Shown in pieces: positions 1 through 64,000 of a stretch of DNA of 64,000 bases. The stretch covers positions 372,001 to 436,000 of the forward strand of contig NZ_FTPP01000004.1 in assembly GCF_900156345.1 (NCBI RefSeq). The letters are read 5' to 3'. The stretch is from Pontibacter indicus (lineage in GTDB: Bacteria; Bacteroidota; Bacteroidia; Cytophagales; Hymenobacteraceae). The position numbers and the translations under genes were made by a program. Under the pieces are notes generated by a model. It searched no databases. It was not told the origin of the DNA and saw only the letters and a list, made by a program, of their open reading frames with translations. Numbering within the stretch: position 1 is the stretch's first letter; each line of letters begins with the position of its first letter.

Positions 1-251
1 CTTCCTTAGAATTTGAAGATAAAGCTACAAAACATGGGATAACCATTAGTGGAGTGGGATCTACAAGACTTGAAGAATTCTATGTGTTTTACAAAAGACC
101 CAAGAGAGTAAAGAAATTCTTTGGGCTTATAGAAAGTGATAACCCTGACTATCTTACTGATGTGACAGGTCAGACAAAACAAGAGGTGGTCGAAGTCTTG
201 AATGCACTCATTAATGGAAGGTATGATTACTTAGACAGTAAAATAAAATGA
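1..251 (+). CDS. 3' end of an unidentified protein (partial)
   Basis: The reading frame is open from base 3 to a TGA at 249-251, so this is the C-terminal ~82 residues of a gene that begins before the window. A GTG at 54 is also in frame, but the frame upstream of it is open and protein-like. The fragment is basic and polar with no motif I recognise; the tail 'GQTKQEVVEVL' loosely recalls the helix of SmpA/OmlA-like domains. Its stop overlaps the next start in an ATGA, so it is probably co-transcribed with the ChaN-like gene. Function unknown. Confidence 0.6.
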   Translation, partial: SLEFEDKATKHGITISGVGSTRLEEFYVFYKRPKRVKKFFGLIESDNPDYLTDVTGQTKQEVVEVLNALINGRYDYLDSKIK

Positions 252-1135
252 AAGCAAATTTACTTCTCACACTCCTGCTGCTTATGTTCACCACAGGTAT
301 AGCTACTGCTACTGACAAAGACAAACCCGCCTATGTGCTCTACAACAGCAAGGGCAAGCAGGTAAGGTATAGCAAGATGTTGGAGGAGCTGCAGAAAGCC
401 GATGTGGTGCTGTTTGGCGAGCAGCACAACGATCCGATTGCCCATTGGATGCAACTGGAAGTAGCCAAAGACCTGCACAAGGTACACCAACAGAACTTCA
501 CGATAGGTGCTGAGATGTTTGAGGCTGATGTGCAACTGGTGCTGGATGAATACCTGTCGGGGCAGGTGGCCGAGAATAACTTTGAGCAGGAGTCGCGGCC
601 ATGGAACAATTATAAAACTGACTACCGGCCGGTGGTGCGCTTTGCCAAAGAGGCGGCTATACCTTTCATCGCGACTAACGTGCCGCGCCGCTACGCCGCC
701 ATGGTAGCTGCCGGAAGTTTGAAAGCACTGGAAAACGTATCGGCTGACGCAAAACGCTTTATTGCCCCGCTGCCTGTACAGGTGGACATGAATTTGCCAG
801 CGTATAAGAACATGCTGGCCATGTTCGGCGGCAGTACCCACGGCAATACCAAGAGCGAGAACATCGTGCAGGCCCAAGCCCTGAAAGATGCCACCATGGC
901 GCATTTTATAATGCAGCGAGTAAACAGCGGCAAAAAAATGCTGCACCTGAACGGTGCCTACCACTCCGATAATTTTGAGGGGATTGGTTGGTACCTGAAG
1001 CAGGGCAATCCACAAATTAAAACGCTCACCATTACCACTGTGCTGCAGGATGACCTAGACAAGCTGACCGAAGAGAACAAGCAGAAAGCAGACTTTATTC
1101 TAGTAGTGCCGGCAAGTATGACGAGGACTTATTAA
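248..1135 (+). CDS. ChaN-family (haem-binding uptake, Tiki-like) secreted protein
   Basis: This 295-residue protein matches the ChaN/PF04187 family: 'VVLFGEQHND' near residue 53, then 'GAEMFE', 'YRPVVRFAKE', 'ATNVPRRYA' and 'HLNGAYHSDN'. Family members bind haem or share the TraB/Tiki metalloprotease fold; substrate and activity here are not shown by the sequence. Residues 1-21 form a signal peptide without a lipobox cysteine, so the protein is probably periplasmic rather than a lipoprotein. The start overlaps the preceding stop by 4 bases, and the next gene follows after 9 bases, indicating a three-gene operon. Confidence 0.85.
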   Translation: MKANLLLTLLLLMFTTGIATATDKDKPAYVLYNSKGKQVRYSKMLEELQKADVVLFGEQHNDPIAHWMQLEVAKDLHKVHQQNFTIGAEMFEADVQLVLDEYLSGQVAENNFEQESRPWNNYKTDYRPVVRFAKEAAIPFIATNVPRRYAAMVAAGSLKALENVSADAKRFIAPLPVQVDMNLPAYKNMLAMFGGSTHGNTKSENIVQAQALKDATMAHFIMQRVNSGKKMLHLNGAYHSDNFEGIGWYLKQGNPQIKTLTITTVLQDDLDKLTEENKQKADFILVVPASMTRTY

Positions 1136-1144
1136 AACCATTCT

Positions 1145-1624
1145 ATGCTGATAGCTACGTTTTCCTGGATGTTTTTTCTGTCAGTAGCCTTTGCAGGCAT
1201 TTGCCTTGTAGGTTTTCAATATGCTAAGACTGTAAGGGAAAAGTATCAGTTAGGCAAACTAACGGTATGGATGGGAACATTGTGTTTTATTCTCTTAAGT
1301 TCTCTGTTCATATACTCTTCGAGCCTTGCTATTTGGCGCTATTACCCAGATACAAAATTTGATCAGGCTAGATGGTGGGCCGAACCGGATGAAAGGTATA
1401 GGATGACTGGAGACCTAATAGCGAGTGAGCTGCTTGTTGGAAAGACCAGACCGGAAGTAGAAAAGTGGCTGGGCACAACGGGAAGAGAGAACCAAAGAAA
1501 TGCGCGATGGAAATACTACACAGGCCGGTTACCAGGACCATTTTCACTGCAGCCTCATGTACTAAGTGTTGAATTCAAAGCGGATACAGTGGCGAGCGTT
1601 ACGCAATACGACGACCGCCACTGA
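1145..1624 (+). CDS. Two-TM membrane protein with BamE/OmlA-like C-terminal domain
   Basis: There are two hydrophobic segments, about residues 4-24 and 37-60, followed by a soluble ~100-residue domain. That domain reads like the SmpA/BamE fold: 'LIASELLVGKTRPEVEKWLG' (helix-turn-helix with a conserved KT..EV..LLG pattern), then 'WKYYTG' and 'LSVEFKADTVASV'. The same pattern occurs in many Bacteroidota membrane proteins of unknown role. It is the last gene of the ChaN operon and ends just before a strong hairpin. No specific function can be assigned. Confidence 0.7.
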   Translation: MLIATFSWMFFLSVAFAGICLVGFQYAKTVREKYQLGKLTVWMGTLCFILLSSLFIYSSSLAIWRYYPDTKFDQARWWAEPDERYRMTGDLIASELLVGKTRPEVEKWLGTTGRENQRNARWKYYTGRLPGPFSLQPHVLSVEFKADTVASVTQYDDRH

Positions 1625-1633
1625 TAAAAACAA

Positions 1634-1661
1634 CAAAGCCCGACCATTTGGTCGGGCTTTG
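1634..1661. terminator. Bidirectional hairpin terminator
   Basis: A perfect 13-bp stem (CAAAGCCCGACCA/TGGTCGGGCTTTG) with a 2-base loop lies between the convergent ChaN operon and the hesB-like gene. Reading the minus strand it is followed by TTGTTTTTAT, so it should work best for the minus-strand gene. Confidence 0.85.
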
Positions 1662-1691
1662 TCTGTCTACTAAAGAGAAAGGAAGGCAGTT

Positions 1692-2039
1692 CTAAGCAGA
1701 GAATGAGCTTCCGCAACCGCAAGTACTCTTAGCCTGTGGATTGTTGAAAACGAAGCCGCGTGCGTTCAGGCCGTCCTGGAAGTCTACTTCCATGCCCAGT
1801 ACATACATAGCGTGCTTCTTGTCCATGATCAGGCTCAGGCCGTCCAGGTTGTATACCTCGTCAGAATCCTTCACCTTATCAAAACCCAGCAGGTAAGACA
1901 TACCAGAGCAGCCACCGCCCTGCACGCCAATACGCAGACCGTATTCAGCGGGCACGTTCTTCTCTTGCATTATATTTTTAACTTCAGCCAGCGCTCTTTC
2001 AGTAAGCGCTATCGGTGCAGTTTTTGTTTCAGTTGCCAT
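1692..2039 (-). CDS. HesB/IscA-family iron-sulfur assembly protein
   Basis: A-type carrier for Fe-S cluster assembly. The three cysteines of the family are present: 'GGCSGM' mid-protein and 'CGCGSSF' at the C terminus, in a protein of the usual length (115 residues). I start at the internal ATG at 2039 (MATET...), because the 13 residues encoded upstream do not resemble the family. It is a single gene facing the ChaN operon; no suf or isc cluster is adjacent. ErpA, SufA and IscA cannot be told apart from sequence alone. Confidence 0.9.
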   Translation of the reverse strand: MATETKTAPIALTERALAEVKNIMQEKNVPAEYGLRIGVQGGGCSGMSYLLGFDKVKDSDEVYNLDGLSLIMDKKHAMYVLGMEVDFQDGLNARGFVFNNPQAKSTCGCGSSFSA

Positions 2040-2194
2040 AGTCTGTTCAAATTTGAAATGGAGCTGCAATTTACGCAATTACTCGCAATTTTGCTGCAGC
2101 CCCTTATGTAATAGCAAAACAGCGACTCCCGGAAAATGATTCATGCCAACCTAAATTAATTTTTTCCGATATTTAAGGTTCAAAACGATCGCAA

Positions 2195-2728
2195 ATGGAA
2201 GAAGGTACCAATATTATACTTGACATACTCAAGATTTCTATACCTGCCATTCTGGTGGCTGCAGTGGCTTACTCAATGCTGAAAAAAGTGCTCGAGCGCG
2301 ACTATAAACTGCGTCTGCTGGAACTGCGCCAGAAAAGTGCCGAAGTGGTAACACCTATCCGTCTGCAGGCCTATGAGCGCATTGTGCTTTTGCTGGAGCG
2401 CATTACGCCAAGCAACCTGTTGCTGCGGGTGAGCGGCGGAGGCCATACGGCTGCCGAGTACCACCGCATTCTGCTGACCGAGATCCGAAACGAGTTCAAC
2501 CATAACATGTCGCAGCAGGTTTACATGACGGAGCAAGCCTGGCAGCAGGTGCGCCACGCCCGCGAAGAGGTCGTGAACCTGATTAATAAATCCTACCAGA
2601 GCCTGGGCGAAAAGGCAAAAGGCACCGAACTCGCCAAGCGCATCCTGGAAAACGTCCTCAACAACGAAATCGACCCCACCGCAAAAGCTATCAGCTTCCT
2701 GAAGCAGGAGATCGGACAGGTGTTTTAA
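2195..2728 (+). CDS. Conserved membrane-anchored protein of unknown function
   Basis: A 177-residue protein with one N-terminal transmembrane helix (about residues 9-29) and a long, mostly helical, charged cytoplasmic region. I recognise its general look from Bacteroidota genomes ('RLQAYERIVLLLERI', 'EYHRILLTEIRNEFNHN...QVYMTEQAW') but know no assigned function. It stands alone between the HesB gene and the serine-biosynthesis fusion. No catalytic motif is visible. Confidence 0.75.
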   Translation: MEEGTNIILDILKISIPAILVAAVAYSMLKKVLERDYKLRLLELRQKSAEVVTPIRLQAYERIVLLLERITPSNLLLRVSGGGHTAAEYHRILLTEIRNEFNHNMSQQVYMTEQAWQQVRHAREEVVNLINKSYQSLGEKAKGTELAKRILENVLNNEIDPTAKAISFLKQEIGQVF

Positions 2729-2815
2729 GTTAGAAAGTTGGGAAGGTATAAAGTTTGAAAGTTGTAGCGACGTTACACCATACGTCGTGGTGGGGTAGCA
2801 GACAGCATGACATTT

Positions 2816-2843
2816 GTAGGGACAGGTCGCGACCTATCCCTAC
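2816..2843. repeat. 28-bp palindrome, REP-like
   Basis: The sequence from GTAGGGACAGGTCG to CGACCTATCCCTAC is an almost perfect inverted repeat (14-bp arms, one mismatch). A second, looser inverted repeat (GACGT...ACGTC) lies just upstream at about 2769-2786. Similar GTAGGGA...TCCCTAC palindromes are familiar dispersed intergenic elements in Bacteroidota. It lies between convergent genes and could also stop transcription. Confidence 0.7.
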
Positions 2844-2873
2844 CTTGCACAGGCTATACCTTAAACCGTACCC

Positions 2874-4766
2874 CTAATACAGAATCCGGAACTTGATCGT
2901 GGCCGGCACTCGCTTCATTTCCTCGATCACCTTCTCGTTATACAACTTGTCAATGTCAGTGATCACGTAACCGATTTGTTCGTTGGTTTTCAGGTATTGG
3001 CCCAGAATGTTGACTTGATTTCCGGCCAGCACGCTGTTGATGTTGGCCAACACGCCCGGCACGTTCTGGTGAATGTGAATCAGGCGATGCGCGTTTTTCA
3101 ATTCTGGCAGCTGAATGTTCGGGAAGTTGACGCTCTGGTAGCTGTTGCCGGAGTTGATGTACTCCATGATGCGGCTCGGTACAAAGGTGCCGATGTTTTC
3201 CTGCGCCTCCATGGTGCTGCCGCCGATGTGCGGGGTGAGGATCACGTTAGGCAGGCCCCGCAGTTCGTTGACAAACTCTTCGTCGTTGGTGGCAGGTTCG
3301 TAGGGAAACACATCCACCGCTGCCCCATGCACCTTACCTGATTTAATTGCCTCGACCAGCGCAGGCAGGTCCACAATATGGCCACGGCTCAGGTTCAGGA
3401 AGATGGCGCCATCCTTCATGGCCGCAAATTCTTCTTTCCCGAACATACCTGCGTTGCTGGTGCGGCCGTCTACGTGCAGACTCACAATATCCGATATTTC
3501 GAGGAGTTGCCGCAGTGTTTCGCATTTGCGGGCGTTGCCGAGCTGAAGCCGTTCAATCACATCATAATAGTACACGTCCATCCCCAGCGCTTCTGCCAGT
3601 ACCGATAGCTGCGCCCCAATGCTGCCGTAGCCCACTATACCTAGCTTTTTATCGCGCACCTCCACACTGCCCGCCGCTGACTTGTCCCAAATGCCCTGGT
3701 GCATTTTGGTGCTCTTGTCCACCACGTTGCGGCACAGCATGATGATCTCGCCGATGGCTAGCTCCACCACACTGCGGGTATTGCTGTAAGGGGCGTTGAA
3801 CACAGCCACGCCCGCATCAAGGCAGGCGCTCAGGTCGATCTGGTTGGTGCCTATGCAGAAAGCGCCGATGCACATCAGTTTGTTCGCATGCTCGAGCACT
3901 CGTTTGGTCACCTGCGTTTTAGAGCGTATACCCAGCACCGTCACGTTTTTGATCCGCTCACACAGCTCATCCTCGCTCAAAGCACCCGACACGGTTTCGA
4001 TCTGATAGCCTTCGCGCCTAAACAACTCGACAGCCTTCGGGTGCACATTCTCTAGCAACAGTACCCGAATCCGGTTTTTAGGGTAAGAGATGGCCATCGG
4101 CAGTTTGTGTTGGTACAGAAATTCGTCCAGGCTCGGCGCCACATTGTCGGCTTTGGCTACTACATTATCGCGCACCACGTTCTCAGTGAAAGCGTAGAAT
4201 TTGTTGGCCAATCCTGCTTCTTTGATCTCATAGTCAGTATACCCGTCGCCCAGAACGTATACGTCGCCTTCCAACGCCAACTCTTCCAGCAGCTTTATCT
4301 TGCCCCGGTCCAGGCTGAGCAGGTTATCTTCATCAAAGCCAATGATGTTGCCCTGCTCGTCAAATTTAAAGGTGTTGGCATAGATATTCTCTTCCTTGAT
4401 GCCGTACTCGGTCACGATCGGGGTGATGAACTCTTTGAAGCCGCTCGACACGATCAGAATATTATCGGCATAGGACTGGAAGAACGCCTTGTTGCGCTTG
4501 ATGGAATCCGATACTCTGTTCTGCAAAAGCTGGATCAGCGGCTTCAGGTGACGGCGGTTTGCCTTGAGCAAAGCCAGACGCCTGGATAGGCCTTCGGTAA
4601 ACGAACTCTTTCCCTCCATGGCGCCATTGGTCAGGTCCCGGATTTGCTGCAGGATCTCCGCCTTGTTCTCTTCGCCTTCGAGCGTGATCTCGCCCAGTTC
4701 GTCAAGTGCCTCTACCTGCGTAAAGGTGCTGTCGAAGTCGATGATGTAGTATTGGTCTTTTGCCAT
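2874..4766 (-). CDS. Fused phosphoserine phosphatase-like HAD domain and D-3-phosphoglycerate dehydrogenase
   Basis: A 630-residue fusion covering two steps of serine biosynthesis. The N terminus is a HAD-IB phosphatase of the SerB type: DxDxT as 'DFDST' (Asp10/Asp12), 'SSGF' near 115 and 'GDGYTD' near 200. A 2-hydroxyacid dehydrogenase follows at about 240-550 with 'GYGSIG' (NAD binding), 'SRGHIVD' and catalytic-His region 'TPHIGGST'. An ACT domain closes the protein ('HQNVPGVLANI'), suggesting serine feedback. I start at ATG 4766 (MAKDQYY): the longer frame begins with ten Ile-Pro repeats translated from a microsatellite. The phosphoserine aminotransferase (SerC) step is not encoded nearby. 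Confidence 0.92.
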   Translation of the reverse strand: MAKDQYYIIDFDSTFTQVEALDELGEITLEGEENKAEILQQIRDLTNGAMEGKSSFTEGLSRRLALLKANRRHLKPLIQLLQNRVSDSIKRNKAFFQSYADNILIVSSGFKEFITPIVTEYGIKEENIYANTFKFDEQGNIIGFDEDNLLSLDRGKIKLLEELALEGDVYVLGDGYTDYEIKEAGLANKFYAFTENVVRDNVVAKADNVAPSLDEFLYQHKLPMAISYPKNRIRVLLLENVHPKAVELFRREGYQIETVSGALSEDELCERIKNVTVLGIRSKTQVTKRVLEHANKLMCIGAFCIGTNQIDLSACLDAGVAVFNAPYSNTRSVVELAIGEIIMLCRNVVDKSTKMHQGIWDKSAAGSVEVRDKKLGIVGYGSIGAQLSVLAEALGMDVYYYDVIERLQLGNARKCETLRQLLEISDIVSLHVDGRTSNAGMFGKEEFAAMKDGAIFLNLSRGHIVDLPALVEAIKSGKVHGAAVDVFPYEPATNDEEFVNELRGLPNVILTPHIGGSTMEAQENIGTFVPSRIMEYINSGNSYQSVNFPNIQLPELKNAHRLIHIHQNVPGVLANINSVLAGNQVNILGQYLKTNEQIGYVITDIDKLYNEKVIEEMKRVPATIKFRILY

Positions 4767-4794
4767 GGTTTCGTAGGGTCGTGGGTTTAAGTAA

Positions 4795-4842
4795 GGTATA
4801 GGTATAGGTATAGGTATAGGTATAGGTATAGGTATAGGTATA
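4795..4842. repeat. Hexamer microsatellite (GGTATA)x8
   Basis: Eight perfect tandem copies of GGTATA lie 28 bases upstream of the serB/serA fusion start, inside its presumed promoter or leader. The unit is the core of the AGGTATA motif scattered across the whole window. Perfect identity of all copies suggests recent expansion or slippage-prone length variation. Confidence 0.95.
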
Positions 4843-5151
4843 GCGCGAGCGTCCACGCTCGTGACATGCTACCGTGGGGCCTCTGGCCTCAACATACCGC
4901 TATTCTGGATTTCCTAATCCAGAAGTAAATTGTCGGGGATTTCCTAATCCCCGTGTTCCGTTAAACGCAGATTACAAATCCGCAACAGATGGGGATAGGA
5001 GCCCTCTTGAGATTTCGGACTGATTAATCCGAAATAGCATTCTTCAGAAAGTGGCTCACATACTTGCAGCCTGAGTCCGCCGGATAGCTCACACTCGCCA
5101 TAGGCGAGCTAAGGCGCTTTTTATGCACACCAAAGTAAATATAGGACATAA
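4843..5151. repeat. Intergenic block of GGATT...AATCC palindromes
   Basis: No gene is seen in this gap. It holds the phrase GCGAGCGTCCACGCT (repeated near 13482) and four hairpins with a GGATT/AATCC core: 4903-4924 (9-bp arms, loop TCCT), 4934-4953 (8-bp arms, loop TCCT), 4967-4983 (loop ACA, one mismatch) and 5012-5035. A related cluster lies at 58310-58437. This looks like a degenerate REP/BIME-type element. Confidence 0.75.
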
Positions 5152-5186
5152 AAAAATCCGGCAACAAGTATAGTAGCCGGATTTTT
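5152..5186 (-). terminator. Terminator of bshA
   Basis: An 11-bp stem AAAAATCCGGC/GCCGGATTTTT closes 17 bases after the bshA stop; on the minus strand it ends in a run of T. Confidence 0.85.
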
Positions 5187-5202
5187 ATCTTTTATGCCTT
5201 AA

Positions 5203-6351
5203 TTACAAGGAGTTACCTGTTTCTGCCAATTGCGCGTCGATGGTGCGCTGGTAGAATTGCTCGTAGAGCGGCACAATCGTGTTGATATCGAAATCGTGGG
5301 CGCGGGCCAGTGCGTTCGCTTTAAAGGTAGCCAGGTTGGTTTCATCGAGGATGTAGAGGGCGTTTCGGACCATGTCGTTCACATCGCCCACCTCGCTCAC
5401 AAAGCCTGTCACGCCGTGTATGTTCAACTCAGGTATACCGCCGGCGTTGGTCGAGATCACCGGCACTTCGCAGGCCATTGCTTCGAGGGCGGCCAAACCG
5501 AAGCTTTCCTTCTCAGACGGCATCAGGAACAGGTCTGCAATGGAGAGCACTTCTTCCACCGCCTCCAGTTTGCCCAGGAATCGCACATCGTTGTAAATAT
5601 TCAGGTCACGGCACAGTTTCTCCATTTTGGGGCGCTCAGGTCCGTCGCCCACCATCAGAAGCTTGGATGGTATTTCTTCGCGCACCTTGGCGAAGATCCG
5701 GATTACGTCTTCCACGCGTTTTACACCCCTGAAGTTGGAGGTATGCACCAGCAACCTTTCGTTGTTCGGACTGATGGCCGCCCTGAAATGATCTTTCTTC
5801 TGGCGTTTGAATTTGTTCAGGTCAATAAAGTTAGGGATCACCTCAATCTCCTTTTCGATCTGAAAGAACTCATACGTTTCGGTACGCAGACTCTCCGACA
5901 CAGCCGTCACACCATCCGATTGGTTGATACTGAAGGTAACCACCGGCTCAAAGGAGGCATCTTTGCCCACCAGCGTAATGTCGGTGCCGTGCAGCGTCGT
6001 GATGACAGGTATGTGGATACCCTTGGTGCGCAGGATCTGCTTGGCCATATAAGCCGCTGACGCGTGTGGTATGGCATAGTGTACGTGCAACACGTCAAGT
6101 TTCTCGAAGCGGGCGATGTCGACCATTTTGCTGGCCAGCGCCAGTTCATAGGGCGGGTACTGGAACAGTGGGTAATTGGGGATGTATACCTCGTGGTAGA
6201 ACAGGTTCTCGTTGAAGAAGTCGAGGCGGGCCGGTTGACTGTAGGTAATAAAGTGTACCTGGTGCCCGTTGAGCGCCAGCGCCTTGCCGAGTTCGGTGGC
6301 GACCACGCCGCTTCCCCCGAAGGTAGGGTAACAAACTATTCCGATTTTCAT
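5203..6351 (-). CDS. bshA: N-acetyl-alpha-D-glucosaminyl L-malate synthase BshA
   Basis: Glycosyltransferase family 4 enzyme that joins UDP-GlcNAc and L-malate in the first step of bacillithiol synthesis. Typical BshA signatures: N-terminal '[18 protein letters not shown]', 'HVHYAIPHA', 'TTLHGTDIT', 'SNFRGVKRV', and the nucleotide-sugar site '[22 protein letters not shown]'. I chose ATG 6351; the longer frame adds 16 residues that precede the conserved start. Length 382 residues is normal. bshB and bshC are not in the window. The gene follows the GH3/beta-lactamase gene on the same strand, but a hairpin separates them. Confidence 0.93.
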
Positions 6352-6371
6352 GGTTTTATGCTGAGAAAACA

Positions 6372-6403
6372 ACAAGTGCAGCCCCACGCGGAGCTGCACT
6401 TGT
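6372..6403 (-). terminator. Terminator of the GH3/beta-lactamase gene
   Basis: A perfect 11-bp stem ACAAGTGCAGC/GCTGCACTTGT with a 10-base loop sits between the upstream gene's stop and the bshA start, followed on the minus strand by TTGTTTTC. Confidence 0.8.
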
Positions 6404-6420
6404 CAACAATCTATTCTATG

Positions 6421-9372
6421 TTAAGTTTTAGGAACAATCGATTTATAAATCACATCATGTATGCGGGTGCGGATATTATACTTCACCAGTTTGGAGTTGC
6501 CCGCATCCGGGTATACTCTGTTACTCAGAAAGATGTAGATCAACTGGTTATCCGGGTCCACCCAGGCACCTGTGCCAGTAAAGCCGGTATGGCCAAAAGT
6601 TGACTTTGAGGCCAGGTTCGAAGTCGGGCCATTGCCGTCCGGGTCGGGTTTGTCCCAGCCCAGGCCGCGGCGACTGGTGGTAGACTGTCGCTTCGAGAAC
6701 TCCGCTACCACTGGTGTGTTGTAATATTTGTGCCCGCCGTAGTTGCCGTTTTGCAGGTTCATCTGCAGGAGCACGGCCAGGTCGTTGGCGTTGGAGAACA
6801 AACCCGCATGACCGCCCACACCGCCCATCATGGCAGCGCCCTGGTCGTGCACCGTGCCCCAGATCAGGTTTTTGCGGAAGTAATTGTCATCCTCAGTCGG
6901 CACGATCACGTCGCGTGAGTGCTTCAGGAGCGGATTGTAGGTCATGGTGCCCAAGCCGAGCGGACCGTAAAAGTTCTGATCCATGAATTCGTTCAGCGGC
7001 TGGTTCAGCAATCGCTCCGACATACGCTTGAGAATGTAGAAACCCAGGTCGCTGTACTGGTAATCGTAGGTTTTGGCGGCCTTCGGCTTCACCAGCAAAG
7101 GTGAGCGCACGGTCCAGGCCCACAGTGAATCCTCCATCGATTTAATGGAGTAGATGCCCGGCACCACTTCGTTCGGGAACACATCGTTTTGGGCGCTGGC
7201 GTAGAAGGTCTGGTTCAGCTGCAGCTTGTCCAGTGTTTTCTGCCAGTGCGGTATACCTGCCCGCAAACCCGACTGATGGGCCAGCACGTCGCGAATCACC
7301 AGATTGGCTTTGTTGGTGCCTTTCAATTCTGGTAGGTAAGTGGCTACTTTCTCGTCGAGGTTGATCTTGCCTTGGTCTTTTAGGAACATCACGGCCTGCA
7401 GCGTAGCCGCCACTTTGGTGATGGACGCAATGTCGTATACCGTGTTGTTGGTCACCGGCTTTTTCTTGTCGTAGGTATAGTATCCGTACGATTTGTTGAA
7501 GATCACAGTACCGTTCTTCACCACGAGCACCTGTGCGCCCGGCGTGGCGGCGTAGGCAATGGCTTCGGTGGCAATGTTGTCGATCTGGGCCAGGGTCCTG
7601 GAGTCCATACCTACGCTCTCCGGGGTGCCATACCTCAGGCGGCCGAGCGAAGGGGTGGCTATACCTGTGCCGGCCTTCAAATTAGCCGAAGCGGTTACTG
7701 GCAGCTTGCCTTTGGCAGCGCGGGCACCAAACAGCACCTGCGGCACCAGCGACTGTGAGGTCGGGTTGTCTTCGTAGCCTGCCACGAGCCAGTCGCTCTT
7801 GTCGAAGTACTTCAGGCTGTAGGCGTTTCCGAATACGGCTACCACTACTTTTTTGTCGGTGCGCTCCTGCAGGTACTTAATGAAAGCACGCGTGCCCAGC
7901 CCGATGCCAAAATCGCGGAAAGGCGTATTGTTCAGGCCATGCACGCTTACCACCACCACATCGTGGTCCTGTAGTTTTGAGAAAAGCTTGGTGAAAGCAG
8001 AGTCCGCTGCAAAGCGGTCCCGGATATTGAATTTGGTAACCGGCGCATAGTTGCCCAGCGTCTGCTGGAAAATACTGTTAGGGCCTGTGCCAATAGCAAC
8101 AGACGCAATGCTCAGCGTGTCGAGGTTGCGGAAGGGGATCAGGTTGCCTTTGTTGCGGGCCACCGTTACGGCATGCTCATACAGCTGCTCCTGCACCACA
8201 TTACTCAACGGACGGTCCACATCCTGCTGCAGATTGGTAAGCGAAATGGGTTTATAGTTGTTCAGGCCAGCCCAGTACTTGGCGTGCAGAATCTTGCGCA
8301 CCCGCTGGTCAATTTCTTCCTGCTTGATTTGTTTGTTGGCAATGGCCTCGTTGATCTTGCGCACGGCAGTTGGCACGTCCTCCGGGAACAGCAATACGTC
8401 GTTACCAGCCAACAGGGCCTTTAAATCCACTTCTCCGGGCTTGTAGAAGCTGCTCACGCCTTTCATGTTCAGGGCGTCGGTAAACACCAGCCCCTTGTAC
8501 TTCATCTTCTCTTTCAGAAGCCCGGTCACGATCGGCTTGGAGAGCGTGGCTGCCTGGTTTTTGGTGGAGTCAATCTTCGGCATGTGCAGGTGCGCCACCA
8601 TCACGCCCATCACACCGGCCTCAAAAGACTTATGGAAAGGGTAGAGTTCCACCTCGGAGAGGCGTTTCATGTCGTGGTTCACCACCGGCAGGGTCAGGTG
8701 CGAGTCGGTATCCGTGTCGCCGTGGCCGGGGAAGTGCTTGGCCACCGCAATGATGCCGTGGTCCTGCAGGCCTTTGATGTAAGCCACGCCACGGCGGGCC
8801 ACTTCTTCCTTCGTCTCGCCAAACGAGCGGTTGCCGATCACTGGGTTAGCCGGGTTTACATTCACGTCCAGCACCGGCGAGAAGCTCACGTGCACGCCCA
8901 TACGCTTCATCTTAAGCGCAATTTCGCGGCCCATCAGGTATACGTACTTGTCATCGGTGAGCGCACCCAGGGTCATTTGTCTGGCGAAATGCATGCTGCT
9001 GTCGAGGCGCATGTTCAGGCCCCACTCCGCGTCAAGCGCGATCAGCATGGGCACGCGGGCCTTGCTCTGGAAGCGGTTGGTAAGTTGGGCCTGCCGTACG
9101 GGGCCGCCCTGCATGAACATGATGCCGCCCACGCCATAGCGGCTCACAAGCGTGTCGATTGACTGGAAATGTTTTTCGTTTTTGTTAGAGTACGCGGCCA
9201 CCATAAACAGCTGACCGATACGCTGGTTCGGAGTCATGGAAGTGAAGACGCTGTCTACCCAACTTTGCTCTTTAGAGGCCACCACGATGTTGTCTGACGG
9301 CGTCAGAGACATCAGCGGACCCATGCCGAGAAAGATAAGTATAAGTAACCCTAAGCTAAAACTCTTCAACAT
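6421..9372 (-). CDS. Secreted glycoside hydrolase family 3 / beta-lactamase-type serine hydrolase fusion
   Basis: A 983-residue exported protein. After a signal peptide, residues ~35-400 are a NagZ-type GH3 domain: 'KHFPGHGDTDTDSH' carries the His-Asp acid/base dyad and 'VFTDALNMKGV' the Asp nucleophile. A GH3 C-terminal-like region follows (to ~590). The last ~380 residues are a class C beta-lactamase/PBP fold, with 'SITK' (SxxK), 'YSD' (YxN-like) and 'HTGFTG'. This pairing is common in Bacteroidota and fits peptidoglycan turnover: N-acetylglucosaminidase plus peptidase/amidase-like activity. Substrates are inferred. A single strong start follows the hydrophobic signal. Confidence 0.9.
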   Translation of the reverse strand: MLKSFSLGLLILIFLGMGPLMSLTPSDNIVVASKEQSWVDSVFTSMTPNQRIGQLFMVAAYSNKNEKHFQSIDTLVSRYGVGGIMFMQGGPVRQAQLTNRFQSKARVPMLIALDAEWGLNMRLDSSMHFARQMTLGALTDDKYVYLMGREIALKMKRMGVHVSFSPVLDVNVNPANPVIGNRSFGETKEEVARRGVAYIKGLQDHGIIAVAKHFPGHGDTDTDSHLTLPVVNHDMKRLSEVELYPFHKSFEAGVMGVMVAHLHMPKIDSTKNQAATLSKPIVTGLLKEKMKYKGLVFTDALNMKGVSSFYKPGEVDLKALLAGNDVLLFPEDVPTAVRKINEAIANKQIKQEEIDQRVRKILHAKYWAGLNNYKPISLTNLQQDVDRPLSNVVQEQLYEHAVTVARNKGNLIPFRNLDTLSIASVAIGTGPNSIFQQTLGNYAPVTKFNIRDRFAADSAFTKLFSKLQDHDVVVVSVHGLNNTPFRDFGIGLGTRAFIKYLQERTDKKVVVAVFGNAYSLKYFDKSDWLVAGYEDNPTSQSLVPQVLFGARAAKGKLPVTASANLKAGTGIATPSLGRLRYGTPESVGMDSRTLAQIDNIATEAIAYAATPGAQVLVVKNGTVIFNKSYGYYTYDKKKPVTNNTVYDIASITKVAATLQAVMFLKDQGKINLDEKVATYLPELKGTNKANLVIRDVLAHQSGLRAGIPHWQKTLDKLQLNQTFYASAQNDVFPNEVVPGIYSIKSMEDSLWAWTVRSPLLVKPKAAKTYDYQYSDLGFYILKRMSERLLNQPLNEFMDQNFYGPLGLGTMTYNPLLKHSRDVIVPTEDDNYFRKNLIWGTVHDQGAAMMGGVGGHAGLFSNANDLAVLLQMNLQNGNYGGHKYYNTPVVAEFSKRQSTTSRRGLGWDKPDPDGNGPTSNLASKSTFGHTGFTGTGAWVDPDNQLIYIFLSNRVYPDAGNSKLVKYNIRTRIHDVIYKSIVPKT

Positions 9373-9392
9373 CCTGTACTGGTATTATAATA

Positions 9393-9423
9393 TTGGAACA
9401 AGTCGAAATTACCCCTATTTTTG
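9393..9423 (+). promoter_or_regulatory. Possible upstream Bacteroidota promoter
   Basis: TTG at 9393-9395, then 20 bases, then TATTTTTG at 9416-9423, matching TTG-N19/20-TAnnTTTG. Its transcript would run toward mutL or form a short non-coding RNA. Confidence 0.4.
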
Positions 9424-9692
9424 CAGAAGGCGGCTCAAAAAACGGAAAAAATTATTTCCAGTCTTTTCTGCCCCTGAAGGAGGTATGGCGGCTAGTGCCT
9501 GTAGGTGCTCATGCCTCAAGAGTCACTTGTTAAAAAGGCTCCTCTTGTCGAATTCAGAATCCGGACAAACTCTAAATTTCCGGGCACTTTTTGCTACCGG
9601 TCTGTAAATTAGTAATAAAATTCGTTCCGAATAAGTTCTGTTTTGACAAAATAGTATATTCAAAAACCCGGCCGATTTCCGAAATTGGGTGC

Positions 9693-9723
9693 TTTGAATG
9701 GAAGATACCACCAAATAGATTTG
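9693..9723 (+). promoter_or_regulatory. mutL promoter, apparently leaderless
   Basis: TTTG (9693-9696), a 19-base spacer, and TAGATTTG (9716-9723) match the Bacteroidota consensus exactly. The expected start point (about 6 bases on) falls at 9729-9731, 2-4 bases before the mutL ATG at 9733, leaving no room for a ribosome-binding site. Confidence 0.8.
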
Positions 9724-9732
9724 AAATAGCGG

Positions 9733-11559
9733 ATGTCCGATATTATACACTTATTGCCCGATTACCTTGCCAACCAGATAGCCGCAGGTGAAGTGGTGCA
9801 GCGCCCTTCGTCGGTGGTGAAGGAGTTGCTGGAAAACGCCATCGACGCCCGCGCCACAAGCGTGCAGTTGATTGTGAAGGAGGCCGGGAAACAGTTGGTG
9901 CAGGTGGTGGACAACGGCATCGGCATGTCGGAGACGGACGCCCGCATGTGCTTTGAGCGACACGCCACTTCCAAGATCAAATCAACCGAAGACCTGTTCC
10001 GCATCCGGACGATGGGTTTCCGGGGCGAAGCCATGGCCTCGATTGGGGCGGTGGCGCAGGTAGAGCTCAAAACCAAACCCCACGGCGCCGAAACAGGTAC
10101 CCGCCTGCTGGTGGAAGGCTCTGCCGTAACTGCACAAGAGCCCGCTGCCGTACCTGCCGGAACCTCCATTGCTGTCAAAAACCTTTTCTATAATGTGCCC
10201 GCCCGCCGCAACTTTCTGAAGACGAATGCGGTGGAGATGCGCCATATCCTGGATGAGTTTCAGCGGGTAGCCCTGGCTTACCCGGAAGTGGCCTTTACGC
10301 TGCACCACACCGAGGTGGAAATCTTCAGTCTGCCGGCCGGAAAGTTGACGCAGCGCATCGTGGGCGTGTTTGGCAACAACTACAAAGAGCAGATGGCCAG
10401 CTGCGAAGAAGAAACGCCCTTTATGAGCGTGCGCGGCTATATTGGCAAGCCCGAGTTTGCCCGGAAAACACGCGGGGAACAATTCTTTTTCGTCAACAAC
10501 CGTTTCATCAAAAGCGGCTACCTTAACCATGCCGTGATGACGGCCTACGAGGGACTCCTGCCCAAAGACAGCCATCCTTTTTATGTGCTCTTCATCGACA
10601 TAGAGCCTGAGCGAATCGACATCAACGTGCACCCGACCAAGACCGAGATTAAGTTCGAGGACGAGAAGACGGTCTACGCCATCGTGCATGCTGCCGTGAA
10701 GAAATCATTAGGAACGCACAACATTGCCCCTTCGCTTGATTTTCAGAGCGATGTGAATTTTGTGCCGCTGCAGCCGATCCGGATGCCGCATGGGGGAGAG
10801 GGCTTCGAGAAAGAAGGCTCCTTCCCGGGTTTTAAAGCGCCTGCCTCGCCTAAAAAAGCGAGTGTCAATGGCTGGGAGCAGCTGTATGAGCCTTTGCGCA
10901 ACGCGCAGCCAGTGCAGCAAAAAGAGGAGCGTATTACCTCACCGTCAGGTATGGGCCTGCTCGACGATGCCTTTGCGGCACCGATGACTACATCGAGCAA
11001 AACTTTGCAGGTGCATCACAAGTATTTGTTGGTGCAGGTGAAGTCCGGCGTGATGATCATTGACCAACAGGCGGCGCAGGAGCGGATTCTTTTTGAAAAG
11101 TACATGGCCTCGCTGCAGAAGAAAATGGTGACCTCGCAGGCGCTTCTTTTCCCGCAGACCATCGAGCTTTCGCCTGCTGATTCGGCACTAGTGAAGGAGC
11201 TGCGGGCTGAGTTTCAGGAGCTGGGTTTCCAGTTCGAGGACTTTGGCGGCAACACCATCATCCTGAATGCTATACCTGCCGATGTGCAGGCGGCCAACGA
11301 GAAAGAGCTGCTCGAGGAGCTGATCGAGCAGTACAAAAACAATCTGGCCACACTCAAGTTAGATAAGCGCGAGAACCTGGCCCGGGCCATGGCCAAGCGC
11401 CTGGCCTCCAAACTGCAGCCGCGCATGTCGGAGCTGGAGATGAACTCGCTTGTAGACAAACTGTTCGGCTGCGAAGTGCCCAACTATACCCCCGGCGGAC
11501 AAAAGACGCTGGTCATCATGGAGCTCGGTCAGCTGCATGAGCTTTTCCTGAAGGGGTAA
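9733..11559 (+). CDS. mutL: DNA mismatch repair protein MutL
   Basis: A 608-residue protein. The GHKL ATPase motifs are intact: 'ELLENAIDA', 'DNGIGM', 'FERHATSKI' and 'TMGFRGEAMASI'. A variable linker (~330-415) leads to the C-terminal dimerisation/endonuclease domain. The endonuclease motif DQHAxxExxxxE is present as 'DQQAAQERILFE' with His replaced by Gln. The position of the usual CPHGRP motif reads 'TPGGQK', without its Cys or His. Nicking activity is therefore uncertain, although Bacteroidota MutLs often vary here. The promoter lies directly at the start codon. Confidence 0.95.
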   Translation: MSDIIHLLPDYLANQIAAGEVVQRPSSVVKELLENAIDARATSVQLIVKEAGKQLVQVVDNGIGMSETDARMCFERHATSKIKSTEDLFRIRTMGFRGEAMASIGAVAQVELKTKPHGAETGTRLLVEGSAVTAQEPAAVPAGTSIAVKNLFYNVPARRNFLKTNAVEMRHILDEFQRVALAYPEVAFTLHHTEVEIFSLPAGKLTQRIVGVFGNNYKEQMASCEEETPFMSVRGYIGKPEFARKTRGEQFFFVNNRFIKSGYLNHAVMTAYEGLLPKDSHPFYVLFIDIEPERIDINVHPTKTEIKFEDEKTVYAIVHAAVKKSLGTHNIAPSLDFQSDVNFVPLQPIRMPHGGEGFEKEGSFPGFKAPASPKKASVNGWEQLYEPLRNAQPVQQKEERITSPSGMGLLDDAFAAPMTTSSKTLQVHHKYLLVQVKSGVMIIDQQAAQERILFEKYMASLQKKMVTSQALLFPQTIELSPADSALVKELRAEFQELGFQFEDFGGNTIILNAIPADVQAANEKELLEELIEQYKNNLATLKLDKRENLARAMAKRLASKLQPRMSELEMNSLVDKLFGCEVPNYTPGGQKTLVIMELGQLHELFLKG

Positions 11560-11666
11560 TTTAAATTGTTAACTGGTTGATTGTTAAATTATTGTTTTTT
11601 TTCTGAGCTTATACTTGCTCAGGTATAGCAACGACAAAGCAACCGACACAATAAAAATAAGATACG

Positions 11667-12446
11667 ATGTTCAATATAACCCCCATGGTCAGGAACCTCC
11701 TGATCATCAACGTGGTGGTGTTCATACTGCAGGCGAATGGTGTGTTCGACTACCGGCCATTTGCACTGCACCACTTCGGCTCCGACTATTTCCAGCCGAT
11801 CCAGATATTTACGCACATGTTTCTGCATGGTGGCTGGGCGCACTTGTTCAGCAACATGTTCAGTTTGTTCATTTTCGGACCACTGCTGGAGCGGTTTTGG
11901 GGTCCTCAGCGCTTTCTCAGCTTTTACCTGATCACCGGCCTGGGAGCGAGCATGCTCTACTCCGGCGTGCGGGCATACGAGTTGAACACAATCGAAAATG
12001 AGGCGGTGCAGTACATCGAGAATCCTACGCCGGCGGGCTTCCACAATTTTATGGAATCGCACTACGCGGGCGGCTACGAGAAACGCTTTGCCATAGAGTA
12101 CCAGCGCAACCCGGATAACGAAGGCTACATCACCGAAAGCAAGAAAGCTGTGACGGCGGTGTTCAACCAAGCCTTCAACATGCCGATGCTGGGTGCTTCA
12201 GGGGCTGTTTTCGGCATTCTGATGGCGTTTGGGATGCTCTTTCCGAATCTCGAACTCTTCCTGCTCTTCCTGCCCGTCCCCATCAAGGCCAAGTATTTTG
12301 TGCTCATGTATGGGGCTTATGAGCTATATGCGGGCTTTAACAGGGTGCCGGGTGATAACGTAGCCCACTTTGCCCACCTCGGCGGTATGCTGTTTGCTTA
12401 CATTCTTATCAAAATGTGGCAACGCAACGATTATCAGGATACGTAA
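11667..12446 (+). CDS. Rhomboid-family intramembrane serine protease (first of a tandem pair)
   Basis: A 259-residue polytopic membrane protein with rhomboid hallmarks: 'HMFLHGGWAHLFSNM' in the L1/TM2 region, catalytic Ser in 'GASGAVFG' (about residue 178) and catalytic His in 'HFAHLGGML'. Unusually, ~60 hydrophilic residues separate TM3 from the GASG helix ('YIENPTPAGFHNFMESHYAGG...'), a longer insert than in a minimal rhomboid. A second rhomboid follows after 69 bases. Substrates unknown. Confidence 0.88.
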   Translation: MFNITPMVRNLLIINVVVFILQANGVFDYRPFALHHFGSDYFQPIQIFTHMFLHGGWAHLFSNMFSLFIFGPLLERFWGPQRFLSFYLITGLGASMLYSGVRAYELNTIENEAVQYIENPTPAGFHNFMESHYAGGYEKRFAIEYQRNPDNEGYITESKKAVTAVFNQAFNMPMLGASGAVFGILMAFGMLFPNLELFLLFLPVPIKAKYFVLMYGAYELYAGFNRVPGDNVAHFAHLGGMLFAYILIKMWQRNDYQDT

Positions 12447-12515
12447 TAGTAAAAACAACAAGTAAAGGATAGCAAGGCGCAGCAGCCTTTCCGCTCTTTT
12501 CAGCTAACAGGTATA

Positions 12516-13430
12516 ATGAGTATTATCCAAGACATAAAAGACTCTTTCCGGCAGCAAAACAACACCCTGAAGCAACTGATTCTGATTAACGTCATCGTGT
12601 TTGTGACCTTGATCGTGCTTCGAACGGTGCTGTACCTGACCAGTGGCAGCTGGGCCTACACCGGGCTGATGCGCTTTATCGCGCTGCCCTCTGACCCACT
12701 CGTTTTCATTACCCGTCCCTGGACGATCATCACCTACTTCTTTACCCACGAAGGCTTCCTGCACATCATCTTCAACATGCTCAACCTCTTTTGGTTCGGG
12801 CAGCTGATTCGGGAGTATTTGGGGGAGAAGAAATTGCTGAGTCTGTACGTTTTGGGAGGTATAGCCGGTGGTTTGCTCTACATGCTGAGCTACAACCTAA
12901 TTCCCTACTTTGCCGACCGTGCCGCCTACGCCGTGATGATCGGTGCCTCAGCCAGCGTGCTGGCGGTGGTGGTAGCAGCGGCCACGCTGATCCCGAACTA
13001 TACCTTCAACCTGATCCTGATTGGTCCGGTGCGTATCAAGTACATCGCAGCTTTTCTGGTGATCTTGTCTATTTCCGGGGCCGTGGGCGATAATGCCGGC
13101 GGTAACATTGCCCACTTAGGCGGCGCTCTGTTTGGCTGGCTCTTCGTGAAGCAGCTGCAGCGCGGCCGTGACATGGGGCGCCCGTTGCACAGCACCATGG
13201 ACTTTTTTACCAACCTCTTCAAGCGCCGTCCGAAGCTAAAGGTAACGCACCGCCAAAAAGCGACCGTTGGGAATGATTCCCGCCCTTCCTCCGGCTACCA
13301 CACTGGGTATGCCGGCAAGCCCAGCCAAATGGAGATCGACCTGATCTTGGATAAGATCTCGGTTTCTGGGTATGAAAGCCTTTCCAAAGAAGAGAAGCAG
13401 AAGCTGTTTCAAGCGAGTCAGAAGGATTAA
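12516..13430 (+). CDS. Rhomboid-family intramembrane serine protease with C-terminal tail (second of pair)
   Basis: A 304-residue membrane protease: 'FFTHEGFLHIIFNML', catalytic Ser in 'GASASVLA' and His in 'NIAHLGGALFG'. After the last helix (~residue 215) a basic cytoplasmic tail ends in 'EIDLILDKISVSGYESLSKEEKQKLF', a short helical segment found at the C terminus of many Bacteroidota rhomboids. Tandem rhomboids are typical of this group; the two copies differ in loop length, which suggests different substrates (inference). Confidence 0.88.
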   Translation: MSIIQDIKDSFRQQNNTLKQLILINVIVFVTLIVLRTVLYLTSGSWAYTGLMRFIALPSDPLVFITRPWTIITYFFTHEGFLHIIFNMLNLFWFGQLIREYLGEKKLLSLYVLGGIAGGLLYMLSYNLIPYFADRAAYAVMIGASASVLAVVVAAATLIPNYTFNLILIGPVRIKYIAAFLVILSISGAVGDNAGGNIAHLGGALFGWLFVKQLQRGRDMGRPLHSTMDFFTNLFKRRPKLKVTHRQKATVGNDSRPSSGYHTGYAGKPSQMEIDLILDKISVSGYESLSKEEKQKLFQASQKD

Positions 13431-13916
13431 GTAGGTATAGCTTGGTTTTTCGCTTAGCCAGCGGAGCCTTTTTGCAATGGCGCGAGCGTCCATGCTATTG
13501 ATTACCACTGAGAGGGCTCTAAACCAGTGTAAAGTATGCCTATACCTGGCGTAGCAACTGCTTTTATGTATAATACCGGTACTACTCTGTAGCTTGCCCT
13601 GGCCGGGCGGGCTTCACTTTTTTCCTTGATGAAAAAAGTAAGCAAAAAAATCAAGACGCTCCAAACTCGCTGAACGCTCGAACAGTGGAGCGTCGTAAAG
13701 TGCACCGGGCACTGCTAGTTGCTGCGTTGGCTCAGTGCAAGTTAGTCTTGCTATACCTGCCAGTGGTATGTACGGTCACAAAATCTACGAAGCTTCTACT
13801 TTAGGACTTGCAATAGCAGAAATTCCCCTCTCGGGAGGGGCAGGGGTGGGTTAATCGTGCATCGGAATCCTGTAAATCCTGGGGGTAGGGGCCCTCTATA
13901 TAAAGATTCAGACAAA
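13431..13916. repeat. Intergenic region with three dispersed-repeat fragments
   Basis: No gene is convincing here. The gap contains (a) the GCGAGCGTCCATGCT phrase near 13482, shared with 4843-4860; (b) 13605-13700, an A/T-rich stretch 'CTTGATGAAAAAAGTAAGC...ATCAAGACGCTCC', a phrase I have seen often between Bacteroidota genes, whose CTTGAT/ATCAAG ends can pair; (c) 13823-13852, a CCCCTC...GAGGGG hairpin followed by GGGGTGGGTT, another familiar dispersed element. The motif AGGTATA/TATACCT occurs three times. Confidence 0.6.
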
Positions 13917-13950
13917 AAAAGCGCCGCTCCTTGGCAGAAGCGGCGCTTTT
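13917..13950 (-). terminator. Terminator of mdh
   Basis: A 12-bp stem AAAAGCGCCGCT/AGCGGCGCTTTT, 23 bases after the mdh stop, ending in a T-run on the minus strand. Confidence 0.9.
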
Positions 13951-13973
13951 CATATCAAAGTAAGGTATAGCGA

Positions 13974-14915
13974 TTAAGCCTTAGAAGCGTTGATGTTGTC
14001 AAGCGCGTCCATTACTTCTTTCACGTGACCACGGGAAGTCTCCAAAAGTTGCTTCTCGTCTTCGTTCAGGTCAAGCTCGATGATGCGCTCAATACCGTTC
14101 TTGCCCAGGATTACCGGAACACCCAGGTATACGCCGTCAATGCCGTACTCGCCTTCCAACTTCACGCAAACAGGGAATACACGACGCTGGTCGCGTACGA
14201 TGGCCTCTACCATCTGAGCAGCTGCTGAACCCGGAGCGTACCAGGCAGAAGTACCCATCAGTTTCACCAGTTCGCCACCACCGTTTTTGGTGCGGTCCAC
14301 AATTGCGTCAAGCGTTTCTTTGTCGATCAATTCGGTTACCGGAATGCCACCAACCGTTGTGTAACGTGGAAGTGGAACCATGGTATCGCCGTGACCACCC
14401 ATCAATACTGCCTGGATGTCTTTTGGAGACACGTTCAGGGCCTCAGCTAAAAACGCTCTGTAACGGGCTGTGTCCAGGATGCCGGCCATACCCATTACGC
14501 GGGTGCGTGGCAGCTTGGAAGTGATGTGCGCTGCGTATGTCATCACGTCCAATGGGTTAGAAACCACGATGATGATGGCGTCAGGCGAGTGCTTTACGAT
14601 GTTTTCAGTTACGGACGTCACGATGCCTGCGTTTGTAGAAATAAGGTCATCGCGTGTCATACCTGGCTTGCGTGGCAGACCAGATGTGATCACCACCACA
14701 TCAGAACCAGCAGTCTTGCTGTAGTCGTTGGTTACGCCAACTGTGCGCGTGTCATACAGGTTGATGGGGGCTTTCTGCCAGATATCAAGCGCTTTGCCCT
14801 CAGCAAAACCTTCTTTAATATCCACTAAAACTACTTCGTTCGCGATTTCGCGGTAAGCCAATACATCGGCGCACGTTGCACCCACGTTACCAGCTCCAAC
14901 TACGGTTACTTTCAT
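13974..14915 (-). CDS. mdh: Malate dehydrogenase
   Basis: A 313-residue LDH-type malate dehydrogenase of the TCA cycle. NAD site 'VVGAGNVGATCADVL' at the N terminus; 'VDIKEGFAEGKALDI' carries the Asp that favours NAD; 'GLPRKPGMTRDDL' is the mobile loop with substrate-binding Arg residues; 'GGHGDTMVP' holds the catalytic His. Length and start are standard. It stands alone, with its own terminator and an 18-bp inverted repeat upstream at about 15 kb. Confidence 0.96.
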   Translation of the reverse strand: MKVTVVGAGNVGATCADVLAYREIANEVVLVDIKEGFAEGKALDIWQKAPINLYDTRTVGVTNDYSKTAGSDVVVITSGLPRKPGMTRDDLISTNAGIVTSVTENIVKHSPDAIIIVVSNPLDVMTYAAHITSKLPRTRVMGMAGILDTARYRAFLAEALNVSPKDIQAVLMGGHGDTMVPLPRYTTVGGIPVTELIDKETLDAIVDRTKNGGGELVKLMGTSAWYAPGSAAAQMVEAIVRDQRRVFPVCVKLEGEYGIDGVYLGVPVILGKNGIERIIELDLNEDEKQLLETSRGHVKEVMDALDNINASKA

Positions 14916-14995
14916 TGTAGGATATACTTTAATTATGGTTTGAGATTCGGTTTACTTCCGTAAAATTATAAAAATCTATTGGAAAACTTCGTTTT

Positions 14996-15091
14996 CGTAT
15001 CAAGTATCAAGACACAAGTAGCACGACTTTTTTTCATTCACCAAACACACTCCAGCGAGGTCTTGATACTTGATACGTGTGTCGTGATACG
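14996..15091. repeat. Inverted repeat with 18-bp perfect arms
   Basis: CGTATCAAGTATCAAGAC (14996-15013) is repeated in reverse complement at 15060-15077, 46 bases apart. A third, partial arm (TGTGTCGTGATACG, to 15091) can pair with the same left end. Related text (AGCAAGACACACGTATCA, TACGTGTGTCGTGATA) occurs near 58216 and 58465. It lies between mdh and tilS and is probably a dispersed element. Confidence 0.75.
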
Positions 15092-15099
15092 AAAAAGCA

Positions 15100-16431
15100 C
15101 TATGTGCTGCGCTTCAGCGTAATCTCCAGCACCTGCTCCGTCTTTTCCGTCACTTTAAAGCGGTTGTCGAGCCGCTGGCCCACAATCCAGGCAATGGACT
15201 GGTCTGATACCAATACCAGCGTTTTAGCTTTAAGGTTGGCCGGAACCTTCTTGTCGATCAAAAAGTCACTGATTTTCTTTTTGCCGTTCATGCCCAGCGG
15301 CACAAACCAGTCGCCCTCCTGCCAGGCGCGCAGCCGCAGCGGGAACTTGAGCAGACCCGCGTCCAGGGCAGCTACATGGGGTTTGGTGTTGAGCTTGTAT
15401 TCGTTAGTCGGTACGTAGCGCAAGGTCAGCTGCACGTGGGCCTCGTTTACTTCAGTCTGACCTTCCGCTATTGTTACACTGCCAAATCGAACCAGGTTGC
15501 GGGGTGTGATGACCAGTTGGTCGCGGTCCTTTACCAGGGTATGGCTCGGCGAGTCGAACTGCTTGCCAGGTATACCATCCAGTGCTTCTACCAATTCCAG
15601 CACCACACTGTAGCTGAAGTTGAACGGGCGCAGCAGCTCGTGCAGCACCACCGGCAGGCCGGTCGCGTTTTGCAGCGGCACCAGCGACAGGTATACCGCG
15701 TCTTCCGCCTCCTTCAAACTTTGCTGGCGCAGGTTGTCGATGTAGGCGTGCACGATGGCCTCGGCCTGGCTGACCCGCTCGGCAGTATGCTGCATGGTTT
15801 CCTCCAAGTTCGGGTTGATCTCCTTGAGTACCGGAATCACTTCATGCCGGATTTTGTTGCGCTGGTACTTCGTCGTCTCGTTGGAGGTGTCCTCGCGCCA
15901 GATCAGTCGCTGCTCCGTTACAAAGTCATAAATATCGTCTTTGGTGACGGTGAGCATCGGGCGGATAATGTGCCCGTTCTTTGGCGGTATACCATGGAGG
16001 CCGGCTATACCTGTCCCCTTGGTCAGATGGAGCAATACAGTCTCTGTCAGGTCGTTGCTATGATGGGCAGTGGCAATATAGTCGTAACCTTCCTGCTGGC
16101 GCACCTGTTCAAACCAGGTATAGCGTAGCGTTCGGGCCGCCATTTGTGTCGAGAGTTTTTCTTGCGCGGCAAAGGTACGGGTGTCAAAATTTTCGGTGAA
16201 AAAGGGTACCTCGTACTTTTTGGCCAGCTTTTTGGCGAAAAGTTGGTCGGCTTCCGCGTCTTCGGCACGCAGCCCGAAATTACAGTGCGCAATGGCAAAC
16301 GTATACTTGAGCTGGTGCAGCAGTTCGCAGAGCACCACTGAATCGATGCCGCCGCTCACGGCCGCCAGTATTTTGCTGTCGGGGTTGCAAAGGGTGTGAG
16401 ATTGGATGAAACCGGAAACTTTCTGTAGCAT
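15100..16431 (-). CDS. tilS: tRNA(Ile)-lysidine synthetase TilS
   Basis: Modifies C34 of tRNA-Ile(CAU) to lysidine so that it reads AUA. The PP-loop 'SGGIDSVVL' is near residue 30, followed by 'IAHCNFGLR', 'TAHHSNDLTETVLLHLTKGTG' and 'RNKIRHEVIPVL'. The 443-residue length includes the TilS C-terminal domains. The gene is divergent from the OstA-like gene. AUA decoding is of extra interest here because ATA codons cluster within the GGT-ATA motif that fills this genome. Confidence 0.93.
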   Translation of the reverse strand: MLQKVSGFIQSHTLCNPDSKILAAVSGGIDSVVLCELLHQLKYTFAIAHCNFGLRAEDAEADQLFAKKLAKKYEVPFFTENFDTRTFAAQEKLSTQMAARTLRYTWFEQVRQQEGYDYIATAHHSNDLTETVLLHLTKGTGIAGLHGIPPKNGHIIRPMLTVTKDDIYDFVTEQRLIWREDTSNETTKYQRNKIRHEVIPVLKEINPNLEETMQHTAERVSQAEAIVHAYIDNLRQQSLKEAEDAVYLSLVPLQNATGLPVVLHELLRPFNFSYSVVLELVEALDGIPGKQFDSPSHTLVKDRDQLVITPRNLVRFGSVTIAEGQTEVNEAHVQLTLRYVPTNEYKLNTKPHVAALDAGLLKFPLRLRAWQEGDWFVPLGMNGKKKISDFLIDKKVPANLKAKTLVLVSDQSIAWIVGQRLDNRFKVTEKTEQVLEITLKRST

Positions 16432-16456
16432 AAGGCAGCGGCTGGTATATTTTTTA

Positions 16457-16464
16457 TAATTTTG
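16457..16464 (+). promoter_or_regulatory. Possible -7 element for the OstA-like gene
   Basis: TAATTTTG matches TAnnTTTG about 90 bases before the start. No clear TTTG is found 19 bases further upstream, so support is partial. Confidence 0.4.
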
Positions 16465-16553
16465 AAGTTAAGAACAGGTAAAGGCCGCAGGTATAGGAAC
16501 GCCGGAAGTATGACGTTGTCTCTGATCAAGCCCTTGCCTTTTGTTTATAAAGC

Positions 16554-18407
16554 ATGAACATCACAAAATTAGTCTATTCTATTCTCTTTACGCTATTGTC
16601 GCTGACAGTTTTGGCGCAGGAGCAGCAGCAGAAGCCTCCGGTTAATCCGCGGCAGGCGGCGCAGCAGGTACGTCCGCCGCAGCCACCCAAGATTGTGCCG
16701 AAGCAACAGCCACCACGGCCACGCCTCAACCAGCCGCAGCAAGCACCTCAGCAACCCCGCACTACACCACAGCAGGATACAGCGCGTCCGACGCAGACAC
16801 CGGCGCAGCAGGGACCTCAGCAGCAGGGGCAACAGGAGCGTGTGCAGTTGGAGAACACAGAAGAATTGATCGGTACTATCATTAACGGGAAGCGTGTCAA
16901 CAAACTGATCGGCAACGTGATCTTCAAGCAGAAAGAGACCTTCCTGTATGCCGACTCGGTATACCAGTACCGCGACAGTGAGATACTGGAAGCCTTTGGC
17001 AATGTGCGCATCAACCAGGCCGATACCGTAACCATGACAGGCACGAAGGCTGTGTATGACGGAGCCGCCCGTACCGCCAAAATGAGTGGCGGTGTGACCA
17101 TGCAGGACCCCAGCATGACGCTGACGACCCCAACACTGGACTACAACCTGGATACGCGCACGGCGGTTTATACCGAAGGCGGCACCATCGTGCAGCCCAA
17201 TAACCGTTTGCAGAGCCAGCGCGGTACCTACGATACCAACACAAAGATCTTTACCTTCCAGCAGAACGTGAAAGTGTTCTCGCCCGATTACGAGATCACG
17301 GCGCAGAACATGCGCTACAACACCGAAACCGAGATCGTCTACTTCCAGGGCCCAACCTTTATCAAAGGCCAGAACGGTGACCTTTATGCCGAGCAAGGCA
17401 CTTATAATACGGTTACCAAAGTGTCACGCTTTGGGCGCAATGCCTATATCGTGACGCCGGAGTACCGCTTGGGAGGCGATGACCTGTATTATGACGAAGC
17501 CAGCGGTTACGGTGAGGCAAAAGTGAACATGACCATGCGCTCCCTCAAAGACGATGTGACCATTCGGGGGCAAATTGGCCGCTATTGGCGCGACCAAGGT
17601 ATAGCTAAGGTATGGGGAAGCCCGGTAATGGAGTCGATCATGGATGGCGATACGCTTTACATGGCTGCTGACTCGCTTATCTCCCGTGAGGCGAAGTCAG
17701 ATGGGCAGCCGAGCATGCTGTTCGCCTTCAACAACGTCAAAATCTTTAAATCGGACTTGCAGGGCACTTGCGACTCGCTGAGCTACAACCGCACCGACTC
17801 GCTCATGTACATGCACCGCAACCCGACGCTTTGGAGCGAGCAGAGCCAGATCGTGGGCGACACCATCCGCATCCACATGCGCAACAAGACCATCGATAAG
17901 ATGTACGTTTTCAGCAATTCCTTTATCACTTCGGAAGACACGCTCCAGAACTACAACCAGGTGAAAGGCCGTAACATGGTGGCACATTTTCAGAACGGAC
18001 GCATGCGGCGGGTGAATGTGAACGGCAACGGAGAAAGCATTTACTTTGCGTTGGAGGGCGATTCGGTGCTGACAGGTATGAACCGGGCCGTGTGCAGCGA
18101 CATGGTTTTGAACTTTGCGGAAAATAAAGTGAAGTCTATTACGTTTCTGGTAAATCCGGAGGCAAAGTTTATACCGCCGCACGAGCTGCAGACCTCCGAC
18201 CGTAGGCTGGAGGGCTTTGCCTGGCTGGAGGAACTCAGACCCGATAAAAAAGAAGTGCTGGCGCCACGCACGCCGGTAAAAGCACCGGCTACGCCCGCAA
18301 AAGCCACTACGCCTGCCAAGGGCAAAACCTCCGGCAGCAAGGCTGGTCAGTCCGGAGCCAAAAAACCTGCCGCAGGGGCAGCCAAACTAAAGCCTGCACG
18401 CCAGTAA
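16554..18407 (+). CDS. OstA/LptA-like protein (LPS-transport related)
   Basis: A 617-residue exported protein. A signal peptide (1-21) is followed by a Pro/Gln-rich stretch to about residue 95. Repeated OstA/LptA-type strands come next ('EAFGNVRINQADTVTMTGTKAVYD', 'LTTPTLDYN', 'QSQRGTYDT', 'TAQNMRYN'), then a long conserved Bacteroidota-specific region. The C terminus is a Lys/Ala/Pro-rich low-complexity tail. The family suggests periplasmic bridging of LPS to the outer membrane; the beta-barrel of a full LptD is absent. bamD follows after 55 bases, making this an envelope-assembly neighbourhood. Confidence 0.85.
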   Translation: MNITKLVYSILFTLLSLTVLAQEQQQKPPVNPRQAAQQVRPPQPPKIVPKQQPPRPRLNQPQQAPQQPRTTPQQDTARPTQTPAQQGPQQQGQQERVQLENTEELIGTIINGKRVNKLIGNVIFKQKETFLYADSVYQYRDSEILEAFGNVRINQADTVTMTGTKAVYDGAARTAKMSGGVTMQDPSMTLTTPTLDYNLDTRTAVYTEGGTIVQPNNRLQSQRGTYDTNTKIFTFQQNVKVFSPDYEITAQNMRYNTETEIVYFQGPTFIKGQNGDLYAEQGTYNTVTKVSRFGRNAYIVTPEYRLGGDDLYYDEASGYGEAKVNMTMRSLKDDVTIRGQIGRYWRDQGIAKVWGSPVMESIMDGDTLYMAADSLISREAKSDGQPSMLFAFNNVKIFKSDLQGTCDSLSYNRTDSLMYMHRNPTLWSEQSQIVGDTIRIHMRNKTIDKMYVFSNSFITSEDTLQNYNQVKGRNMVAHFQNGRMRRVNVNGNGESIYFALEGDSVLTGMNRAVCSDMVLNFAENKVKSITFLVNPEAKFIPPHELQTSDRRLEGFAWLEELRPDKKEVLAPRTPVKAPATPAKATTPAKGKTSGSKAGQSGAKKPAAGAAKLKPARQ

Positions 18408-18424
18408 ACGCTGTATATTCACGC

Positions 18425-18455
18425 TTGTAAATCACAGGGATATTGTATAATTTTG
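18425..18455 (+). promoter_or_regulatory. bamD promoter, apparently leaderless
   Basis: TTG (18425-18427), 20 bases, then TAATTTTG (18448-18455). The bamD ATG starts at 18463, only 7 bases after the -7 element, so the transcript should begin at or within a couple of bases of the start codon. Confidence 0.7.
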
Positions 18456-18462
18456 CCCGTTC

Positions 18463-19287
18463 ATGAACAGAGGAATCCTGCATACCGTCGTAATGTTGTG
18501 CCTGTTGGTTTTTGCAACCAGCTGCAGCAACTTCCAGAAGCTACTGAAAAGCAACGACGTTGACCTGAAATACAAAGCCGCGCTCGAGTACTACGAGAAG
18601 GAGGACTACTACCGTGCCAACCAACTGCTGGAGCAGGTGATGCCTTTGATGACAGGTAGGGAAGAGGCTGAGAAGGCTCGCTTCTATTATGCCAACACGC
18701 ACTACAAGCAGCGCGAGTACATGCTGAGCGCCTTCCAGTTCCGCACTTTCTACGAGACCTACCCACGCAGCGAGATGGCCGAAGAGGCGATGTTCCTGCA
18801 GGCCAAGTCGCTCTACAACGATTCGCCTGACTTTGAGCAGGACCAGACGAGTACCGTAACGGCCATGGAGTCGATCCAGGAATTCCTGGTGCGCTACCCT
18901 AATAGCCAGTTCGCAACAGAGGCCAACAAGATGTTCGACGACCTGAGCGCCAAGTTGGACAAGAAAGCCTTTGAAAGTGCCCGTCTGTACTACAGAGTGC
19001 GTAACTATAAGTCGGCTGTGGTGGCCTTCACAAACTTTCTGCGCGAAAATGCGTCTTCCCCTTACAGCGAGGAGGCCTCTTACCTGAGAATAGACGCTCA
19101 ATACCGTTACGCGGTGGATAGTGTGCCAAATAAGCAGGAGGAGCGTTTCATGGAGGCAGTAGATTTTTACCAGGCCTTCATTGACCAGTATCCGGATAGC
19201 CGCTTCCTGCGCAATGCCGAACAGGTATACACGAGCACGCAGTCGGAGCTCGATAAAATAAAGAAAAATAACCCAAGCAATTCATAA
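18463..19287 (+). CDS. bamD: Outer membrane assembly lipoprotein BamD
   Basis: A 274-residue lipoprotein of the BAM complex. The signal peptide ends in the lipobox 'FATSC' (Cys21). TPR-like helical repeats follow ('KYKAALEYYEKEDYYRANQLLEQV', 'ARFYYANTHYKQREYMLSAFQF', 'AEEAMFLQAKSLY', 'YFESARLYYR'-like segments), as in YfiO/BamD. It is followed by rpoZ after 11 bases and heads the rpoZ-coaC-coaB-porD run, a gene order I recognise from other Bacteroidota. Confidence 0.93.
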   Translation: MNRGILHTVVMLCLLVFATSCSNFQKLLKSNDVDLKYKAALEYYEKEDYYRANQLLEQVMPLMTGREEAEKARFYYANTHYKQREYMLSAFQFRTFYETYPRSEMAEEAMFLQAKSLYNDSPDFEQDQTSTVTAMESIQEFLVRYPNSQFATEANKMFDDLSAKLDKKAFESARLYYRVRNYKSAVVAFTNFLRENASSPYSEEASYLRIDAQYRYAVDSVPNKQEERFMEAVDFYQAFIDQYPDSRFLRNAEQVYTSTQSELDKIKKNNPSNS

Positions 19288-19298
19288 ATCAAGTATAT

Positions 19299-19625
19299 AT
19301 GGCAATCGTTCCATCATCAATCGTTACCCGCAACATGGCTGACTTTGCAGAGCAAACCGGCAATGTATACAAGTCAGTTGCGGTTATCTCTAAAAGAGCC
19401 AACCAGATTTCGGTGAAGTTGAAAGAAGAGTTGAACTCTAAACTGGCTGAGTTCGCCACGACTGTGGACAACCTGGAGGAGGTATTCGAGAACCGCGAGC
19501 AGATCGAAATTTCAAAGTACTACGAGCGCCTGCCGAAGCCAACCAGCCTTGCCATTGAGGAGTTCCTGGAAGCTAAAGTATACGTGCGCACACCAGACGA
19601 AGAAGGCGAAGAACTGTCGCTGTAA
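19299..19625 (+). CDS. rpoZ: RNA polymerase omega subunit (Bacteroidota type)
   Basis: A 108-residue protein, with 'SSIVTRNMADFAEQTGNVYKSVAVISKRANQIS' giving the RpoZ/Rpb6 fold, which binds and stabilises the beta' subunit. The Bacteroidota version has the 'EFLEAKVYVRTP' tail seen here. The gene is tightly placed between bamD (11-base gap) and coaC (5-base gap), indicating co-transcription. Confidence 0.93.
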   Translation: MAIVPSSIVTRNMADFAEQTGNVYKSVAVISKRANQISVKLKEELNSKLAEFATTVDNLEEVFENREQIEISKYYERLPKPTSLAIEEFLEAKVYVRTPDEEGEELSL

Positions 19626-19630
19626 GGCGC

Positions 19631-20191
19631 ATGCTCCGAAACCGGAAAATAGTATTGGGGGTTTGCGGAAGTATAGCTGCGTATAAGGCAGCCATGCTGG
19701 TCCGCTTACTCGTGAAAGCAGAAGCAGAAGTGCAGGTGATCCTGACCACTTCTGCTTCTGCCTTTATAACCCCGCTCACACTGGCCACCCTCTCCAAGCG
19801 GCCGGTGCTCACCGAGTTTGTGCTCAACGAGCAGGGCGTCTGGAACAACCACGTGGAACTGGGCCTGTGGGCCGATGCCATGGTGGTAGCGCCTGCCAGT
19901 GCCAATACGGTAGCCAAGTTCGCCAACGGCTTTTGCGACAACCTGCTATCTGCCACGTATTTGTCGGCACGCTGCCCGGTGTTTGTGGCCCCGGCCATGG
20001 ACCTGGACATGTACCAGCACCCAGCCGTGCAAGCGAACTTTACCAAACTGCGCGGCTATGGCAACTTCATCATCGAGGCAGGGTATGGCGAACTGGCCAG
20101 CGGGCTAGTAGGGCAGGGTCGTATGGCCGAGCCCGAGGAAATTATTCGCGTACTAGAAAACCACTTCTCAGGCATTGGAAAAACTGTTTAA
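19631..20191 (+). CDS. coaC: Phosphopantothenoylcysteine decarboxylase (CoaC part of CoaBC)
   Basis: An HFCD flavoprotein of 186 residues: 'GVCGSIAAYKA' at the N terminus, 'NHVELGLWADAMVVAPASANTVAKFANG', 'CPVFVAPAMD' and 'RMAEPEEI'. It decarboxylates 4'-phosphopantothenoylcysteine in CoA synthesis. In most bacteria it is fused to the ligase CoaB. Here the frame ends in TAA at 20189-20191, just after an A5 run, and the ligase continues in the +1 frame with a 17-base overlap. See the finding on the split. Confidence 0.9.
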   Translation: MLRNRKIVLGVCGSIAAYKAAMLVRLLVKAEAEVQVILTTSASAFITPLTLATLSKRPVLTEFVLNEQGVWNNHVELGLWADAMVVAPASANTVAKFANGFCDNLLSATYLSARCPVFVAPAMDLDMYQHPAVQANFTKLRGYGNFIIEAGYGELASGLVGQGRMAEPEEIIRVLENHFSGIGKTV

Positions 20192-20834
20192 GGGCAAAAC
20201 TGTTGTCCTGACTGCCGGCCCAACCTACGAACCTATTGACCCGGTGCGCTTTATCGGCAACCACTCCACGGGCAAGATGGGCTATGCGCTGGCCGAATGC
20301 TTTGCCCAGCGTGGCGCTCAGGTAAAGCTGGTGGCAGGCCCCACCAACCTGCAGGCGCAGCACGAAGGTATAGCGGTAACCCCCGTGACAACAGCCGACG
20401 AAATGTATGCGGCCGTTCAGAAACTGGCTCCTGCAGCCGACATTTGGGTATTTGCCGCCGCCGTGGCCGATTACAAACCCAAAGTAGTGGCTGACCGCAA
20501 AATAAAAAAAGCAGGCGCCGAACTAACGATCGAGCTCGTAAAGAACGTTGATATTGCAGCGGCACTTGGCAAGGAGAAGCGCGAAGACCAGTTTGCCGTG
20601 GGCTTTGCCCTGGAGACGGACAACGAGGCCAGCAACGCCCGCGAAAAGCTGCAGAAGAAGAACCTGAATATGATCGTGCTTAATTCGCTCAATGATCCGG
20701 GCGCTGGTTTTAAGCACGATACAAATAAAATCACTATTATTGAGCACGATACGACCACAGCTTTTGACTTAAAGCACAAGAGCGAAGTGGCACAGGATAT
20801 CGTCAACCTGATCTGGGAGAGAATCTATGCTTAA
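20175..20834 (+). CDS. coaB: Phosphopantothenate-cysteine ligase (CoaB part of CoaBC)
   Basis: A 219-residue ligase domain: 'VVLTAGPTYEPIDPVRFIGNHSTGKMG', 'VAGPTNL', 'AAVADYKPK', 'DQFAVGFALETDNE' and 'NMIVLNSLNDPGAGF'. It joins cysteine to phosphopantothenate. The only nearby start is TTG at 20175 inside coaC; an in-frame TAG at 20154-20156 rules out a longer frame. Either translation is coupled to coaC at a weak start, or the two are one protein joined by frameshifting. It overlaps porD by 8 bases. Confidence 0.88.
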   Translation: MEKLFKGKTVVLTAGPTYEPIDPVRFIGNHSTGKMGYALAECFAQRGAQVKLVAGPTNLQAQHEGIAVTPVTTADEMYAAVQKLAPAADIWVFAAAVADYKPKVVADRKIKKAGAELTIELVKNVDIAAALGKEKREDQFAVGFALETDNEASNAREKLQKKNLNMIVLNSLNDPGAGFKHDTNKITIIEHDTTTAFDLKHKSEVAQDIVNLIWERIYA

Positions 20835-21732
20835 TCGACTGTTTGTTTTGCTGTGTACGATGGGCATTGCCCTGGGAGCGCGTGCCCAGGAGCTGCAGTG
20901 CGATGTGGTGGTGAACAGCGAACAGGTGGCATTTACAGACCGGCAACTGTTCACCGAGATGCAGAACCGCATTTTCGAGTTCATGAACAACCGCCGCTGG
21001 ACCAACCAGTCCTACCGGGTGGATGAGCGCATCAAGTGCCGCATCCTGATCAGCCTGACCGAAATGCCCGAGGTAGGAACGTTCCGTGCCAATGTGCAGA
21101 TCGTGTCAGTGAGGCCGGCCTATGGCACCGGTTATGAATCCACGCTTTTCTCCGTCATCGACCGCGACTGGCTCTTTCAGTTCAACGAGGCACAACCCCT
21201 CGACTATGCCGAAAATAACTTCACGGGCAACCTGTCGGCCATGCTGGCCTACTACGCCTACATGATCATCGGGATGGACAACGACAGCTTTGCCAGGCTG
21301 GGAGGTTCCCCAGCCTTTGACCGGGCTCGTGGCATCCTGAACCTGGCTGCCTCGCAAAACTCTATTTTTCCGGGTTGGCGTCCGTTTGAGGGCAACCGCA
21401 ACCGCTACTGGATGATCGACAACATGCAGGATCCAGTTTTTGTGCCTTTCCGGGAGGGCATCTATACCATGCACCGCCAGGGAATGGACCTGATGGCGCA
21501 GGATCCGGAGAAAGCCCGCAAGGCCACGCTCGACGTGCTGCGCAACATCCAGAAGATATCCCAGCAGAAGCCTGGCGCGGCAGTGATTCGCTCTTTCTTT
21601 GAAGCGAAGGCGGATGAGCTGGTGAATATTTTTAAAACAGCCGCTCCAGCTGATAAGCAGGCCGCCTATACCTTGCTCACGCAGGTAGACCCCACTAACA
21701 ACACCAAATACGAAGTGCTCCTTCAGCGCTAA
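20827..21732 (+). CDS. porD: Type IX secretion-associated protein PorD (DUF4835)
   Basis: A 301-residue secreted protein with a signal peptide (~1-20, cleaved near 'ARA-QEL'). It carries the DUF4835 pattern: 'VVVNSEQVAFTDRQLFTEMQNRIFEFMNNRRWT', 'DWLFQFNEAQPLDYAENNFTGNLSAMLAYYAYMIIGMDNDSFA', 'GRPFEGNRNRYWMIDN'-like region. The family is linked to gliding/type IX secretion in Porphyromonas and Flavobacterium. The coaBC-porD-recN order is typical for the phylum. The type IX substrate nuclease at 31.9 kb fits this assignment. Confidence 0.88.
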   Translation: MLNRLFVLLCTMGIALGARAQELQCDVVVNSEQVAFTDRQLFTEMQNRIFEFMNNRRWTNQSYRVDERIKCRILISLTEMPEVGTFRANVQIVSVRPAYGTGYESTLFSVIDRDWLFQFNEAQPLDYAENNFTGNLSAMLAYYAYMIIGMDNDSFARLGGSPAFDRARGILNLAASQNSIFPGWRPFEGNRNRYWMIDNMQDPVFVPFREGIYTMHRQGMDLMAQDPEKARKATLDVLRNIQKISQQKPGAAVIRSFFEAKADELVNIFKTAAPADKQAAYTLLTQVDPTNNTKYEVLLQR

Positions 21733-21801
21733 GCCTTTTCCAAATTTCACAGAAAGCGCGTATCTTCACGGGGCGGAGGCCTATACCTGCGCGCTATACC
21801 T

Positions 21802-22032
21802 ATGGGCAAACGTCAGATCAGAATCTATCGGAGCAAACTGGCCGACCACCTGCCCGATCTGCTGCAACAACAGACCGTGCAAGTGGTGCTGAGGACCCGT
21901 GTGGTGGTACAGGGCGAACTGCAGCATGTTTCGGCAGAGGAGCTGGAGTTGCTGGACGGACGCAGAAACAAGCACACTATACCTGTGGCGGATGTGGAGG
22001 AAGTGATTTACGACATCGAAGCACCTTATTAA
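21802..22032 (+). CDS. Small Sm/Hfq-like fold candidate protein
   Basis: A 76-residue protein without an assigned function. A short N-terminal helix ('RSKLADHLPDLLQQQ') precedes alternating strands: 'TVQVVLRTRVVVQGELQHVSAEELELL', then 'RNKHTIPVADVEEVIYD'. The spacing resembles Sm1 (V-x-L...G-x-L) and Sm2; 'NKHTIPVADV' is reminiscent of Hfq's 'YKHAISTVV'. The first Sm1 glycine is absent. It lies between porD and recN and looks like an intact, translated gene. An RNA-binding role is a hypothesis only. Confidence 0.65.
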   Translation: MGKRQIRIYRSKLADHLPDLLQQQTVQVVLRTRVVVQGELQHVSAEELELLDGRRNKHTIPVADVEEVIYDIEAPY

Positions 22033-22107
22033 AATACAACCAAATTATCGAACTAAGTCCGGGCGTTAAGTCTTATACCTTGTGACAAGCGTCTTGCATC
22101 CTGATAT

Positions 22108-23787
22108 ATGCTGATTGATCTTAAAATAAAAAACTACGCACTGATCGAAAAGTTGGAGATGAATCCATCGCCGGTGCTCAATATTATTACAGGCGAGACC
22201 GGTGCCGGTAAGTCCATCATGCTGGGCGCCATTGGCCTGCTGCTCGGTAACCGTGCCGACTCTAAGCTGCTCTTTAACCAGGAGCAGAAGTGTGTGATCG
22301 AGGGGGTGTTCGATATCTCGCAGTACAACCTGAAAGAGGTATTTGTAGCCGAGGACCTGGATTTTGATGAGCAGTGCATTCTGCGCCGCGAGATTAGCCC
22401 GAGCGGCAAGTCACGCGCCTTTGTGAACGACACGCCGGTAACGCTCGACGTGCTGCGCAAGATCGGCGAGAACCTGATGGACATCCACTCGCAGCACGAC
22501 ACGCTGCAGCTGGGTGACACCAGTTTCCAGCTTAACATCCTGGATATTTATGCCGGCAACACCTCGCTGGACATCTACGCAGGCAACCTCTCATACCTGA
22601 AGGACTACAACGATACCTACCGCAGGTATAAGAAGCTCGAAGGCGATTACAAGAAATTGACCGACCAACTGGCGCAGGCCCAGAAGGAACTCGATTACAA
22701 TACCTTCCTGCTGAATGAGCTGGAAGAAATAGGACTGCAGGCAGATGAACAGGAGCAACTGGAGACAGAACTGAAGGAACTCGAGAATGCCGAGGACATC
22801 AAGCTGAAGCTGACGCAGGCCGTGCAGTACCTGACCGAATCGGAGTTCAACATCACCTCTGCGCTGAAAGACACCGTGCAGCTAATCGGGCAACTGGCGG
22901 CCTTTTCGCCGAAGTACGAAGAGTTGCGCACCCGCACCGAGAGCTGCATGATTGAGCTCAACGACGTGGCTGGTGAGCTGGAGGATGCTGAGCGCAGAAC
23001 CGAAGCCGATCCGGCCCGCACCACGGAGGTGCAGGAGCGCCTGAACGTGATCTATACCTTGCAGCGCAAGCACCAGGTACAGTCCATTGCGGAACTGCTC
23101 GAAATACAGCGTGAGCTGGAAGGCAAAGTAGGCAGCGTCCTCAACCTCGACAACGCCCTCTCCAGCACCGAAAAAGCCATGAAGGAAGCGGAGAAGGAAA
23201 TGCTGGAGAAGGCCACTGTGCTTTCAGAACGCCGGAAAGCCTCTTTTGGTCAGTTCGAGAAGGAGCTCTATACCTTGCTGGCCGATCTCGGAATGCCTAA
23301 TGCCCGCATTGTTATTCAGCACAAAACCGCCGCGCCGAGCGCTACCGGTACCGACGAGATCAGCATTTTGTTCAGTGCCAACAAAGGAGCGCAGCCGCAG
23401 TCTTTGGTAAAAGCCGCATCCGGTGGTGAATTCTCCCGCCTGATGCTCAGTATCAAGTACATGCTGGCCGACAAGACCGCCCTGCCGACTATCGTGTTCG
23501 ACGAAATCGATACAGGTATATCGGGCGAGGTAGCCGTGAAGGTGGGTAAGATGATGCAGCAAATGGCGCAGAAACACCAGATTATTGCCATTTCGCATTT
23601 GCCACAGATCGCAGCGCAGGGTAATTCGCATTACTTCGTGTACAAGCACGACACCGAGGACCGCACGATCAGCCGCATCAAAAAGCTAAGTGACAAAGAG
23701 CGTGTAGATGAAATTGCGCACATGATTGCAGGTGCCAACCCAAGTGCAAGCGCCTACAAGAGCGCCAAAGAGTTGTTGTCGCTGTAA
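22108..23787 (+). CDS. recN: DNA repair protein RecN
   Basis: A 559-residue SMC-like ATPase for double-strand-break repair. Walker A 'GETGAGKS' is near residue 32, a central coiled coil spans about 160-370, followed by 'AASGGEFSRLMLSIKYML' (signature) and 'TIVFDEIDTGISG' (Walker B). Residues near 145-162 hold a tandem duplication, LDIYAGNTS-LDIYAGNLS, inside the usual head/coil junction. Last gene of the bamD-to-recN run. Confidence 0.95.
   Translation: MLIDLKIKNYALIEKLEMNPSPVLNIITGETGAGKSIMLGAIGLLLGNRADSKLLFNQEQKCVIEGVFDISQYNLKEVFVAEDLDFDEQCILRREISPSGKSRAFVNDTPVTLDVLRKIGENLMDIHSQHDTLQLGDTSFQLNILDIYAGNTSLDIYAGNLSYLKDYNDTYRRYKKLEGDYKKLTDQLAQAQKELDYNTFLLNELEEIGLQADEQEQLETELKELENAEDIKLKLTQAVQYLTESEFNITSALKDTVQLIGQLAAFSPKYEELRTRTESCMIELNDVAGELEDAERRTEADPARTTEVQERLNVIYTLQRKHQVQSIAELLEIQRELEGKVGSVLNLDNALSSTEKAMKEAEKEMLEKATVLSERRKASFGQFEKELYTLLADLGMPNARIVIQHKTAAPSATGTDEISILFSANKGAQPQSLVKAASGGEFSRLMLSIKYMLADKTALPTIVFDEIDTGISGEVAVKVGKMMQQMAQKHQIIAISHLPQIAAQGNSHYFVYKHDTEDRTISRIKKLSDKERVDEIAHMIAGANPSASAYKSAKELLSL
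22540..22593 (+). repeat. 27-bp in-frame tandem duplication inside recN
   Basis: Bases 22540-22566 and 22567-22593 both encode LDIYAGN(T/L)S. Twenty of 27 bases match, and most differences are silent, so the duplication is old and the amino acids have been kept. Confidence 0.85.
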
Positions 23788-23984
23788 GTTCAGCAAGGCC
23801 ACGACTCACGCAGAAATCCTAGACCTGTATTCGGAAGGTGTGGACAGAGGAGCGGGCCAATGCGAATGAAAGCTGCATCGGACTTGAGTTATACCTAGTT
23901 ATTGCTATATTGCTGCTTAATTTCTGCGCGCTATACCTGGCCGTCCGAAATCATGAAATTTTAAAACATTAACCTGACAAATAC

Positions 23985-24800
23985 ATGTCTTACAATCTGC
24001 TTAAAGGAAAGAAAGGAATCATTTTCGGAGCGCTTGACGAAAAGTCTATTGCCTGGAAAGTAGCGATGCGTGCCAAGGAAGAAGGCGCTGAGTTTGTGCT
24101 GACAAACGCTCCGATCGCGATGCGTATGGGTGAAATCAACAAATTGGCTGAAGCCTGCAATGCGCAGATCATACCTGCTGATGCTACCTCTGTAGAAGAC
24201 TTGGAAAACCTGTTTGCCAAAGCACAGGAGATCCTGGGTGGCAAGCTCGACTTCGTACTGCACTCCATTGGTATGAGCCCGAACATCCGCAAAGGCAAGG
24301 CTTATGGCGACCTGAACTACGAGTGGTTCCAGAAGACGCTGGACATTTCGGCGCTGTCTTTCCATAAGGTGATGCACGTGGCTGAAAAGCAGGATGCGAT
24401 GAACGAGTGGGGTTCGATTGTGGCCCTTTCCTACATTGCAGCCCAGCGCGTGTTCCCTGATTATACAGACATGTCGCACGCCAAGGCATTGCTCGAGTCG
24501 ATTGCCCGCAACTACGGTCACCGTTTCGGCAACCTGAAGAAGGTGCGTGTTAACACTGTGTCGCAGTCACCTACTAAAACGACAGCCGGAACCGGCGTAG
24601 GTGGTTTCGACGCGTTCTATGACTATGCTGACAAGATGTCGCCGCTTGGCAACGCCTCAGCCGAGTCTTGCGCTGACTACTGCATTACCCTGTTCTCTGA
24701 CCTGACCCGTATGGTGACCATGCAGAACCTAATGCACGACGGCGGCTTCTCTTACATGGGTATCTCCGCGGAAGTGGTGGAGATGCTGAATAAGCAGTAG
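23985..24800 (+). CDS. fabI: Enoyl-[acyl-carrier-protein] reductase FabI
   Basis: A 271-residue NADH-dependent reductase for the last step of fatty-acid elongation. 'GIIFGALDEKSIAW' is the cofactor site; 'LHSIGMSP' follows; the catalytic Tyr-x6-Lys is 'YTDMSHAK'; then 'NTVSQSPTKTTAGTG'. Length and start are typical. It is transcribed alone: 197 bases separate it from recN and a strong terminator follows. Confidence 0.95.
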   Translation: MSYNLLKGKKGIIFGALDEKSIAWKVAMRAKEEGAEFVLTNAPIAMRMGEINKLAEACNAQIIPADATSVEDLENLFAKAQEILGGKLDFVLHSIGMSPNIRKGKAYGDLNYEWFQKTLDISALSFHKVMHVAEKQDAMNEWGSIVALSYIAAQRVFPDYTDMSHAKALLESIARNYGHRFGNLKKVRVNTVSQSPTKTTAGTGVGGFDAFYDYADKMSPLGNASAESCADYCITLFSDLTRMVTMQNLMHDGGFSYMGISAEVVEMLNKQ

Positions 24801-24815
24801 TTTTAAGATTTGAAA

Positions 24816-25050
24816 ATTTGGAGATGGGTGGATTTGGAAACGAATCTCCCCATCCCGGAAATAAAAAGCCCTTGGTGCTGTATGCGCCAGGGGCTTTTTG
24901 ATGTTGGGCTTTTTTGGATAGATTAGCATGTAAGCGAAACCCGAAGTCACTTTTAGCTTTGCTTTTGAGCACAGCCGAAAATCTCTAAATCATTATACAT
25001 CCACATCTCCACATCTCCAAATCCACCCATCTCCAAATCCATCCATCTCC
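24816..25050. repeat. 23-bp inverted repeat flanking the fabI terminator
   Basis: ATTTGGAGATGGGTGGATTTGGA (24816-24838) is perfectly repeated in reverse complement at 25016-25038. On the right-hand side the unit CATCTCCAAATCCA recurs in several imperfect copies (24998-25050). The copies bracket the fabI terminator. No gene is present in the gap. Confidence 0.8.
24863..24899 (+). terminator. fabI terminator
   Basis: A 16-bp stem from AAAAAGCCCTTGGTGC to GCGCCAGGGGCTTTTT with two G-T pairs and a T5 end. The A-rich left side makes it usable in both directions. Confidence 0.9.
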
Positions 25051-25053
25051 AAA

Positions 25054-25425
25054 TCAACCCTCCTCCCGATGCACTTTGGTGAAGTCGAAGGCGGGGACGC
25101 AGACGGACCAGTACTCGGTTTCTTCGTCGTAGGGGTTGGAGTAGCGGATGCGGGAACCTGCTTTGATCAGGATGGACTCGCCGGCCTCTACAACCACTTC
25201 TTCACCGTCAATTTCAATTAATTTGCGGCCGCGCAGCACAATCGTGATCTCGTCGAACTCCGGGGTTTGATGTGGTTCGCTCCAGCGCGGAGGTGCTACC
25301 ATGTGGGCCACGCTGAAGGCATCGGTTTGGGTAGAGGCTTTGCCGAAATGCTCTTCTATCAGTTTTCCGTCGGTAGTTGGCACCCGGAAAGGCCTGCTCT
25401 GTTTAACGTATCTTTTCTCGGTCAT
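25054..25425 (-). CDS. Cupin-domain protein
   Basis: A 123-residue single-domain cupin: 'PPRWSEPHQTPEFDEITIVLRG' is the first metal-binding motif (His/Glu), and 'VEAGESILIKAG' leads into the second half. I start at ATG 25425 (MTEKRYV), which leaves a 17-base gap to the upstream Kazal gene; the longer frame would begin at a GTG inside that gene. The ligand is unknown; such small cupins bind sugars, amino acids or metals. Probably co-transcribed with the Kazal lipoprotein. Confidence 0.8.
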   Translation of the reverse strand: MTEKRYVKQSRPFRVPTTDGKLIEEHFGKASTQTDAFSVAHMVAPPRWSEPHQTPEFDEITIVLRGRKLIEIDGEEVVVEAGESILIKAGSRIRYSNPYDEETEYWSVCVPAFDFTKVHREEG

Positions 25426-25442
25426 AGCTTGCCAGGTATAGC

Positions 25443-25676
25443 TTAGGATTTGGTGGCGCACTCGCCTTTGGTATAGGAAGTCACGCCTGAGCGGTCAGCC
25501 TCGCAGGAGTTGCCGTAGGTTTTTCCGTCGCAGCCGCACACAGGGTCATACTGCATGGTGCACATCTGGTCAGGGTTAATCTTGGCCTGGTCGATGCAGG
25601 GAATCTCGCTGTTTTTGCAGGAGTAGAAGGCACTTAAGGCAAGGAAAGCCGTTACGAAAGCTGTTTTTTTCATCAT
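25443..25676 (-). CDS. Kazal-type protease-inhibitor domain lipoprotein
   Basis: A 77-residue precursor. The lipobox 'AFYSC' ends the signal peptide, so the mature protein is a tiny lipoprotein. The remainder is one Kazal domain: '[20 protein letters not shown]' with the further Cys of 'TKGEC'. Kazal domains inhibit serine proteases by a canonical loop. In a bacterium a surface Kazal lipoprotein could guard against self or foreign proteases (inference). It is the first gene of a pair with the cupin gene. Confidence 0.88.
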
Positions 25677-25852
25677 GTTTTATTTGTTATCAGTTATACG
25701 CGCTTGTTGTTGATCGGGGAGGCGTGATGTGTTGCAAACCAAGTATGCACCGCCCCGTATGTATTGGAACGTAAAATAAATCGAATACAAGTATAAGGAC
25801 GATAGGTTCTGTTTTACGGAACCAAGCCTTATCAAATAAACAGCACCAGAAA

Positions 25853-26254
25853 ATGATAAACAACATGAACGACGAAAAAGGAAAAATTTTGCTAGCCACG
25901 CTGGCCGGTATTGGGGTAGGCGTAGCGGCTGGCATATTGCTGGCTCCTAATAACGGCCTGGACACCCGCGATAGCCTGAAAAGAACATTGAGCAAAGCAG
26001 GTGATGACCTGGAGCGCACTGTGAAGAACTTTATGGACAAGCTCGAGCGCAACAAAGTGACTGACGATGGCAGCAGCCTGGTGATGCGTGGATCCTGGGA
26101 CGATGTGAAAGGCCAGCTGAAGAAGAATTACGCTGAGCTTACCGAAGATGACCTGACTTATGTAGAAGGACAGGAGGACGAGCTTTGGGGCCGCCTACAG
26201 CAGAAGCTGGGCAAAACCAAAAACGAGATCATGAAGGTGATCAGAGACTTATAG
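25853..26254 (+). CDS. YtxH-like protein with CsbD-like C-terminal domain
   Basis: A 133-residue protein. The N terminus has the YtxH pattern 'KGKILLATLAGIGVGVAAGILLAPNNG', one membrane helix with a small-residue face. The C-terminal half, 'GSWDDVKGQLKKNYAELTEDDLTYVEGQEDELWGRLQQKLG', resembles the CsbD stress domain. ATG 25865 (MNDEKGK) is an alternative and perhaps the real start. It is the first of three YtxH-type genes in a row, each with its own terminator, suggesting independent stress-induced units. Confidence 0.82.
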   Translation: MINNMNDEKGKILLATLAGIGVGVAAGILLAPNNGLDTRDSLKRTLSKAGDDLERTVKNFMDKLERNKVTDDGSSLVMRGSWDDVKGQLKKNYAELTEDDLTYVEGQEDELWGRLQQKLGKTKNEIMKVIRDL

Positions 26255-26277
26255 AAGTATCCTGCTTATAATTTAGG

Positions 26278-26308
26278 GCTCAGCAAATCATTTTGCTGAG
26301 CTTTTTTT
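26278..26308 (+). terminator. Terminator of the first YtxH gene
   Basis: A perfect 10-bp stem GCTCAGCAAA/TTTGCTGAGC, loop TCAT, followed by seven T. Confidence 0.92.
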
Positions 26309-26433
26309 CGTTATTTAGAGGCAGTATAGTATAAAACTGTAGTATAGTTATAACTTAATACATGGCTTCATCGTTATTAGGTCAACAGTAAAAATCAGAG
26401 AAATCAAATCCAACAATTTATAATAACACAACT

Positions 26434-26793
26434 ATGAAAGATAATAGCGGAAAGATCATGCTTGCCCTGTTGGCAGGCGCAAGCGCTGGTGTAATTGCAG
26501 GCCTACTGATGGCTCCGGACACTGGTGAGCATACCAGAACTGGTATCAAGAAGTGGGCGAATAAACTGAGCAAAGACCTGGAGAAGAACCTGCAGACTGG
26601 CCTTGACGAAATCAAGAACATGAGCAACGAAGCGATGAGCAAAATGGGTGGTGCTAACAAGAACGGTGGCAACACTGGCGGCACTACTGGTGGCAGCACG
26701 TCTTCTTCATCAACTGGCTCTACCGGTTCAACTGGTTCTACTGGTTCATCTGCTGGTACAAGCACAGGAGGCTCTTCTGTAACCAACGTTTAA
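26434..26793 (+). CDS. YtxH-domain protein with Ser/Thr/Gly-rich tail
   Basis: A 119-residue protein: 'SGKIMLALLAGASAGVIAGLLMAPDTGEHTRTGIKKW' is the YtxH membrane segment, followed by an amphipathic stretch. From about residue 77 the tail is pure low complexity (STG repeats) encoded by imperfect 9-base units ending near 26760. Second member of the YtxH trio. Confidence 0.85.
   Translation: MKDNSGKIMLALLAGASAGVIAGLLMAPDTGEHTRTGIKKWANKLSKDLEKNLQTGLDEIKNMSNEAMSKMGGANKNGGNTGGTTGGSTSSSSTGSTGSTGSTGSSAGTSTGGSSVTNV
26700..26775 (+). repeat. Imperfect 9-bp repeats (ACTGGTTCT type)
   Basis: Runs of ACTGGCTCT/ACCGGTTCA/ACTGGTTCT encode the Ser-Thr-Gly tail of the second YtxH protein; likely prone to length change. 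Confidence 0.7.
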
Positions 26794-26875
26794 CACAACA
26801 ACCAGCAGGAAAATACCTGTAACAAAGCTTGTGCCTTGTCCATGCGCACCCGCTGAGGCGAACCCCAGCTTTGTG

Positions 26876-26918
26876 AAAAAGAAAGGCCTGCCCCGACAAG
26901 GGGCAGGCCTTTCTTTTT
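26876..26918 (+). terminator. Terminator of the second YtxH gene
   Basis: A perfect 19-bp stem (AAAAAGAAAGGCCTGCCCC and its complement) with loop GACAA, ending in T5. Confidence 0.92.
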
Positions 26919-27026
26919 GAGCTCGGGGACTTGACTTGCGCTAACCTTCGGACCATACTCCCGTTATTATTTTAGAGCGTATAGCAAGTTGGCAAGAATG
27001 AATGAACACTAAAACCAAAGCAAACT

Positions 27027-27515
27027 ATGAGAACGAAAATGGATTACAGCAGCTTGGGAGAGTCTAAAAGCACATACAGTAACACCCCACGGACCTCGTC
27101 CACCTACAGCCAGGTGGGCAAAGAGTCAAGCGAAAGCACAACGTACTCTTCGGTGCGTGAGCCGAAACAACAGCCGCAAGTGCAGCAGCGCACCGTCTAC
27201 AGCAGCGACAGTCGCAAGTCCTCATCCTATGGCTCACAAAAGGAGAGCAGCGGCACATTGGGGGTCGCGATGGGCTTGCTTGCCGGCGCCAGCGTAGGTG
27301 TGCTCGCAGGTATATTAATGGCACCCGACAGTGGCCGCATCACCCGTCGCCGTCTGTCCGACTCCGCCGCCTGGGTAGGCCGCGGCATCAACGAGAAGCT
27401 CGGTACTGGCAGGGCTAAAACAGAATCCTGGATCAGCAAGTCAGAGAAAGGCCTGAAAGATGCTACCAACAAAGTGAAGAACAATAGGTCAGGAGAGGAT
27501 AGCGATAACTTCTAG
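27027..27515 (+). CDS. YtxH-domain protein with Ser-rich N-terminal extension
   Basis: A 162-residue protein. About 75 residues of Ser/Thr/Gln-rich, disordered-looking sequence precede the YtxH segment 'GTLGVAMGLLAGASVGVLAGILMAPDSGRITRRRL'. A basic helical tail follows. It is unusual among the three in having its low-complexity region before the membrane segment. Third and last of the trio. Confidence 0.83.
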   Translation: MRTKMDYSSLGESKSTYSNTPRTSSTYSQVGKESSESTTYSSVREPKQQPQVQQRTVYSSDSRKSSSYGSQKESSGTLGVAMGLLAGASVGVLAGILMAPDSGRITRRRLSDSAAWVGRGINEKLGTGRAKTESWISKSEKGLKDATNKVKNNRSGEDSDNF

Positions 27516-27546
27516 AGACAGCCGGCATATAGATGACTTAGGAAAC

Positions 27547-27581
27547 AAAAATGGCCCGCTATACCTTAGCGGGCCATTTTT
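27547..27581. terminator. Bidirectional terminator between YtxH gene and lysS
   Basis: A perfect 14-bp stem AAAAATGGCCCGCT/AGCGGGCCATTTTT. Its 7-base loop is ATACCTT, so the loop plus the last stem base carries the window-wide motif TATACCT. Confidence 0.93.
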
Positions 27582-27601
27582 GCTTTATAATTAATCCTCT
27601 T

Positions 27602-29128
27602 TTACTCTTCTCTTCTCTCTGGCTTCATTTGTGGGAAGAACAACACATCCTGTATAGAGTTAGAGTTGGTCATGATCATGGTCAGGCGATCTATACCTAC
27701 ACCCAGGCCAGCGGTTGGCGGCATGCCGTACTCCAATGCACGCAGGAAGTCTTCGTCCAGGGCCATGGCCTCCACGTCACCGCGTTTTGCCAGTTCCAGC
27801 TGCTCCTCAAAGCGAGCACGCTGGTCAACCGGGTCGTTCAGCTCCGAGAAAGCGTTACAGATTTCCTTGCCGTTACAGATAGCCTCGAAACGCTCTACCA
27901 GACCTGGCTTATCGCGGTGCTTCTTGGCCAATGGGCTCATCTCTACCGGGTAATCGGTAATGAACGTCGGCTGTATCAGGTTTGGCTCTGCTGTCTCACC
28001 GAATATCTCATCAATGATCTTGGCTTTGCCCATCGTTGGGTCAACATGAATGCCTAGTTGCTGTGCTGCCTGGCGCAGTTCTGGCTCTTCCATGTTCGAG
28101 ATATCAATCTTGGTGAAGTGCTCGATGGCTTCGTACATGGTATAGCGCTTCCATGGTCGGGCAAAGTTGATCACATTCTCGCCAACCTGTACTTCTGTTT
28201 TACCGTGCAGGGCAAGGGCCACTTTCTCTACCATTTCTTCTACCAGGTCCATCATCCAGTTGTAGTCCTTGTAGGTAACGTAAAGCTCCATCACCGTAAA
28301 CTCCGGGTTGTGGAAACGGCTCATACCTTCGTTACGGAAGTCTTTAGCGAACTCAAACACACCATCGAAACCACCCACAATGAGGCGCTTCAGGTATAGC
28401 TCGTTGGCAATGCGCAGGTATAGCGTCATGTCCAGCGTGTTGTGGTGCGTCTTGAACGGACGGGCCGCTGCACCACCGTGTATAGGCTGCAGAATCGGAG
28501 TTTCTACCTCCAGATAACCTTTCTCTGCGAGGAAGTTACGCATGGTGCTCACCAGCTGCGTACGCTTCTTAAAAGTCTCACGCACATGCGGATTCACGAT
28601 CAGGTCGACGTAGCGCTGGCGGTAACGCAGCTCTGGGTCTGTGAAGCCGTCGTGCACAATCTCGTTGCCGTTCTCGTCAATCTCACGCTTCACGATCGGC
28701 AGCGGACGCAGCGACTTGGTGAGTACTTTCAGTTCGGTTACGTGCACGGAGATCTCGCCAACCTGGGTCACAAAAGCATAGCCTTTGATGCCGATGAAGT
28801 CACCGATGTCGAGCATCTTCTTGAACACGGTGTTATACATATCCTTGTTCTCGCCCGGCGCAATGTCATCGCGCGACACGTAGATCTGGATGCGGCCCGT
28901 GCTGTCCATCAGCTCAGCGAAAGAGGCCTTGCCCATCACGCGGCGGCTCATCAAACGGCCCGCCAGGGTTACTTCCTGGTAGTTGTTCTTATCCTTATCG
29001 AAATTCTCCTTTATCTCTTTGGCCGTGGCCGTCACTTCAAATGTTTCGGATGGATATGGGTTGATGCCCATTTTCTCCAGCTCTTCGCGCTCGTGGCGTC
29101 TGCGTAGTTCCTGTTCGCTGAGTTGCAT
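27602..29128 (-). CDS. lysS: Lysine-tRNA ligase (class II)
   Basis: A 508-residue class II synthetase. The N-terminal OB-fold anticodon-binding domain ('[21 protein letters not shown]') precedes the catalytic core with motif 2 '[15 protein letters not shown]' and motif 3 '[13 protein letters not shown]'. The start at 29128 gives '[17 protein letters not shown]', normal for Bacteroidota LysS. Single gene with its own terminator. Confidence 0.96.
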
Positions 29129-29249
29129 GCGATTTTTGTACTAATGGTGACTGTTATATCTAAACTGCAAAATTGCTAAATAAACAGGAGCTTTTAAACA
29201 TTAAATTGCTGATTGTTGACTGTTACCTGGTTGCGGTATGAAAAGTAAA

Positions 29250-29278
29250 AGCCCCGGCAAGCAGAACTTGCCGGGGCT
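29250..29278 (-). terminator. Terminator of the 342-residue unknown gene
   Basis: A perfect 12-bp stem AGCCCCGGCAAG/CTTGCCGGGGCT; the minus strand continues into TTTTAC. Confidence 0.9.
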
Positions 29279-29306
29279 CCTATATATGTAGTAGAACAAA
29301 TCGGAC

Positions 29307-30335
29307 TTAAGCAGCTGTGCGGAGTTGCTGCTCGTCGTCCTGCAAAAGGGGTTTTACTTTATCCTGCAGTCTGGCTGCCACAAACGAGTTTTGCAGATAG
29401 GCTGGCAGCTCCTGCACAAAGGCCTCATACTGCTGTAAACTCATGGCCTGGGCCACATAGCACTCGTGTATACCGTTTAAGTAGCTCACGATCTGCAGCA
29501 GCGACTCATGGAACAGCCTGAAGTCGATGTCGGCCTGCACAAAGCGCTCGATCTCGCGATGTGAGTTGGAGATGCGCAGCCTGGCCAGCAAGTCGAAGAG
29601 CGTGGTATAGCCCATGCGCCAGGTCAGCTGCTGCCAGTGCTGTGGACCAAACTTCTGCAGCACCTCGCCTGTGCGGCTGCTGCGAATGGCCGTGTTCGGG
29701 TTCGCCTGTACCTGCTGACGCACCGATTTGGCCTTCATGCGGCGTGTCGTCTTCAAAAACTGCCCGATCTGCGACTGCGCCTCCAGCTCCTTGCCTGCAA
29801 TCTGAAGACCCGGCTTGTAATGTGCCAATGGCAAGCGGTTGATGCGGAAATCGTCGAAATGGCCCGATGCGTAGAAGCTCATCGCCTGCGGATACGCGTT
29901 TTTCACGATCAGGCGGCCTGCCTCGCGCATCACCAGCGACTCGTTGCTCGTCTTGATCTGGCGGGTATACAGGAAAGCCTGCAGGCTCGCAAACACGGCA
30001 TAGTAAGCCTGCGGAAACGTCCAGTGCAAGGCGTTCCGGATGTAGTTCTCATCGCCCAGCTCGGCTGTCGTGCGCAAAGCGTACTCTGTGTTCCAGCTGT
30101 TCAACAATAGTTTCTTTATAGCTTCCACATCTTCTTCGGGTAGCTCGGCAGGCACATCCTTAAAATAGGCTAGCTGCTGCAGACCCATCCCTTCGTAGTG
30201 GTCGAGGTGGTAATTGATCGCGAAAAAGTAGTTCAGGAACACCTGCGCCGGGATGGATTTATACCACTCCTTGTCCAGCTGCTTCTGCTCTTCCGGATAC
30301 ATGGATATGATGTTTTCTTCTTCTTTCTCTTTCAT
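29307..30335 (-). CDS. Protein of unknown function, helical
   Basis: A 342-residue soluble protein without signal peptide or membrane helix. It is rich in Leu, Ala and Gln and looks all-helical. One stretch, 'NALHWTFPQAYYAVFASLQAFLYTRQ', recalls HEPN-type helices (YYAVF...), but the R-x4-6-H motif is not clear, so I do not assign HEPN. It is divergent from the Cys/Met PLP enzyme, across a palindrome at 30410-30424. Confidence 0.7.
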   Translation of the reverse strand: MKEKEEENIISMYPEEQKQLDKEWYKSIPAQVFLNYFFAINYHLDHYEGMGLQQLAYFKDVPAELPEEDVEAIKKLLLNSWNTEYALRTTAELGDENYIRNALHWTFPQAYYAVFASLQAFLYTRQIKTSNESLVMREAGRLIVKNAYPQAMSFYASGHFDDFRINRLPLAHYKPGLQIAGKELEAQSQIGQFLKTTRRMKAKSVRQQVQANPNTAIRSSRTGEVLQKFGPQHWQQLTWRMGYTTLFDLLARLRISNSHREIERFVQADIDFRLFHESLLQIVSYLNGIHECYVAQAMSLQQYEAFVQELPAYLQNSFVAARLQDKVKPLLQDDEQQLRTAA

Positions 30336-30409
30336 GTAATTACAACATTTTCAGCCCGCTAACAGTTGCAAATTCATGACATAAATTCAGTGTTTTTTCA
30401 ATTTTAAAT

Positions 30410-30424
30410 CATTGATAATCAATG
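30410..30424. promoter_or_regulatory. Perfect palindrome, possible operator
   Basis: CATTGAT-A-ATCAATG, 7-bp arms around one base, in the AT-rich divergent gap between the unknown gene (-) and the PLP enzyme (+). The shape suits a dimeric repressor site, but no regulator is adjacent. Confidence 0.45.
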
Positions 30425-30600
30425 TTTTGTAATGAAATTAAAAATTATTTTTTCAGATGTTGTTGTGCTGCTTTCGAAGTCGCTTTTACGGGCTGGTTTT
30501 GGTGGTTTTTATACCTTTTCTCGGAGGCAATGATGGAAAGGTTTGTCAACAACCTGAAGCCCGAAATGAGAGTACAAGAGGGGGACCAATCTGCTATACC

Positions 30601-31761
30601 ATGGAGCTATCCTACATTCTCAACGAGCTGGGCGAAGACCGCGAGCTGTATTTCAATTCGGTAGCGCCTCCCATTCTGCAGACCAGCAACTTTGCCAGCA
30701 AAACCGTGGACGAAATGCGGCGCCTGCTCCAGCAGGAGGCGGAGGCTTACCTCTATACCCGCGGCAACAACCCTACTGTGACCATGATCGAGAAAAAGAT
30801 AGCAGCGCTGGAAGGAGCCGAGCATGCCATCGCCTTCGGGAGTGGCATTGCTGCCGTCTCGGCAGCAGTGCTTTCGCAGCTCAAGGCAGGTGACCATGTG
30901 GTGAGTGTCGACAAACCTTACGGCTGGACGAATGTGCTGATGAAGAGTTTTTTGCCCCGGTTCGGGGTGGAAGTGACCATGGTAGACGGCACCGACACAG
31001 AGAATTACCGCCAGGCCATGCGGCCCAATACCAGGCTGCTATACCTGGAAAGCCCCAACTCTTTCACTTTTGAGCAGCAGGACATCGAGGCCGTTGCAGC
31101 ACTGGCCAAGGCACATGGCTGCAGCACCATCATCGACAACAGCTTTGCTTCGCCGCTCAATCAAAATCCCTTGCAGATGGGCGTGGACCTGGTGGTGCAC
31201 TCCTGCACGAAGTACATTGGAGGCCATTCTGACACGATGGGAGGCGTGATCTGCGGCAGTCGCGACATGATCAACAGGATATTCGAGCGGGAGTACATGA
31301 CGCTGGGAGCCGTGTTGGCGCCACACGATGCCTGGTTGCTATTGCGCGGCCTGCGCACATTGCCCGTACGCATGGAACGCGTAGCTGAAACGACTCGCAA
31401 AGTGGTGGCCTGGTTGCAACAGCAGGAGAAGGTAGAGCAGATTTATTACCCTTTCCTGCCCTCCAACCCGCAGTATGAACTCACCAAAAAGCAACTGCGC
31501 AATAATACAGGACAGTTCACGATTGCCCTCAAAACAGACGATATGCAGAAGCTAGAGGATTTCTGCAACAGCCTGCAGCATTTTCTGATGGCCGCTTCCT
31601 GGGGTGGGCACGAGTCGCTCATTTACCCTGCCGCCGCCTACTACAACAAGGAAACGAAGTATACGGGGAAGCTCCCCTTTAACCTGGTTCGTTTTTACAT
31701 CGGGCTGGAGGATGCGGACTATCTGATAAAGGACATTGAGCAGGCACTAACCAAGGTATAG
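30601..31761 (+). CDS. Cys/Met-metabolism PLP-dependent enzyme (cystathionine synthase/lyase family)
   Basis: A 386-residue fold-type I enzyme. 'TRGNNPTVTMIEKKIAALEGAEHAIAFGSGIAA' is typical of the family; 'DNSFASPLNQNP' contains the PLP-ring Asp; 'SCTKYIGGHSD' carries the Schiff-base Lys. I start at ATG 30601; the longer frame begins with 48 residues of non-homologous sequence. Substrate specificity (gamma-synthase, beta- or gamma-lyase) cannot be read from sequence alone, and no other methionine genes are adjacent. Confidence 0.9.
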   Translation: MELSYILNELGEDRELYFNSVAPPILQTSNFASKTVDEMRRLLQQEAEAYLYTRGNNPTVTMIEKKIAALEGAEHAIAFGSGIAAVSAAVLSQLKAGDHVVSVDKPYGWTNVLMKSFLPRFGVEVTMVDGTDTENYRQAMRPNTRLLYLESPNSFTFEQQDIEAVAALAKAHGCSTIIDNSFASPLNQNPLQMGVDLVVHSCTKYIGGHSDTMGGVICGSRDMINRIFEREYMTLGAVLAPHDAWLLLRGLRTLPVRMERVAETTRKVVAWLQQQEKVEQIYYPFLPSNPQYELTKKQLRNNTGQFTIALKTDDMQKLEDFCNSLQHFLMAASWGGHESLIYPAAAYYNKETKYTGKLPFNLVRFYIGLEDADYLIKDIEQALTKV

Positions 31762-31807
31762 CGCATCAATAATATACTGTTGAAATTATATTAACCATTC
31801 GGTAACA

Positions 31808-31835
31808 TTGGATTGAAAGCAACTGCTTACCTTTG
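31808..31835 (+). promoter_or_regulatory. Possible promoter of the type IX nuclease
   Basis: TACCTTTG (31828-31835) matches TAnnTTTG; a TTG lies 17 bases upstream, slightly closer than the ideal 19-20. A leader of ~100 bases would follow. Confidence 0.45.
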
Positions 31836-31942
31836 CAACCGATGGAACTCCATGTGCCTATCTGTGCCCGTATCCCATTGCACGACAGTGCAGTACACTT
31901 TCGTGCCTCATACAAGTCACCAATCAAATCTCTCTTATACCT

Positions 31943-34900
31943 ATGTTTAAACATCTACACAAGGCGTCTGCTTTTGTGCTGGCCTGCTGTGCCTTTTTGG
32001 CTGGCAGCGAAGCCCTAGCGCAGACAAACCCGCAGCCTCAGTCGCTGCCTTACACGCAGGATTTTAACGACCTGCCGCACAGTTCTACGGATTATCCGGA
32101 AGGTTGGCAAGGTTGGTTACTGTCTACTAGCCCCGGAGCGAGCTTCAGAACAACTCCAGCTACTGCTGACAGGGCCATGCTGGCGAACAGCACCTCCACC
32201 ACAACCAATGGTGCCATCCACAACTATGATGGCAAGATAGGTTTACTGAACAGTGGTTCCGTAGATTTAAGCATCGCCTTTGCTATCAATACCCTGCAAA
32301 AGACTGCTGTCAATGTGGCTTTTGATATGATGACACTGCGCAACCCATATGACGGTGGCAGTAACACCCGTATCAACGAGATCGTGCTGCAGTATCGAGT
32401 TGGTACAAGTGGTGCCTTTACCAGTATTGAAGGCTCACAGTATCAAAACAACACGGAAAAGTGGGCTACAAGCGGTAATACAGATCCTCAGAAAGTTGAG
32501 TCCTTTACTGTGACGCTACCGGAGGCGGCTGAAAACCAAGAGGTGGTTCAACTGCGTTGGGCTACGCGCCAAATCAGCGGCGGCGGTTCCAGACCTAGCT
32601 TTGCTGTGGACAACATCGCGGTGACCAGCCTGAGCGACAGCAAGAACCCAATCGTATTGGCTCCTAAGACACTCTCCTTCGGTGATGTGGTGTTGAATCA
32701 GCCAAATGTTGCTTCCTATACCTTATCAAGTGCGAACATCACCGGTAACGTGCAACTGACTGCTACAGCAGGCTTCACGGTTTCAAAGGAGGCGACCGCT
32801 GGTTTCGCTAGCAGTATCACTTTCTCAGCTGAGGAGATGGCCGCCAACCCAACCGTATATGTGCGCGTGACACCTACAGCGGCAGTAGCTTTAACTGGAA
32901 TGATTTCGCATAGCGGCCAGGGTATAGCCACTGCCGTAACCGAGCTTACGGCCAATGCAGTGAGCCCGTTCGTGCAAGACTTCAACAACTGCGGCACCGC
33001 TCTGCCAGGCGGCTGGAAAGCCTACAGCGTAACCGGCGACCAGGTATGGGGCTGTACTACGTTTGGCAGAGAGACGGCCGAGAGCCCGCGCAACAACGGT
33101 GTGCAAATCAACGGTTATGCAGGCAGCGCCCGCGAAAACGAAGACTGGATGATTTCTCCAGCCCTGGATTTGTCTGACTTTAACATCGCCGCCCTTTCCT
33201 TCTGGACCAGAACCGCTTTCAAAGGCCCAGGTTTGAAACTGATGGTGTCTACCAACTACGACGGAATGGGTGCACCAGCTACTGCAGACTGGACAGAGCT
33301 AAACGGTGATTTTCCTGCTGAGGCTTCTGATGTTTGGAAGCAGTCGACTGTGAACCTCACGGCCTACAAAGGTGCTTCGGTGTATGTGGCATTTGTGTAT
33401 GCCTCTGAAGCTGAGACAGACAGAGCCGCCCGCTGGACTCTGGACGATTTTGCGGTAGAGAACGTAGAACAATTGCTTGCTACCAGTGATTTTAACGTAG
33501 ATTTCGGAGTAGTGGAAGTGCCGAACGCATCCGCCCCGCATACCTTCAACTTCTCTGCTGTTGGTTTCCCACAAGGTATGACCCTGTCAGTTGGAACTGA
33601 CTTCGAACTTTCGAAGAATGGCCAGAGCTATGCCAGCTCTCTGAATTATACTGCGGCTGAGGCAAGCGTTTCCAACACGGTATATGTGCGCTATAAGCCA
33701 GCAAGCGTTAAGCTGAGGTCATCAGGCAACATTACATACACAAGCGGCGACTTCACTGTTGTGAAAGGAACCATGACCGGCTCTTCACTGCCGAAGAGCA
33801 GCACCCTGGACATCGTGTCCTGGAACCTGGAGTGGTTTGGCGCTGACAAAGACGACAGAGGCTCAGAACTCGGACCTAATGACGAAGAACTGCAGTTCGC
33901 GAATGCCAAAAAAGCGCTTCAGACACTGAATGCCGATATCGTTGCTTTCCAGGAGATTGCAAACGACGCTGCCATGGCTAGCCTGATGGCGGAGTTACCG
34001 GCCTATGACTTCGTGCGCTCAGATGTACACTCTTACTCCTGGGACCCAAGCCGCAACCTGGTGCCGCAGAAACTTTACATCGCCTACAAAAAAGACGTGG
34101 TGAAGGTGAAGAGCCAGAAAGTGTTGCTCAACAAGCTATATCAGGATGTATTGGCTGGTACAGCTACCTTGCCAGACTATCCTGCTGCGCAGACCAGCTT
34201 CTGGGCCAGCGGGCGCCTGCCGCTCATGGTGGAACTGGAAGCTACTGTTAACGGTGTGACGCAGCAGATCTATGTGGTAAACCTCCACACCAGAGCCAAC
34301 TCCGGTACCAACGTGACCCCATACAACCAACGCAAGTATGATGTGCAGGTGTTGAAAGACAGCCTGGCAGCGCAGTATCCGAACGTGAACCTGGTGATGC
34401 TGGGCGACATGAACGAAGACGTGGATGTATCGGTAGTAAACAACCTGCCCTCGTCCCTGAACCCATTTGTGCTGGATAACAACTACAAAGCCCTGACCTA
34501 CGACCTGAGTGTAGCTGGTGGCTATACCTACGCATCAGGCTCTTTCCAGAGCTTCCTAGACCACATCATCGTTTCGAAGTCATTGGTGGACGAATACATT
34601 GACGAGTCGATCACGATTGAGAACCAGCTGCTCAGCCTGATCCCGAGCTTCAGAAGTACCACTTCGGATCACGTGCCTGTTTCGGCCCGCTTCAGCTTCA
34701 GCGCTACGCCAGCGGTCGCTTTCTCAGCACCAACACTGACTGCCACTGAGGGCGATGCACCGGTAGCCGTGACGATGAACATCTCGGCCGCACAGCCAAA
34801 AGCTCATACCGTATACCTAACGGTGAAGGATGGCGCCACCGCCACCGCCGTTGACTACACGACTGCTCCGGTAGCCGCCAACAACGTAATCGCTGTGGAC

Positions 34901-35350
34901 GTGCCTGCCTATGCTACAAGCGCTTCGTTTGAGGTTAGCATCGCAGACGACAAGCTGACTGAGCCAACCGAGCAGGTGTCGTTCTACATCAACAATGTGA
35001 CAACGGACCTGGGTATGGCAACAGCCGCCCGCACCTTCACACTCGCCATCCGCGACAACGACTTCCCGGCAGGAATAGCCCATGGTCAGGATTTGGCGTT
35101 CCGCCTGTATCCGAACCCGACGCAGGGACCTGTGGTAAATATCTCGTTGCCAGCCGAGGTATCGGTGATGGATGAGATGACACTGGAGTTGCGCTCTGCC
35201 AACGGCACCAAAATGTATACCTTAAACGGAAACCTGAGTAGCGTGCAGCAGCAGCTGAACGAGAAGGTAGCCGGCCTGCGCAATGGCATGTACTATGTGC
35301 AGGTGATGGTACAAGGTAAGGTATACCAGGCCAAACTGGTAAGAAACTAG
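31943..35350 (+). CDS. Secreted endonuclease/exonuclease/phosphatase-family protein with type IX sorting domain
   Basis: A 1135-residue multi-domain secreted protein. Order: signal peptide (1-26); choice-of-anchor J-like jelly roll (~40-235); Ig-like segment; second J-like domain (~340-505, 'DFNNCGTALPGGWKAYS...DWMISPALDLSDF'); second Ig-like segment; EEP nuclease domain (~620-920) with 'WNLEWFG', 'VAFQEI', 'MLGDMNEDV', 'FLDHIIVS' and 'SDHVPVSARF'; Calx-beta domain (~925-1045); C-terminal type IX sorting domain ('FRLYPNPTQGP...GMYYVQV..GKVYQAKLVRN'). The full set of EEP Asn/Glu/Asp/His residues suggests an active extracellular nuclease or phosphodiesterase. Nucleic-acid scavenging is inferred. 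Confidence 0.92.
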   Translation: MFKHLHKASAFVLACCAFLAGSEALAQTNPQPQSLPYTQDFNDLPHSSTDYPEGWQGWLLSTSPGASFRTTPATADRAMLANSTSTTTNGAIHNYDGKIGLLNSGSVDLSIAFAINTLQKTAVNVAFDMMTLRNPYDGGSNTRINEIVLQYRVGTSGAFTSIEGSQYQNNTEKWATSGNTDPQKVESFTVTLPEAAENQEVVQLRWATRQISGGGSRPSFAVDNIAVTSLSDSKNPIVLAPKTLSFGDVVLNQPNVASYTLSSANITGNVQLTATAGFTVSKEATAGFASSITFSAEEMAANPTVYVRVTPTAAVALTGMISHSGQGIATAVTELTANAVSPFVQDFNNCGTALPGGWKAYSVTGDQVWGCTTFGRETAESPRNNGVQINGYAGSARENEDWMISPALDLSDFNIAALSFWTRTAFKGPGLKLMVSTNYDGMGAPATADWTELNGDFPAEASDVWKQSTVNLTAYKGASVYVAFVYASEAETDRAARWTLDDFAVENVEQLLATSDFNVDFGVVEVPNASAPHTFNFSAVGFPQGMTLSVGTDFELSKNGQSYASSLNYTAAEASVSNTVYVRYKPASVKLRSSGNITYTSGDFTVVKGTMTGSSLPKSSTLDIVSWNLEWFGADKDDRGSELGPNDEELQFANAKKALQTLNADIVAFQEIANDAAMASLMAELPAYDFVRSDVHSYSWDPSRNLVPQKLYIAYKKDVVKVKSQKVLLNKLYQDVLAGTATLPDYPAAQTSFWASGRLPLMVELEATVNGVTQQIYVVNLHTRANSGTNVTPYNQRKYDVQVLKDSLAAQYPNVNLVMLGDMNEDVDVSVVNNLPSSLNPFVLDNNYKALTYDLSVAGGYTYASGSFQSFLDHIIVSKSLVDEYIDESITIENQLLSLIPSFRSTTSDHVPVSARFSFSATPAVAFSAPTLTATEGDAPVAVTMNISAAQPKAHTVYLTVKDGATATAVDYTTAPVAANNVIAVDVPAYATSASFEVSIADDKLTEPTEQVSFYINNVTTDLGMATAARTFTLAIRDNDFPAGIAHGQDLAFRLYPNPTQGPVVNISLPAEVSVMDEMTLELRSANGTKMYTLNGNLSSVQQQLNEKVAGLRNGMYYVQVMVQGKVYQAKLVRN

Positions 35351-35369
35351 TATCGACTAATTGATTGGG

Positions 35370-35404
35370 AGCGGCCTTCTGCTATGCAGGAGGCCGCTTT
35401 TTTT
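35370..35404 (+). terminator. Terminator of the secreted nuclease gene
   Basis: A 13-bp stem AGCGGCCTTCTGC/GCAGGAGGCCGCT with one G-T pair and loop TAT, followed by seven T. Confidence 0.92.
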
Positions 35405-35503
35405 GTGCCCAGGTATAGCAGTCAGCGAGCTGATGTCGTTCTTATAGGTATAACCAAGACTAGGCCCAGGCGGTATTAAATAGACAAACCAATAGAAGAG
35501 ACT

Positions 35504-35890
35504 ATGACTGACAAACCACAAGTGATAAACAATGTGCACGGGGCCACCCTGATCGGTGCCGGACTGGCGGGCTACCTGCTCAACGATAAGCGTCCTGCTA
35601 CAGCGCTTATACCTGCCGCAGCAGGAAGCGGGCTGCTGTTGCTCAGCAAAGGATTGGAGAAAGGCAACCAGACACTGGCCCATGTCGCGGTAGGCGTGAC
35701 GGGTTTGCTGCTGGCCCAGACCATGCGCTCTTTTCTACAGGCTGCCATACCTGACGAGGAAACCGAAGCTAAATTTGATGCCGAGACGTTGAACCGGCGC
35801 AAACTGCTGTTTGGCCTGATGAGCACCACAGGTATAGCCGCGCTGGCCACCTACATCGGAGGCTTTATCGAGAAGCGCAAAAACGGCTAG
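35504..35890 (+). CDS. Small integral membrane protein, unknown
   Basis: A 128-residue protein with three to four hydrophobic segments (~14-27, 33-51, 58-75, 104-121) and small-residue-rich helices ('HGATLIGAGLAGYLL', 'AAAGSGLLLLSKGL'). I know no family assignment. It stands alone between two terminators. Confidence 0.7.
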   Translation: MTDKPQVINNVHGATLIGAGLAGYLLNDKRPATALIPAAAGSGLLLLSKGLEKGNQTLAHVAVGVTGLLLAQTMRSFLQAAIPDEETEAKFDAETLNRRKLLFGLMSTTGIAALATYIGGFIEKRKNG

Positions 35891-35917
35891 GGGAGAAGCT
35901 GATCCGTCATAAACAAG

Positions 35918-35948
35918 AGAGCCCGCAGATGCTATACCTGCGGGCTCT
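35918..35948 (+). terminator. Terminator of the small membrane protein
   Basis: An 11-bp stem AGAGCCCGCAG/CTGCGGGCTCT, then TATTTTTG. The loop contains GCTATAC, running into CTG, so it again carries TATACCT. Confidence 0.85.
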
Positions 35949-36016
35949 TATTTTTGATCTTTATGTAAGCGGTTGACCTTTGTCTTTTGTCAAAAAGTCC
36001 TTTGTCAAGAAATTAG

Positions 36017-37762
36017 TTAGAAGCCAACCGCTACATCGTCTCCACGCGGGTCTGCACCACCTTCGAGTTTGCCATTGGGCAGCACCAGTATGCCTTCCAC
36101 AGCGCCGTACTTTCTTCTTTGGGTCAGTTTATATCCTTTGCTTTCAAGAGCCTGGCGTACTTCCGGCGAGATGGCGTCCGGCTCGTGTTGAATTTCGTCC
36201 GGGAGCCACTGGTGGTGGAAGCGGGGAGCGGCCACGGCTTCTTGCATCGTCATATCATGCTCAACCACGTTCAGGATGGTTTGGAACACAGACGTGATGA
36301 TCGTAGAGCCGCCTGGCGTGCCCACCACCATAAATAACTTTCCGTCTTTCTCCACAATAGTTGGTGTCATAGCGCTGAGCATGCGTTTACCCGGCTGCAC
36401 GGAGTTCGCTTCACCGCCGATCAGCCCGAACATGTTGGGCACACCCGGCTTAGCGCTGAAGTCGTCCATTTCGTTGTTAAGCAAAAAGCCAGCGCCTTCT
36501 ACGACCACCATTGAGCCATAGTTGCCATTGATGGTAGTGGTGATAGAAGCCGCGTTGCCAAACTGGTCTACAATGCTGAAATGCGTGGTTTGGTCCGACT
36601 CGTATACAGGCAGTTCACCGGCTTTCACAGCCGATGAGGCCGTGGCTTGCTCCAGACTCACGTCCTGCATGCGTTCTTTCAGGTAGGTACGGTCCAGCAG
36701 TCCGGCGGTTGGCACTTTGTAGAAGTCGGGGTCGCCGAGGTAGGTGGCGCGGTCAGCGTAGACGCGGCGTTTGGCCTCGGTCATCAGCTGGATGGTCTGA
36801 GGTTGTTGCCAGCCGTAGCTTTTCAGGTCGTAGGGCTCCACCATGGTCAGCAACTGCATCAAGGCTATACCTCCGCTGGAGGGAGGGGACATGGAGGTGA
36901 TGGTGAAGTCTTTGTACTGGCCTTTGATCGGAGTGCGCCACACGGCATTGTAATCTTTGAGGTCCTGGTGTGAGATCAGGCCGCCTCCGCGCTGCATTTC
37001 CTTCACGATCAGGTCAGCCGTTTCGCCGGCATAGAAGCCGTCGCGGCCTTTGTCGCGGATGCGCTCCAGCGTGCGGGCCAGGTCTAGGTGATAGAGCGTA
37101 TCGCCGGCTTGCCACGGCTGCTGACGGGTCAGGTAGGGGGTGTGCTTGTTGTGGTCGATCATCTCCTTCCGGGCATTGTTAAGCATGCGCGCCTCGCGCT
37201 CGGTCAGCACTACGCCCCGGCGGGCCAGGTCGATGGAGGGCTGTACGAGTTCAGCGAAGGGAAGGGAGCCCATCTTTTCGTGGATTTTCAGCATGCCGTC
37301 AACCGAGCCGGGTACGCCTGCTGCCAGGTGGCCCAGCAGGCTGAGGTTCGGTATCACGTTACCATCCTCGTCGAGGTACATGTCGCGGTGCGCGCCGGCA
37401 GGGGCCTTCTCGCGGAAGTCGAGGGCGCCGGTCTCGCCGGTATGGTGACGGTAAACCAGAAAGCCGCCGCCGCCGATGTTACCCGCCACCGGATAGCACA
37501 CCGCTAAGGCAAATTGCGTGGCGATGGCCGCATCGTACGCATTACCTCCCTTGCGCAATATCTCCAGGCCAATGTTGGAAGCATCCGGGTGAGCGGAAAC
37601 GACCATCGCTTTGTCGGCCACAGCGCCTCGTTTGGCGGCTTCGGGTTGTGACTGTGTTTGAGGGCGGGGAGCACAGCCCGAGAAGGCCAGGAGCACAGCT
37701 GCCACACAGGACAAGGTATAGCGCTTCGCGCGGAAGCCCTGGATCAGGTTGAAGTGTTTCAT
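36017..37762 (-). CDS. ggt: Gamma-glutamyltransferase (lipoprotein)
   Basis: A 581-residue Ntn hydrolase that cleaves or transfers gamma-glutamyl groups, e.g. from glutathione. The signal peptide ends in lipobox 'AFSGC', so it is probably membrane-anchored. The catalytic Thr begins the small subunit in 'SDQTTHFSIVD'. Also 'GGGGFLVYRHHTG', 'DFREKAP' with substrate-binding Arg, and 'TPGGSTIITSV'. Autoprocessing into two chains is expected. Single gene. Confidence 0.94.
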   Translation of the reverse strand: MKHFNLIQGFRAKRYTLSCVAAVLLAFSGCAPRPQTQSQPEAAKRGAVADKAMVVSAHPDASNIGLEILRKGGNAYDAAIATQFALAVCYPVAGNIGGGGFLVYRHHTGETGALDFREKAPAGAHRDMYLDEDGNVIPNLSLLGHLAAGVPGSVDGMLKIHEKMGSLPFAELVQPSIDLARRGVVLTEREARMLNNARKEMIDHNKHTPYLTRQQPWQAGDTLYHLDLARTLERIRDKGRDGFYAGETADLIVKEMQRGGGLISHQDLKDYNAVWRTPIKGQYKDFTITSMSPPSSGGIALMQLLTMVEPYDLKSYGWQQPQTIQLMTEAKRRVYADRATYLGDPDFYKVPTAGLLDRTYLKERMQDVSLEQATASSAVKAGELPVYESDQTTHFSIVDQFGNAASITTTINGNYGSMVVVEGAGFLLNNEMDDFSAKPGVPNMFGLIGGEANSVQPGKRMLSAMTPTIVEKDGKLFMVVGTPGGSTIITSVFQTILNVVEHDMTMQEAVAAPRFHHQWLPDEIQHEPDAISPEVRQALESKGYKLTQRRKYGAVEGILVLPNGKLEGGADPRGDDVAVGF

Positions 37763-37796
37763 GGAGTTGAGGTAAGGCTAAGCTGCAAAATAGAAA

Positions 37797-37824
37797 AAAG
37801 CCGGCTATCTACATAGTCGGCTTT
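37797..37824 (-). terminator. Terminator of the tail-specific protease
   Basis: A 12-bp stem AAAGCCGGCTAT/ATAGTCGGCTTT with one G-T pair and loop CTAC, T-rich on the minus strand. Confidence 0.88.
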
Positions 37825-37847
37825 CTGCTTATTGCCAATTCAGGCGA

Positions 37848-39962
37848 TTACTTGATGTCGTTCTTGATGATCGCTACTGCTTCTTCTACATACACGTCTT
37901 TCTGCAGCGACTTCAGGAAGTCTTTGTTACGAGCCATTTTGGCTGTGTCTCCCGCTATGGTCTGCAAATCGGTTTTCAGACGCGCTACGTTCAACACTGG
38001 TATATTCTTCTGAGCGTCTTCCAGTTGCTTGTTGGCTGTTTCGCTCTTCTTCTCCTCTTCCAGGTACTTCTTCAAACTCAGGGAGCGGCTAGTATTGTCG
38101 GCTAGTTTTTTCAGTCTTTCACCGCTTTGCTGAATTACCTTGAAACTCTCGTTTCCGGAAACTCGGCCCTTGCTGCTGGCCTGTATGGCCGGGATGTTTA
38201 GCTTAGTACGGGTCCATGGCTTATAACGCGCTGGAGAGATTTCGTCGAAAGGCAGCGGGTATTCTTGCTCTTTTTCACCGAACTCCAGGTAACTGTAGGC
38301 GTCTGGCAGAATCACGTCAGGTGTCACACCGCGCAGCTGGGTAGTACCCCCATTGATGCGGTAGAACTTCTGAATGGTGAGCTTGAGGGCTCCGAATGGC
38401 TTGTAGGGGTCAAACTGTGCTGGCAGGGCTTCGTCAATTTCAACGAACTGCTGCACGGTGCCTTTGCCGAAGGTTGGCGTACCCACAATGACAGCACGCT
38501 TGTAATCCTGCATGGCTGCTGCCAGAATCTCAGAGGCGGACGCACTGTTGGAGTTCACCATCACTACCAGTGGACCAGTGTACTGTACTTCTGGATCGCG
38601 GTCGTCGAGCACCACAGTTTTGCCAGCAGACGTACGGATCTGCACAATCGGACCCTGGTCAATGAACAGACCGGCCATCTCCACCGCATCGGCGAGCGAA
38701 CCACCTCCGTTGTTGCGCAGGTCCAGCACCAGTCCTTGCATACCGGCAGCTTTCAGTTTCTCGATTTCGGCCTTCACGTCTTCGCCGCTGTTACGGCCAC
38801 CTTTACGCTCGAAGTCGGCGTAAAAACCCGGAAGCTTGATGTAGCCGATCTTTTGCTGATCGTCGATCATCGCGCTCTGGGCATAAGTTTCTTCAAATAC
38901 GATTACATCACGCACGATCGGGATAATGCGGGTGCTGCCATCCGGCTTGCGCACGGTCAGACGTACTTCCGTTCCTTTTTTACCACGGATCAGCTGAATC
39001 GCATCGTCCAGGCGCATACCTTCCACGAGCACCGGATCGCCACTGCCCTGAGCCACTTTCTGGATCGCATCGCCCGGCTTCAAATCGCCTTGCATGTACG
39101 ATGGGCTGCCCGGCACAATTTCCATTATCTTGATCTGTCCGTCTTTCTCCTGCAGGGAGGCACCTATACCTTCCAGTCGGCCGGTGAACTCAATGTCGAA
39201 GTCTTTTTTGGCTTTAGGAGGGAAGTAGCCTGTGTGCGGGTCGTATACGTTAGCCACGGCGTTGATGTAGGTCGAACGGCGGTCGTCGCGGGTTACCTGG
39301 TCCAGGCGCTTGTAGAGCTCGTTGTAGGCGGTCATCACCTTTTCGCGGGCTTCGGCCTCCATCTGTTCCATGGTCTTGCTGGCTGCTTTGTTGTCGGCGC
39401 TGGCCGTGGCTTTTTCCTGCTGCTTTTGCATGTCGGCCAGTCGTACCAGCGTCTGGTACTTCAGCTGCTTTCTCCAGGCTTCTTTCAGCTCGTTTTTATC
39501 CTTAGCAAACTTCAGTTTCTTGCCGTCCAGCTCAATGCTTTCCTCCTTAGAGAAATCGAACGGCTTGCTCAGGATCTCCTTATAGAAAGCCTCCGACTCC
39601 TTGGTGCGCTTCTCGATCAGGTCCGCCGAGATGTCGAAAAACTCGAACGAGCCGGCACGAAGCTGGTCGTCGATCTGCGTTTCGTATTTGCGCAGCATGG
39701 CCACATCTGACTCCAGCAAAAACTTCTTGTTAAAGTCGAGCCGGTCGAGGTATAGCCCAAAGGCTTTTTTCGAAAAGTTGTCGTCTACCTTCTCCGGTTT
39801 ATAGTGCATGGTACTCAAACCCTGCATCAGGGCTTTGATGAGTATCTCGTTTTTTCCGGCAGGTGTGCTGTTGTTTTTGCTGTACAGGATAAAAGAGCCC
39901 GTGAGCAGGACTACGGCCAGTACAGAAAGAAATATTTTTAATCGGGTTGTCAAGGATAGCAT
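37848..39962 (-). CDS. Carboxy-terminal processing peptidase (Tsp/Prc type)
   Basis: A 704-residue periplasmic protease anchored by an N-terminal helix (~8-26). An N-terminal TSP-type domain is followed by a PDZ domain (~255-340; 'GIGASLQEKDGQIKIMEIVPGSP') and an S41 catalytic domain: Ser in 'NSNSASASEILAAA', Lys in 'TFGKGTVQ'. A C-terminal DUF3340-like region completes the Prc family pattern. The role is trimming or degrading periplasmic proteins, often linked to peptidoglycan hydrolase control. Single gene. Confidence 0.93.
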   Translation of the reverse strand: MLSLTTRLKIFLSVLAVVLLTGSFILYSKNNSTPAGKNEILIKALMQGLSTMHYKPEKVDDNFSKKAFGLYLDRLDFNKKFLLESDVAMLRKYETQIDDQLRAGSFEFFDISADLIEKRTKESEAFYKEILSKPFDFSKEESIELDGKKLKFAKDKNELKEAWRKQLKYQTLVRLADMQKQQEKATASADNKAASKTMEQMEAEAREKVMTAYNELYKRLDQVTRDDRRSTYINAVANVYDPHTGYFPPKAKKDFDIEFTGRLEGIGASLQEKDGQIKIMEIVPGSPSYMQGDLKPGDAIQKVAQGSGDPVLVEGMRLDDAIQLIRGKKGTEVRLTVRKPDGSTRIIPIVRDVIVFEETYAQSAMIDDQQKIGYIKLPGFYADFERKGGRNSGEDVKAEIEKLKAAGMQGLVLDLRNNGGGSLADAVEMAGLFIDQGPIVQIRTSAGKTVVLDDRDPEVQYTGPLVVMVNSNSASASEILAAAMQDYKRAVIVGTPTFGKGTVQQFVEIDEALPAQFDPYKPFGALKLTIQKFYRINGGTTQLRGVTPDVILPDAYSYLEFGEKEQEYPLPFDEISPARYKPWTRTKLNIPAIQASSKGRVSGNESFKVIQQSGERLKKLADNTSRSLSLKKYLEEEKKSETANKQLEDAQKNIPVLNVARLKTDLQTIAGDTAKMARNKDFLKSLQKDVYVEEAVAIIKNDIK

Positions 39963-40306
39963 CTAATTAAGTTAGTTTGACCACATTGTATCTACGCAAA
40001 AGTAGTGCCGTAGATGAGGCCACGGGCATTTCTTTTAAGGCGAGTCCTAATGTAGTATAAATATAGCTTTATCGCAAAGCAGCGCGCCAGCAAAGCATAA
40101 ACAATCACATCGCCTGCTTGTTTTACGCAAAGCCGCACTTCTTCATATAACTGTTCTGACTTTTTTTTCGTTTCCCGAGCATGCCTAAACCTTGATGCTA
40201 GGCCCTCGTGATCTTGCCTGTTATGGCTGTGCCTGCGTTCCCGTAGACACAGGTATAGCTGTTGCAGTGGCGGGTACCCGGCAAGGTATAGCAAGACCAG
40301 ACGACT
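39963..40306. other. Divergent intergenic region (tsp / GDSL esterase)
   Basis: It carries a minus-strand TAnnTTTG element (CAAAAGTA on plus, 39997-40004), about 30 bases before the protease start, and two AGGTATAGC copies near the plus-strand gene. An open minus-strand frame of 100 codons (39992-40294) has no protein-like features. Nothing else is seen. Confidence 0.4.
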
Positions 40307-40870
40307 ATGAAAACATTACTTTTTTTCGGGGATAGCCTGACGGCAGGGTATGGGTTGTCATCGGCACAGGCCTACCCGTCGCTGATACAGGAGAAGTTGA
40401 AAGAGGCCGGATACGAGGGCTATACCGTGATCAACGCAGGTATAAGCGGCGATACCACCGCCAGCGGCCTCTACCGGGTTGACCGCTGGCTGTCTGCACC
40501 GATCGATGTGTTTGTGCTGGCGCTCGGAGCCAACGATGGCCTGCGCGGTATACCTGCCCGTGAAACGTCACAAAACCTGCAGCAGATCATTGACAAGGTG
40601 AAGCACAAGCACCCGGACGCACAGATCATCCTGTCAGGTATGGAGATTCCTGACATTGTGCCAGGACGCTACGCGGCGGAGTTTAGAAAACTGTTCCGGG
40701 AGCTGGCCATCAAAAACAATGTGGCCTTTGTGCCTTTTCTGCTGGAGGGTGTGGCAGGTATGCGCCACCTCAACCTACCCGACGGCGTGCACCCGAATGC
40801 GGAGGGGCAGAAAATGCTGGCCCGCCATACCTGGGCAATATTAGAGGGCGTACTGAAGCAGCTCAACTAA
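40307..40870 (+). CDS. SGNH/GDSL-family esterase (arylesterase/TesA-like)
   Basis: A 187-residue hydrolase with all four SGNH blocks: 'FFGDSLTAGYG' (Ser), 'NAGISGDT' (Gly), 'LGANDGLRG' (Asn) and 'DGVHPNAEG' (Asp-x-x-His). It resembles TesA/arylesterase but has no signal peptide in this frame, so it is probably cytoplasmic. Substrate is likely a short-chain ester or acyl thioester (inference). Confidence 0.9.
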   Translation: MKTLLFFGDSLTAGYGLSSAQAYPSLIQEKLKEAGYEGYTVINAGISGDTTASGLYRVDRWLSAPIDVFVLALGANDGLRGIPARETSQNLQQIIDKVKHKHPDAQIILSGMEIPDIVPGRYAAEFRKLFRELAIKNNVAFVPFLLEGVAGMRHLNLPDGVHPNAEGQKMLARHTWAILEGVLKQLN

Positions 40871-40909
40871 ACAAAAGAGGCGACGCTCAAAGCGTCGCCT
40901 CTTTTGTTT
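40869..40909. terminator. Bidirectional terminator, convergent genes
   Basis: A perfect 19-bp stem around loop CAA (AAACAAAAGAGGCGACGCT and complement), between the GDSL esterase (+) and the DUF4142 gene (-). Confidence 0.95.
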
Positions 40910-40926
40910 GTGTTAGCATTTGTTCC

Positions 40927-41514
40927 CTAGTTTTTGTTATCCTGCCGGAAGCGCATGGCGTTTTCCATCTGGGCTCGGATCTCTTTGGTGGTGTTGCGCG
41001 CCCATAGGTTGAAGGTGGTGTTGTCCGTCTGCTCGATGTCTTTCACGTTGTCTTCAAAATCTTTGAGCGCTTCTTTGTGCGCCTCAACCACGGTGTCCCA
41101 ATAGGCACGGTTAAACTCCTCCGGGTTCTTATCGCGGAGTTCCTGCACGCGGCCAGCGTGGTCGTCTTCCATCTGCTGTGGCAGGGTAACGCTGTACTGC
41201 CCTGACATGGCCTGTAGCTCGTCGAGTTTCTTGGTATAAAGGTCTACCATTTGCTGTCCGTAGTTGCGTATCTGGTCTGTGGTGCCCTTCTCAACTGCCA
41301 GTTTGCCCAGTTCTACCTGCTGGGTGCTGATGCTGTACGCTTTGCCCATAAAGGCGCGCTTGTCATCGTTCAGGGTAGAGTCCACGGCAGCGGTGGTGTT
41401 CAGTTCGGTATCCACATTGGCCGTAGTGGTATCGGTTTCCTGCGTTTCGGAGCTGCAGGCTGCAAAGGCGAGCGTGCTCAGTGCGAGCGTGGCTGCCATC
41501 CATAGGTTTTTCAT
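40927..41514 (-). CDS. DUF4142-like lipoprotein
   Basis: A 195-residue lipoprotein: lipobox 'LAFAAC' and a Thr/Asp-rich linker. A helical domain follows with 'KAYSISTQQVELGKLAVEKGTTDQIRNYGQQMVD' and 'AYWDTVVEAHKEALKDFE', matching the ferritin-like DUF4142 pattern. I start at ATG 41514 so the signal peptide is correct. Function unknown; such genes are often stress-related. It opens a run of stress/envelope genes. Confidence 0.85.
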   Translation of the reverse strand: MKNLWMAATLALSTLAFAACSSETQETDTTTANVDTELNTTAAVDSTLNDDKRAFMGKAYSISTQQVELGKLAVEKGTTDQIRNYGQQMVDLYTKKLDELQAMSGQYSVTLPQQMEDDHAGRVQELRDKNPEEFNRAYWDTVVEAHKEALKDFEDNVKDIEQTDNTTFNLWARNTTKEIRAQMENAMRFRQDNKN

Positions 41515-41699
41515 AGTCTTAGTTTTTGCGTTTCGTAATTTCAATCGTTTTAAGGGCATACGGAAATATGGTCGTTATATGTTCATTTTATTCTGTGCCA
41601 GCCTTTTCTGTACAGGCACTTGGCAAGGTATAAAGCACAAAGGCTCGACTTTGCCACAAGGGAAAAGCCAAGCCTTTGATTCGTTAGAAGGAGCGAGCC

Positions 41700-42236
41700 T
41701 TAGTAATAGATATGCTCTCCGCGGTTTTTCTGGAAGTGCTCTTCGAAGTAGCGGGCATCTTCTGATGTACGCGGCTTAAAGCCCAGCACAATGTTACCTT
41801 CTTTCACGCCTTCTTCATATACCTTGGCGCGTTCCTCAGGTACACCAGCACCTACCAGCGCACCGATCAGGCCGCCTGTCAGGCCACCTGCACCGGCTCC
41901 CGCCAGGGCGGCTGCCAGCGGACCGGCCACTACCAGACCCAAGCCAGGTATAGCTACAGAAGTACCAATTGCTGCCACGGCACCTACAATGGCACCCAAT
42001 GTACCGCCAATGGCTGAACCGGCTCCGGCACCTTCCAGTGATTTGTTGCCCAGTTCCGTGTCGCCGTCACGGTCTACGTCGCTACCGAAGTGGCGCTTGC
42101 GGCCCTCGTCCGACAACACGACGTTGATATCGTCTTTGTCATAACCGCGTGCACGTAATTCTTCATAAGCGCGCTCTGCGCTGTCACGGTCCCGGAACAT
42201 GGCCGTCATCATGGTCGCATCGTTTCGTTTGTCCAT
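41700..42236 (-). CDS. Glycine-zipper general-stress-type protein
   Basis: A 178-residue protein. The N-terminal 'MMTAMFRDRDSAERAYEELRARGYDKDDINVVLSD' is the YflT/general stress 17M-like ferredoxin-fold segment. A long Gly/Ala-rich glycine-zipper membrane region follows (~70-125), then 'GVPEERAKVYEEGVKEGNIVLGF'. Similar proteins accumulate under osmotic or oxidative stress; the mechanism is unknown. Confidence 0.83.
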   Translation of the reverse strand: MDKRNDATMMTAMFRDRDSAERAYEELRARGYDKDDINVVLSDEGRKRHFGSDVDRDGDTELGNKSLEGAGAGSAIGGTLGAIVGAVAAIGTSVAIPGLGLVVAGPLAAALAGAGAGGLTGGLIGALVGAGVPEERAKVYEEGVKEGNIVLGFKPRTSEDARYFEEHFQKNRGEHIYY

Positions 42237-42387
42237 AGTTTAATTGTTTAGTTTGTGTTTGTATTACTTCAGAATGTCTGCTTTTTGCAGATTAGTTTAT
42301 TGTAACGGCTCGCTTATGCTATGGTTGCAAATGAGCTTAGAAAGCCCGCGCTTATACTTTTATAAGATGTTCTTACAGGCTTCTAAT

Positions 42388-42420
42388 AAAAATAGCCTTC
42401 CACATGGGAAGGCTATTTTT
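42388..42420 (-). terminator. Terminator of the fasciclin gene
   Basis: A perfect 14-bp stem AAAAATAGCCTTCC/GGAAGGCTATTTTT with loop ACATG; T-rich ends in both directions. Confidence 0.92.
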
Positions 42421-42443
42421 ATAATAGACCAAAATAATGTTGG

Positions 42444-43133
42444 TTATTCTTTGTCAGTTACAGCGTCAGCAGTTACCAAAACACGGTCCACCACGTGGAT
42501 TACACCGTTGTTGGCTTCGATGTCAGAGTCTACAATGTTGGCACCACCAATAGTAAAGGCATTAGGAGCAGTGCCTGCACTGGCTACTTCAATGTAATCG
42601 TCCTGACCAACCTGGATGCGCTGGTTCGCCTGCAGTTGGCTTGTCATTACTTTACCAGAAATGATGTGGGCCTGCAGGATTTGAATCAGTTCGTTTCTGT
42701 TTTCTGGTTTTTTCAGGTACTCCAACTGACCGGCAGGAAGCTGCTTAAAGGCCTCGTTAGAAGGAGCAAAAATGGTAAACTCACCACCCTGCTCAAACGC
42801 TTTGGAGATATTGGCAGCCTGCACTAATTCCATGAAAGTAGAAATCTCGCTTTTGGTTCTGGCGGCATCCAATATAGCCATAGAGCTTGTCTCGGCAGTG
42901 GCATCCATTGTAGATGAAGTGTCCTCAGTAGTAGTGGTAGTTTCAGTGCTTACTTCAGTTTCTGTTGTTGTTCCAGTAGTAGTAGCGTCGTCACCAGCCA
43001 TAGTAGTTGTCTCACTCATGGTGGTGGTTTCGTCCATGGCTGTGGTGTCCATGGCGTCGTTACTACTAGCGCAGCTATATAAGAAGCCTGCAGCAAAAAC
43101 AGCAACAAGGGGTTTTAGCATTCGCATTTTCAT
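42444..43133 (-). CDS. Fasciclin-domain lipoprotein
   Basis: A 229-residue lipoprotein: lipobox 'FLYSC', then about 65 residues almost entirely Thr, Glu, Ser, Asp and Met (surface linker), then one FAS1 domain: 'STFMELVQAANISKAFEQGGEFTIFAPSNEAFKQLP' and 'NNGVIHVVDRVLV'. FAS1 domains mediate adhesion. The acidic Thr-rich linker resembles the mini-lipoprotein at 45166. Single gene in the stress cluster. Confidence 0.92.
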   Translation of the reverse strand: MKMRMLKPLVAVFAAGFLYSCASSNDAMDTTAMDETTTMSETTTMAGDDATTTGTTTETEVSTETTTTTEDTSSTMDATAETSSMAILDAARTKSEISTFMELVQAANISKAFEQGGEFTIFAPSNEAFKQLPAGQLEYLKKPENRNELIQILQAHIISGKVMTSQLQANQRIQVGQDDYIEVASAGTAPNAFTIGGANIVDSDIEANNGVIHVVDRVLVTADAVTDKE

Positions 43134-43232
43134 AGTCTTTATTTTATGGTTCGTGATTAAACAAATTGTACACCTTTTGCCAGGATATACATTGTCTATT
43201 TAACTGCATCTTTTTAAAAAAGTTATAAAAAA

Positions 43233-43268
43233 AGAGGACTATCTGTGTTTGAATACAGATAGTCCTCT
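43233..43268 (-). terminator. Terminator of the sigma/protease operon
   Basis: A perfect 14-bp stem AGAGGACTATCTGT/ACAGATAGTCCTCT with an 8-base loop; on the minus strand it runs into TTTTTTATAA. Confidence 0.92.
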
Positions 43269-43300
43269 GCGGTATTGCAATAAAACAATATTGTCGTGCC

Positions 43301-44398
43301 TTAGTTATAAACTTTTACGACGAAAATATAGTCCTGAAGTTTCTTTAATTGTTGTGTGCGGGAAGCGCCGCTCAGGTTGTTTTGCTGCGGCAGGCTAACT
43401 GAAAGGCCACTTTCCCTTTCCTTCATTTCCTTTACCATTTGCAGTAGGTATGAGGACTTCACAGCAAAAGCGGCGCCTTCCTGACCTGCTTGCTTACCAT
43501 TGATCACACCAATCACGTTGCCTTTGTCATCCAGCAGTGGGCCACCACTGTTACCCGGGTTAAGCGGGATGGAAATCTGATAAGAAGTGGTGTCGCCTTC
43601 GAAACCCGAAGCTGAGCTCAGCGAGCCCTCGCCAAACACGATGTCCTCGCGCGGGAAGCCCAAGGTGTAGACACGCTCACCTAAATCAGAAGCGGTAGTT
43701 TTGAAGGTATAAGGCAGTTTGCTGAAACCAGCAAAGGCTGGGTCTTCCACTTTCAGAATGGTCAGGTCGTAGTCGATGTTGCGGTGTACTTCCGTAACCT
43801 TATACTTCAGACCAGCTTTGTTCTCGATCAGGATTGAGTCGGCGCCCTGAATTACGTGCGAGCTGGTAACGATGTATCCATCCGGACTGATGGCGAAGCC
43901 GGTGCCGCTGAAGCGGGCAGAACGCGGGGCCGGTGTGGCAGCATCCGCGCTGGCGATGCCGTTGATAATGGCACGTTGCTCTTTTTTGATTTTTTCTACC
44001 TCGCGGCGAAGCTCCACGTAGCGGGCCGTCTGCTGCTGTACGGGTTTCTTGATTTGCTGTACGCTCCACAATGTGCCAAACACAGATAGCAGCGAAACAC
44101 TGGCGGCAACCGCCATGGTCTGGGCGTGCTTCTTGAAAAAAACCTTCCAGGCTCTCAGTTCACTGTTGACAGACTGCGAACCGCCTTCCATTTCGGTGTG
44201 GATGCTGTTGAGTTTGTGGCGCAATTGCTGGCGCTGGCCATAGTGCTTCATGGCGTGCAGCACCTGCCGGTGCTCCTGTACCTGATCGGCAAGCCGCGGA
44301 TCGGAGTGCAACAGCGCCTCGAAGGCGGCTTTCTCCTCAGCGGGCATACTCCCAGCCAGGTAGCGCTCTATTTGCTCGTAAATGCGGTGGTCAAACAT
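43301..44398 (-). CDS. Anti-sigma-like / trypsin-like serine protease fusion, single-pass membrane protein
   Basis: A 365-residue protein with an unusual layout. Residues 1-90 are charged and helical like the cytoplasmic part of anti-sigma factors ('IERYLAGSMPAEEKAAFEALLHSDPRLADQVQEHR'). One membrane helix spans ~93-113. A short coiled stretch (~120-148) leads to a HtrA/trypsin-2 domain with an intact triad: His181 ('TSSHVI'), Asp211 ('IDYDLTIL') and Ser284 ('NPGNSGGPLL'). No PDZ domain follows. It lies 50 bases downstream of an ECF sigma gene on the same strand. I infer a sensor-protease that binds the sigma factor; direct control is not shown. Confidence 0.85.
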   Translation of the reverse strand: MFDHRIYEQIERYLAGSMPAEEKAAFEALLHSDPRLADQVQEHRQVLHAMKHYGQRQQLRHKLNSIHTEMEGGSQSVNSELRAWKVFFKKHAQTMAVAASVSLLSVFGTLWSVQQIKKPVQQQTARYVELRREVEKIKKEQRAIINGIASADAATPAPRSARFSGTGFAISPDGYIVTSSHVIQGADSILIENKAGLKYKVTEVHRNIDYDLTILKVEDPAFAGFSKLPYTFKTTASDLGERVYTLGFPREDIVFGEGSLSSASGFEGDTTSYQISIPLNPGNSGGPLLDDKGNVIGVINGKQAGQEGAAFAVKSSYLLQMVKEMKERESGLSVSLPQQNNLSGASRTQQLKKLQDYIFVVKVYN

Positions 44399-44448
44399 GG
44401 TTATATAAAAATACCTTTCACAAGGTGCTAAAAATCAAATCACTCAGG

Positions 44449-45021
44449 CTATACCTCTGGTTTATAGGAGGTGAAGAATAGCTTCTTGAGTCGTTGCAGG
44501 CACTTGTACTTCTGATTTTTGGCCGTGTCGGTGTTCGTGTAGCCAAACTTCTCCACAATGTCCTGCATGCCCTGCGCCCGAATGTAGAAGTCCTCCAGCA
44601 AAGTGCGGCAGGGCTCACCTAGTTGGTCAAGGGCCTCGGCCATCACGCCAAACTGCCTTTCGTTCTCCTCGTGCTGCGGCACATCCTCCTCCAGCGACAG
44701 GTAGTTCTCAGAGTCCTCTATGCGGTTGGCGTAGCGCCCTTTCTCTGCCAGTCGCTTCAGCCACAGCCGGCGGCACACCGAGTAGAGGTAAGTCTTGATC
44801 TGGCAGCTGAGTTCCAGGCTGTTGCCTTTGATCTTCTCGTAAAAGACGATCACGCCTTCCTGGTAAATGTCTTTTGCCTCGTCATCAGTTCCACTGTTGC
44901 TGATGATGAAATGGGAGATCATCGGGAAGTGCAGCTTATAAAGATGTGCGAGCGCGCGGTCATCATCATTCCGGATTCCCTCCATGATCGCCTCATCCGT
45001 CTCATACAAACTCTTCCTCAT
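44449..45021 (-). CDS. ECF-type RNA polymerase sigma factor
   Basis: A 190-residue sigma-70-family protein. Region 2: 'ALAHLYKLHFPMISHFIISNSGTDDEAKDIYQEGVIVFYEKI...IKTYLYSVCRRLWLKRL'. A longish acidic linker contains 'ENYLSLEEDVPQHEENE'. Region 4: 'LGEPCRTLLEDFYIRAQGMQDIVEKFGYTNTDTAKNQKYKCLQRLKKLF'. This is typical of Bacteroidota ECF factors. First gene of a two-gene operon with the anti-sigma-like protease fusion, and divergent from an acidic mini-lipoprotein that may be a target. Confidence 0.92.
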   Translation of the reverse strand: MRKSLYETDEAIMEGIRNDDDRALAHLYKLHFPMISHFIISNSGTDDEAKDIYQEGVIVFYEKIKGNSLELSCQIKTYLYSVCRRLWLKRLAEKGRYANRIEDSENYLSLEEDVPQHEENERQFGVMAEALDQLGEPCRTLLEDFYIRAQGMQDIVEKFGYTNTDTAKNQKYKCLQRLKKLFFTSYKPEV

Positions 45022-45055
45022 GCCGTTCTGATTTTAATACGCCAGGCCGCTTTTT

Positions 45056-45103
45056 GTAACCCAACAAAAAAATATTTTAAAAAAATAAAAAATACCGGGT
45101 TAC
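45056..45103. promoter_or_regulatory. Paired GTAACCC elements between sigma factor and lipoprotein
   Basis: GTAACCC at 45056-45062 points toward the lipoprotein, and its reverse complement GGGTTAC at 45097-45103 points toward the sigma gene. A very A/T-rich stretch separates them. The GTAAC core resembles ECF -35 elements. Symmetric placement suggests overlapping divergent promoters driven by the same sigma factor (inference). Confidence 0.4.
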
Positions 45104-45165
45104 CTATCCGGCTTTCCGGTATGAAGTTCAAATTCGAAACCAAAACACTTAATCACAAACACAAA

Positions 45166-45366
45166 ATGAAAAATTTGTTCAAATTCGCTTTCGTAGCGTT
45201 CGCCCTGGTAGCTTTCACAGCTTGCAACACTGAAGAAACTGCAACTGAAACTGAAGCTGTTGAAACTGAAGTAACTACTGAAGAAGAAGTTGTTACTGAA
45301 GAAGTTGAGGCTGACACTACAGTTGAAACTACTGTTGAGACTGACACTACTGTAACTGTACAGTAA
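45166..45366 (+). CDS. Acidic Thr/Glu/Val-rich mini-lipoprotein
   Basis: A 66-residue precursor: signal peptide with lipobox 'AFTAC' (Cys20), then 46 residues made almost only of Thr, Glu, Val and Asp with 'TEE'/'VET'/'DTT' repeats. No fold is expected; it may be a negatively charged surface or periplasmic tether. I chose ATG 45166 because it gives a correct signal peptide; an in-frame ATG at 45121 exists. It is followed by a strong terminator, so it is an independent transcript divergent from the ECF sigma factor. Confidence 0.75.
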   Translation: MKNLFKFAFVAFALVAFTACNTEETATETEAVETEVTTEEEVVTEEVEADTTVETTVETDTTVTVQ

Positions 45367-45408
45367 TTAAGGACAGAACTACGGATTATACCTTATAGTT
45401 CTAAACAC

Positions 45409-45450
45409 ATAAGAAGGCCCTGCAGCAATGCAGGGCCTTCTTATTTTTTG
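45409..45450 (+). terminator. Terminator of the mini-lipoprotein
   Basis: A perfect 16-bp stem ATAAGAAGGCCCTGCA/TGCAGGGCCTTCTTAT with loop GCAA, followed by T6. Confidence 0.94.
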
Positions 45451-45571
45451 TGTCAGACAGATTCAGAGCAGTTCCAGACAAAGTGAGATAAACCGAGCTA
45501 ATCCACAGTCACAGGGGCCTACTGTCACTTTCCCAGATAGCTCTTGCTCATCGCGTGTGGCAAATTATAGC

Positions 45572-46762
45572 CTAGCGCTTCTTCTCTTTTTTACGGCGCG
45601 TCATCTCTTTGCTGATCAGGCTGAACTCGCGGCTGCTCTGCCCGGCGATCGCTGTATTCTCGTTGGCGCGGCGCAGCAGGTAAGGCATCACAGCCTCCAC
45701 AGGCCCGTAAGGCACATACTTGGCCACATTGTAACCAGCATTGGCCAGGTTGTAAGACAAGTTGTCGCTCATGCCGAAAAGCTGGGCAAAGAATACGCGC
45801 TCGTCGCCAGGCGCTATACCTTTCTCCTCCATCAGTTCCATCAACAGGTAGCAGCTGGCCTCGTTGTGCGTGCCGGCGCAAAGCGAAATGCGGTCGATGT
45901 GCTCGATACAGAAGCGGAGTCCGTCGTTGTACAGTTTATCTGAAGCAGCCTTGGTCGGGTTGATCGGGCTTGGGTATCCTTGCTCTTCGGCGCGTCTGCG
46001 TTCTTTTTCCATGTAGGCACCACGCACGGGTTTCGCCCCGAGTATGTAATTTTTGGCCACGGCGTTCTCATAATCGCGAACCAGCGCGTCGAGGCGATCG
46101 TGGCGGTAGAGCTGGTAAGTATTGTACACAATGGCTTTCTCTTTGTTGTAGAGGGCCATCATGTCGTAGGCCATGTTGTCGATCGTGTCCTGGAACCAAC
46201 TTTCCTCGGCATCCACAAACACACGCACATCGGCTTCGTAGCAACGCTGGCAAATATCCTTCACCCGCTGCAATCCGCGCGCGTAGGCGGCTTGCTCATC
46301 GGCGGTCATTTTCTCGCCTGCCTGCACTTTTTCCAGCAGCGCTGTGCTAACCAGGCCGGTTACTTTAAACACCGAGAATGGAATATCCTTGTTGCCTCGG
46401 GCTTTCTCCACGGTGCGCAGAATCTCGTCGCGGGTAGCGTCAAAGCTTTTATCGGAGCCCTCTCCCTCTACCGAGTAGTCGAGGATGGTGCCGATGTTGT
46501 ATTTGGCCAGCTCACGGATAGCGCGCTCCGACTCCTGAATCGTTTCGCCGCCGCAGAAATGGTTGAAAATAGTCGGTTTGATGATGAATTTAACCGGCAG
46601 GTGCAGTTTGATGGCTGCGTTCAGCAGGCCACCGCCCACCTTCACAAAGGTGTTGCTGTTCATGGACTTGAACAACAGGTACATTTTATAAAGCTCAGCG
46701 TCGGATTTGGATGAAAACGCGACAGCTGTATCGTCAAAAGAAACGTTGGTAACCGGGTTCAT
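45572..46762 (-). CDS. Proline dehydrogenase
   Basis: A 396-residue FAD-dependent ProDH domain protein, converting proline to pyrroline-5-carboxylate. Family signatures: 'FCGGETIQES', 'GTILDYSVEGEGSD', 'FKVTGLVS', 'VFVDAEESWFQ', 'VYNTYQLYRHDRLDAL', 'GAKPVRGAYMEKER', 'GTHNEASCYLLM' and 'YVPYGPVEAVMPYLLRRANEN'. I start at ATG 46762 (MNPVTNV); the longer frame adds 58 residues without homology. A -7-like element (CAAAGATA on plus, 46784-46791) lies just upstream. Confidence 0.93.
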   Translation of the reverse strand: MNPVTNVSFDDTAVAFSSKSDAELYKMYLLFKSMNSNTFVKVGGGLLNAAIKLHLPVKFIIKPTIFNHFCGGETIQESERAIRELAKYNIGTILDYSVEGEGSDKSFDATRDEILRTVEKARGNKDIPFSVFKVTGLVSTALLEKVQAGEKMTADEQAAYARGLQRVKDICQRCYEADVRVFVDAEESWFQDTIDNMAYDMMALYNKEKAIVYNTYQLYRHDRLDALVRDYENAVAKNYILGAKPVRGAYMEKERRRAEEQGYPSPINPTKAASDKLYNDGLRFCIEHIDRISLCAGTHNEASCYLLMELMEEKGIAPGDERVFFAQLFGMSDNLSYNLANAGYNVAKYVPYGPVEAVMPYLLRRANENTAIAGQSSREFSLISKEMTRRKKEKKR

Positions 46763-46909
46763 GTAATAGCATGTTAATCGGCGCAAAGATAGTGTAAGTG
46801 TTAACGTTATGCACCATGCATACCCGGTTCCGAAGGTATATTTTTGCACTGTTTCTCGGTGAAGGCGCTCCCTTAAACCAGATCTGCTGCATAACTGTTG
46901 TAATTGTAG

Positions 46910-46917
46910 TACCTTTG
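46910..46917 (+). promoter_or_regulatory. Possible -7 element of the shikimate operon
   Basis: TACCTTTG matches TAnnTTTG and ends 18 bases before the DAHP synthase ATG, predicting a leader of ~12 bases. No good TTTG lies at the right distance. Confidence 0.45.
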
Positions 46918-46935
46918 TATGGACAATTGACATCA

Positions 46936-48066
46936 ATGAATTTCAAAAATAAAGACACGTATTTCGCTGATCTGCTGGCTGAGCGGGGCAGGCCGCTGGT
47001 AATTGCCGGGCCCTGCAGCGCCGAGAGCGAACAGCAGGTGATGCAGACGGCGGAGGCATTGAAAAAGCTGAATGTGCACCTGTTTCGGGCAGGTATCTGG
47101 AAGCCTCGTTCCCGCCCCAATACCTTTGAAGGTGTAGGACTGGAGGGACTGGCCTGGCTGGCCCGTGTGAAGGGGGAGTTGGGTATGCGCGTGACGACGG
47201 AAGTAGCGACCGGACGCCATGTGGAGGAAGCTCTGAAACAAGGTATAGATGTGCTGTGGATCGGCGCCCGTACCACTGTGAACCCCTTTGCCGTGCAGGA
47301 AATAGCCGACGCACTGCGTGGCGTGCAGGTGCCGGTGATGGTGAAAAACCCTGTGAACCCGGACCTGGCCCTTTGGATCGGCGCGATCGAGCGCATCTAC
47401 CAGGCAGGTATAAGCGATCTGGCCGCCATTCACCGCGGCTTCTCTTCGTACCAACCCTCCAAGTACCGCAACGCACCGGTATGGCAGATTCCAATCGAGC
47501 TGAAGGCCCGTTTTCAGAACCTGCCCGTGATCGTGGACCCGAGCCACATCGGCGGCACCCGCGACCTGATCTACCCCTTGTCGCAGCGTGCCCTGGACAT
47601 GGGCTGTGATGGCGTGATGATCGAGACGCACCCGAACCCGGCGGAGGCTCTGAGCGATGCGGAACAGCAGGTGACGCCAGCCGCACTGGCTGACATACTG
47701 AACAAGCTGCAGGTGCGCAAAACAAATTACGATGACGCTGAACTGGTGAACCGCGCCGAAGAACTGCGTTTGAAGATTGACGCCGCCGACCATGACCTGA
47801 TCGGTGCCTTGGCGCAGCGCATGGCCTTGGTGGAGCAGATAGGAGAGTATAAGAAGCAGAACAATGTGCAGGTGCTGCAGCTCGAGCGCTGGAAAGAAAT
47901 TTTCCGAACTCGTGCCGACTGGGCTGCCGAAGCAGGTATAAATCCAGCCTTTGTGGAAGAGCTCTACAAACTGATCCACGTGGAGTCGATCCGAAAGCAA
48001 ACCAGCATCATGCAGGCCGGAAATCCGGAAGCGAAACCTGACACCAGCCCCGAAAAATCCTCGTAA
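46936..48066 (+). CDS. Bifunctional DAHP synthase / chorismate mutase type II
   Basis: A 376-residue fusion. The N-terminal ~270 residues are a DAHP synthase of the KDO8P-like class ('VIAGPCSAES', 'FRAGIWKPRSRPNTFEG', 'LWIGARTTVNPFAVQEIA', 'VDPSHIGGTRDLI'). The C-terminal ~90 residues are a chorismate mutase type II helix bundle ('LRLKIDAADHDLIGALAQRMALVEQIGEYKKQNN'). I start at ATG 46936; upstream in-frame residues are not family-like. First gene of the shikimate operon, 12 bases ahead of aroB. Confidence 0.93.
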   Translation: MNFKNKDTYFADLLAERGRPLVIAGPCSAESEQQVMQTAEALKKLNVHLFRAGIWKPRSRPNTFEGVGLEGLAWLARVKGELGMRVTTEVATGRHVEEALKQGIDVLWIGARTTVNPFAVQEIADALRGVQVPVMVKNPVNPDLALWIGAIERIYQAGISDLAAIHRGFSSYQPSKYRNAPVWQIPIELKARFQNLPVIVDPSHIGGTRDLIYPLSQRALDMGCDGVMIETHPNPAEALSDAEQQVTPAALADILNKLQVRKTNYDDAELVNRAEELRLKIDAADHDLIGALAQRMALVEQIGEYKKQNNVQVLQLERWKEIFRTRADWAAEAGINPAFVEELYKLIHVESIRKQTSIMQAGNPEAKPDTSPEKSS

Positions 48067-48078
48067 GCGTATACCTGA

Positions 48079-49173
48079 ATGCCGGTTGAGGGCAGTTGCT
48101 TGGATCCGGCTATACCTGTCCTAAACAAAATTCGCGTGACAGAAAACATACACATTGGGCGAAACGTACTGCCGCAGCTGAAAGCGGTGTTGCAGAACCT
48201 GGCCTTTTCGAAAGTAGCCGTGCTGGTGGACGAAAACACCCTGCACCACTGCTATCCGCAGGTAAAGCCCTACCTGCCAGCGCACGATATCATCCAGATT
48301 CAGAGCGGCGAGGCACACAAGACCCTGCAAACCTGCGAGTACATCTGGCAGCGCATGACCGAGCTCAACCTCGACCGATGGTCGGTGCTCGTGAACCTGG
48401 GTGGCGGCGTGATCGGCGACATGGGCGGCTTTTGTGCGGCCACGTTCAAGCGCGGGCTTTACTTTGTACAGGTGCCTACCACGCTGCTGGCGCAGGTGGA
48501 TGCTAGCGTGGGCGGCAAAACAGGTATAGACTTCCACGGTCTCAAGAACCACATCGGGGTATACAAAGAACCCAAAGCTGTTATCATTGACCCAGGTTTT
48601 CTTAGTACACTTCCACAGCGGCAACTGAAATCCGGCTATGCCGAGATCATCAAGCACTGGCTCATAGCTGACGCGGCCGCCTTTGAAGAGCAGCGCCACA
48701 TCGGGCTGTTCACCGAAGACTGGGACGCGCTGATCCGGCACTCGGTAGGTATAAAGTCCGCCGTGGTGGAGGCCGATCCTTTGGAGGGCGGCTACCGCAA
48801 AGTGCTCAACTTCGGCCATACCGTGGGCCATGCCGTAGAAAGCTACCTGATGGAACAGCCCGGCCGCGAACTCTTGCATGGCGAGGCCATTGCCGTAGGG
48901 ATGCTGTGCGAGGCCTACCTTTCCGTAAAGAAAGAGTTGCTTACCAGGCGTGAACTGGACCAGATCGAGACCTTTCTGGTGTCGATTTACGAGAAGGTGA
49001 AGCTCACCGAAGAAGATATTCAAAGCATGGCCAAACTGGCTTTGCAGGACAAGAAAAACACACACACTACCATTAATTGTACCCTGTTGCAAGGTATAGG
49101 CAAGGCCGTTTGGGATCAGCCTGTTACCCTTGCCGAAATACAGGAAGCCTTGCGCTATTACCAGCTACTATGA
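48079..49173 (+). CDS. aroB: 3-dehydroquinate synthase
   Basis: A 364-residue NAD-dependent enzyme of the shikimate pathway. 'NLGGGVIGDMGGFCAATFKRGL' and 'VPTTLLAQVDASVGGKTGID' are diagnostic, with zinc ligands in 'LNFGHTVGHAVE' and 'LLHGEAIAVGM'. The first ~18 residues are less certain and the true start may be further in. It overlaps aroA by 4 bases (ATGA). The gene carries three GGT-ATA Gly-Ile pairs. Confidence 0.95.
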   Translation: MPVEGSCLDPAIPVLNKIRVTENIHIGRNVLPQLKAVLQNLAFSKVAVLVDENTLHHCYPQVKPYLPAHDIIQIQSGEAHKTLQTCEYIWQRMTELNLDRWSVLVNLGGGVIGDMGGFCAATFKRGLYFVQVPTTLLAQVDASVGGKTGIDFHGLKNHIGVYKEPKAVIIDPGFLSTLPQRQLKSGYAEIIKHWLIADAAAFEEQRHIGLFTEDWDALIRHSVGIKSAVVEADPLEGGYRKVLNFGHTVGHAVESYLMEQPGRELLHGEAIAVGMLCEAYLSVKKELLTRRELDQIETFLVSIYEKVKLTEEDIQSMAKLALQDKKNTHTTINCTLLQGIGKAVWDQPVTLAEIQEALRYYQLL

Positions 49174-50402
49174 TTAAAACTCTTACTCTTTCGCACCCGA
49201 CAGGTATACTGAAGGGTCGTGTGCAATTACCAGCCTCTAAAAGCGAAGCCAACCGCGCCCTGATCATTGCGGCGCTGGCCGGCGGGGAATCTGAATTGCA
49301 GAACCTCTCCGAAGCCAACGACACCCAACTCCTGCAAAAGCTCCTGCAAAGCGACTCAGAGACCATCGACGCTGAGGATGCCGGTACCGTCATGCGCTTC
49401 CTCACTGCCTATTATGCTATAACGGGCCAGCAAAAAACGCTGACCGGAACGGAACGCATGTGCCAGCGCCCTATAAAGGTGCTGGTGGAGGCACTGCAGG
49501 AACTGGGCGCAGGTATAGCTTATCTGGGGGAGGAAGGTTATCCACCACTCCGGATCAGTGGCTTTAAAGGCAGCGGCAAAAAGCACCTGAAAGTGCGCAG
49601 CGACATCAGCAGCCAATATATTTCGGCTTTGCTGATGGTGGCACCTATGCTGCCGGAAGGCCTGGAACTGGAACTGGAAGGCAAGATCAGTTCACGGCCG
49701 TACATCGAGATGACCCTGGCGCTGATGAAGCACTTTGGGGTAGAGGCCAGCTTTGCGGACAACACGATCACAGTGCCGCATCAGGTATACCAGCCTGCCA
49801 TTTTTGCTGTTGAGTCGGATTGGTCGGCGGCCAGCTACTGGTATAGCATGGTGGCCTTGGCCAAAGAGGCGGATATTACGCTGCTCGGGCTGCGCGAGGA
49901 TTCGCATCAGGGCGACAAAGCCATCGTAGACATTATGCGTCGCCTGGGGGTTCATACCGAGTTTAAAGCGGAAGGCGTGCGCCTCACCAAAAAGCGAGCA
50001 GAGAAAAGAGTGGCCTTTGATTTCAGCAACTGCCCGGATCTGGCACAGACCGTGGTGGCCTTGTGCGCCACTTCAGGCATAGCCGTTGAGATGACCGGAT
50101 TGGAAAGCCTGCGCATCAAGGAAACTGACCGCATCCAGGCCCTGCAGATCGAAGTATTGGGAATGGGAGTCTCGCTGGAAGAAAGAACCCCCGGCATTTT
50201 TCAGATGAACCCTGGCTTGCTCCGACGCCCCGAGCTGTGCTTCAGAACCTACCAGGATCACCGCATGGCCATGGCCTTCGCCCCAGTAGCCCTGCTGCAG
50301 CCGATCCGGATACAAGACCCCGATGTGGTGCGCAAGTCCTACCCAAGGTTTTGGGAGAATCTAGCGCAAATGGGGTTTGAGGTGTTGGTGAATACAAAAT
50401 GA
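49170..50402 (+). CDS. aroA: 3-phosphoshikimate 1-carboxyvinyltransferase (EPSP synthase)
   Basis: A 410-residue enzyme. 'LPASKSEANRALIIAAL' (shikimate-3-phosphate binding Lys/Ser), 'DAGTVMRFLTAYY', 'LTGTERMCQRPIKVLVEAL', 'SDISSQYISALLM' and 'DHRMAMAFAPVAL' all match. I start at ATG 49170, overlapping the aroB stop; the longer frame is aroB read in another frame. Third gene of the operon. Confidence 0.94.
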   Translation: MIKTLTLSHPTGILKGRVQLPASKSEANRALIIAALAGGESELQNLSEANDTQLLQKLLQSDSETIDAEDAGTVMRFLTAYYAITGQQKTLTGTERMCQRPIKVLVEALQELGAGIAYLGEEGYPPLRISGFKGSGKKHLKVRSDISSQYISALLMVAPMLPEGLELELEGKISSRPYIEMTLALMKHFGVEASFADNTITVPHQVYQPAIFAVESDWSAASYWYSMVALAKEADITLLGLREDSHQGDKAIVDIMRRLGVHTEFKAEGVRLTKKRAEKRVAFDFSNCPDLAQTVVALCATSGIAVEMTGLESLRIKETDRIQALQIEVLGMGVSLEERTPGIFQMNPGLLRRPELCFRTYQDHRMAMAFAPVALLQPIRIQDPDVVRKSYPRFWENLAQMGFEVLVNTK

Positions 50403-50412
50403 CGAATGAATA

Positions 50413-50937
50413 ATGAGTAATGGAGGGCGCTATTTTTATGGAGATGCAGGGCTGATTGAGATCCTGCTACCAAAACTTGAGTTGATGGAGACGGCTGCCG
50501 GTGGGTATGCTGCCGTTTACAAAGATCCGCTCACCAATTCGTTTTGGCTGAAGTACTATGCCACCACGGCCACACCGGGCGGGGGGTACCTCACCCTCAT
50601 GCGCCTGCCCGCACCCAGCACCACAAAGTTAATTGACATTGCCATCAGCACGGTTTTCGAAGACGAGGCCGTCGCCGCTGTGCTGCGATTGCTTGATGAA
50701 GAGTCGGTTGAAAAGAAGGATTTCCGATTGCAGCTTGTGGAGCAACTCGAAGCGTCTGTTGAAGCCCAAGGCATAAGTGCCGAGCGTGCCTATCAAATCG
50801 TCAAATTCGCGAACCTGACGGATACAACAAACATACGGGAGGTGATTGGAAAAACCGCCGCGCAGGTGCAAGAAGATGCCACCTATTTTGCAGGTATAGC
50901 GAAGCGGGCAGAGCGGTTAATAAAACGCCTTTCCTAG
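50413..50937 (+). CDS. Protein of unknown function downstream of aroA
   Basis: A 174-residue soluble protein. The N-terminal half looks alpha/beta ('GGRYFYGDAGLIEILLPKLELMETAAGGYAAVYKDP'), the C-terminal half helical ('AYQIVKFANLTDTTNIREVIGKTAAQVQEDATYFAGIAKRAERLI'). It has no motif I recognise. It begins 10 bases after aroA, so it may be the last gene of that operon. Its end overlaps the convergent metal-receptor gene by 4 bases. Confidence 0.65.
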   Translation: MSNGGRYFYGDAGLIEILLPKLELMETAAGGYAAVYKDPLTNSFWLKYYATTATPGGGYLTLMRLPAPSTTKLIDIAISTVFEDEAVAAVLRLLDEESVEKKDFRLQLVEQLEASVEAQGISAERAYQIVKFANLTDTTNIREVIGKTAAQVQEDATYFAGIAKRAERLIKRLS

Positions 50938-51731
50938 TTTGCTATACCTTGTTCAACTTCCTCGATTATACCCTGCAAATAGGCTGGTGCCTGTAGCAAG
51001 CGGCTGCCATACCAACTGAACATCTCCCCATCCACTACTTTAATAACGGCATTCGGACATAGTTCCTGAAACTCAGCGAAGTGCTTTTCCTGAAAAGGGT
51101 AAGGCTCCGACGACAACAAAATCAACTTCGGAGCGGCAGCTCGTAATTCATCTGACGATACCTCCGGATAGCGGGGCTGATCGGCGAAAACATTACGGAA
51201 TCCGCAGCGCTGCAATAAGTGGTCGATGAAGTTGTCGCTGCCCACCGCCATGTAAGGTTTGCGCCAGATGAAGTAGGCGGTAGGTATAGCGGGTTGCACA
51301 GGCTGCAGCTTTTGAAATCCAGCCGCTATACCTTGTGCGATCTGTTCTGCCTTGGCCTCCGTTCCGGTCAATTCACCTAGCTGGGTTATCATCTGGAGGG
51401 AGTCTTCCAAGGTATAGATATCGCTCATCCAAACCGGATACTTTTCCTGTAGTGCCGCTATACCTTCGGGGTAGTTCTCTTCTTTATTCCCGATGATCAG
51501 GTCAGGCTGCAGCTCGTCGATCACATCCAGCTTGAAGTTCTTAGTACCACCAATTTTCGTTTTCTGCTTTACCTTTTCTTTCGGGTGAATGCAGAATTTG
51601 GTAAGGCCCACGATACGCTCTTCCAAACCCAGATCGAAGAGCAGTTCAGTTTGCGAGGGCACCAGCGATACAATGCGCTGCGGCAATTGCTGCAGCGTCA
51701 TTTGATGGCCCATTTGGTCGGTGAAGGTCAA
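50934..51731 (-). CDS. Helical-backbone metal receptor (BtuF/periplasmic-binding-like), no signal peptide
   Basis: A 265-residue protein of the class III periplasmic-binding fold: 'PQRIVSLVPSQTELLFDLGLEERIVGLTKFCIHP', 'KLDVIDELQPDLIIGNKEENY' and 'MAVGSDNFIDHLLQRCGF'. Relatives bind cobalamin, haem or iron chelates for ABC uptake, yet no signal peptide or ABC genes are seen here. Homology extends to 'TFTDQMGH', which supports the TTG start at 51731; ATG 51713 would cut into it. The role in a signal-less form is unclear. Confidence 0.82.
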   Translation of the reverse strand: MTFTDQMGHQMTLQQLPQRIVSLVPSQTELLFDLGLEERIVGLTKFCIHPKEKVKQKTKIGGTKNFKLDVIDELQPDLIIGNKEENYPEGIAALQEKYPVWMSDIYTLEDSLQMITQLGELTGTEAKAEQIAQGIAAGFQKLQPVQPAIPTAYFIWRKPYMAVGSDNFIDHLLQRCGFRNVFADQPRYPEVSSDELRAAAPKLILLSSEPYPFQEKHFAEFQELCPNAVIKVVDGEMFSWYGSRLLQAPAYLQGIIEEVEQGIAN

Positions 51732-51917
51732 GGTGTTAATGTGTTAATGAGCTGATGTTGTCCCTGAGGCTTTACGAGGTATAATCGTCCCCGTTTACGG
51801 CAGGCGATGCCAGGTATACCGGCGGCAGGGGCGCAGCATTAGTGCCCGGAAGGATTGTTGCTTCATCGCAAGTTGGTTCAGGTATAGGTCAACTTACGAA
51901 AATCGCTTTAAAACAAA

Positions 51918-51950
51918 AAACCACACAAGCTGACAGGGGCTGTGTGGTTT
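51918..51950 (-). terminator. Terminator of the M42 peptidase
   Basis: A 10-bp stem AAACCACACA/TGTGTGGTTT, with further pairing toward the loop, 22 bases after the stop; T-rich on the minus strand (TTTTTTGTTTT). Confidence 0.85.
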
Positions 51951-51971
51951 GTCTGAGGCTAAAAGTGATTT

Positions 51972-53042
51972 CTATTTCAGGTAACGGAAGTCCTGTTGGT
52001 CCTCAATTTTTAGCAGTGTTTCGTAAATCAGTTTTGTTACGTTCTCCACGTCGTCCCGGTGCACGGTTTCCACGGTGGTGTGCATGTACTTGAGCGGCAG
52101 GGAGATCAGGGCCGAAGCCACGCCGGCGTTAGAATAGGCAAACGCATCGGTGTCGGTTCCGGTTGCACGTGAAACAGCAGAGCGCTGGAACGGAATTTCT
52201 TTTTCCTGTGCCGTATTGATGATCAGATCACGCAGGTTATTCTGCACGGCCGGGCCATAGGCGATCACAGGTCCTTTGCCGCAATGGATGTCGCCGCTGT
52301 TCTTCTTGTCATACATCGGCGACTGGGTGTCGTGCGTCACGTCGGTGATGATGGCCACATCCGGCTTAATGCGATGGGCGATCATTTCGGCACCACGCAG
52401 ACCGATCTCTTCCTGCACCGCATTCACAATGTACAGGCCAAACGGCAGTTTGTGCTTGCGCTCGTGGATCATGCGGGCCACTTCGGCGATCATAAAGCCA
52501 CCCACGCGGTTGTCCAGCGCACGGCCCACGTAGAACTTTTCGTTCATCACCGTAAACTCGTCCTCAAACGTAGCCACGCAACCTACGTGTATACCCATTT
52601 TCTCCACTTCCTCACGGTTGCTGGCGCCACAGTCCAGGAACACGGTTTCAATGGTTGGCGCCTTGTCGTTCTCGACCTTGCGCACGTGTATGGCCGGCCA
52701 ACCGAAAACAGCTTTCACGATCCCTTTTGAGGTATAAATGTTCACGCGCTTGGAAGGGGCGATCAGGGCATCGGAACCACCGTTGCGCTTCAGGTAAATG
52801 TAACCTTCCGGCGTGATGTAGTTCACAAACCAAGAGATCTCGTCGGCGTGTGCTTCGATTACTACCTTGTACTCGGCTTCCGGGTTGATTACACCCACCA
52901 CAGTGCCGTATGTGTCTACAAAGTAGTCGTCGATGTATGGTTTAATATACTCCAGCCACAGCTTCTGTCCTTCGGACTCGAAACCGGTAGGAGAGGAGTT
53001 ATTTAAATATTTCTCGAGGAACTCGAATGATTCTTTTCTCAT
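51972..53042 (-). CDS. M42-family metallopeptidase
   Basis: A 356-residue co-catalytic zinc aminopeptidase of the M42/endoglucanase-M type. Metal and catalytic residues: His in 'EAHADE', bridging Asp in 'GRALDNRVGG', Glu-Glu in 'NAVQEEIGLRGA', Asp in 'ITDVTHDTQ' and His in 'KYMHTTVE'. No signal peptide, so a cytosolic peptide-processing role is likely. Single gene with a strong terminator. Confidence 0.93.
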   Translation of the reverse strand: MRKESFEFLEKYLNNSSPTGFESEGQKLWLEYIKPYIDDYFVDTYGTVVGVINPEAEYKVVIEAHADEISWFVNYITPEGYIYLKRNGGSDALIAPSKRVNIYTSKGIVKAVFGWPAIHVRKVENDKAPTIETVFLDCGASNREEVEKMGIHVGCVATFEDEFTVMNEKFYVGRALDNRVGGFMIAEVARMIHERKHKLPFGLYIVNAVQEEIGLRGAEMIAHRIKPDVAIITDVTHDTQSPMYDKKNSGDIHCGKGPVIAYGPAVQNNLRDLIINTAQEKEIPFQRSAVSRATGTDTDAFAYSNAGVASALISLPLKYMHTTVETVHRDDVENVTKLIYETLLKIEDQQDFRYLK

Positions 53043-53139
53043 CAGGGTCTTGTTCAGTAATGTATAGACAATAGTTATTAAACATAACGAGCATGTATAC
53101 CCAGATGTTCTGTGGCAGACATGCTCGTGCTATGCTCTC

Positions 53140-54699
53140 TTACAACGGTATGTTGCCGTGCTTCTTGCGTGGCAGGGTCACAGCTTTGTTCTCCAGCATC
53201 TTAAAGGCTTTGATCAGCTTGGCGCGTGTCTCGCTAGGCATGATCACCTCGTCGATGAAGCCACGGTGGGCGGCACGGTATGGCGTGGCGAATTTGTCTT
53301 TGTACTCCTGCACCTTCTCTGCCAGTTTCGCAGCGGGGTCTTCCGCTTCAGCGATCTCGCGCTTGAAGATGATCTCGGCAGCACCCTGCGCGCCCATCAC
53401 CGCGATCTCGGCAGTTGGCCAGGCATAGTTCATGTCGGCGCCAATGTGCTTGGAGTTCATTACGTCGTAGGCGCCACCGTAAGCCTTGCGGGTAATCACC
53501 GTGATGCGTGGCACTGTCGCCTCACAGAAAGCGTACAGCAATTTGGCCCCGTTGGTGATGATGCCACGCCATTCCTGGTCAGTGCCCGGCAGGAAGCCCG
53601 GCACGTCTTCCAGTACCAGCAAGGGCACGTTGAAGCTGTCGCAGAAGCGCACGAAACGAGCGGCTTTGGTGCTGGCGTTGATGTCGAGTACGCCGGCAAG
53701 CACGGCAGGCTGGTTGCCTACAATGCCGATGCTGCGGCCTCCCAAACGGGCAAAGCCTACCACAATGTTCTCACCGAAGTTCTTGTGCACTTCGAAGAAA
53801 GAGTCCGCGTCGATGATGCCCTCAATCACCTCACGGATGTCGTAAGGCTGGTTCGGGTTTTCAGGTATAATGGTATCAAGCGCAGGGCGAGTTTCGTCCT
53901 GGCCTTCTTCGTAAGGTATAGCAGGAGGCAATTCTTCGCAGTTCTGCGGGATGTAGCTTAGTAGCGTTTTAATATAGTTGATACACTCCACTTCGTTGGC
54001 GCAGGAGAAGTGCGTCACGCCACTTTTGGTGCTGTGCGTGCTCGCGCCGCCCAGTTCCTCAGACGTTACGTTCTCGTGCGTTACCGTTTTCACCACGTTC
54101 GGGCCAGTCACGAACATGTAGGACGTGTCTTCCACCATCATAATGAAGTCGGTAATGGCAGGGGAGTACACCGCGCCACCGGCGCATGGGCCCATAATAG
54201 CTGAGATCTGAGGTATAACGCCTGATGCGAGTGTGTTGCGGTAGAAAATATCAGCATAACCACCCAGCGATACCACACCTTCCTGAATACGGGCACCGCC
54301 TGAGTCGTTCAACCCGATGACCGGCGCACCATTCTTCATGGCCAGCTCCATGATCTTCACGATCTTCTCGGCGTGCGTCTCGGAGAGGGAGCCACCCAGT
54401 ACGGTGAAGTCCTGTGAGAATACATACACCAGGCGGCCGTTGATAGTGCCGTAGCCGGTTACCACGCCGTCGCCGAGGTAGTACTGCTTGTCCAGACCAA
54501 AGTCTTTGGAGCGGTGCATCACAAACTTGCCGATCTCTTCAAAAGAGTTCTCGTCAAGCAAAAGGTGAATGCGCTCGCGGGCCGTCAGTTTGCCTTTTTT
54601 GTGCTGTGCATCTATTCTGTCCTGTCCGCCGCCTAGTAAGGCCTCGGCATTTTTGCGCTCCAGCGTTTCGATCTGGCTCTTTCTGATTTCTCCTGCCAT
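53140..54699 (-). CDS. Acyl-CoA carboxylase beta subunit (propionyl-CoA carboxylase type)
   Basis: A 519-residue carboxyltransferase: '[16 protein letters not shown]', '[20 protein letters not shown]', '[12 protein letters not shown]', '[17 protein letters not shown]', '[14 protein letters not shown]' and '[13 protein letters not shown]' match PccB-type enzymes. I start at ATG 54699 (MAGEIRK); the 16 extra codons upstream are not family-like. A minus-strand TAnnTTTG (CAAATTTA on plus, 54745-54752) is correctly placed. The biotin-carrying alpha subunit is not in the window. Confidence 0.94.
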
Positions 54700-54791
54700 G
54701 AAATGGGGTATAGCTATTTTATCTGATACGAATTGATTAATTGTCAAATTTAAAAACTATAAGCCGAAAACAGCTATAAACCAGCCAAAAA

Positions 54792-54823
54792 ATAAGGGCT
54801 GCTCCAACAGGAGCAGCCCTTAT
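54792..54823 (-). terminator. Terminator of clpC
   Basis: A perfect 14-bp stem ATAAGGGCTGCTCC/GGAGCAGCCCTTAT with loop AACA. TATACCT copies lie directly on its right shoulder (54821-54840), between it and the clpC stop. Confidence 0.92.
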
Positions 54824-54840
54824 ACCTTAGGTCTTATACC

Positions 54841-57444
54841 TTATTTGTCAGACTTGTCACCGTCGCCCGAAGACTTGGTTGGCTCTGTCTCTTCCTCTTC
54901 GCCGTCGTTGGCAATGCCTTTCGGCTTCTTGCCATTGCTCTTCTTCGAGGTGAAAGTCAGCTTCTCTTCGCCTTCCTTGTAGTCCACCTGCATGGTGTCA
55001 CCTTGCGCGATCTCGGCTTTCAGTATCTCCTCCGCAATTGGGTCTTCGATATATTTCTGAATAGCACGATTCAGCGGACGGGCACCATACTTCGGATCAT
55101 AGCCTTTCTCGGCCACAAAATCTTTGGCTTTGTCGGTGAGCTCGATTTTATACCCAAGTGTTTCGATGCGCTTGAACAGTTTGCCCAGCGACAGTTCGAT
55201 GATCTTGTGCATGTCCTCACGACCAAGCGAGTTGAACACGATCACGTCGTCCAGACGGTTTAGGAACTCAGGCGAGAACGTCTTCTTCAGAGCACTCGCA
55301 ATGGTGCCTTTCATGATGTCGTCCACGTTGTCCTGCTTGCTCTTCGACATGAAGCCTATACCTGCACCGAAGTCCTGCAGGTCGCGGGCACCGATGTTGG
55401 AGGTCATGATGATGATCGTGTTACGGAAGTCCACTTTGCGGCCCAGACCATCGGTCAAAATACCGTCGTCCAGCACCTGCAGGAGCAGGTTGTATACATC
55501 CGGGTGTGCTTTCTCGATCTCGTCGAGCAGTACCACCGAGTAGGGCTTGCGGCGAATCTTCTCGGTCAGCTGACCACCTTCTTCGTAACCTACGTAGCCC
55601 GGAGGCGCTCCGACCAAGCGAGATACGCTGAATTTCTCCATGTACTCACTCATGTCGATACGCACCAGCGCGTCGTCTTTGTCGAACAGGTAAGTGGCCA
55701 GCACTTTGGCGAGCTCGGTTTTACCTACACCTGTCGGACCCAGGAACACGAATGAACCAATCGGCTTTTTCGGATCTTTCAAACCAACGCGCGTACGCTG
55801 AATCGCTTTCACCAATTGCTTAATGGCTTTTTCCTGACCAATTACTTTACCGCTCAGTTCATCGGCCATGTTCAACAGCTTCTGGCCTTCGTTCTGGGCG
55901 ATACGCTTCACCGGTATACCTGTCATCATGGCAATAACTTCTGCCACATTTTCCTCTTTTACCGAATAACGCTTCTTCTTGGTCTCTTCTTCCCAGTTCT
56001 TTTTCGCTGTTTCGAGCTGGTCAATGAGTTTTTTCTCTTTGTCGCGCAGTTGGGCAGCCTCTTCGTACTTCTGGCTCTTCACCACGCGGTTTTTCTCCAC
56101 CTTGATGTTCTCGATCTGCTCTTCAAGCTTCAGGATATCCTCCGGCACCACGATGTTGTTAATGTGCACACGTGCACCTGCTTCGTCGAGAATGTCGATA
56201 GCTTTGTCCGGAAGGAAACGGTCGCTCATGTAGCGATCCGAAAGCTTCACGCAAGCCTCGATTGCCTTGTCGGTGTAGTTCACATGGTGGTGGTCCTGGT
56301 ACTTGTCCTTGATGTTGTGCAGAATCTCCATAGTCTCCTCTGGCGTGGTAGGGTCTACCATCACGATCTGGAAACGACGGGCAAGCGCACCATCTTTCTC
56401 GATGTACTGGCGGTACTCGTCGAGCGTGGTCGCGCCAATGCATTGGATCTCGCCACGGGCCAGGGCCGGCTTGAACATGTTGGAGGCGTCCAGCGAACCG
56501 GAAGCGCCACCGGCACCCACGATCGTGTGCAGCTCGTCGATGAACAGGATCACGTCCGGAGACTTCTCGAGCTCGTTCATCACAGCCTTCATACGCTCCT
56601 CGAACTGACCACGGTACTTCGTGCCAGCTACCAGCGAGGCCAGATCCAGGGTTACCACGCGCTTGTTGAAAAGCACGCGCGATACCTTTTTCTGCACAAT
56701 GCGCAGGGCAAGGCCCTCAGCGATAGCGGTTTTACCTACACCCGGCTCACCGATCAGGATCGGGTTGTTTTTCTTACGGCGGCTCAGTACCTGGGCCACA
56801 CGTTCGATTTCTTTTTCACGACCCACTATTGGGTCCAGTTTGTCGTCTTCTGCCAGTTTGGTCAGGTCGCGGCCAAAATTGTCGAGCACCGGAGTGCGCG
56901 ATTTCTCACCGGGCTTCTTGCTCGAGCTGCTGCCAGCGCGGGAAGAAGAACCAAATAACTTGTCAGAATCATCATTATCATCTGTGTCAGACGATGCCAG
57001 TGGATTATTGCTGTGATAATCCAGGGAGTCTCTTATCGCTTCGTAGTTCACGTTGAATTTCGCTAGGATTTGTGAAGAAATATTGTCCTCATCCCGAAGG
57101 ATGGATAATAAGAGATGTTCAGTACCTATTATATCACTCTTGAAGATTTTGGCCTCCAGATAAGTAATTTTAAGCACCTTCTCAGTTTGCTTGGTAAGCG
57201 GAATGCTGCCGGTGATGTTGCTGTTTTGTGAAGCGGTGTTTCGTGTAGCCTGCTCCAAAGCGTACTTCAGTTCATCTATCGAAACACCCAGCTTCTTGAG
57301 CAAGGCGATGGCAGTTCCTTCTCCTTCCCGGATCATACCCAACACCAGATGCTCAGTGCCAATGTAGTCGTGTCCGAGTCGGATAGCTTCCTCACGGCTG
57401 AGTGAGATCACCTCTTTCACTCTGTTCGAGAATTTAGCTTCCAT
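54841..57444 (-). CDS. clpC: ATP-dependent Clp protease ATP-binding subunit ClpC
   Basis: An 867-residue AAA+ unfoldase. Two Clp-N repeats (~1-150) are followed by AAA1 with Walker A 'GEPGVGKT' and '[14 protein letters not shown]', a UVR-type middle segment ('[26 protein letters not shown]'), and AAA2 with '[12 protein letters not shown]' and '[12 protein letters not shown]'. An acidic/basic low-complexity tail ends the protein. It feeds unfolded substrates to ClpP. Single gene. Confidence 0.97.
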
Positions 57445-57560
57445 GTATACTCTATAAAAAATGTAAAGGTCTAAAAATGTTGTAACTCGTTGAGGCTAAC
57501 AGGAAAAGCCCCTGATTGTTAACAAGCCCTGGTCCGCAAAGGTTTAGTTTTGCAGGGGCA

Positions 57561-58166
57561 TTATTGTAAGTAGAAAAGCGACTTCGGACCCTGTGTAAAC
57601 AACAAGTCAATTATACTAAGGTCTTGTACAAATTGTTTGCCAAATACTTGTGTATAGGGTTGTACGTACAAGTTGTCAGGAATGATTTTAGGATGTATCC
57701 TATTTCTGAGGTCGAGCACCCCCGCCGGCTGCTCGGTCTGATAGCTGTCTGTGAACCCGACTGGCCTGTCCAGTTTCAGAAATTTAAGATAAAGCCGCAA
57801 AAAATCAACGTTCAGGTCGAATAAATATTTCGGCTGCCGCTCATATACCTCCCGGATGTAGTCACTGTAAAATTCAAAATAGGGTGCCCGCCCATAGGCC
57901 GCCTGGATCGTGCGCCAGTGCACGTTGTACCACTTCTGGCTGTAGTCGATCTCGATCTCGGTGATCAGGGTCTTGTCCTTGCTGTTGCCCCGCAGTACCG
58001 GCACGCTCAGCGGCACCATACCCTGCGCCGTGAGCACATGGCAGCGGTTGCGGTAGCTTTGCTTCACATAGTTTTCGTGTTGCTCGATCAGCAGTCCATC
58101 CGACTTAAGCGCCTGGGCAAAGTACTGGATGGGAGGGTGGTACATTATTTCGGTGAGTAAAGGCAA
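57561..58166 (-). CDS. WbqC-like family protein
   Basis: A 201-residue protein of the WbqC family: 'MYHPPIQYFAQAL', 'YVKQSYRNRCHVLTAQG', 'LSVPV', 'KWYNVHWRTIQAAYGRAPYFEFYSDYI'. Family members occur in polysaccharide or natural-product loci, but the reaction is not established. It stands alone next to a palindrome-rich gap. Confidence 0.85.
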   Translation of the reverse strand: MPLLTEIMYHPPIQYFAQALKSDGLLIEQHENYVKQSYRNRCHVLTAQGMVPLSVPVLRGNSKDKTLITEIEIDYSQKWYNVHWRTIQAAYGRAPYFEFYSDYIREVYERQPKYLFDLNVDFLRLYLKFLKLDRPVGFTDSYQTEQPAGVLDLRNRIHPKIIPDNLYVQPYTQVFGKQFVQDLSIIDLLFTQGPKSLFYLQ

Positions 58167-58519
58167 GGGAAGTTAAAAAGTTAGAAAGTTTGGAAATTAG
58201 AAAGTTGAATATTCGTAGCAAGACACACGTATCAAATAGCAAGACTTCTCTTTGAGAGAAGTTGACAAAGGACGCTTTGACAAATGGCTTTGCTTACAAC
58301 TAATGCTGTTTCGGATTTGTAATCCGGAACCTTCTGTTTTGCGGATTTGCAATCCGCTTGGCTGCCGGTAGTTACTGCCTTTGCAAGGCGGATTACAAAT
58401 CCGCGGTAAATATACTTTCGGATTGCAAATCCGAAAGAGCCGAGCACTCTCCAAAGGGATCGTGCTACGTGTGTCGTGATAAGAAATAGTGATACGCGAA
58501 ATAAGCACGATTTCTTTAA
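58167..58519. repeat. Intergenic block of GGATT...AATCC palindromes
   Basis: No gene is seen. Four hairpins share the GGATT/AATCC core: 58312-58326 (loop TGT), 58341-58357 (TGC), 58388-58404 (ACA) and 58415-58437 (10-bp arms, loop GCA). AGTTAGAAAGTTTGG phrases occur at 58176-58206. Outer flanks near 58216 and 58465 carry CACACGTATCA/TACGTGTGTCGTGATA, related to the 15-kb inverted repeat. It is the sister of the block at 4843-5151. Confidence 0.8.
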
Positions 58520-58550
58520 TTTCATAATGCAGGTATAGGTTGTACCTTTG
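58520..58550 (+). promoter_or_regulatory. Promoter of the LpxL-like gene
   Basis: TTTC (58520-58523), 19 bases, then TACCTTTG (58543-58550): one mismatch to the consensus. It ends 16 bases before the GTG start. Confidence 0.55.
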
Positions 58551-58566
58551 CGGTTGATCTATACCT

Positions 58567-59457
58567 GTGAAAGAATCTCCGAACATACCTGCGCTTTATC
58601 TTCCACTTTGGTGGCTGCTCAAGGGGCTTTCTTTGCTGCCACTGTCTGCACTTTACGCCATTGGCTATGGCCTATACCTGCTGATATACCGGGTGGTAGG
58701 CTACCGCAAAAAAGTCGTGCTGCAGAACCTGCGCAATTCTTTCCCGGAGCGGAGTGAGGCCGAGATTCAAGGTATAGCCAAGGCATTTTACCGGCAGTTT
58801 GTGGACGTGGTAGTGGAGATTGTAAAACTGACCACCATATCACCGTCCGAGATGCGGCAGCGCGTTACTTTTTACAACCCCGAAGTGCTCGAACAGTTTG
58901 TGCAGGCCGGAAAGCCGGTCATCATCCTGGGCTCGCATGTCGGCAACTGGGAGTGGTGTCTGTCTGCTGCGTCGCTGCGCTTTAACTTCCCTGCCGAAGG
59001 CGTGTACCGTCCGCTGAAAAATCCTTTCTTTGAGGAATACATGATTCATATCCGCAGTCGGCTGGGCGCAAGGCTCATCAAAATGAAGGACACCATGCGC
59101 GACTTCATCCGTCACCGGCAGGTACCGCGTGTGGTGGCGCTGCTGTCGGACCAGACCCCGCCCTACGGCGAGATTCAGCACTGGACCACTTTCCTGCACC
59201 AGGACACACCCTTCTTTGTAGGGGCCGAAAAACTGGCCAACAGCTTTGGCTACCCCGTGCTATACCTGGATGTGCGCCGTCTCAAGCGTGGCCACTACGA
59301 GCTGGCTTTCGAGGTGCTCACAGACGGCACGCATGCCGTAAACGAAGGGGTTTATCCTATCACCGATGCCTTCGCCCAAAAACTTGAGGCCACCCTCCAA
59401 CGCAACCCCGCTGACTATCTCTGGACCCACAAGCGGTGGAAACATAAGAGAGTTTAG
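58567..59457 (+). CDS. Lysophospholipid/lipid A acyltransferase (LpxL/HtrB-like)
   Basis: A 296-residue inner-membrane acyltransferase with one N-terminal helix (~12-38). 'ILGSHVGNWEW' is the His-x4-Glu active-site motif. 'GVYRPLKNPFFEEYMIHIRSRLGARLI' and 'ALLSDQTPP' follow the LpxL pattern, and 'ADYLWTHKRWK' is the typical end. It adds secondary acyl chains to lipid A or a related lipid. The start is GTG at 58567. Single gene. Confidence 0.9.
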   Translation: MKESPNIPALYLPLWWLLKGLSLLPLSALYAIGYGLYLLIYRVVGYRKKVVLQNLRNSFPERSEAEIQGIAKAFYRQFVDVVVEIVKLTTISPSEMRQRVTFYNPEVLEQFVQAGKPVIILGSHVGNWEWCLSAASLRFNFPAEGVYRPLKNPFFEEYMIHIRSRLGARLIKMKDTMRDFIRHRQVPRVVALLSDQTPPYGEIQHWTTFLHQDTPFFVGAEKLANSFGYPVLYLDVRRLKRGHYELAFEVLTDGTHAVNEGVYPITDAFAQKLEATLQRNPADYLWTHKRWKHKRV

Positions 59458-59632
59458 GAGTTAGAAAGTTTGGGAGTTTAGGAATTGTGAATTTTGAGAT
59501 AACCGGTTTTTCTGTTCACCTCTCTGTCATAGATTTAGACTTATGGGGCCACCACCTAATATCTCTTAACTCTTACTTTCCAGACACTTAAACTCTCTAA
59601 CTCCTAAACCCCCAAACTCCCAAACTTAAAGG
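59456..59632. repeat. Imperfect inverted repeat between convergent genes
   Basis: Left copy near 59456-59482 (GGAGTTAGAAAGTTTGGGAG) and right copy near 59594-59627 (CTAACTCCTAAACCC and CTCCCAAACTT) are reverse complements with small differences. The same AGTTAGAAAGTT phrase occurs at 2729-2760 and 58176-58206. Confidence 0.6.
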
Positions 59633-60252
59633 TATTCCTCAATATCGCCAGCCCCCTCACGTAGCACCTCAAAATTGTTGGAGGCGTCCACCACTGTTGA
59701 AGCGACGTTGTTGCCAGGCCCACCATCGATCACGCCATCGACTAAATTGCGATATTTCTCATAGATCAGTTCCGGGTCAGTGCTGTACTCAATTACTTCG
59801 TCCTCGTCGCGGATGGAGGTGGAGAGGATCGGGTTGCCGAGTTCCTGCACCAGCGCCAGGGCGATCTTGTTGTCGGGCACGCGTATACCTACCGTCTTCT
59901 TTTTGCTGCCGGCATAGCGGGGTACGCGGCTGCTGGCGTCGAGCACAAAAGTAAAAGGACCGGGCAAAGCCTTTTTCATCACTTTGTAAGTAGGCGTGTC
60001 GATTTTGGCGTAGTCGGAAATGTGCGTAAGGTCGGAGCAGATGAAGGAAAGGTTGACCTTATCAGGTTTCACGCCCTTGATCTGGCAGACGCGCTCCACC
60101 GCCCGCGTGTTGTGAATGTCACAGCCGATGCCGTAAATGGTGTCGGTGGGGTAGATGATCACGCCCCCGTTGCGCAGAATCTCGACCGCTTCCTGTATCT
60201 TTTTGGGCTGTGGATTATCCGGATGTATCTGGAGGAAAACAGCGTTCGCCAT
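59626..60252 (-). CDS. YciO/TsaC/Sua5-family protein
   Basis: A 208-residue YrdC-fold protein. 'IHPDNPQPKKIQEAVEILRNGGVIIYPTDTIYGIGCDI', 'LPGPFTFVLDAS', 'KTVGIRVPDN' and 'REGAGDIEEYL' follow E. coli YciO more closely than TsaC. TsaC makes threonylcarbamoyl-AMP for tRNA t6A; YciO's role is less certain. It would usually be annotated L-threonylcarbamoyladenylate synthase. Single gene. Confidence 0.9.
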   Translation of the reverse strand: MANAVFLQIHPDNPQPKKIQEAVEILRNGGVIIYPTDTIYGIGCDIHNTRAVERVCQIKGVKPDKVNLSFICSDLTHISDYAKIDTPTYKVMKKALPGPFTFVLDASSRVPRYAGSKKKTVGIRVPDNKIALALVQELGNPILSTSIRDEDEVIEYSTDPELIYEKYRNLVDGVIDGGPGNNVASTVVDASNNFEVLREGAGDIEEYL

Positions 60253-60461
60253 AGTTTTATCTTGTAAGGTTAAGCATCAGGTAGGACATACTGATTAAAA
60301 GCCCGCTGCGTTGCAGGTATAGCCTTGCACACGGGCACAGGGGCGATTCGGACAGATGCCGGTTCAAAATTAGTCAGATAAAAAAGATTAGTGTTATTTT
60401 TGTAGCCTAAACTAAACAGGTCTGGAGCCTTACACCCTTTTCCGGGCTCTTTATTTACAAT

Positions 60462-61535
60462 ATGGCTAACGAAGTCACTCCCCCGCGCAGACGCGTCAAG
60501 AAAGAGAAAAGCATGTGGATACCCGGCATTATTGTGCTGCTGCTGTTCCTGTTTGTGAGCTTTTCTTACTATGCCTACCAGATTGTGTATACCGCCAACG
60601 TAGACACCAAAGGGCAGGACACTTATGTATACATCCCCACCGGCGCTACTTACGACCAGGCCCTCGACTCAGTAGAGGCCACCGGCACCATCATCGACCG
60701 CCTGTCACTGCGTTTCATGGCCAAACTCATGGACTACGACAAATTGGTGAAGCCGGGCAGGTATAAGATCGAGAGCGGATGGGGTAACCGTCAGCTCATC
60801 GGCACCTTGCGCCTGGGCGAGCAGGCACCGCTCAAGCTTACGTTCAACAACATCCGCCTGCGCAGCCAACTGGCCGAAAAACTGGCCGCTTCTCTGGAGC
60901 CTTCTGCTGAAGAGATCGACAGCCTGCTTAACGACCAGGAGTACCTGAAAACGCTCGGTTTCGACACGACTACGGTGGTGAGCATGTTCATCCCGAACAC
61001 GTACGAGGTATACTGGACTATCACGGCGCCTGAACTCATGCAGCGCATGAAGACTGAGTACGACCGCTTCTGGACAGACGAGCGCAAAGCCAAAGCCGAG
61101 AAGATGGGACTTTCGCCGAAAGAGGTGTCTACGTTGGCTTCTATTGTACAGGCCGAAACGATCAAGAACGACGAGAAGCCGCGTGTGGCGGGCGTATACC
61201 TGAACCGTCTGCAACGCGGCATGAAGCTGGAGGCCGACCCGACCGTGGTTTACGCTGTGCGTGACTTCAGCATCCGCCGTGTGCTCAACGTGCACCTGCA
61301 GCACGACTCCCCTTACAACACTTACCGCTATGCCGGGCTGCCTCCGGGCCCGATCAACGTGCCGGACATCTCCAGCATCGATGCGGTGCTGAACCCGGAG
61401 CAACACAAGTACATCTACTTCTGCGCCAAGGAAGATTTCTCGGGCTACCACAGTTTTGCTGTAACCCACGCCGAGCACATCGCCAACGCCCGCCGCTACC
61501 AGCGCGCCCTGACGGAGCGGAATATTTTGAGGTAA
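60462..61535 (+). CDS. mltG: Endolytic transglycosylase MltG
   Basis: A 357-residue single-pass inner-membrane protein (helix ~18-42) that cuts nascent peptidoglycan strands. The catalytic Glu lies in 'ASIVQAETIKNDEKPRVAGVYLNRL'; 'DPTVVYA', 'YNTYRYAGLPPGPI' and 'SSIDAVLNPEQHKYIYFCA' complete the YceG pattern. A TATTTTTG element at 60395-60402 could be its promoter. Thioesterase and BrkB genes follow on the same strand. Confidence 0.94.
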   Translation: MANEVTPPRRRVKKEKSMWIPGIIVLLLFLFVSFSYYAYQIVYTANVDTKGQDTYVYIPTGATYDQALDSVEATGTIIDRLSLRFMAKLMDYDKLVKPGRYKIESGWGNRQLIGTLRLGEQAPLKLTFNNIRLRSQLAEKLAASLEPSAEEIDSLLNDQEYLKTLGFDTTTVVSMFIPNTYEVYWTITAPELMQRMKTEYDRFWTDERKAKAEKMGLSPKEVSTLASIVQAETIKNDEKPRVAGVYLNRLQRGMKLEADPTVVYAVRDFSIRRVLNVHLQHDSPYNTYRYAGLPPGPINVPDISSIDAVLNPEQHKYIYFCAKEDFSGYHSFAVTHAEHIANARRYQRALTERNILR

Positions 61536-61685
61536 ATTGTTGATTGTTAATTGCTGATTGTTGTTCACCAAACCTGAACAGGTATAGCATTTCTGAAACT
61601 CAAGTGAGCTGGTCACGCTATACTCTCGGCAATCATCTTCCATCAATTAACAATCAACAACCAACAATCAGCAACCATTTACAAA

Positions 61686-62099
61686 ATGTTCGAATCAGAA
61701 GTACAGATACGCGTGCGCTACGCCGAAACCGACCAGATGGGCTATGTCTACTATGGCAACTATGCGGCTTACTACGAAGTGGCCCGCACCGAGGTGTTTC
61801 GCCGCTTAGGTATACACTACAAGGAGATGGAGGCGACGGGCACGATGATGCCAGTGCTTGAGCTCAAGTGCAAGTACATCCGGCCGGCCAAGTACGACGA
61901 TCTGCTGACGATCAAGCTCTTGCTGAAGCACAAGCCGCATGGCTCGCGTATAAAGTTTGAGTACGAGGTGTATAATGAGGAGGAGACACTGCTGAACGTG
62001 GGCGAAACCACCATGGTGTTTGTGGACATGAAGTCAGGACGCCCAACGGCTATACCTGAACTGATACACCAGAAGTTGGACGGATACTATAGCGAATGA
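61686..62099 (+). CDS. Acyl-CoA thioesterase, 4HBT/YbgC type
   Basis: A 137-residue hot-dog enzyme. 'RVRYAETDQMGYVYYGNYAAYYEVART' contains the catalytic Asp and the typical YbgC helix. It hydrolyses short acyl-CoA thioesters; YbgC relatives associate with envelope lipid or Tol-Pal functions. It overlaps the BrkB gene by 4 bases (ATGA), so the two are translationally coupled. Confidence 0.92.
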   Translation: MFESEVQIRVRYAETDQMGYVYYGNYAAYYEVARTEVFRRLGIHYKEMEATGTMMPVLELKCKYIRPAKYDDLLTIKLLLKHKPHGSRIKFEYEVYNEEETLLNVGETTMVFVDMKSGRPTAIPELIHQKLDGYYSE

Positions 62100-63070
62100 G
62101 GCTGAACCAGCAATACCTGAAGCGCCGCAGAGCGTACCGCAAGTTCATTGTATTTCTGAAGAGGTGGCGCTTCAACAACGGCCAGTCTTCGGTATACGAT
62201 GTGGCCGACGTGTTGCTGGGTGAACTCAGGCTGGACTCCATCACCAAGCGCGCCTCCTACATGGCCTTCAACTTCACGCTGGCCATTTTTCCAACCATCA
62301 TCTTTCTCTTCACGCTCATACCCTATGTGCCCAGCATCCTGTCGCTGGACCTGGGCGAGAGCATCCTCAACTTCCTGGCTGATTTCTTACCTGAGGAAAT
62401 GTATACCGTGGCCTACGGCACCATCGACGACATTGTGAATAAGCCGCGCGGGGGGCTGCTTTCTTTTGGTTTTCTCTTTGCCCTGATTCTGTCTACCAAC
62501 GGCATTATGTCGCTGATGGACGCTTTCGATAAAAAGTACCATACCTTCTACAAGCGGCCTTACTTTAAAAAAAGGGTCATCGCCACGGTGCTGACCATTG
62601 CGCTTTCTTCCATCTTGTTTCTGGCGGTGGCTGCTATCTTCTTCGGACAATGGATTCTGGATGTACTGGTCTTCTACGAGATCGTGACCGAGACCTATAC
62701 CTATACCTTGATCGTGATACTGAAATATGTGGCCATCATCCTGCTTTTCCTGCTGGCGACTTCGCTCATCTATTACTATGTGCCGGCCATACAGGATAAG
62801 TGGCCATTCTTCTCGGCTGGCGCGGTGGTGGCCACCGTCCTGATCTTTCTGGTGTCGCTTATCTTTTCGCTCTACATCAGTGCCTTCGATACCTACAACA
62901 AGTTCTATGGATCCATCGGCGCCCTCATCGGTCTCATGATCTGGCTCGACTTCGTATCAATGATCCTGATACTAGGCTTTGAGATTAACGTGAGCATCGA
63001 TACCGTGACCAAGCGCCTCACACGCAAGACAGCCCAGCGTACTTCTGAAGCCACCTCAGCAGCTGCCTGA
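62096..63070 (+). CDS. YihY/virulence factor BrkB family membrane protein
   Basis: A 324-residue polytopic protein with about six membrane helices. 'LDSITKRASYMAFNFTLAIFPTIIFLFTLIPY', 'LSTNGIMSLMDAFDKKYHT' and 'FDTYNKFYGSIGALIGLMIWLDFVSMILILGFEIN' fit the YihY/BrkB family. It is often misnamed ribonuclease BN; the true function is unknown. Start codon overlaps the thioesterase stop. Confidence 0.93.
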   Translation: MRLNQQYLKRRRAYRKFIVFLKRWRFNNGQSSVYDVADVLLGELRLDSITKRASYMAFNFTLAIFPTIIFLFTLIPYVPSILSLDLGESILNFLADFLPEEMYTVAYGTIDDIVNKPRGGLLSFGFLFALILSTNGIMSLMDAFDKKYHTFYKRPYFKKRVIATVLTIALSSILFLAVAAIFFGQWILDVLVFYEIVTETYTYTLIVILKYVAIILLFLLATSLIYYYVPAIQDKWPFFSAGAVVATVLIFLVSLIFSLYISAFDTYNKFYGSIGALIGLMIWLDFVSMILILGFEINVSIDTVTKRLTRKTAQRTSEATSAAA

Positions 63071-63198
63071 AAGCCAGTTAGGCAGGTATAGGAGAGCATA
63101 GATAAGGTATAGCAGCTAGGTGCTGAAAAATTTTGCGCTTCAAAATCAGTCGCTTATACCTGAAATGCTTCAACCGGCGAAAAATAATTTCGTATAGT

Positions 63199-63229
63199 TT
63201 TGAAAATTCAGCGCTGCACTATACTTTTG
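63199..63229 (+). promoter_or_regulatory. tRNA-Ser promoter
   Basis: TTTG (63199-63202), 19 bases, TACTTTTG (63222-63229): exact fit to the Bacteroidota consensus, ending 16 bases before the tRNA 5' end. Confidence 0.8.
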
Positions 63230-63245
63230 TGCTCGATTCAATTAC

Positions 63246-63330
63246 AGAGAGTTGGCGGAGTGGTCGAACGCGGCGGTCTTGAAAACCGTTGACTGTAACA
63301 GGTCCGGGGGTTCGAATCCCTCACTCTCTG
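63246..63330 (+). tRNA. tRNA-Ser (anticodon TGA)
   Basis: A class II tRNA of 85 bases. The acceptor stem AGAGAGT pairs with ACTCTCT, the D stem is GCG/CGC, the anticodon stem GCGGT/ACCGT has loop CTTGAAA (anticodon TGA), a long variable arm follows, and the T arm is GGGGG-TTCGAAT-CCCTC. The discriminator is G; CCA is not encoded. The 3' end is directly followed by a terminator and an integrase gene. Confidence 0.95.
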
Positions 63331-63353
63331 CGGAGTAACTTATCAGTTAGTAT

Positions 63354-63389
63354 AAAAAGCCCTTAAATCAGCGATTTAAGGGCTTTTTT
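63354..63389. terminator. Terminator after tRNA-Ser
   Basis: A perfect 16-bp stem AAAAAGCCCTTAAATC/GATTTAAGGGCTTTTT with loop AGC, flanked by T and A runs. Confidence 0.93.
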
Positions 63390-63440
63390 GCTTTTAGCCC
63401 CACCTGAATTTTACGATTTCTCTCCTTTCTGAGGCAGCCA

Positions 63441-63482
63441 ATTCGGGTACCCGAATCCGTTCTGTTGCCGGGTACCCGAATT
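63441..63482. repeat. Two CGGGTACCCGAAT palindromes upstream of the integrase
   Basis: ATTCGGGTACCCGAAT (63441-63456) is a perfect 16-bp palindrome; CGGGTACCCGAATT recurs at 63469-63482. They lie ~100-140 bases before the recombinase start, a good position for an operator or for recombinase arm-type sites. Confidence 0.75.
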
Positions 63483-63581
63483 GATGCTTAACTAGCTGGC
63501 TATAAATAAGATGTACAGAATTTTTACATCTTGTGGAGCCTTGGTTTGATTGTTAAATTCAAGCATAAAAGGAGGAGTTGT

Positions 63582-64000
63582 ATGGACACCAAGATCAGTA
63601 TCCTGTTCTACGGCAGGAAAGCCAAGACCACCAAAGACAATCTCTTGCCCATCTACCTGCGCGTCACGCTGCAGGGCAGGCGGCTGGAGCTCAGCACCCA
63701 CCGCTACGTCTCGCCTGACCGTTGGTCTGTGGAGGCGGGCAAAATGAAGGGCAGCTCGGCCGAGGCCCGGAGCGTGAACGCCTACCTGGACACGCTGCGG
63801 GCTAAGGCCTATGGCCACCACCGGGAACTGCTCGAGGAGGGCAGGCCCGTGACAGTGGAGGCGTTCAAGGAGAAGTGGATGGGAGTAGAGGAGAAGCCGG
63901 TCATGCTGCTGGAAGTATTCCGGATGCACAATGAGCAGATGAGCCAGCTGGTTGGAAAAGACTACGCCCCAGGCACCATGGAGCGCTACGCCACCTCCCT
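63582..64000 (+). CDS. Tyrosine recombinase (integrase), 5' part only
   Basis: An open frame from ATG 63582 runs off the window end (139 codons). The N terminus, 'TKISILFYGRKAKTTKDNLLPIYLRVTLQGRRLELST' with 'YVSPDRWSVEAGKMKG', is the Arm-DNA-binding domain of Bacteroides-type integrases; the start of the SAM-like core-binding domain follows ('LLEVFRMHNEQM...YAPGTMERYATS'). The catalytic domain lies outside. A strong GGAGGAG ribosome-binding site precedes the start, unlike neighbouring genes, the G+C is high and the AGGTATA motif is absent. It sits downstream of tRNA-Ser, as expected for an integrated element. Confidence 0.88.
   Translation, partial: MDTKISILFYGRKAKTTKDNLLPIYLRVTLQGRRLELSTHRYVSPDRWSVEAGKMKGSSAEARSVNAYLDTLRAKAYGHHRELLEEGRPVTVEAFKEKWMGVEEKPVMLLEVFRMHNEQMSQLVGKDYAPGTMERYATS

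Follow-up and report, generated by a model that had tools for sequence, protein, structure and literature searches.

A predicted sigma factor circuit of Bacteroidota in which an anti-sigma-like domain is fused to an HtrA-type protease

Control of sigma factors and their anti-sigma factors by proteolysis is known (as reviewed in PMC7593790), and the control of many ECF sigma factors in the Bacteroidota is largely an open matter; according to one survey, class I anti-sigma domains adjoin only 6% of the ECF sigma factors in this phylum, compared to an average of 32% (PMC7406223). In the stretch of DNA that we analyzed (64,000 nucleotides of the Pontibacter indicus genome, referred to here as the window), an ECF sigma factor gene is followed by a gene encoding a chimeric membrane protein with an anti-sigma-like domain, a single transmembrane (TM) helix, and an HtrA-type protease. 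This locus raises the question of whether one protein can hold a sigma factor and also start the proteolysis that sets it free. We consider it rather likely that the locus is a conserved Bacteroidota envelope-stress unit, in which the chimera would hold the sigma factor and self-started proteolysis would free it to transcribe its own operon together with genes for small lipoproteins. The chimera would then be one recurrent answer to how ECF sigma factors are controlled in this phylum.

Layout and distribution of the locus

The sigma factor gene (positions 44449 to 45021, minus strand) encodes 190 amino acids with matches above the curated cut-off of TIGR02937 (sigma70-ECF; 62.1 bits, cut-off of 42.9) and above that of the Pfam family Sigma70_r2 (25.2 bits, cut-off of 24). 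Fifty bases downstream on the same strand lies the gene for the chimera (365 amino acids; 43301 to 44398, minus strand), which was delineated from Pfam and NCBIfam profiles, conservation, and predicted fold, and a gene for a small acidic lipoprotein (66 amino acids; 45166 to 45366, plus strand), identified by eye and from its conservation, is oriented divergently. Terminator-like hairpins are found 3' of the sigma-chimera operon (43233 to 43268, minus strand; a 14-bp stem and then a T run) and 3' of the lipoprotein gene (45409 to 45444, plus strand; a 16-bp stem and then a T run), and since each unit is closed by such a strong hairpin, the locus comprises two compact transcription units. Farther downstream, the minus strand encodes several envelope- or stress-type proteins (40927 to 43133), namely, DUF4142, YflT-like (below the cut-off), and fasciclin proteins.

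Full-length chimeras are present in each of the 37 genomes of the genus that were searched, the window's among them, and in 6 of 22 genomes from elsewhere in the order, a degree of conservation that excludes a chance arrangement. At least 17 full-length relatives were recovered among named genomes, where the matches listed include Hymenobacter, Mucilaginibacter, Daejeonella, Albibacterium, Chitinophaga, Sphingobacterium, and Pedobacter members as well as unclassified kin; the Hymenobacter proteins are 63 to 80% identical to those of loci in the same family. When 392 genomes were drawn evenly from the phylum, 32 of them (again counting that of the window) had a match to the chimera at an E value of ≤1e-40; among these, the match in G246 covered the protease part only, and five others started at residue 39 to 82. 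The 89 loci compared here consist of 37 from the genus, 6 from the order, 17 from named genomes, and 29 from the phylum draw (G088 and G246 yielded no locus), and they encode 88 distinct chimeras, with the proteins of loci L196 and L053 being identical.

In all 89 of these full-length loci, which belong to the Bacteroidota, the sigma factor gene is located directly upstream of the chimera gene on the same strand. The pairing of the two genes, first proposed for this DNA from the sequence alone, is therefore borne out well beyond the window. The novelty expected of the fusion was overstated, in that it is not unique to this locus and several Bacteroidota families encode a full-length chimera. 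The predicted unit of sigma factor, chimera, and promoter is widespread in this phylum, occurring in several families of soil and water bacteria.

Domains of the fusion protein

Residues 1 to 91 of the chimera (44126 to 44398, minus strand) are predicted to form a helical, anti-sigma-like domain, an assignment based on an AF2 model and its fold matches in the PDB. At the level of profiles, the resemblance to the NCBIfam antisigma model NF052375 is weak (31.4 bits for the whole protein, cut-off of 100), and 4 of 18 N-terminal domains matched this model at an E value of ≤1. Because a fold search with the whole protein was swamped by the protease domain, we folded and searched residues 1 to 91 separately. 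The isolated domain was modeled with a pLDDT of 88.6, and its two best PDB matches among the 16 chains compared were anti-sigma factors in complex with a sigma factor, RsiW (Z score of 5.9, root mean square deviation of 4.0, 70 aligned residues) and RslA (Z score of 5.5, root mean square deviation of 3.9, 56 aligned residues), although both scores fall within the middling range of the tool and come from a small helical domain. The domain could be placed in neither of two known classes. Zinc-binding anti-sigma (ZAS) factors carry the motif HxxxCxxC, which is absent here, since residues 1 to 91 contain no cysteine, and assignment to the RsgI type was rejected on the grounds that the RsgI N-terminal domain does not appear among the Pfam matches up to an E value of 1.

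The single TM helix spans residues 95 to 117 approximately (44048 to 44116, minus strand; boundaries drawn by eye) and contains a conserved XAA tripeptide, VAA in the window (residues 97 to 99; 44102 to 44110, minus strand). Both alanines, A98 and A99, are retained in all 88 distinct proteins, with VAA in 70, IAA in 14, AAA in 3, and LAA in 1. The genome of the window also encodes a site-2 protease (S2P) of the M50 family (208 bits), as do all 14 control genomes in the sense that each has an M50 member, such that the two sequence marks of regulated intramembrane proteolysis, XAA within the TM helix and an encoded S2P, are found together. XAA tripeptides in the TM helices of RsgI proteins have been likened to the SsrA tag, and ClpXP was reported to recognize the motifs of RsgI2 and RsgI9 when these were placed in chimeras (PMC12203970).

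The extracytoplasmic part contains an HtrA-fold serine protease domain (residues 158 to 330; 43409 to 43927, minus strand) with the catalytic residues His181, Asp211, and Ser284. Pfam Trypsin_2 matches residues 165 to 298 with 85 bits (cut-off of 27.6), and in the model of the whole chimera (pLDDT of 80.9, pTM of 0.55) the ectodomain matches the folds of DegS, HtrA1, and DegP at Z scores of about 20; fold and triad together identify it as a serine protease of the chymotrypsin/HtrA fold. The initial reading of this protein as an anti-sigma segment, one TM helix, and a trypsin-like ectodomain with an intact triad is upheld by the RsiW and RslA folds, the Trypsin_2 match, and the retention of all three residues in each of the overlapping sets that we compared (13 of 13, 18 of 18, and 89 of 89 loci). 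The chimera is nevertheless distinct from proteases of the DegS/DegP family, as no PDZ domain was found among its Pfam matches up to an E value of 1, and it was rejected as a DegS equivalog (TIGR02038) with 51.4 bits against a cut-off of 422.95. A conserved C-terminal tail, identified in alignments and in the model (residues 347 to 364; 43307 to 43360, minus strand), consists of a helix (residues 347 to 355) and a strand (358 to 364) ending in F-x-VKVY, and it is possibly a built-in stand-in for PDZ control.

Two other roles have to be weighed. The protease-like domain could be a sensor or binding module only, with a separate periplasmic protease making the first cut or the sigma factor being released by a conformational change. 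The S1C peptidase-like domain of RsgI9 has been reported to bind cellulose, and autocleavage of that protein was ascribed to its periplasmic domain (PMC12203970); moreover, a cleavage site was not identified in the chimera, and other targets of its protease are conceivable. We nonetheless regard a purely sensory role as unlikely, given that the triad is intact in all 89 loci and that the N-P-G-N-S-G-G-P sequence surrounding Ser284 is invariant in 13 of 13 proteins, as would be expected if catalysis were needed. Alternatively, the chimera could be mainly an envelope quality-control protease with a level that is set by the sigma factor, in which case the N-terminal domain would serve as an anchor and would not inhibit the sigma factor in response to a signal. 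The HtrA fold of the ectodomain fits such a role, as does the location of the gene in the sigma factor's own operon behind a sigma-type promoter, where a member of the regulon would be expected. The best fold matches of residues 1 to 91 are to anti-sigma factors, however, the sigma factor gene is directly upstream without exception, and an XAA tripeptide conserved in 88 of 88 proteins is not readily explained if the chimera is simply an anchored protease, all of which make this explanation quite improbable. We favor a course of regulated proteolysis that the fused protease itself initiates, with the chimera presumably cleaving itself.

Promoter motif and small lipoproteins

A shared promoter-like motif connects the two transcription units; it was noticed first in the window and then tested in other genomes. 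The predicted promoter of the sigma-chimera operon reads GGGTTAC-N15-GTAT(TAA) (45037 to 45062, minus strand) and that of the lipoprotein gene reads GGGTTAC-N15-GTAT (45097 to 45122, plus strand), and these two divergent sites are the only exact matches to GGGTTAC-N15-GTAT in the 4.57-Mb genome. With up to two mismatches allowed, matches in the window are at chance level (10 observed versus 9.64 expected). The GTAT of the sigma promoter lies just 15 bases from the ATG of the sigma factor gene (45021 to 45037), and the operon's transcript should accordingly have a very short leader or none. The downstream fasciclin, YflT-like, and DUF4142 genes were considered as additional sigma targets and rejected, as they are not preceded by the exact GGGTTAC motif.

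Exact sites with a spacer of 15 or 16 bases face both the sigma factor and the lipoprotein gene in all 37 loci of the genus. The spacers themselves average no more than 63% identity to their consensus on the sigma side (37 sites) and 70% on the lipoprotein side (36 N15 sites), which indicates that the promoter elements are kept while the intervening DNA drifts; the 100% identity of the -35 and -10 elements in the genus profile is an artifact of exact-pattern selection, and the spacer figures and the count of 37 of 37 are the informative values. Across the full set, GGTTAC-N14..17-[GT]TAT precedes the sigma factor gene in 87 of 89 loci, a sequence match from which use by the sigma factor is predicted, and in the two exceptions (L207 and L208) GGTTAC is kept and the -10 element is a variant.

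The 66-amino-acid product of the divergent gene has, as judged by eye, a basic n-region, a hydrophobic stretch ending in AFTAC, and an acidic tail; the phenylalanine at position -3 departs slightly from the typical lipobox. It scores 27.1 bits against the PG1828 family (NF050142), below the cut-off of 50. A small divergent lipoprotein gene stands behind GGTTAC-N14..17-[GT]TAT in 74 of 89 loci, and in 7 of these 74 two or three such genes are in view. The remaining 15 loci fail this strict definition, but in L049, L192, L198, L207, and L208 a divergent lipoprotein gene is found behind GGTTAC with a variant -10 element, and in L050 GGTTAC faces a divergent 95-amino-acid open reading frame (ORF) resembling the lipoprotein.

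Nine genomes were judged to lack a lipoprotein gene adjacent to the operon (G044, G039, G058, G049, G073, G415, and those of three Sphingobacterium species), and in all nine the motif precedes one or more small lipoprotein genes located elsewhere in the genome. These were recovered with GGGTTACN14-16GTAT in G039, G058, and G049 (where only matches with locus sequence were examined) and with GGTTACCTN12-13GTAT in G415 and the Sphingobacterium genomes. In G044 and G073 they were found solely with a relaxed third pattern, GGTTACN15-17TATTAA; GGTTACCTN12-13GTAT gave no lipoproteins in these two genomes, and the six GGGTTACN14-16GTAT matches examined in G044 have none behind them. Raw counts outside the genus do not exceed those of reversed-pattern controls, either for GGTTACCTN12-13GTAT (10 versus 20) or for GGTTACN15-17TATTAA (7 versus 8 in G044 and 2 versus 6 in G073), and the evidence there consequently lies in the location of the matches and not in their number: 6 of the 10 GGTTACCTN12-13GTAT matches are ahead of small lipoprotein genes, while the background rate, gauged in the window with a loose lipoprotein pattern, is 0.7% of positions.

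Within the genus, the motif is in numerical excess, with 209 matches in 50 genomes compared to 55 for the reversed pattern. Much of the off-locus excess seems to be explained by a second small acidic lipoprotein, which in the genome of the window has 76 amino acids (G000:C3:173203-173424; L287) and lies behind GGGTTAC-N15-GAATAAATAAGTAC. All 50 of the genus genomes contain a match to this protein, at a threshold that also admits other small lipoproteins. The off-locus matches examined were 20 sites chosen by eye together with a few seen in other loci; 10 of the 20 sit 25 to 41 bases ahead of the second lipoprotein gene, and the other 10 fall within coding sequence or precede different ORFs. 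Among 30 loci of the second lipoprotein, 25 ORFs were parsed, of which 21 are preceded by the strict motif and 4 are not, and the other five loci, that of the window's genome included, have GGGTTAC-N15-GAAT. The possibility that motif matches near contig ends mark rRNA flanks was discarded, as Rfam searches were empty in the five loci checked, of which four lie close to a contig end, and in each of the five the motif is ahead of the second lipoprotein gene.

The divergent lipoprotein could instead be unrelated to the sigma factor, with the shared GGGTTAC and GTAT elements resulting from another regulator or from chance. The four parsed ORFs that lack the strict motif are compatible with this idea, but the motif recurs ahead of nearly all sigma factor genes and most divergent lipoprotein genes in the comparison and was found again ahead of unlinked lipoprotein genes in all nine genomes without an adjacent one, and we therefore consider a coincidental association very improbable. 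The lipoprotein is thus well supported by comparison as a predicted output of the sigma factor, as had been suggested for the window alone, on the basis of the same promoter in both directions and of unlinked lipoprotein genes behind the same motif.

The mature lipoproteins vary considerably in charge. In the genus, the median net charge is -15 (44 proteins), compared to a median of -4 and a range of -22 to +7 in the other group (55 of the 99 proteins collected, a set that includes one protein of the genus [L153, -22] and one ORF that looks spurious [L193, 48 amino acids]). This spread indicates that acidity does not define the family, which is better characterized by small size and tails rich in D, E, S, T, A, V, and K. 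Several motif sites or tandem lipoprotein genes were observed beside the sigma factor gene in L020 (from G024), G064:C12, L048, L053, and L056, the last of which has three lipoprotein genes, and the copy number of these genes therefore seems to change quickly. The locus provides a likely context for tiny lipoproteins that family models hardly recognize.

Predicted circuit and related systems

In the circuit that we propose, the N-terminal helical domain of the chimera would hold the ECF sigma factor, as suggested by its fold and by the pairing of the genes, and the periplasmic HtrA-type domain would sense an envelope signal, probably misfolded protein. The protease would then cut between the TM helix and the protease domain, either in its own chain or in a neighboring chimera, after which S2P would cut in the TM helix, leaving XAA at the new C terminus for recognition by ClpXP and thereby freeing the sigma factor; the invariant XAA tripeptide and the presence of S2P point to these last two steps. 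Free sigma factor would transcribe from GGGTTAC-N15-GTAT, acting on its own operon (autoregulation) and on one or more genes for tiny lipoproteins, targets that are supported by conservation of the motif both at the locus and away from it. As effectors, the lipoproteins would act in the envelope-stress response, and, more speculatively, they may feed back on the protease.

Parts of this scheme have precedents. The sigmaE/RseA/DegS/RseP system of Escherichia coli likewise comprises an ECF sigma factor, a single-TM anti-sigma factor, a periplasmic protease with the DegS-like HtrA fold, and an S2P (PMC7593790). Here, in contrast, anti-sigma domain and protease are joined in one protein in which no PDZ domain was found, the operon consists of two genes with no RseB-like gene, and the targets predicted from promoters are the operon itself and tiny lipoproteins. 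Another parallel is RsgI9 of Clostridium thermocellum, a membrane anti-sigma factor that has XAA in its TM helix and an ectodomain resembling S1C peptidases; RsgI9 belongs to the SigI/RsgI type, is an orphan with no known sigma factor, and has a protease-like domain reported to bind polysaccharide (PMC12203970), whereas the chimera has no RsgI domain among its Pfam matches. The sequence-only reading had held that a self-contained sensor of this kind would be a new circuit, which was overstated given the precedent of RsgI9.

Removal of a membrane anchor by an HtrA-like protease also has a counterpart. HtrAw of Brevibacillus sp. strain WF146 is a TM-anchored trypsin-like protease whose N-terminal membrane-anchor domain is removed intermolecularly when a protein substrate is present (PMC5359297). 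It differs from the chimera in having a PDZ domain, and no anti-sigma function is ascribed to its N-terminal part in the abstract. Together with the recognition of RsgI XAA motifs by ClpXP, this self-removal of an anchor makes a self-started cascade plausible. Among the Bacteroidales, an ECF sigma factor involved in an envelope-stress response is similarly followed directly by a large and unusual anti-sigma gene, but the C-terminal domain in that case is a predicted outer membrane beta-barrel rather than a protease, and activation was reported to lengthen the O-antigen (PMC9308784). Searches of an open-license library, which lacks most subscription papers, turned up no account of this fusion in the Bacteroidota or of the promoter and lipoproteins that go with it.

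More tentatively, the loci compared here may represent a phylum-scale class of one-protein circuits that sense, cut, and release, in which an anti-sigma factor carries its own site-1 protease, cuts itself upon loading of an envelope client, and controls a regulon that scarcely extends beyond itself and a shifting collection of tiny lipoproteins of low complexity; we consider this possible but less likely than not. If it were so, the lipoproteins would constitute a dedicated device for envelope protection or homeostatic feedback and might act as a ligand or substrate of the protease. As the promoter can be read from the genome and the predicted target set is small, sensing, cutting, and output are each testable in a single locus.

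The F-x-VKVY tail of the chimera is strongly conserved across families. A tail that appears similar by eye is found in a group of secreted-looking trypsin-like proteases from other Bacteroidota (L065, L066, and L068 to L070), which have a protease domain 32 to 43% identical to that of the chimera but differ in having a signal peptide-like N terminus (also judged by eye), no anti-sigma domain or TM helix, and no sigma factor match in the stretch compared. This family is a possible donor of the fused protease domain.
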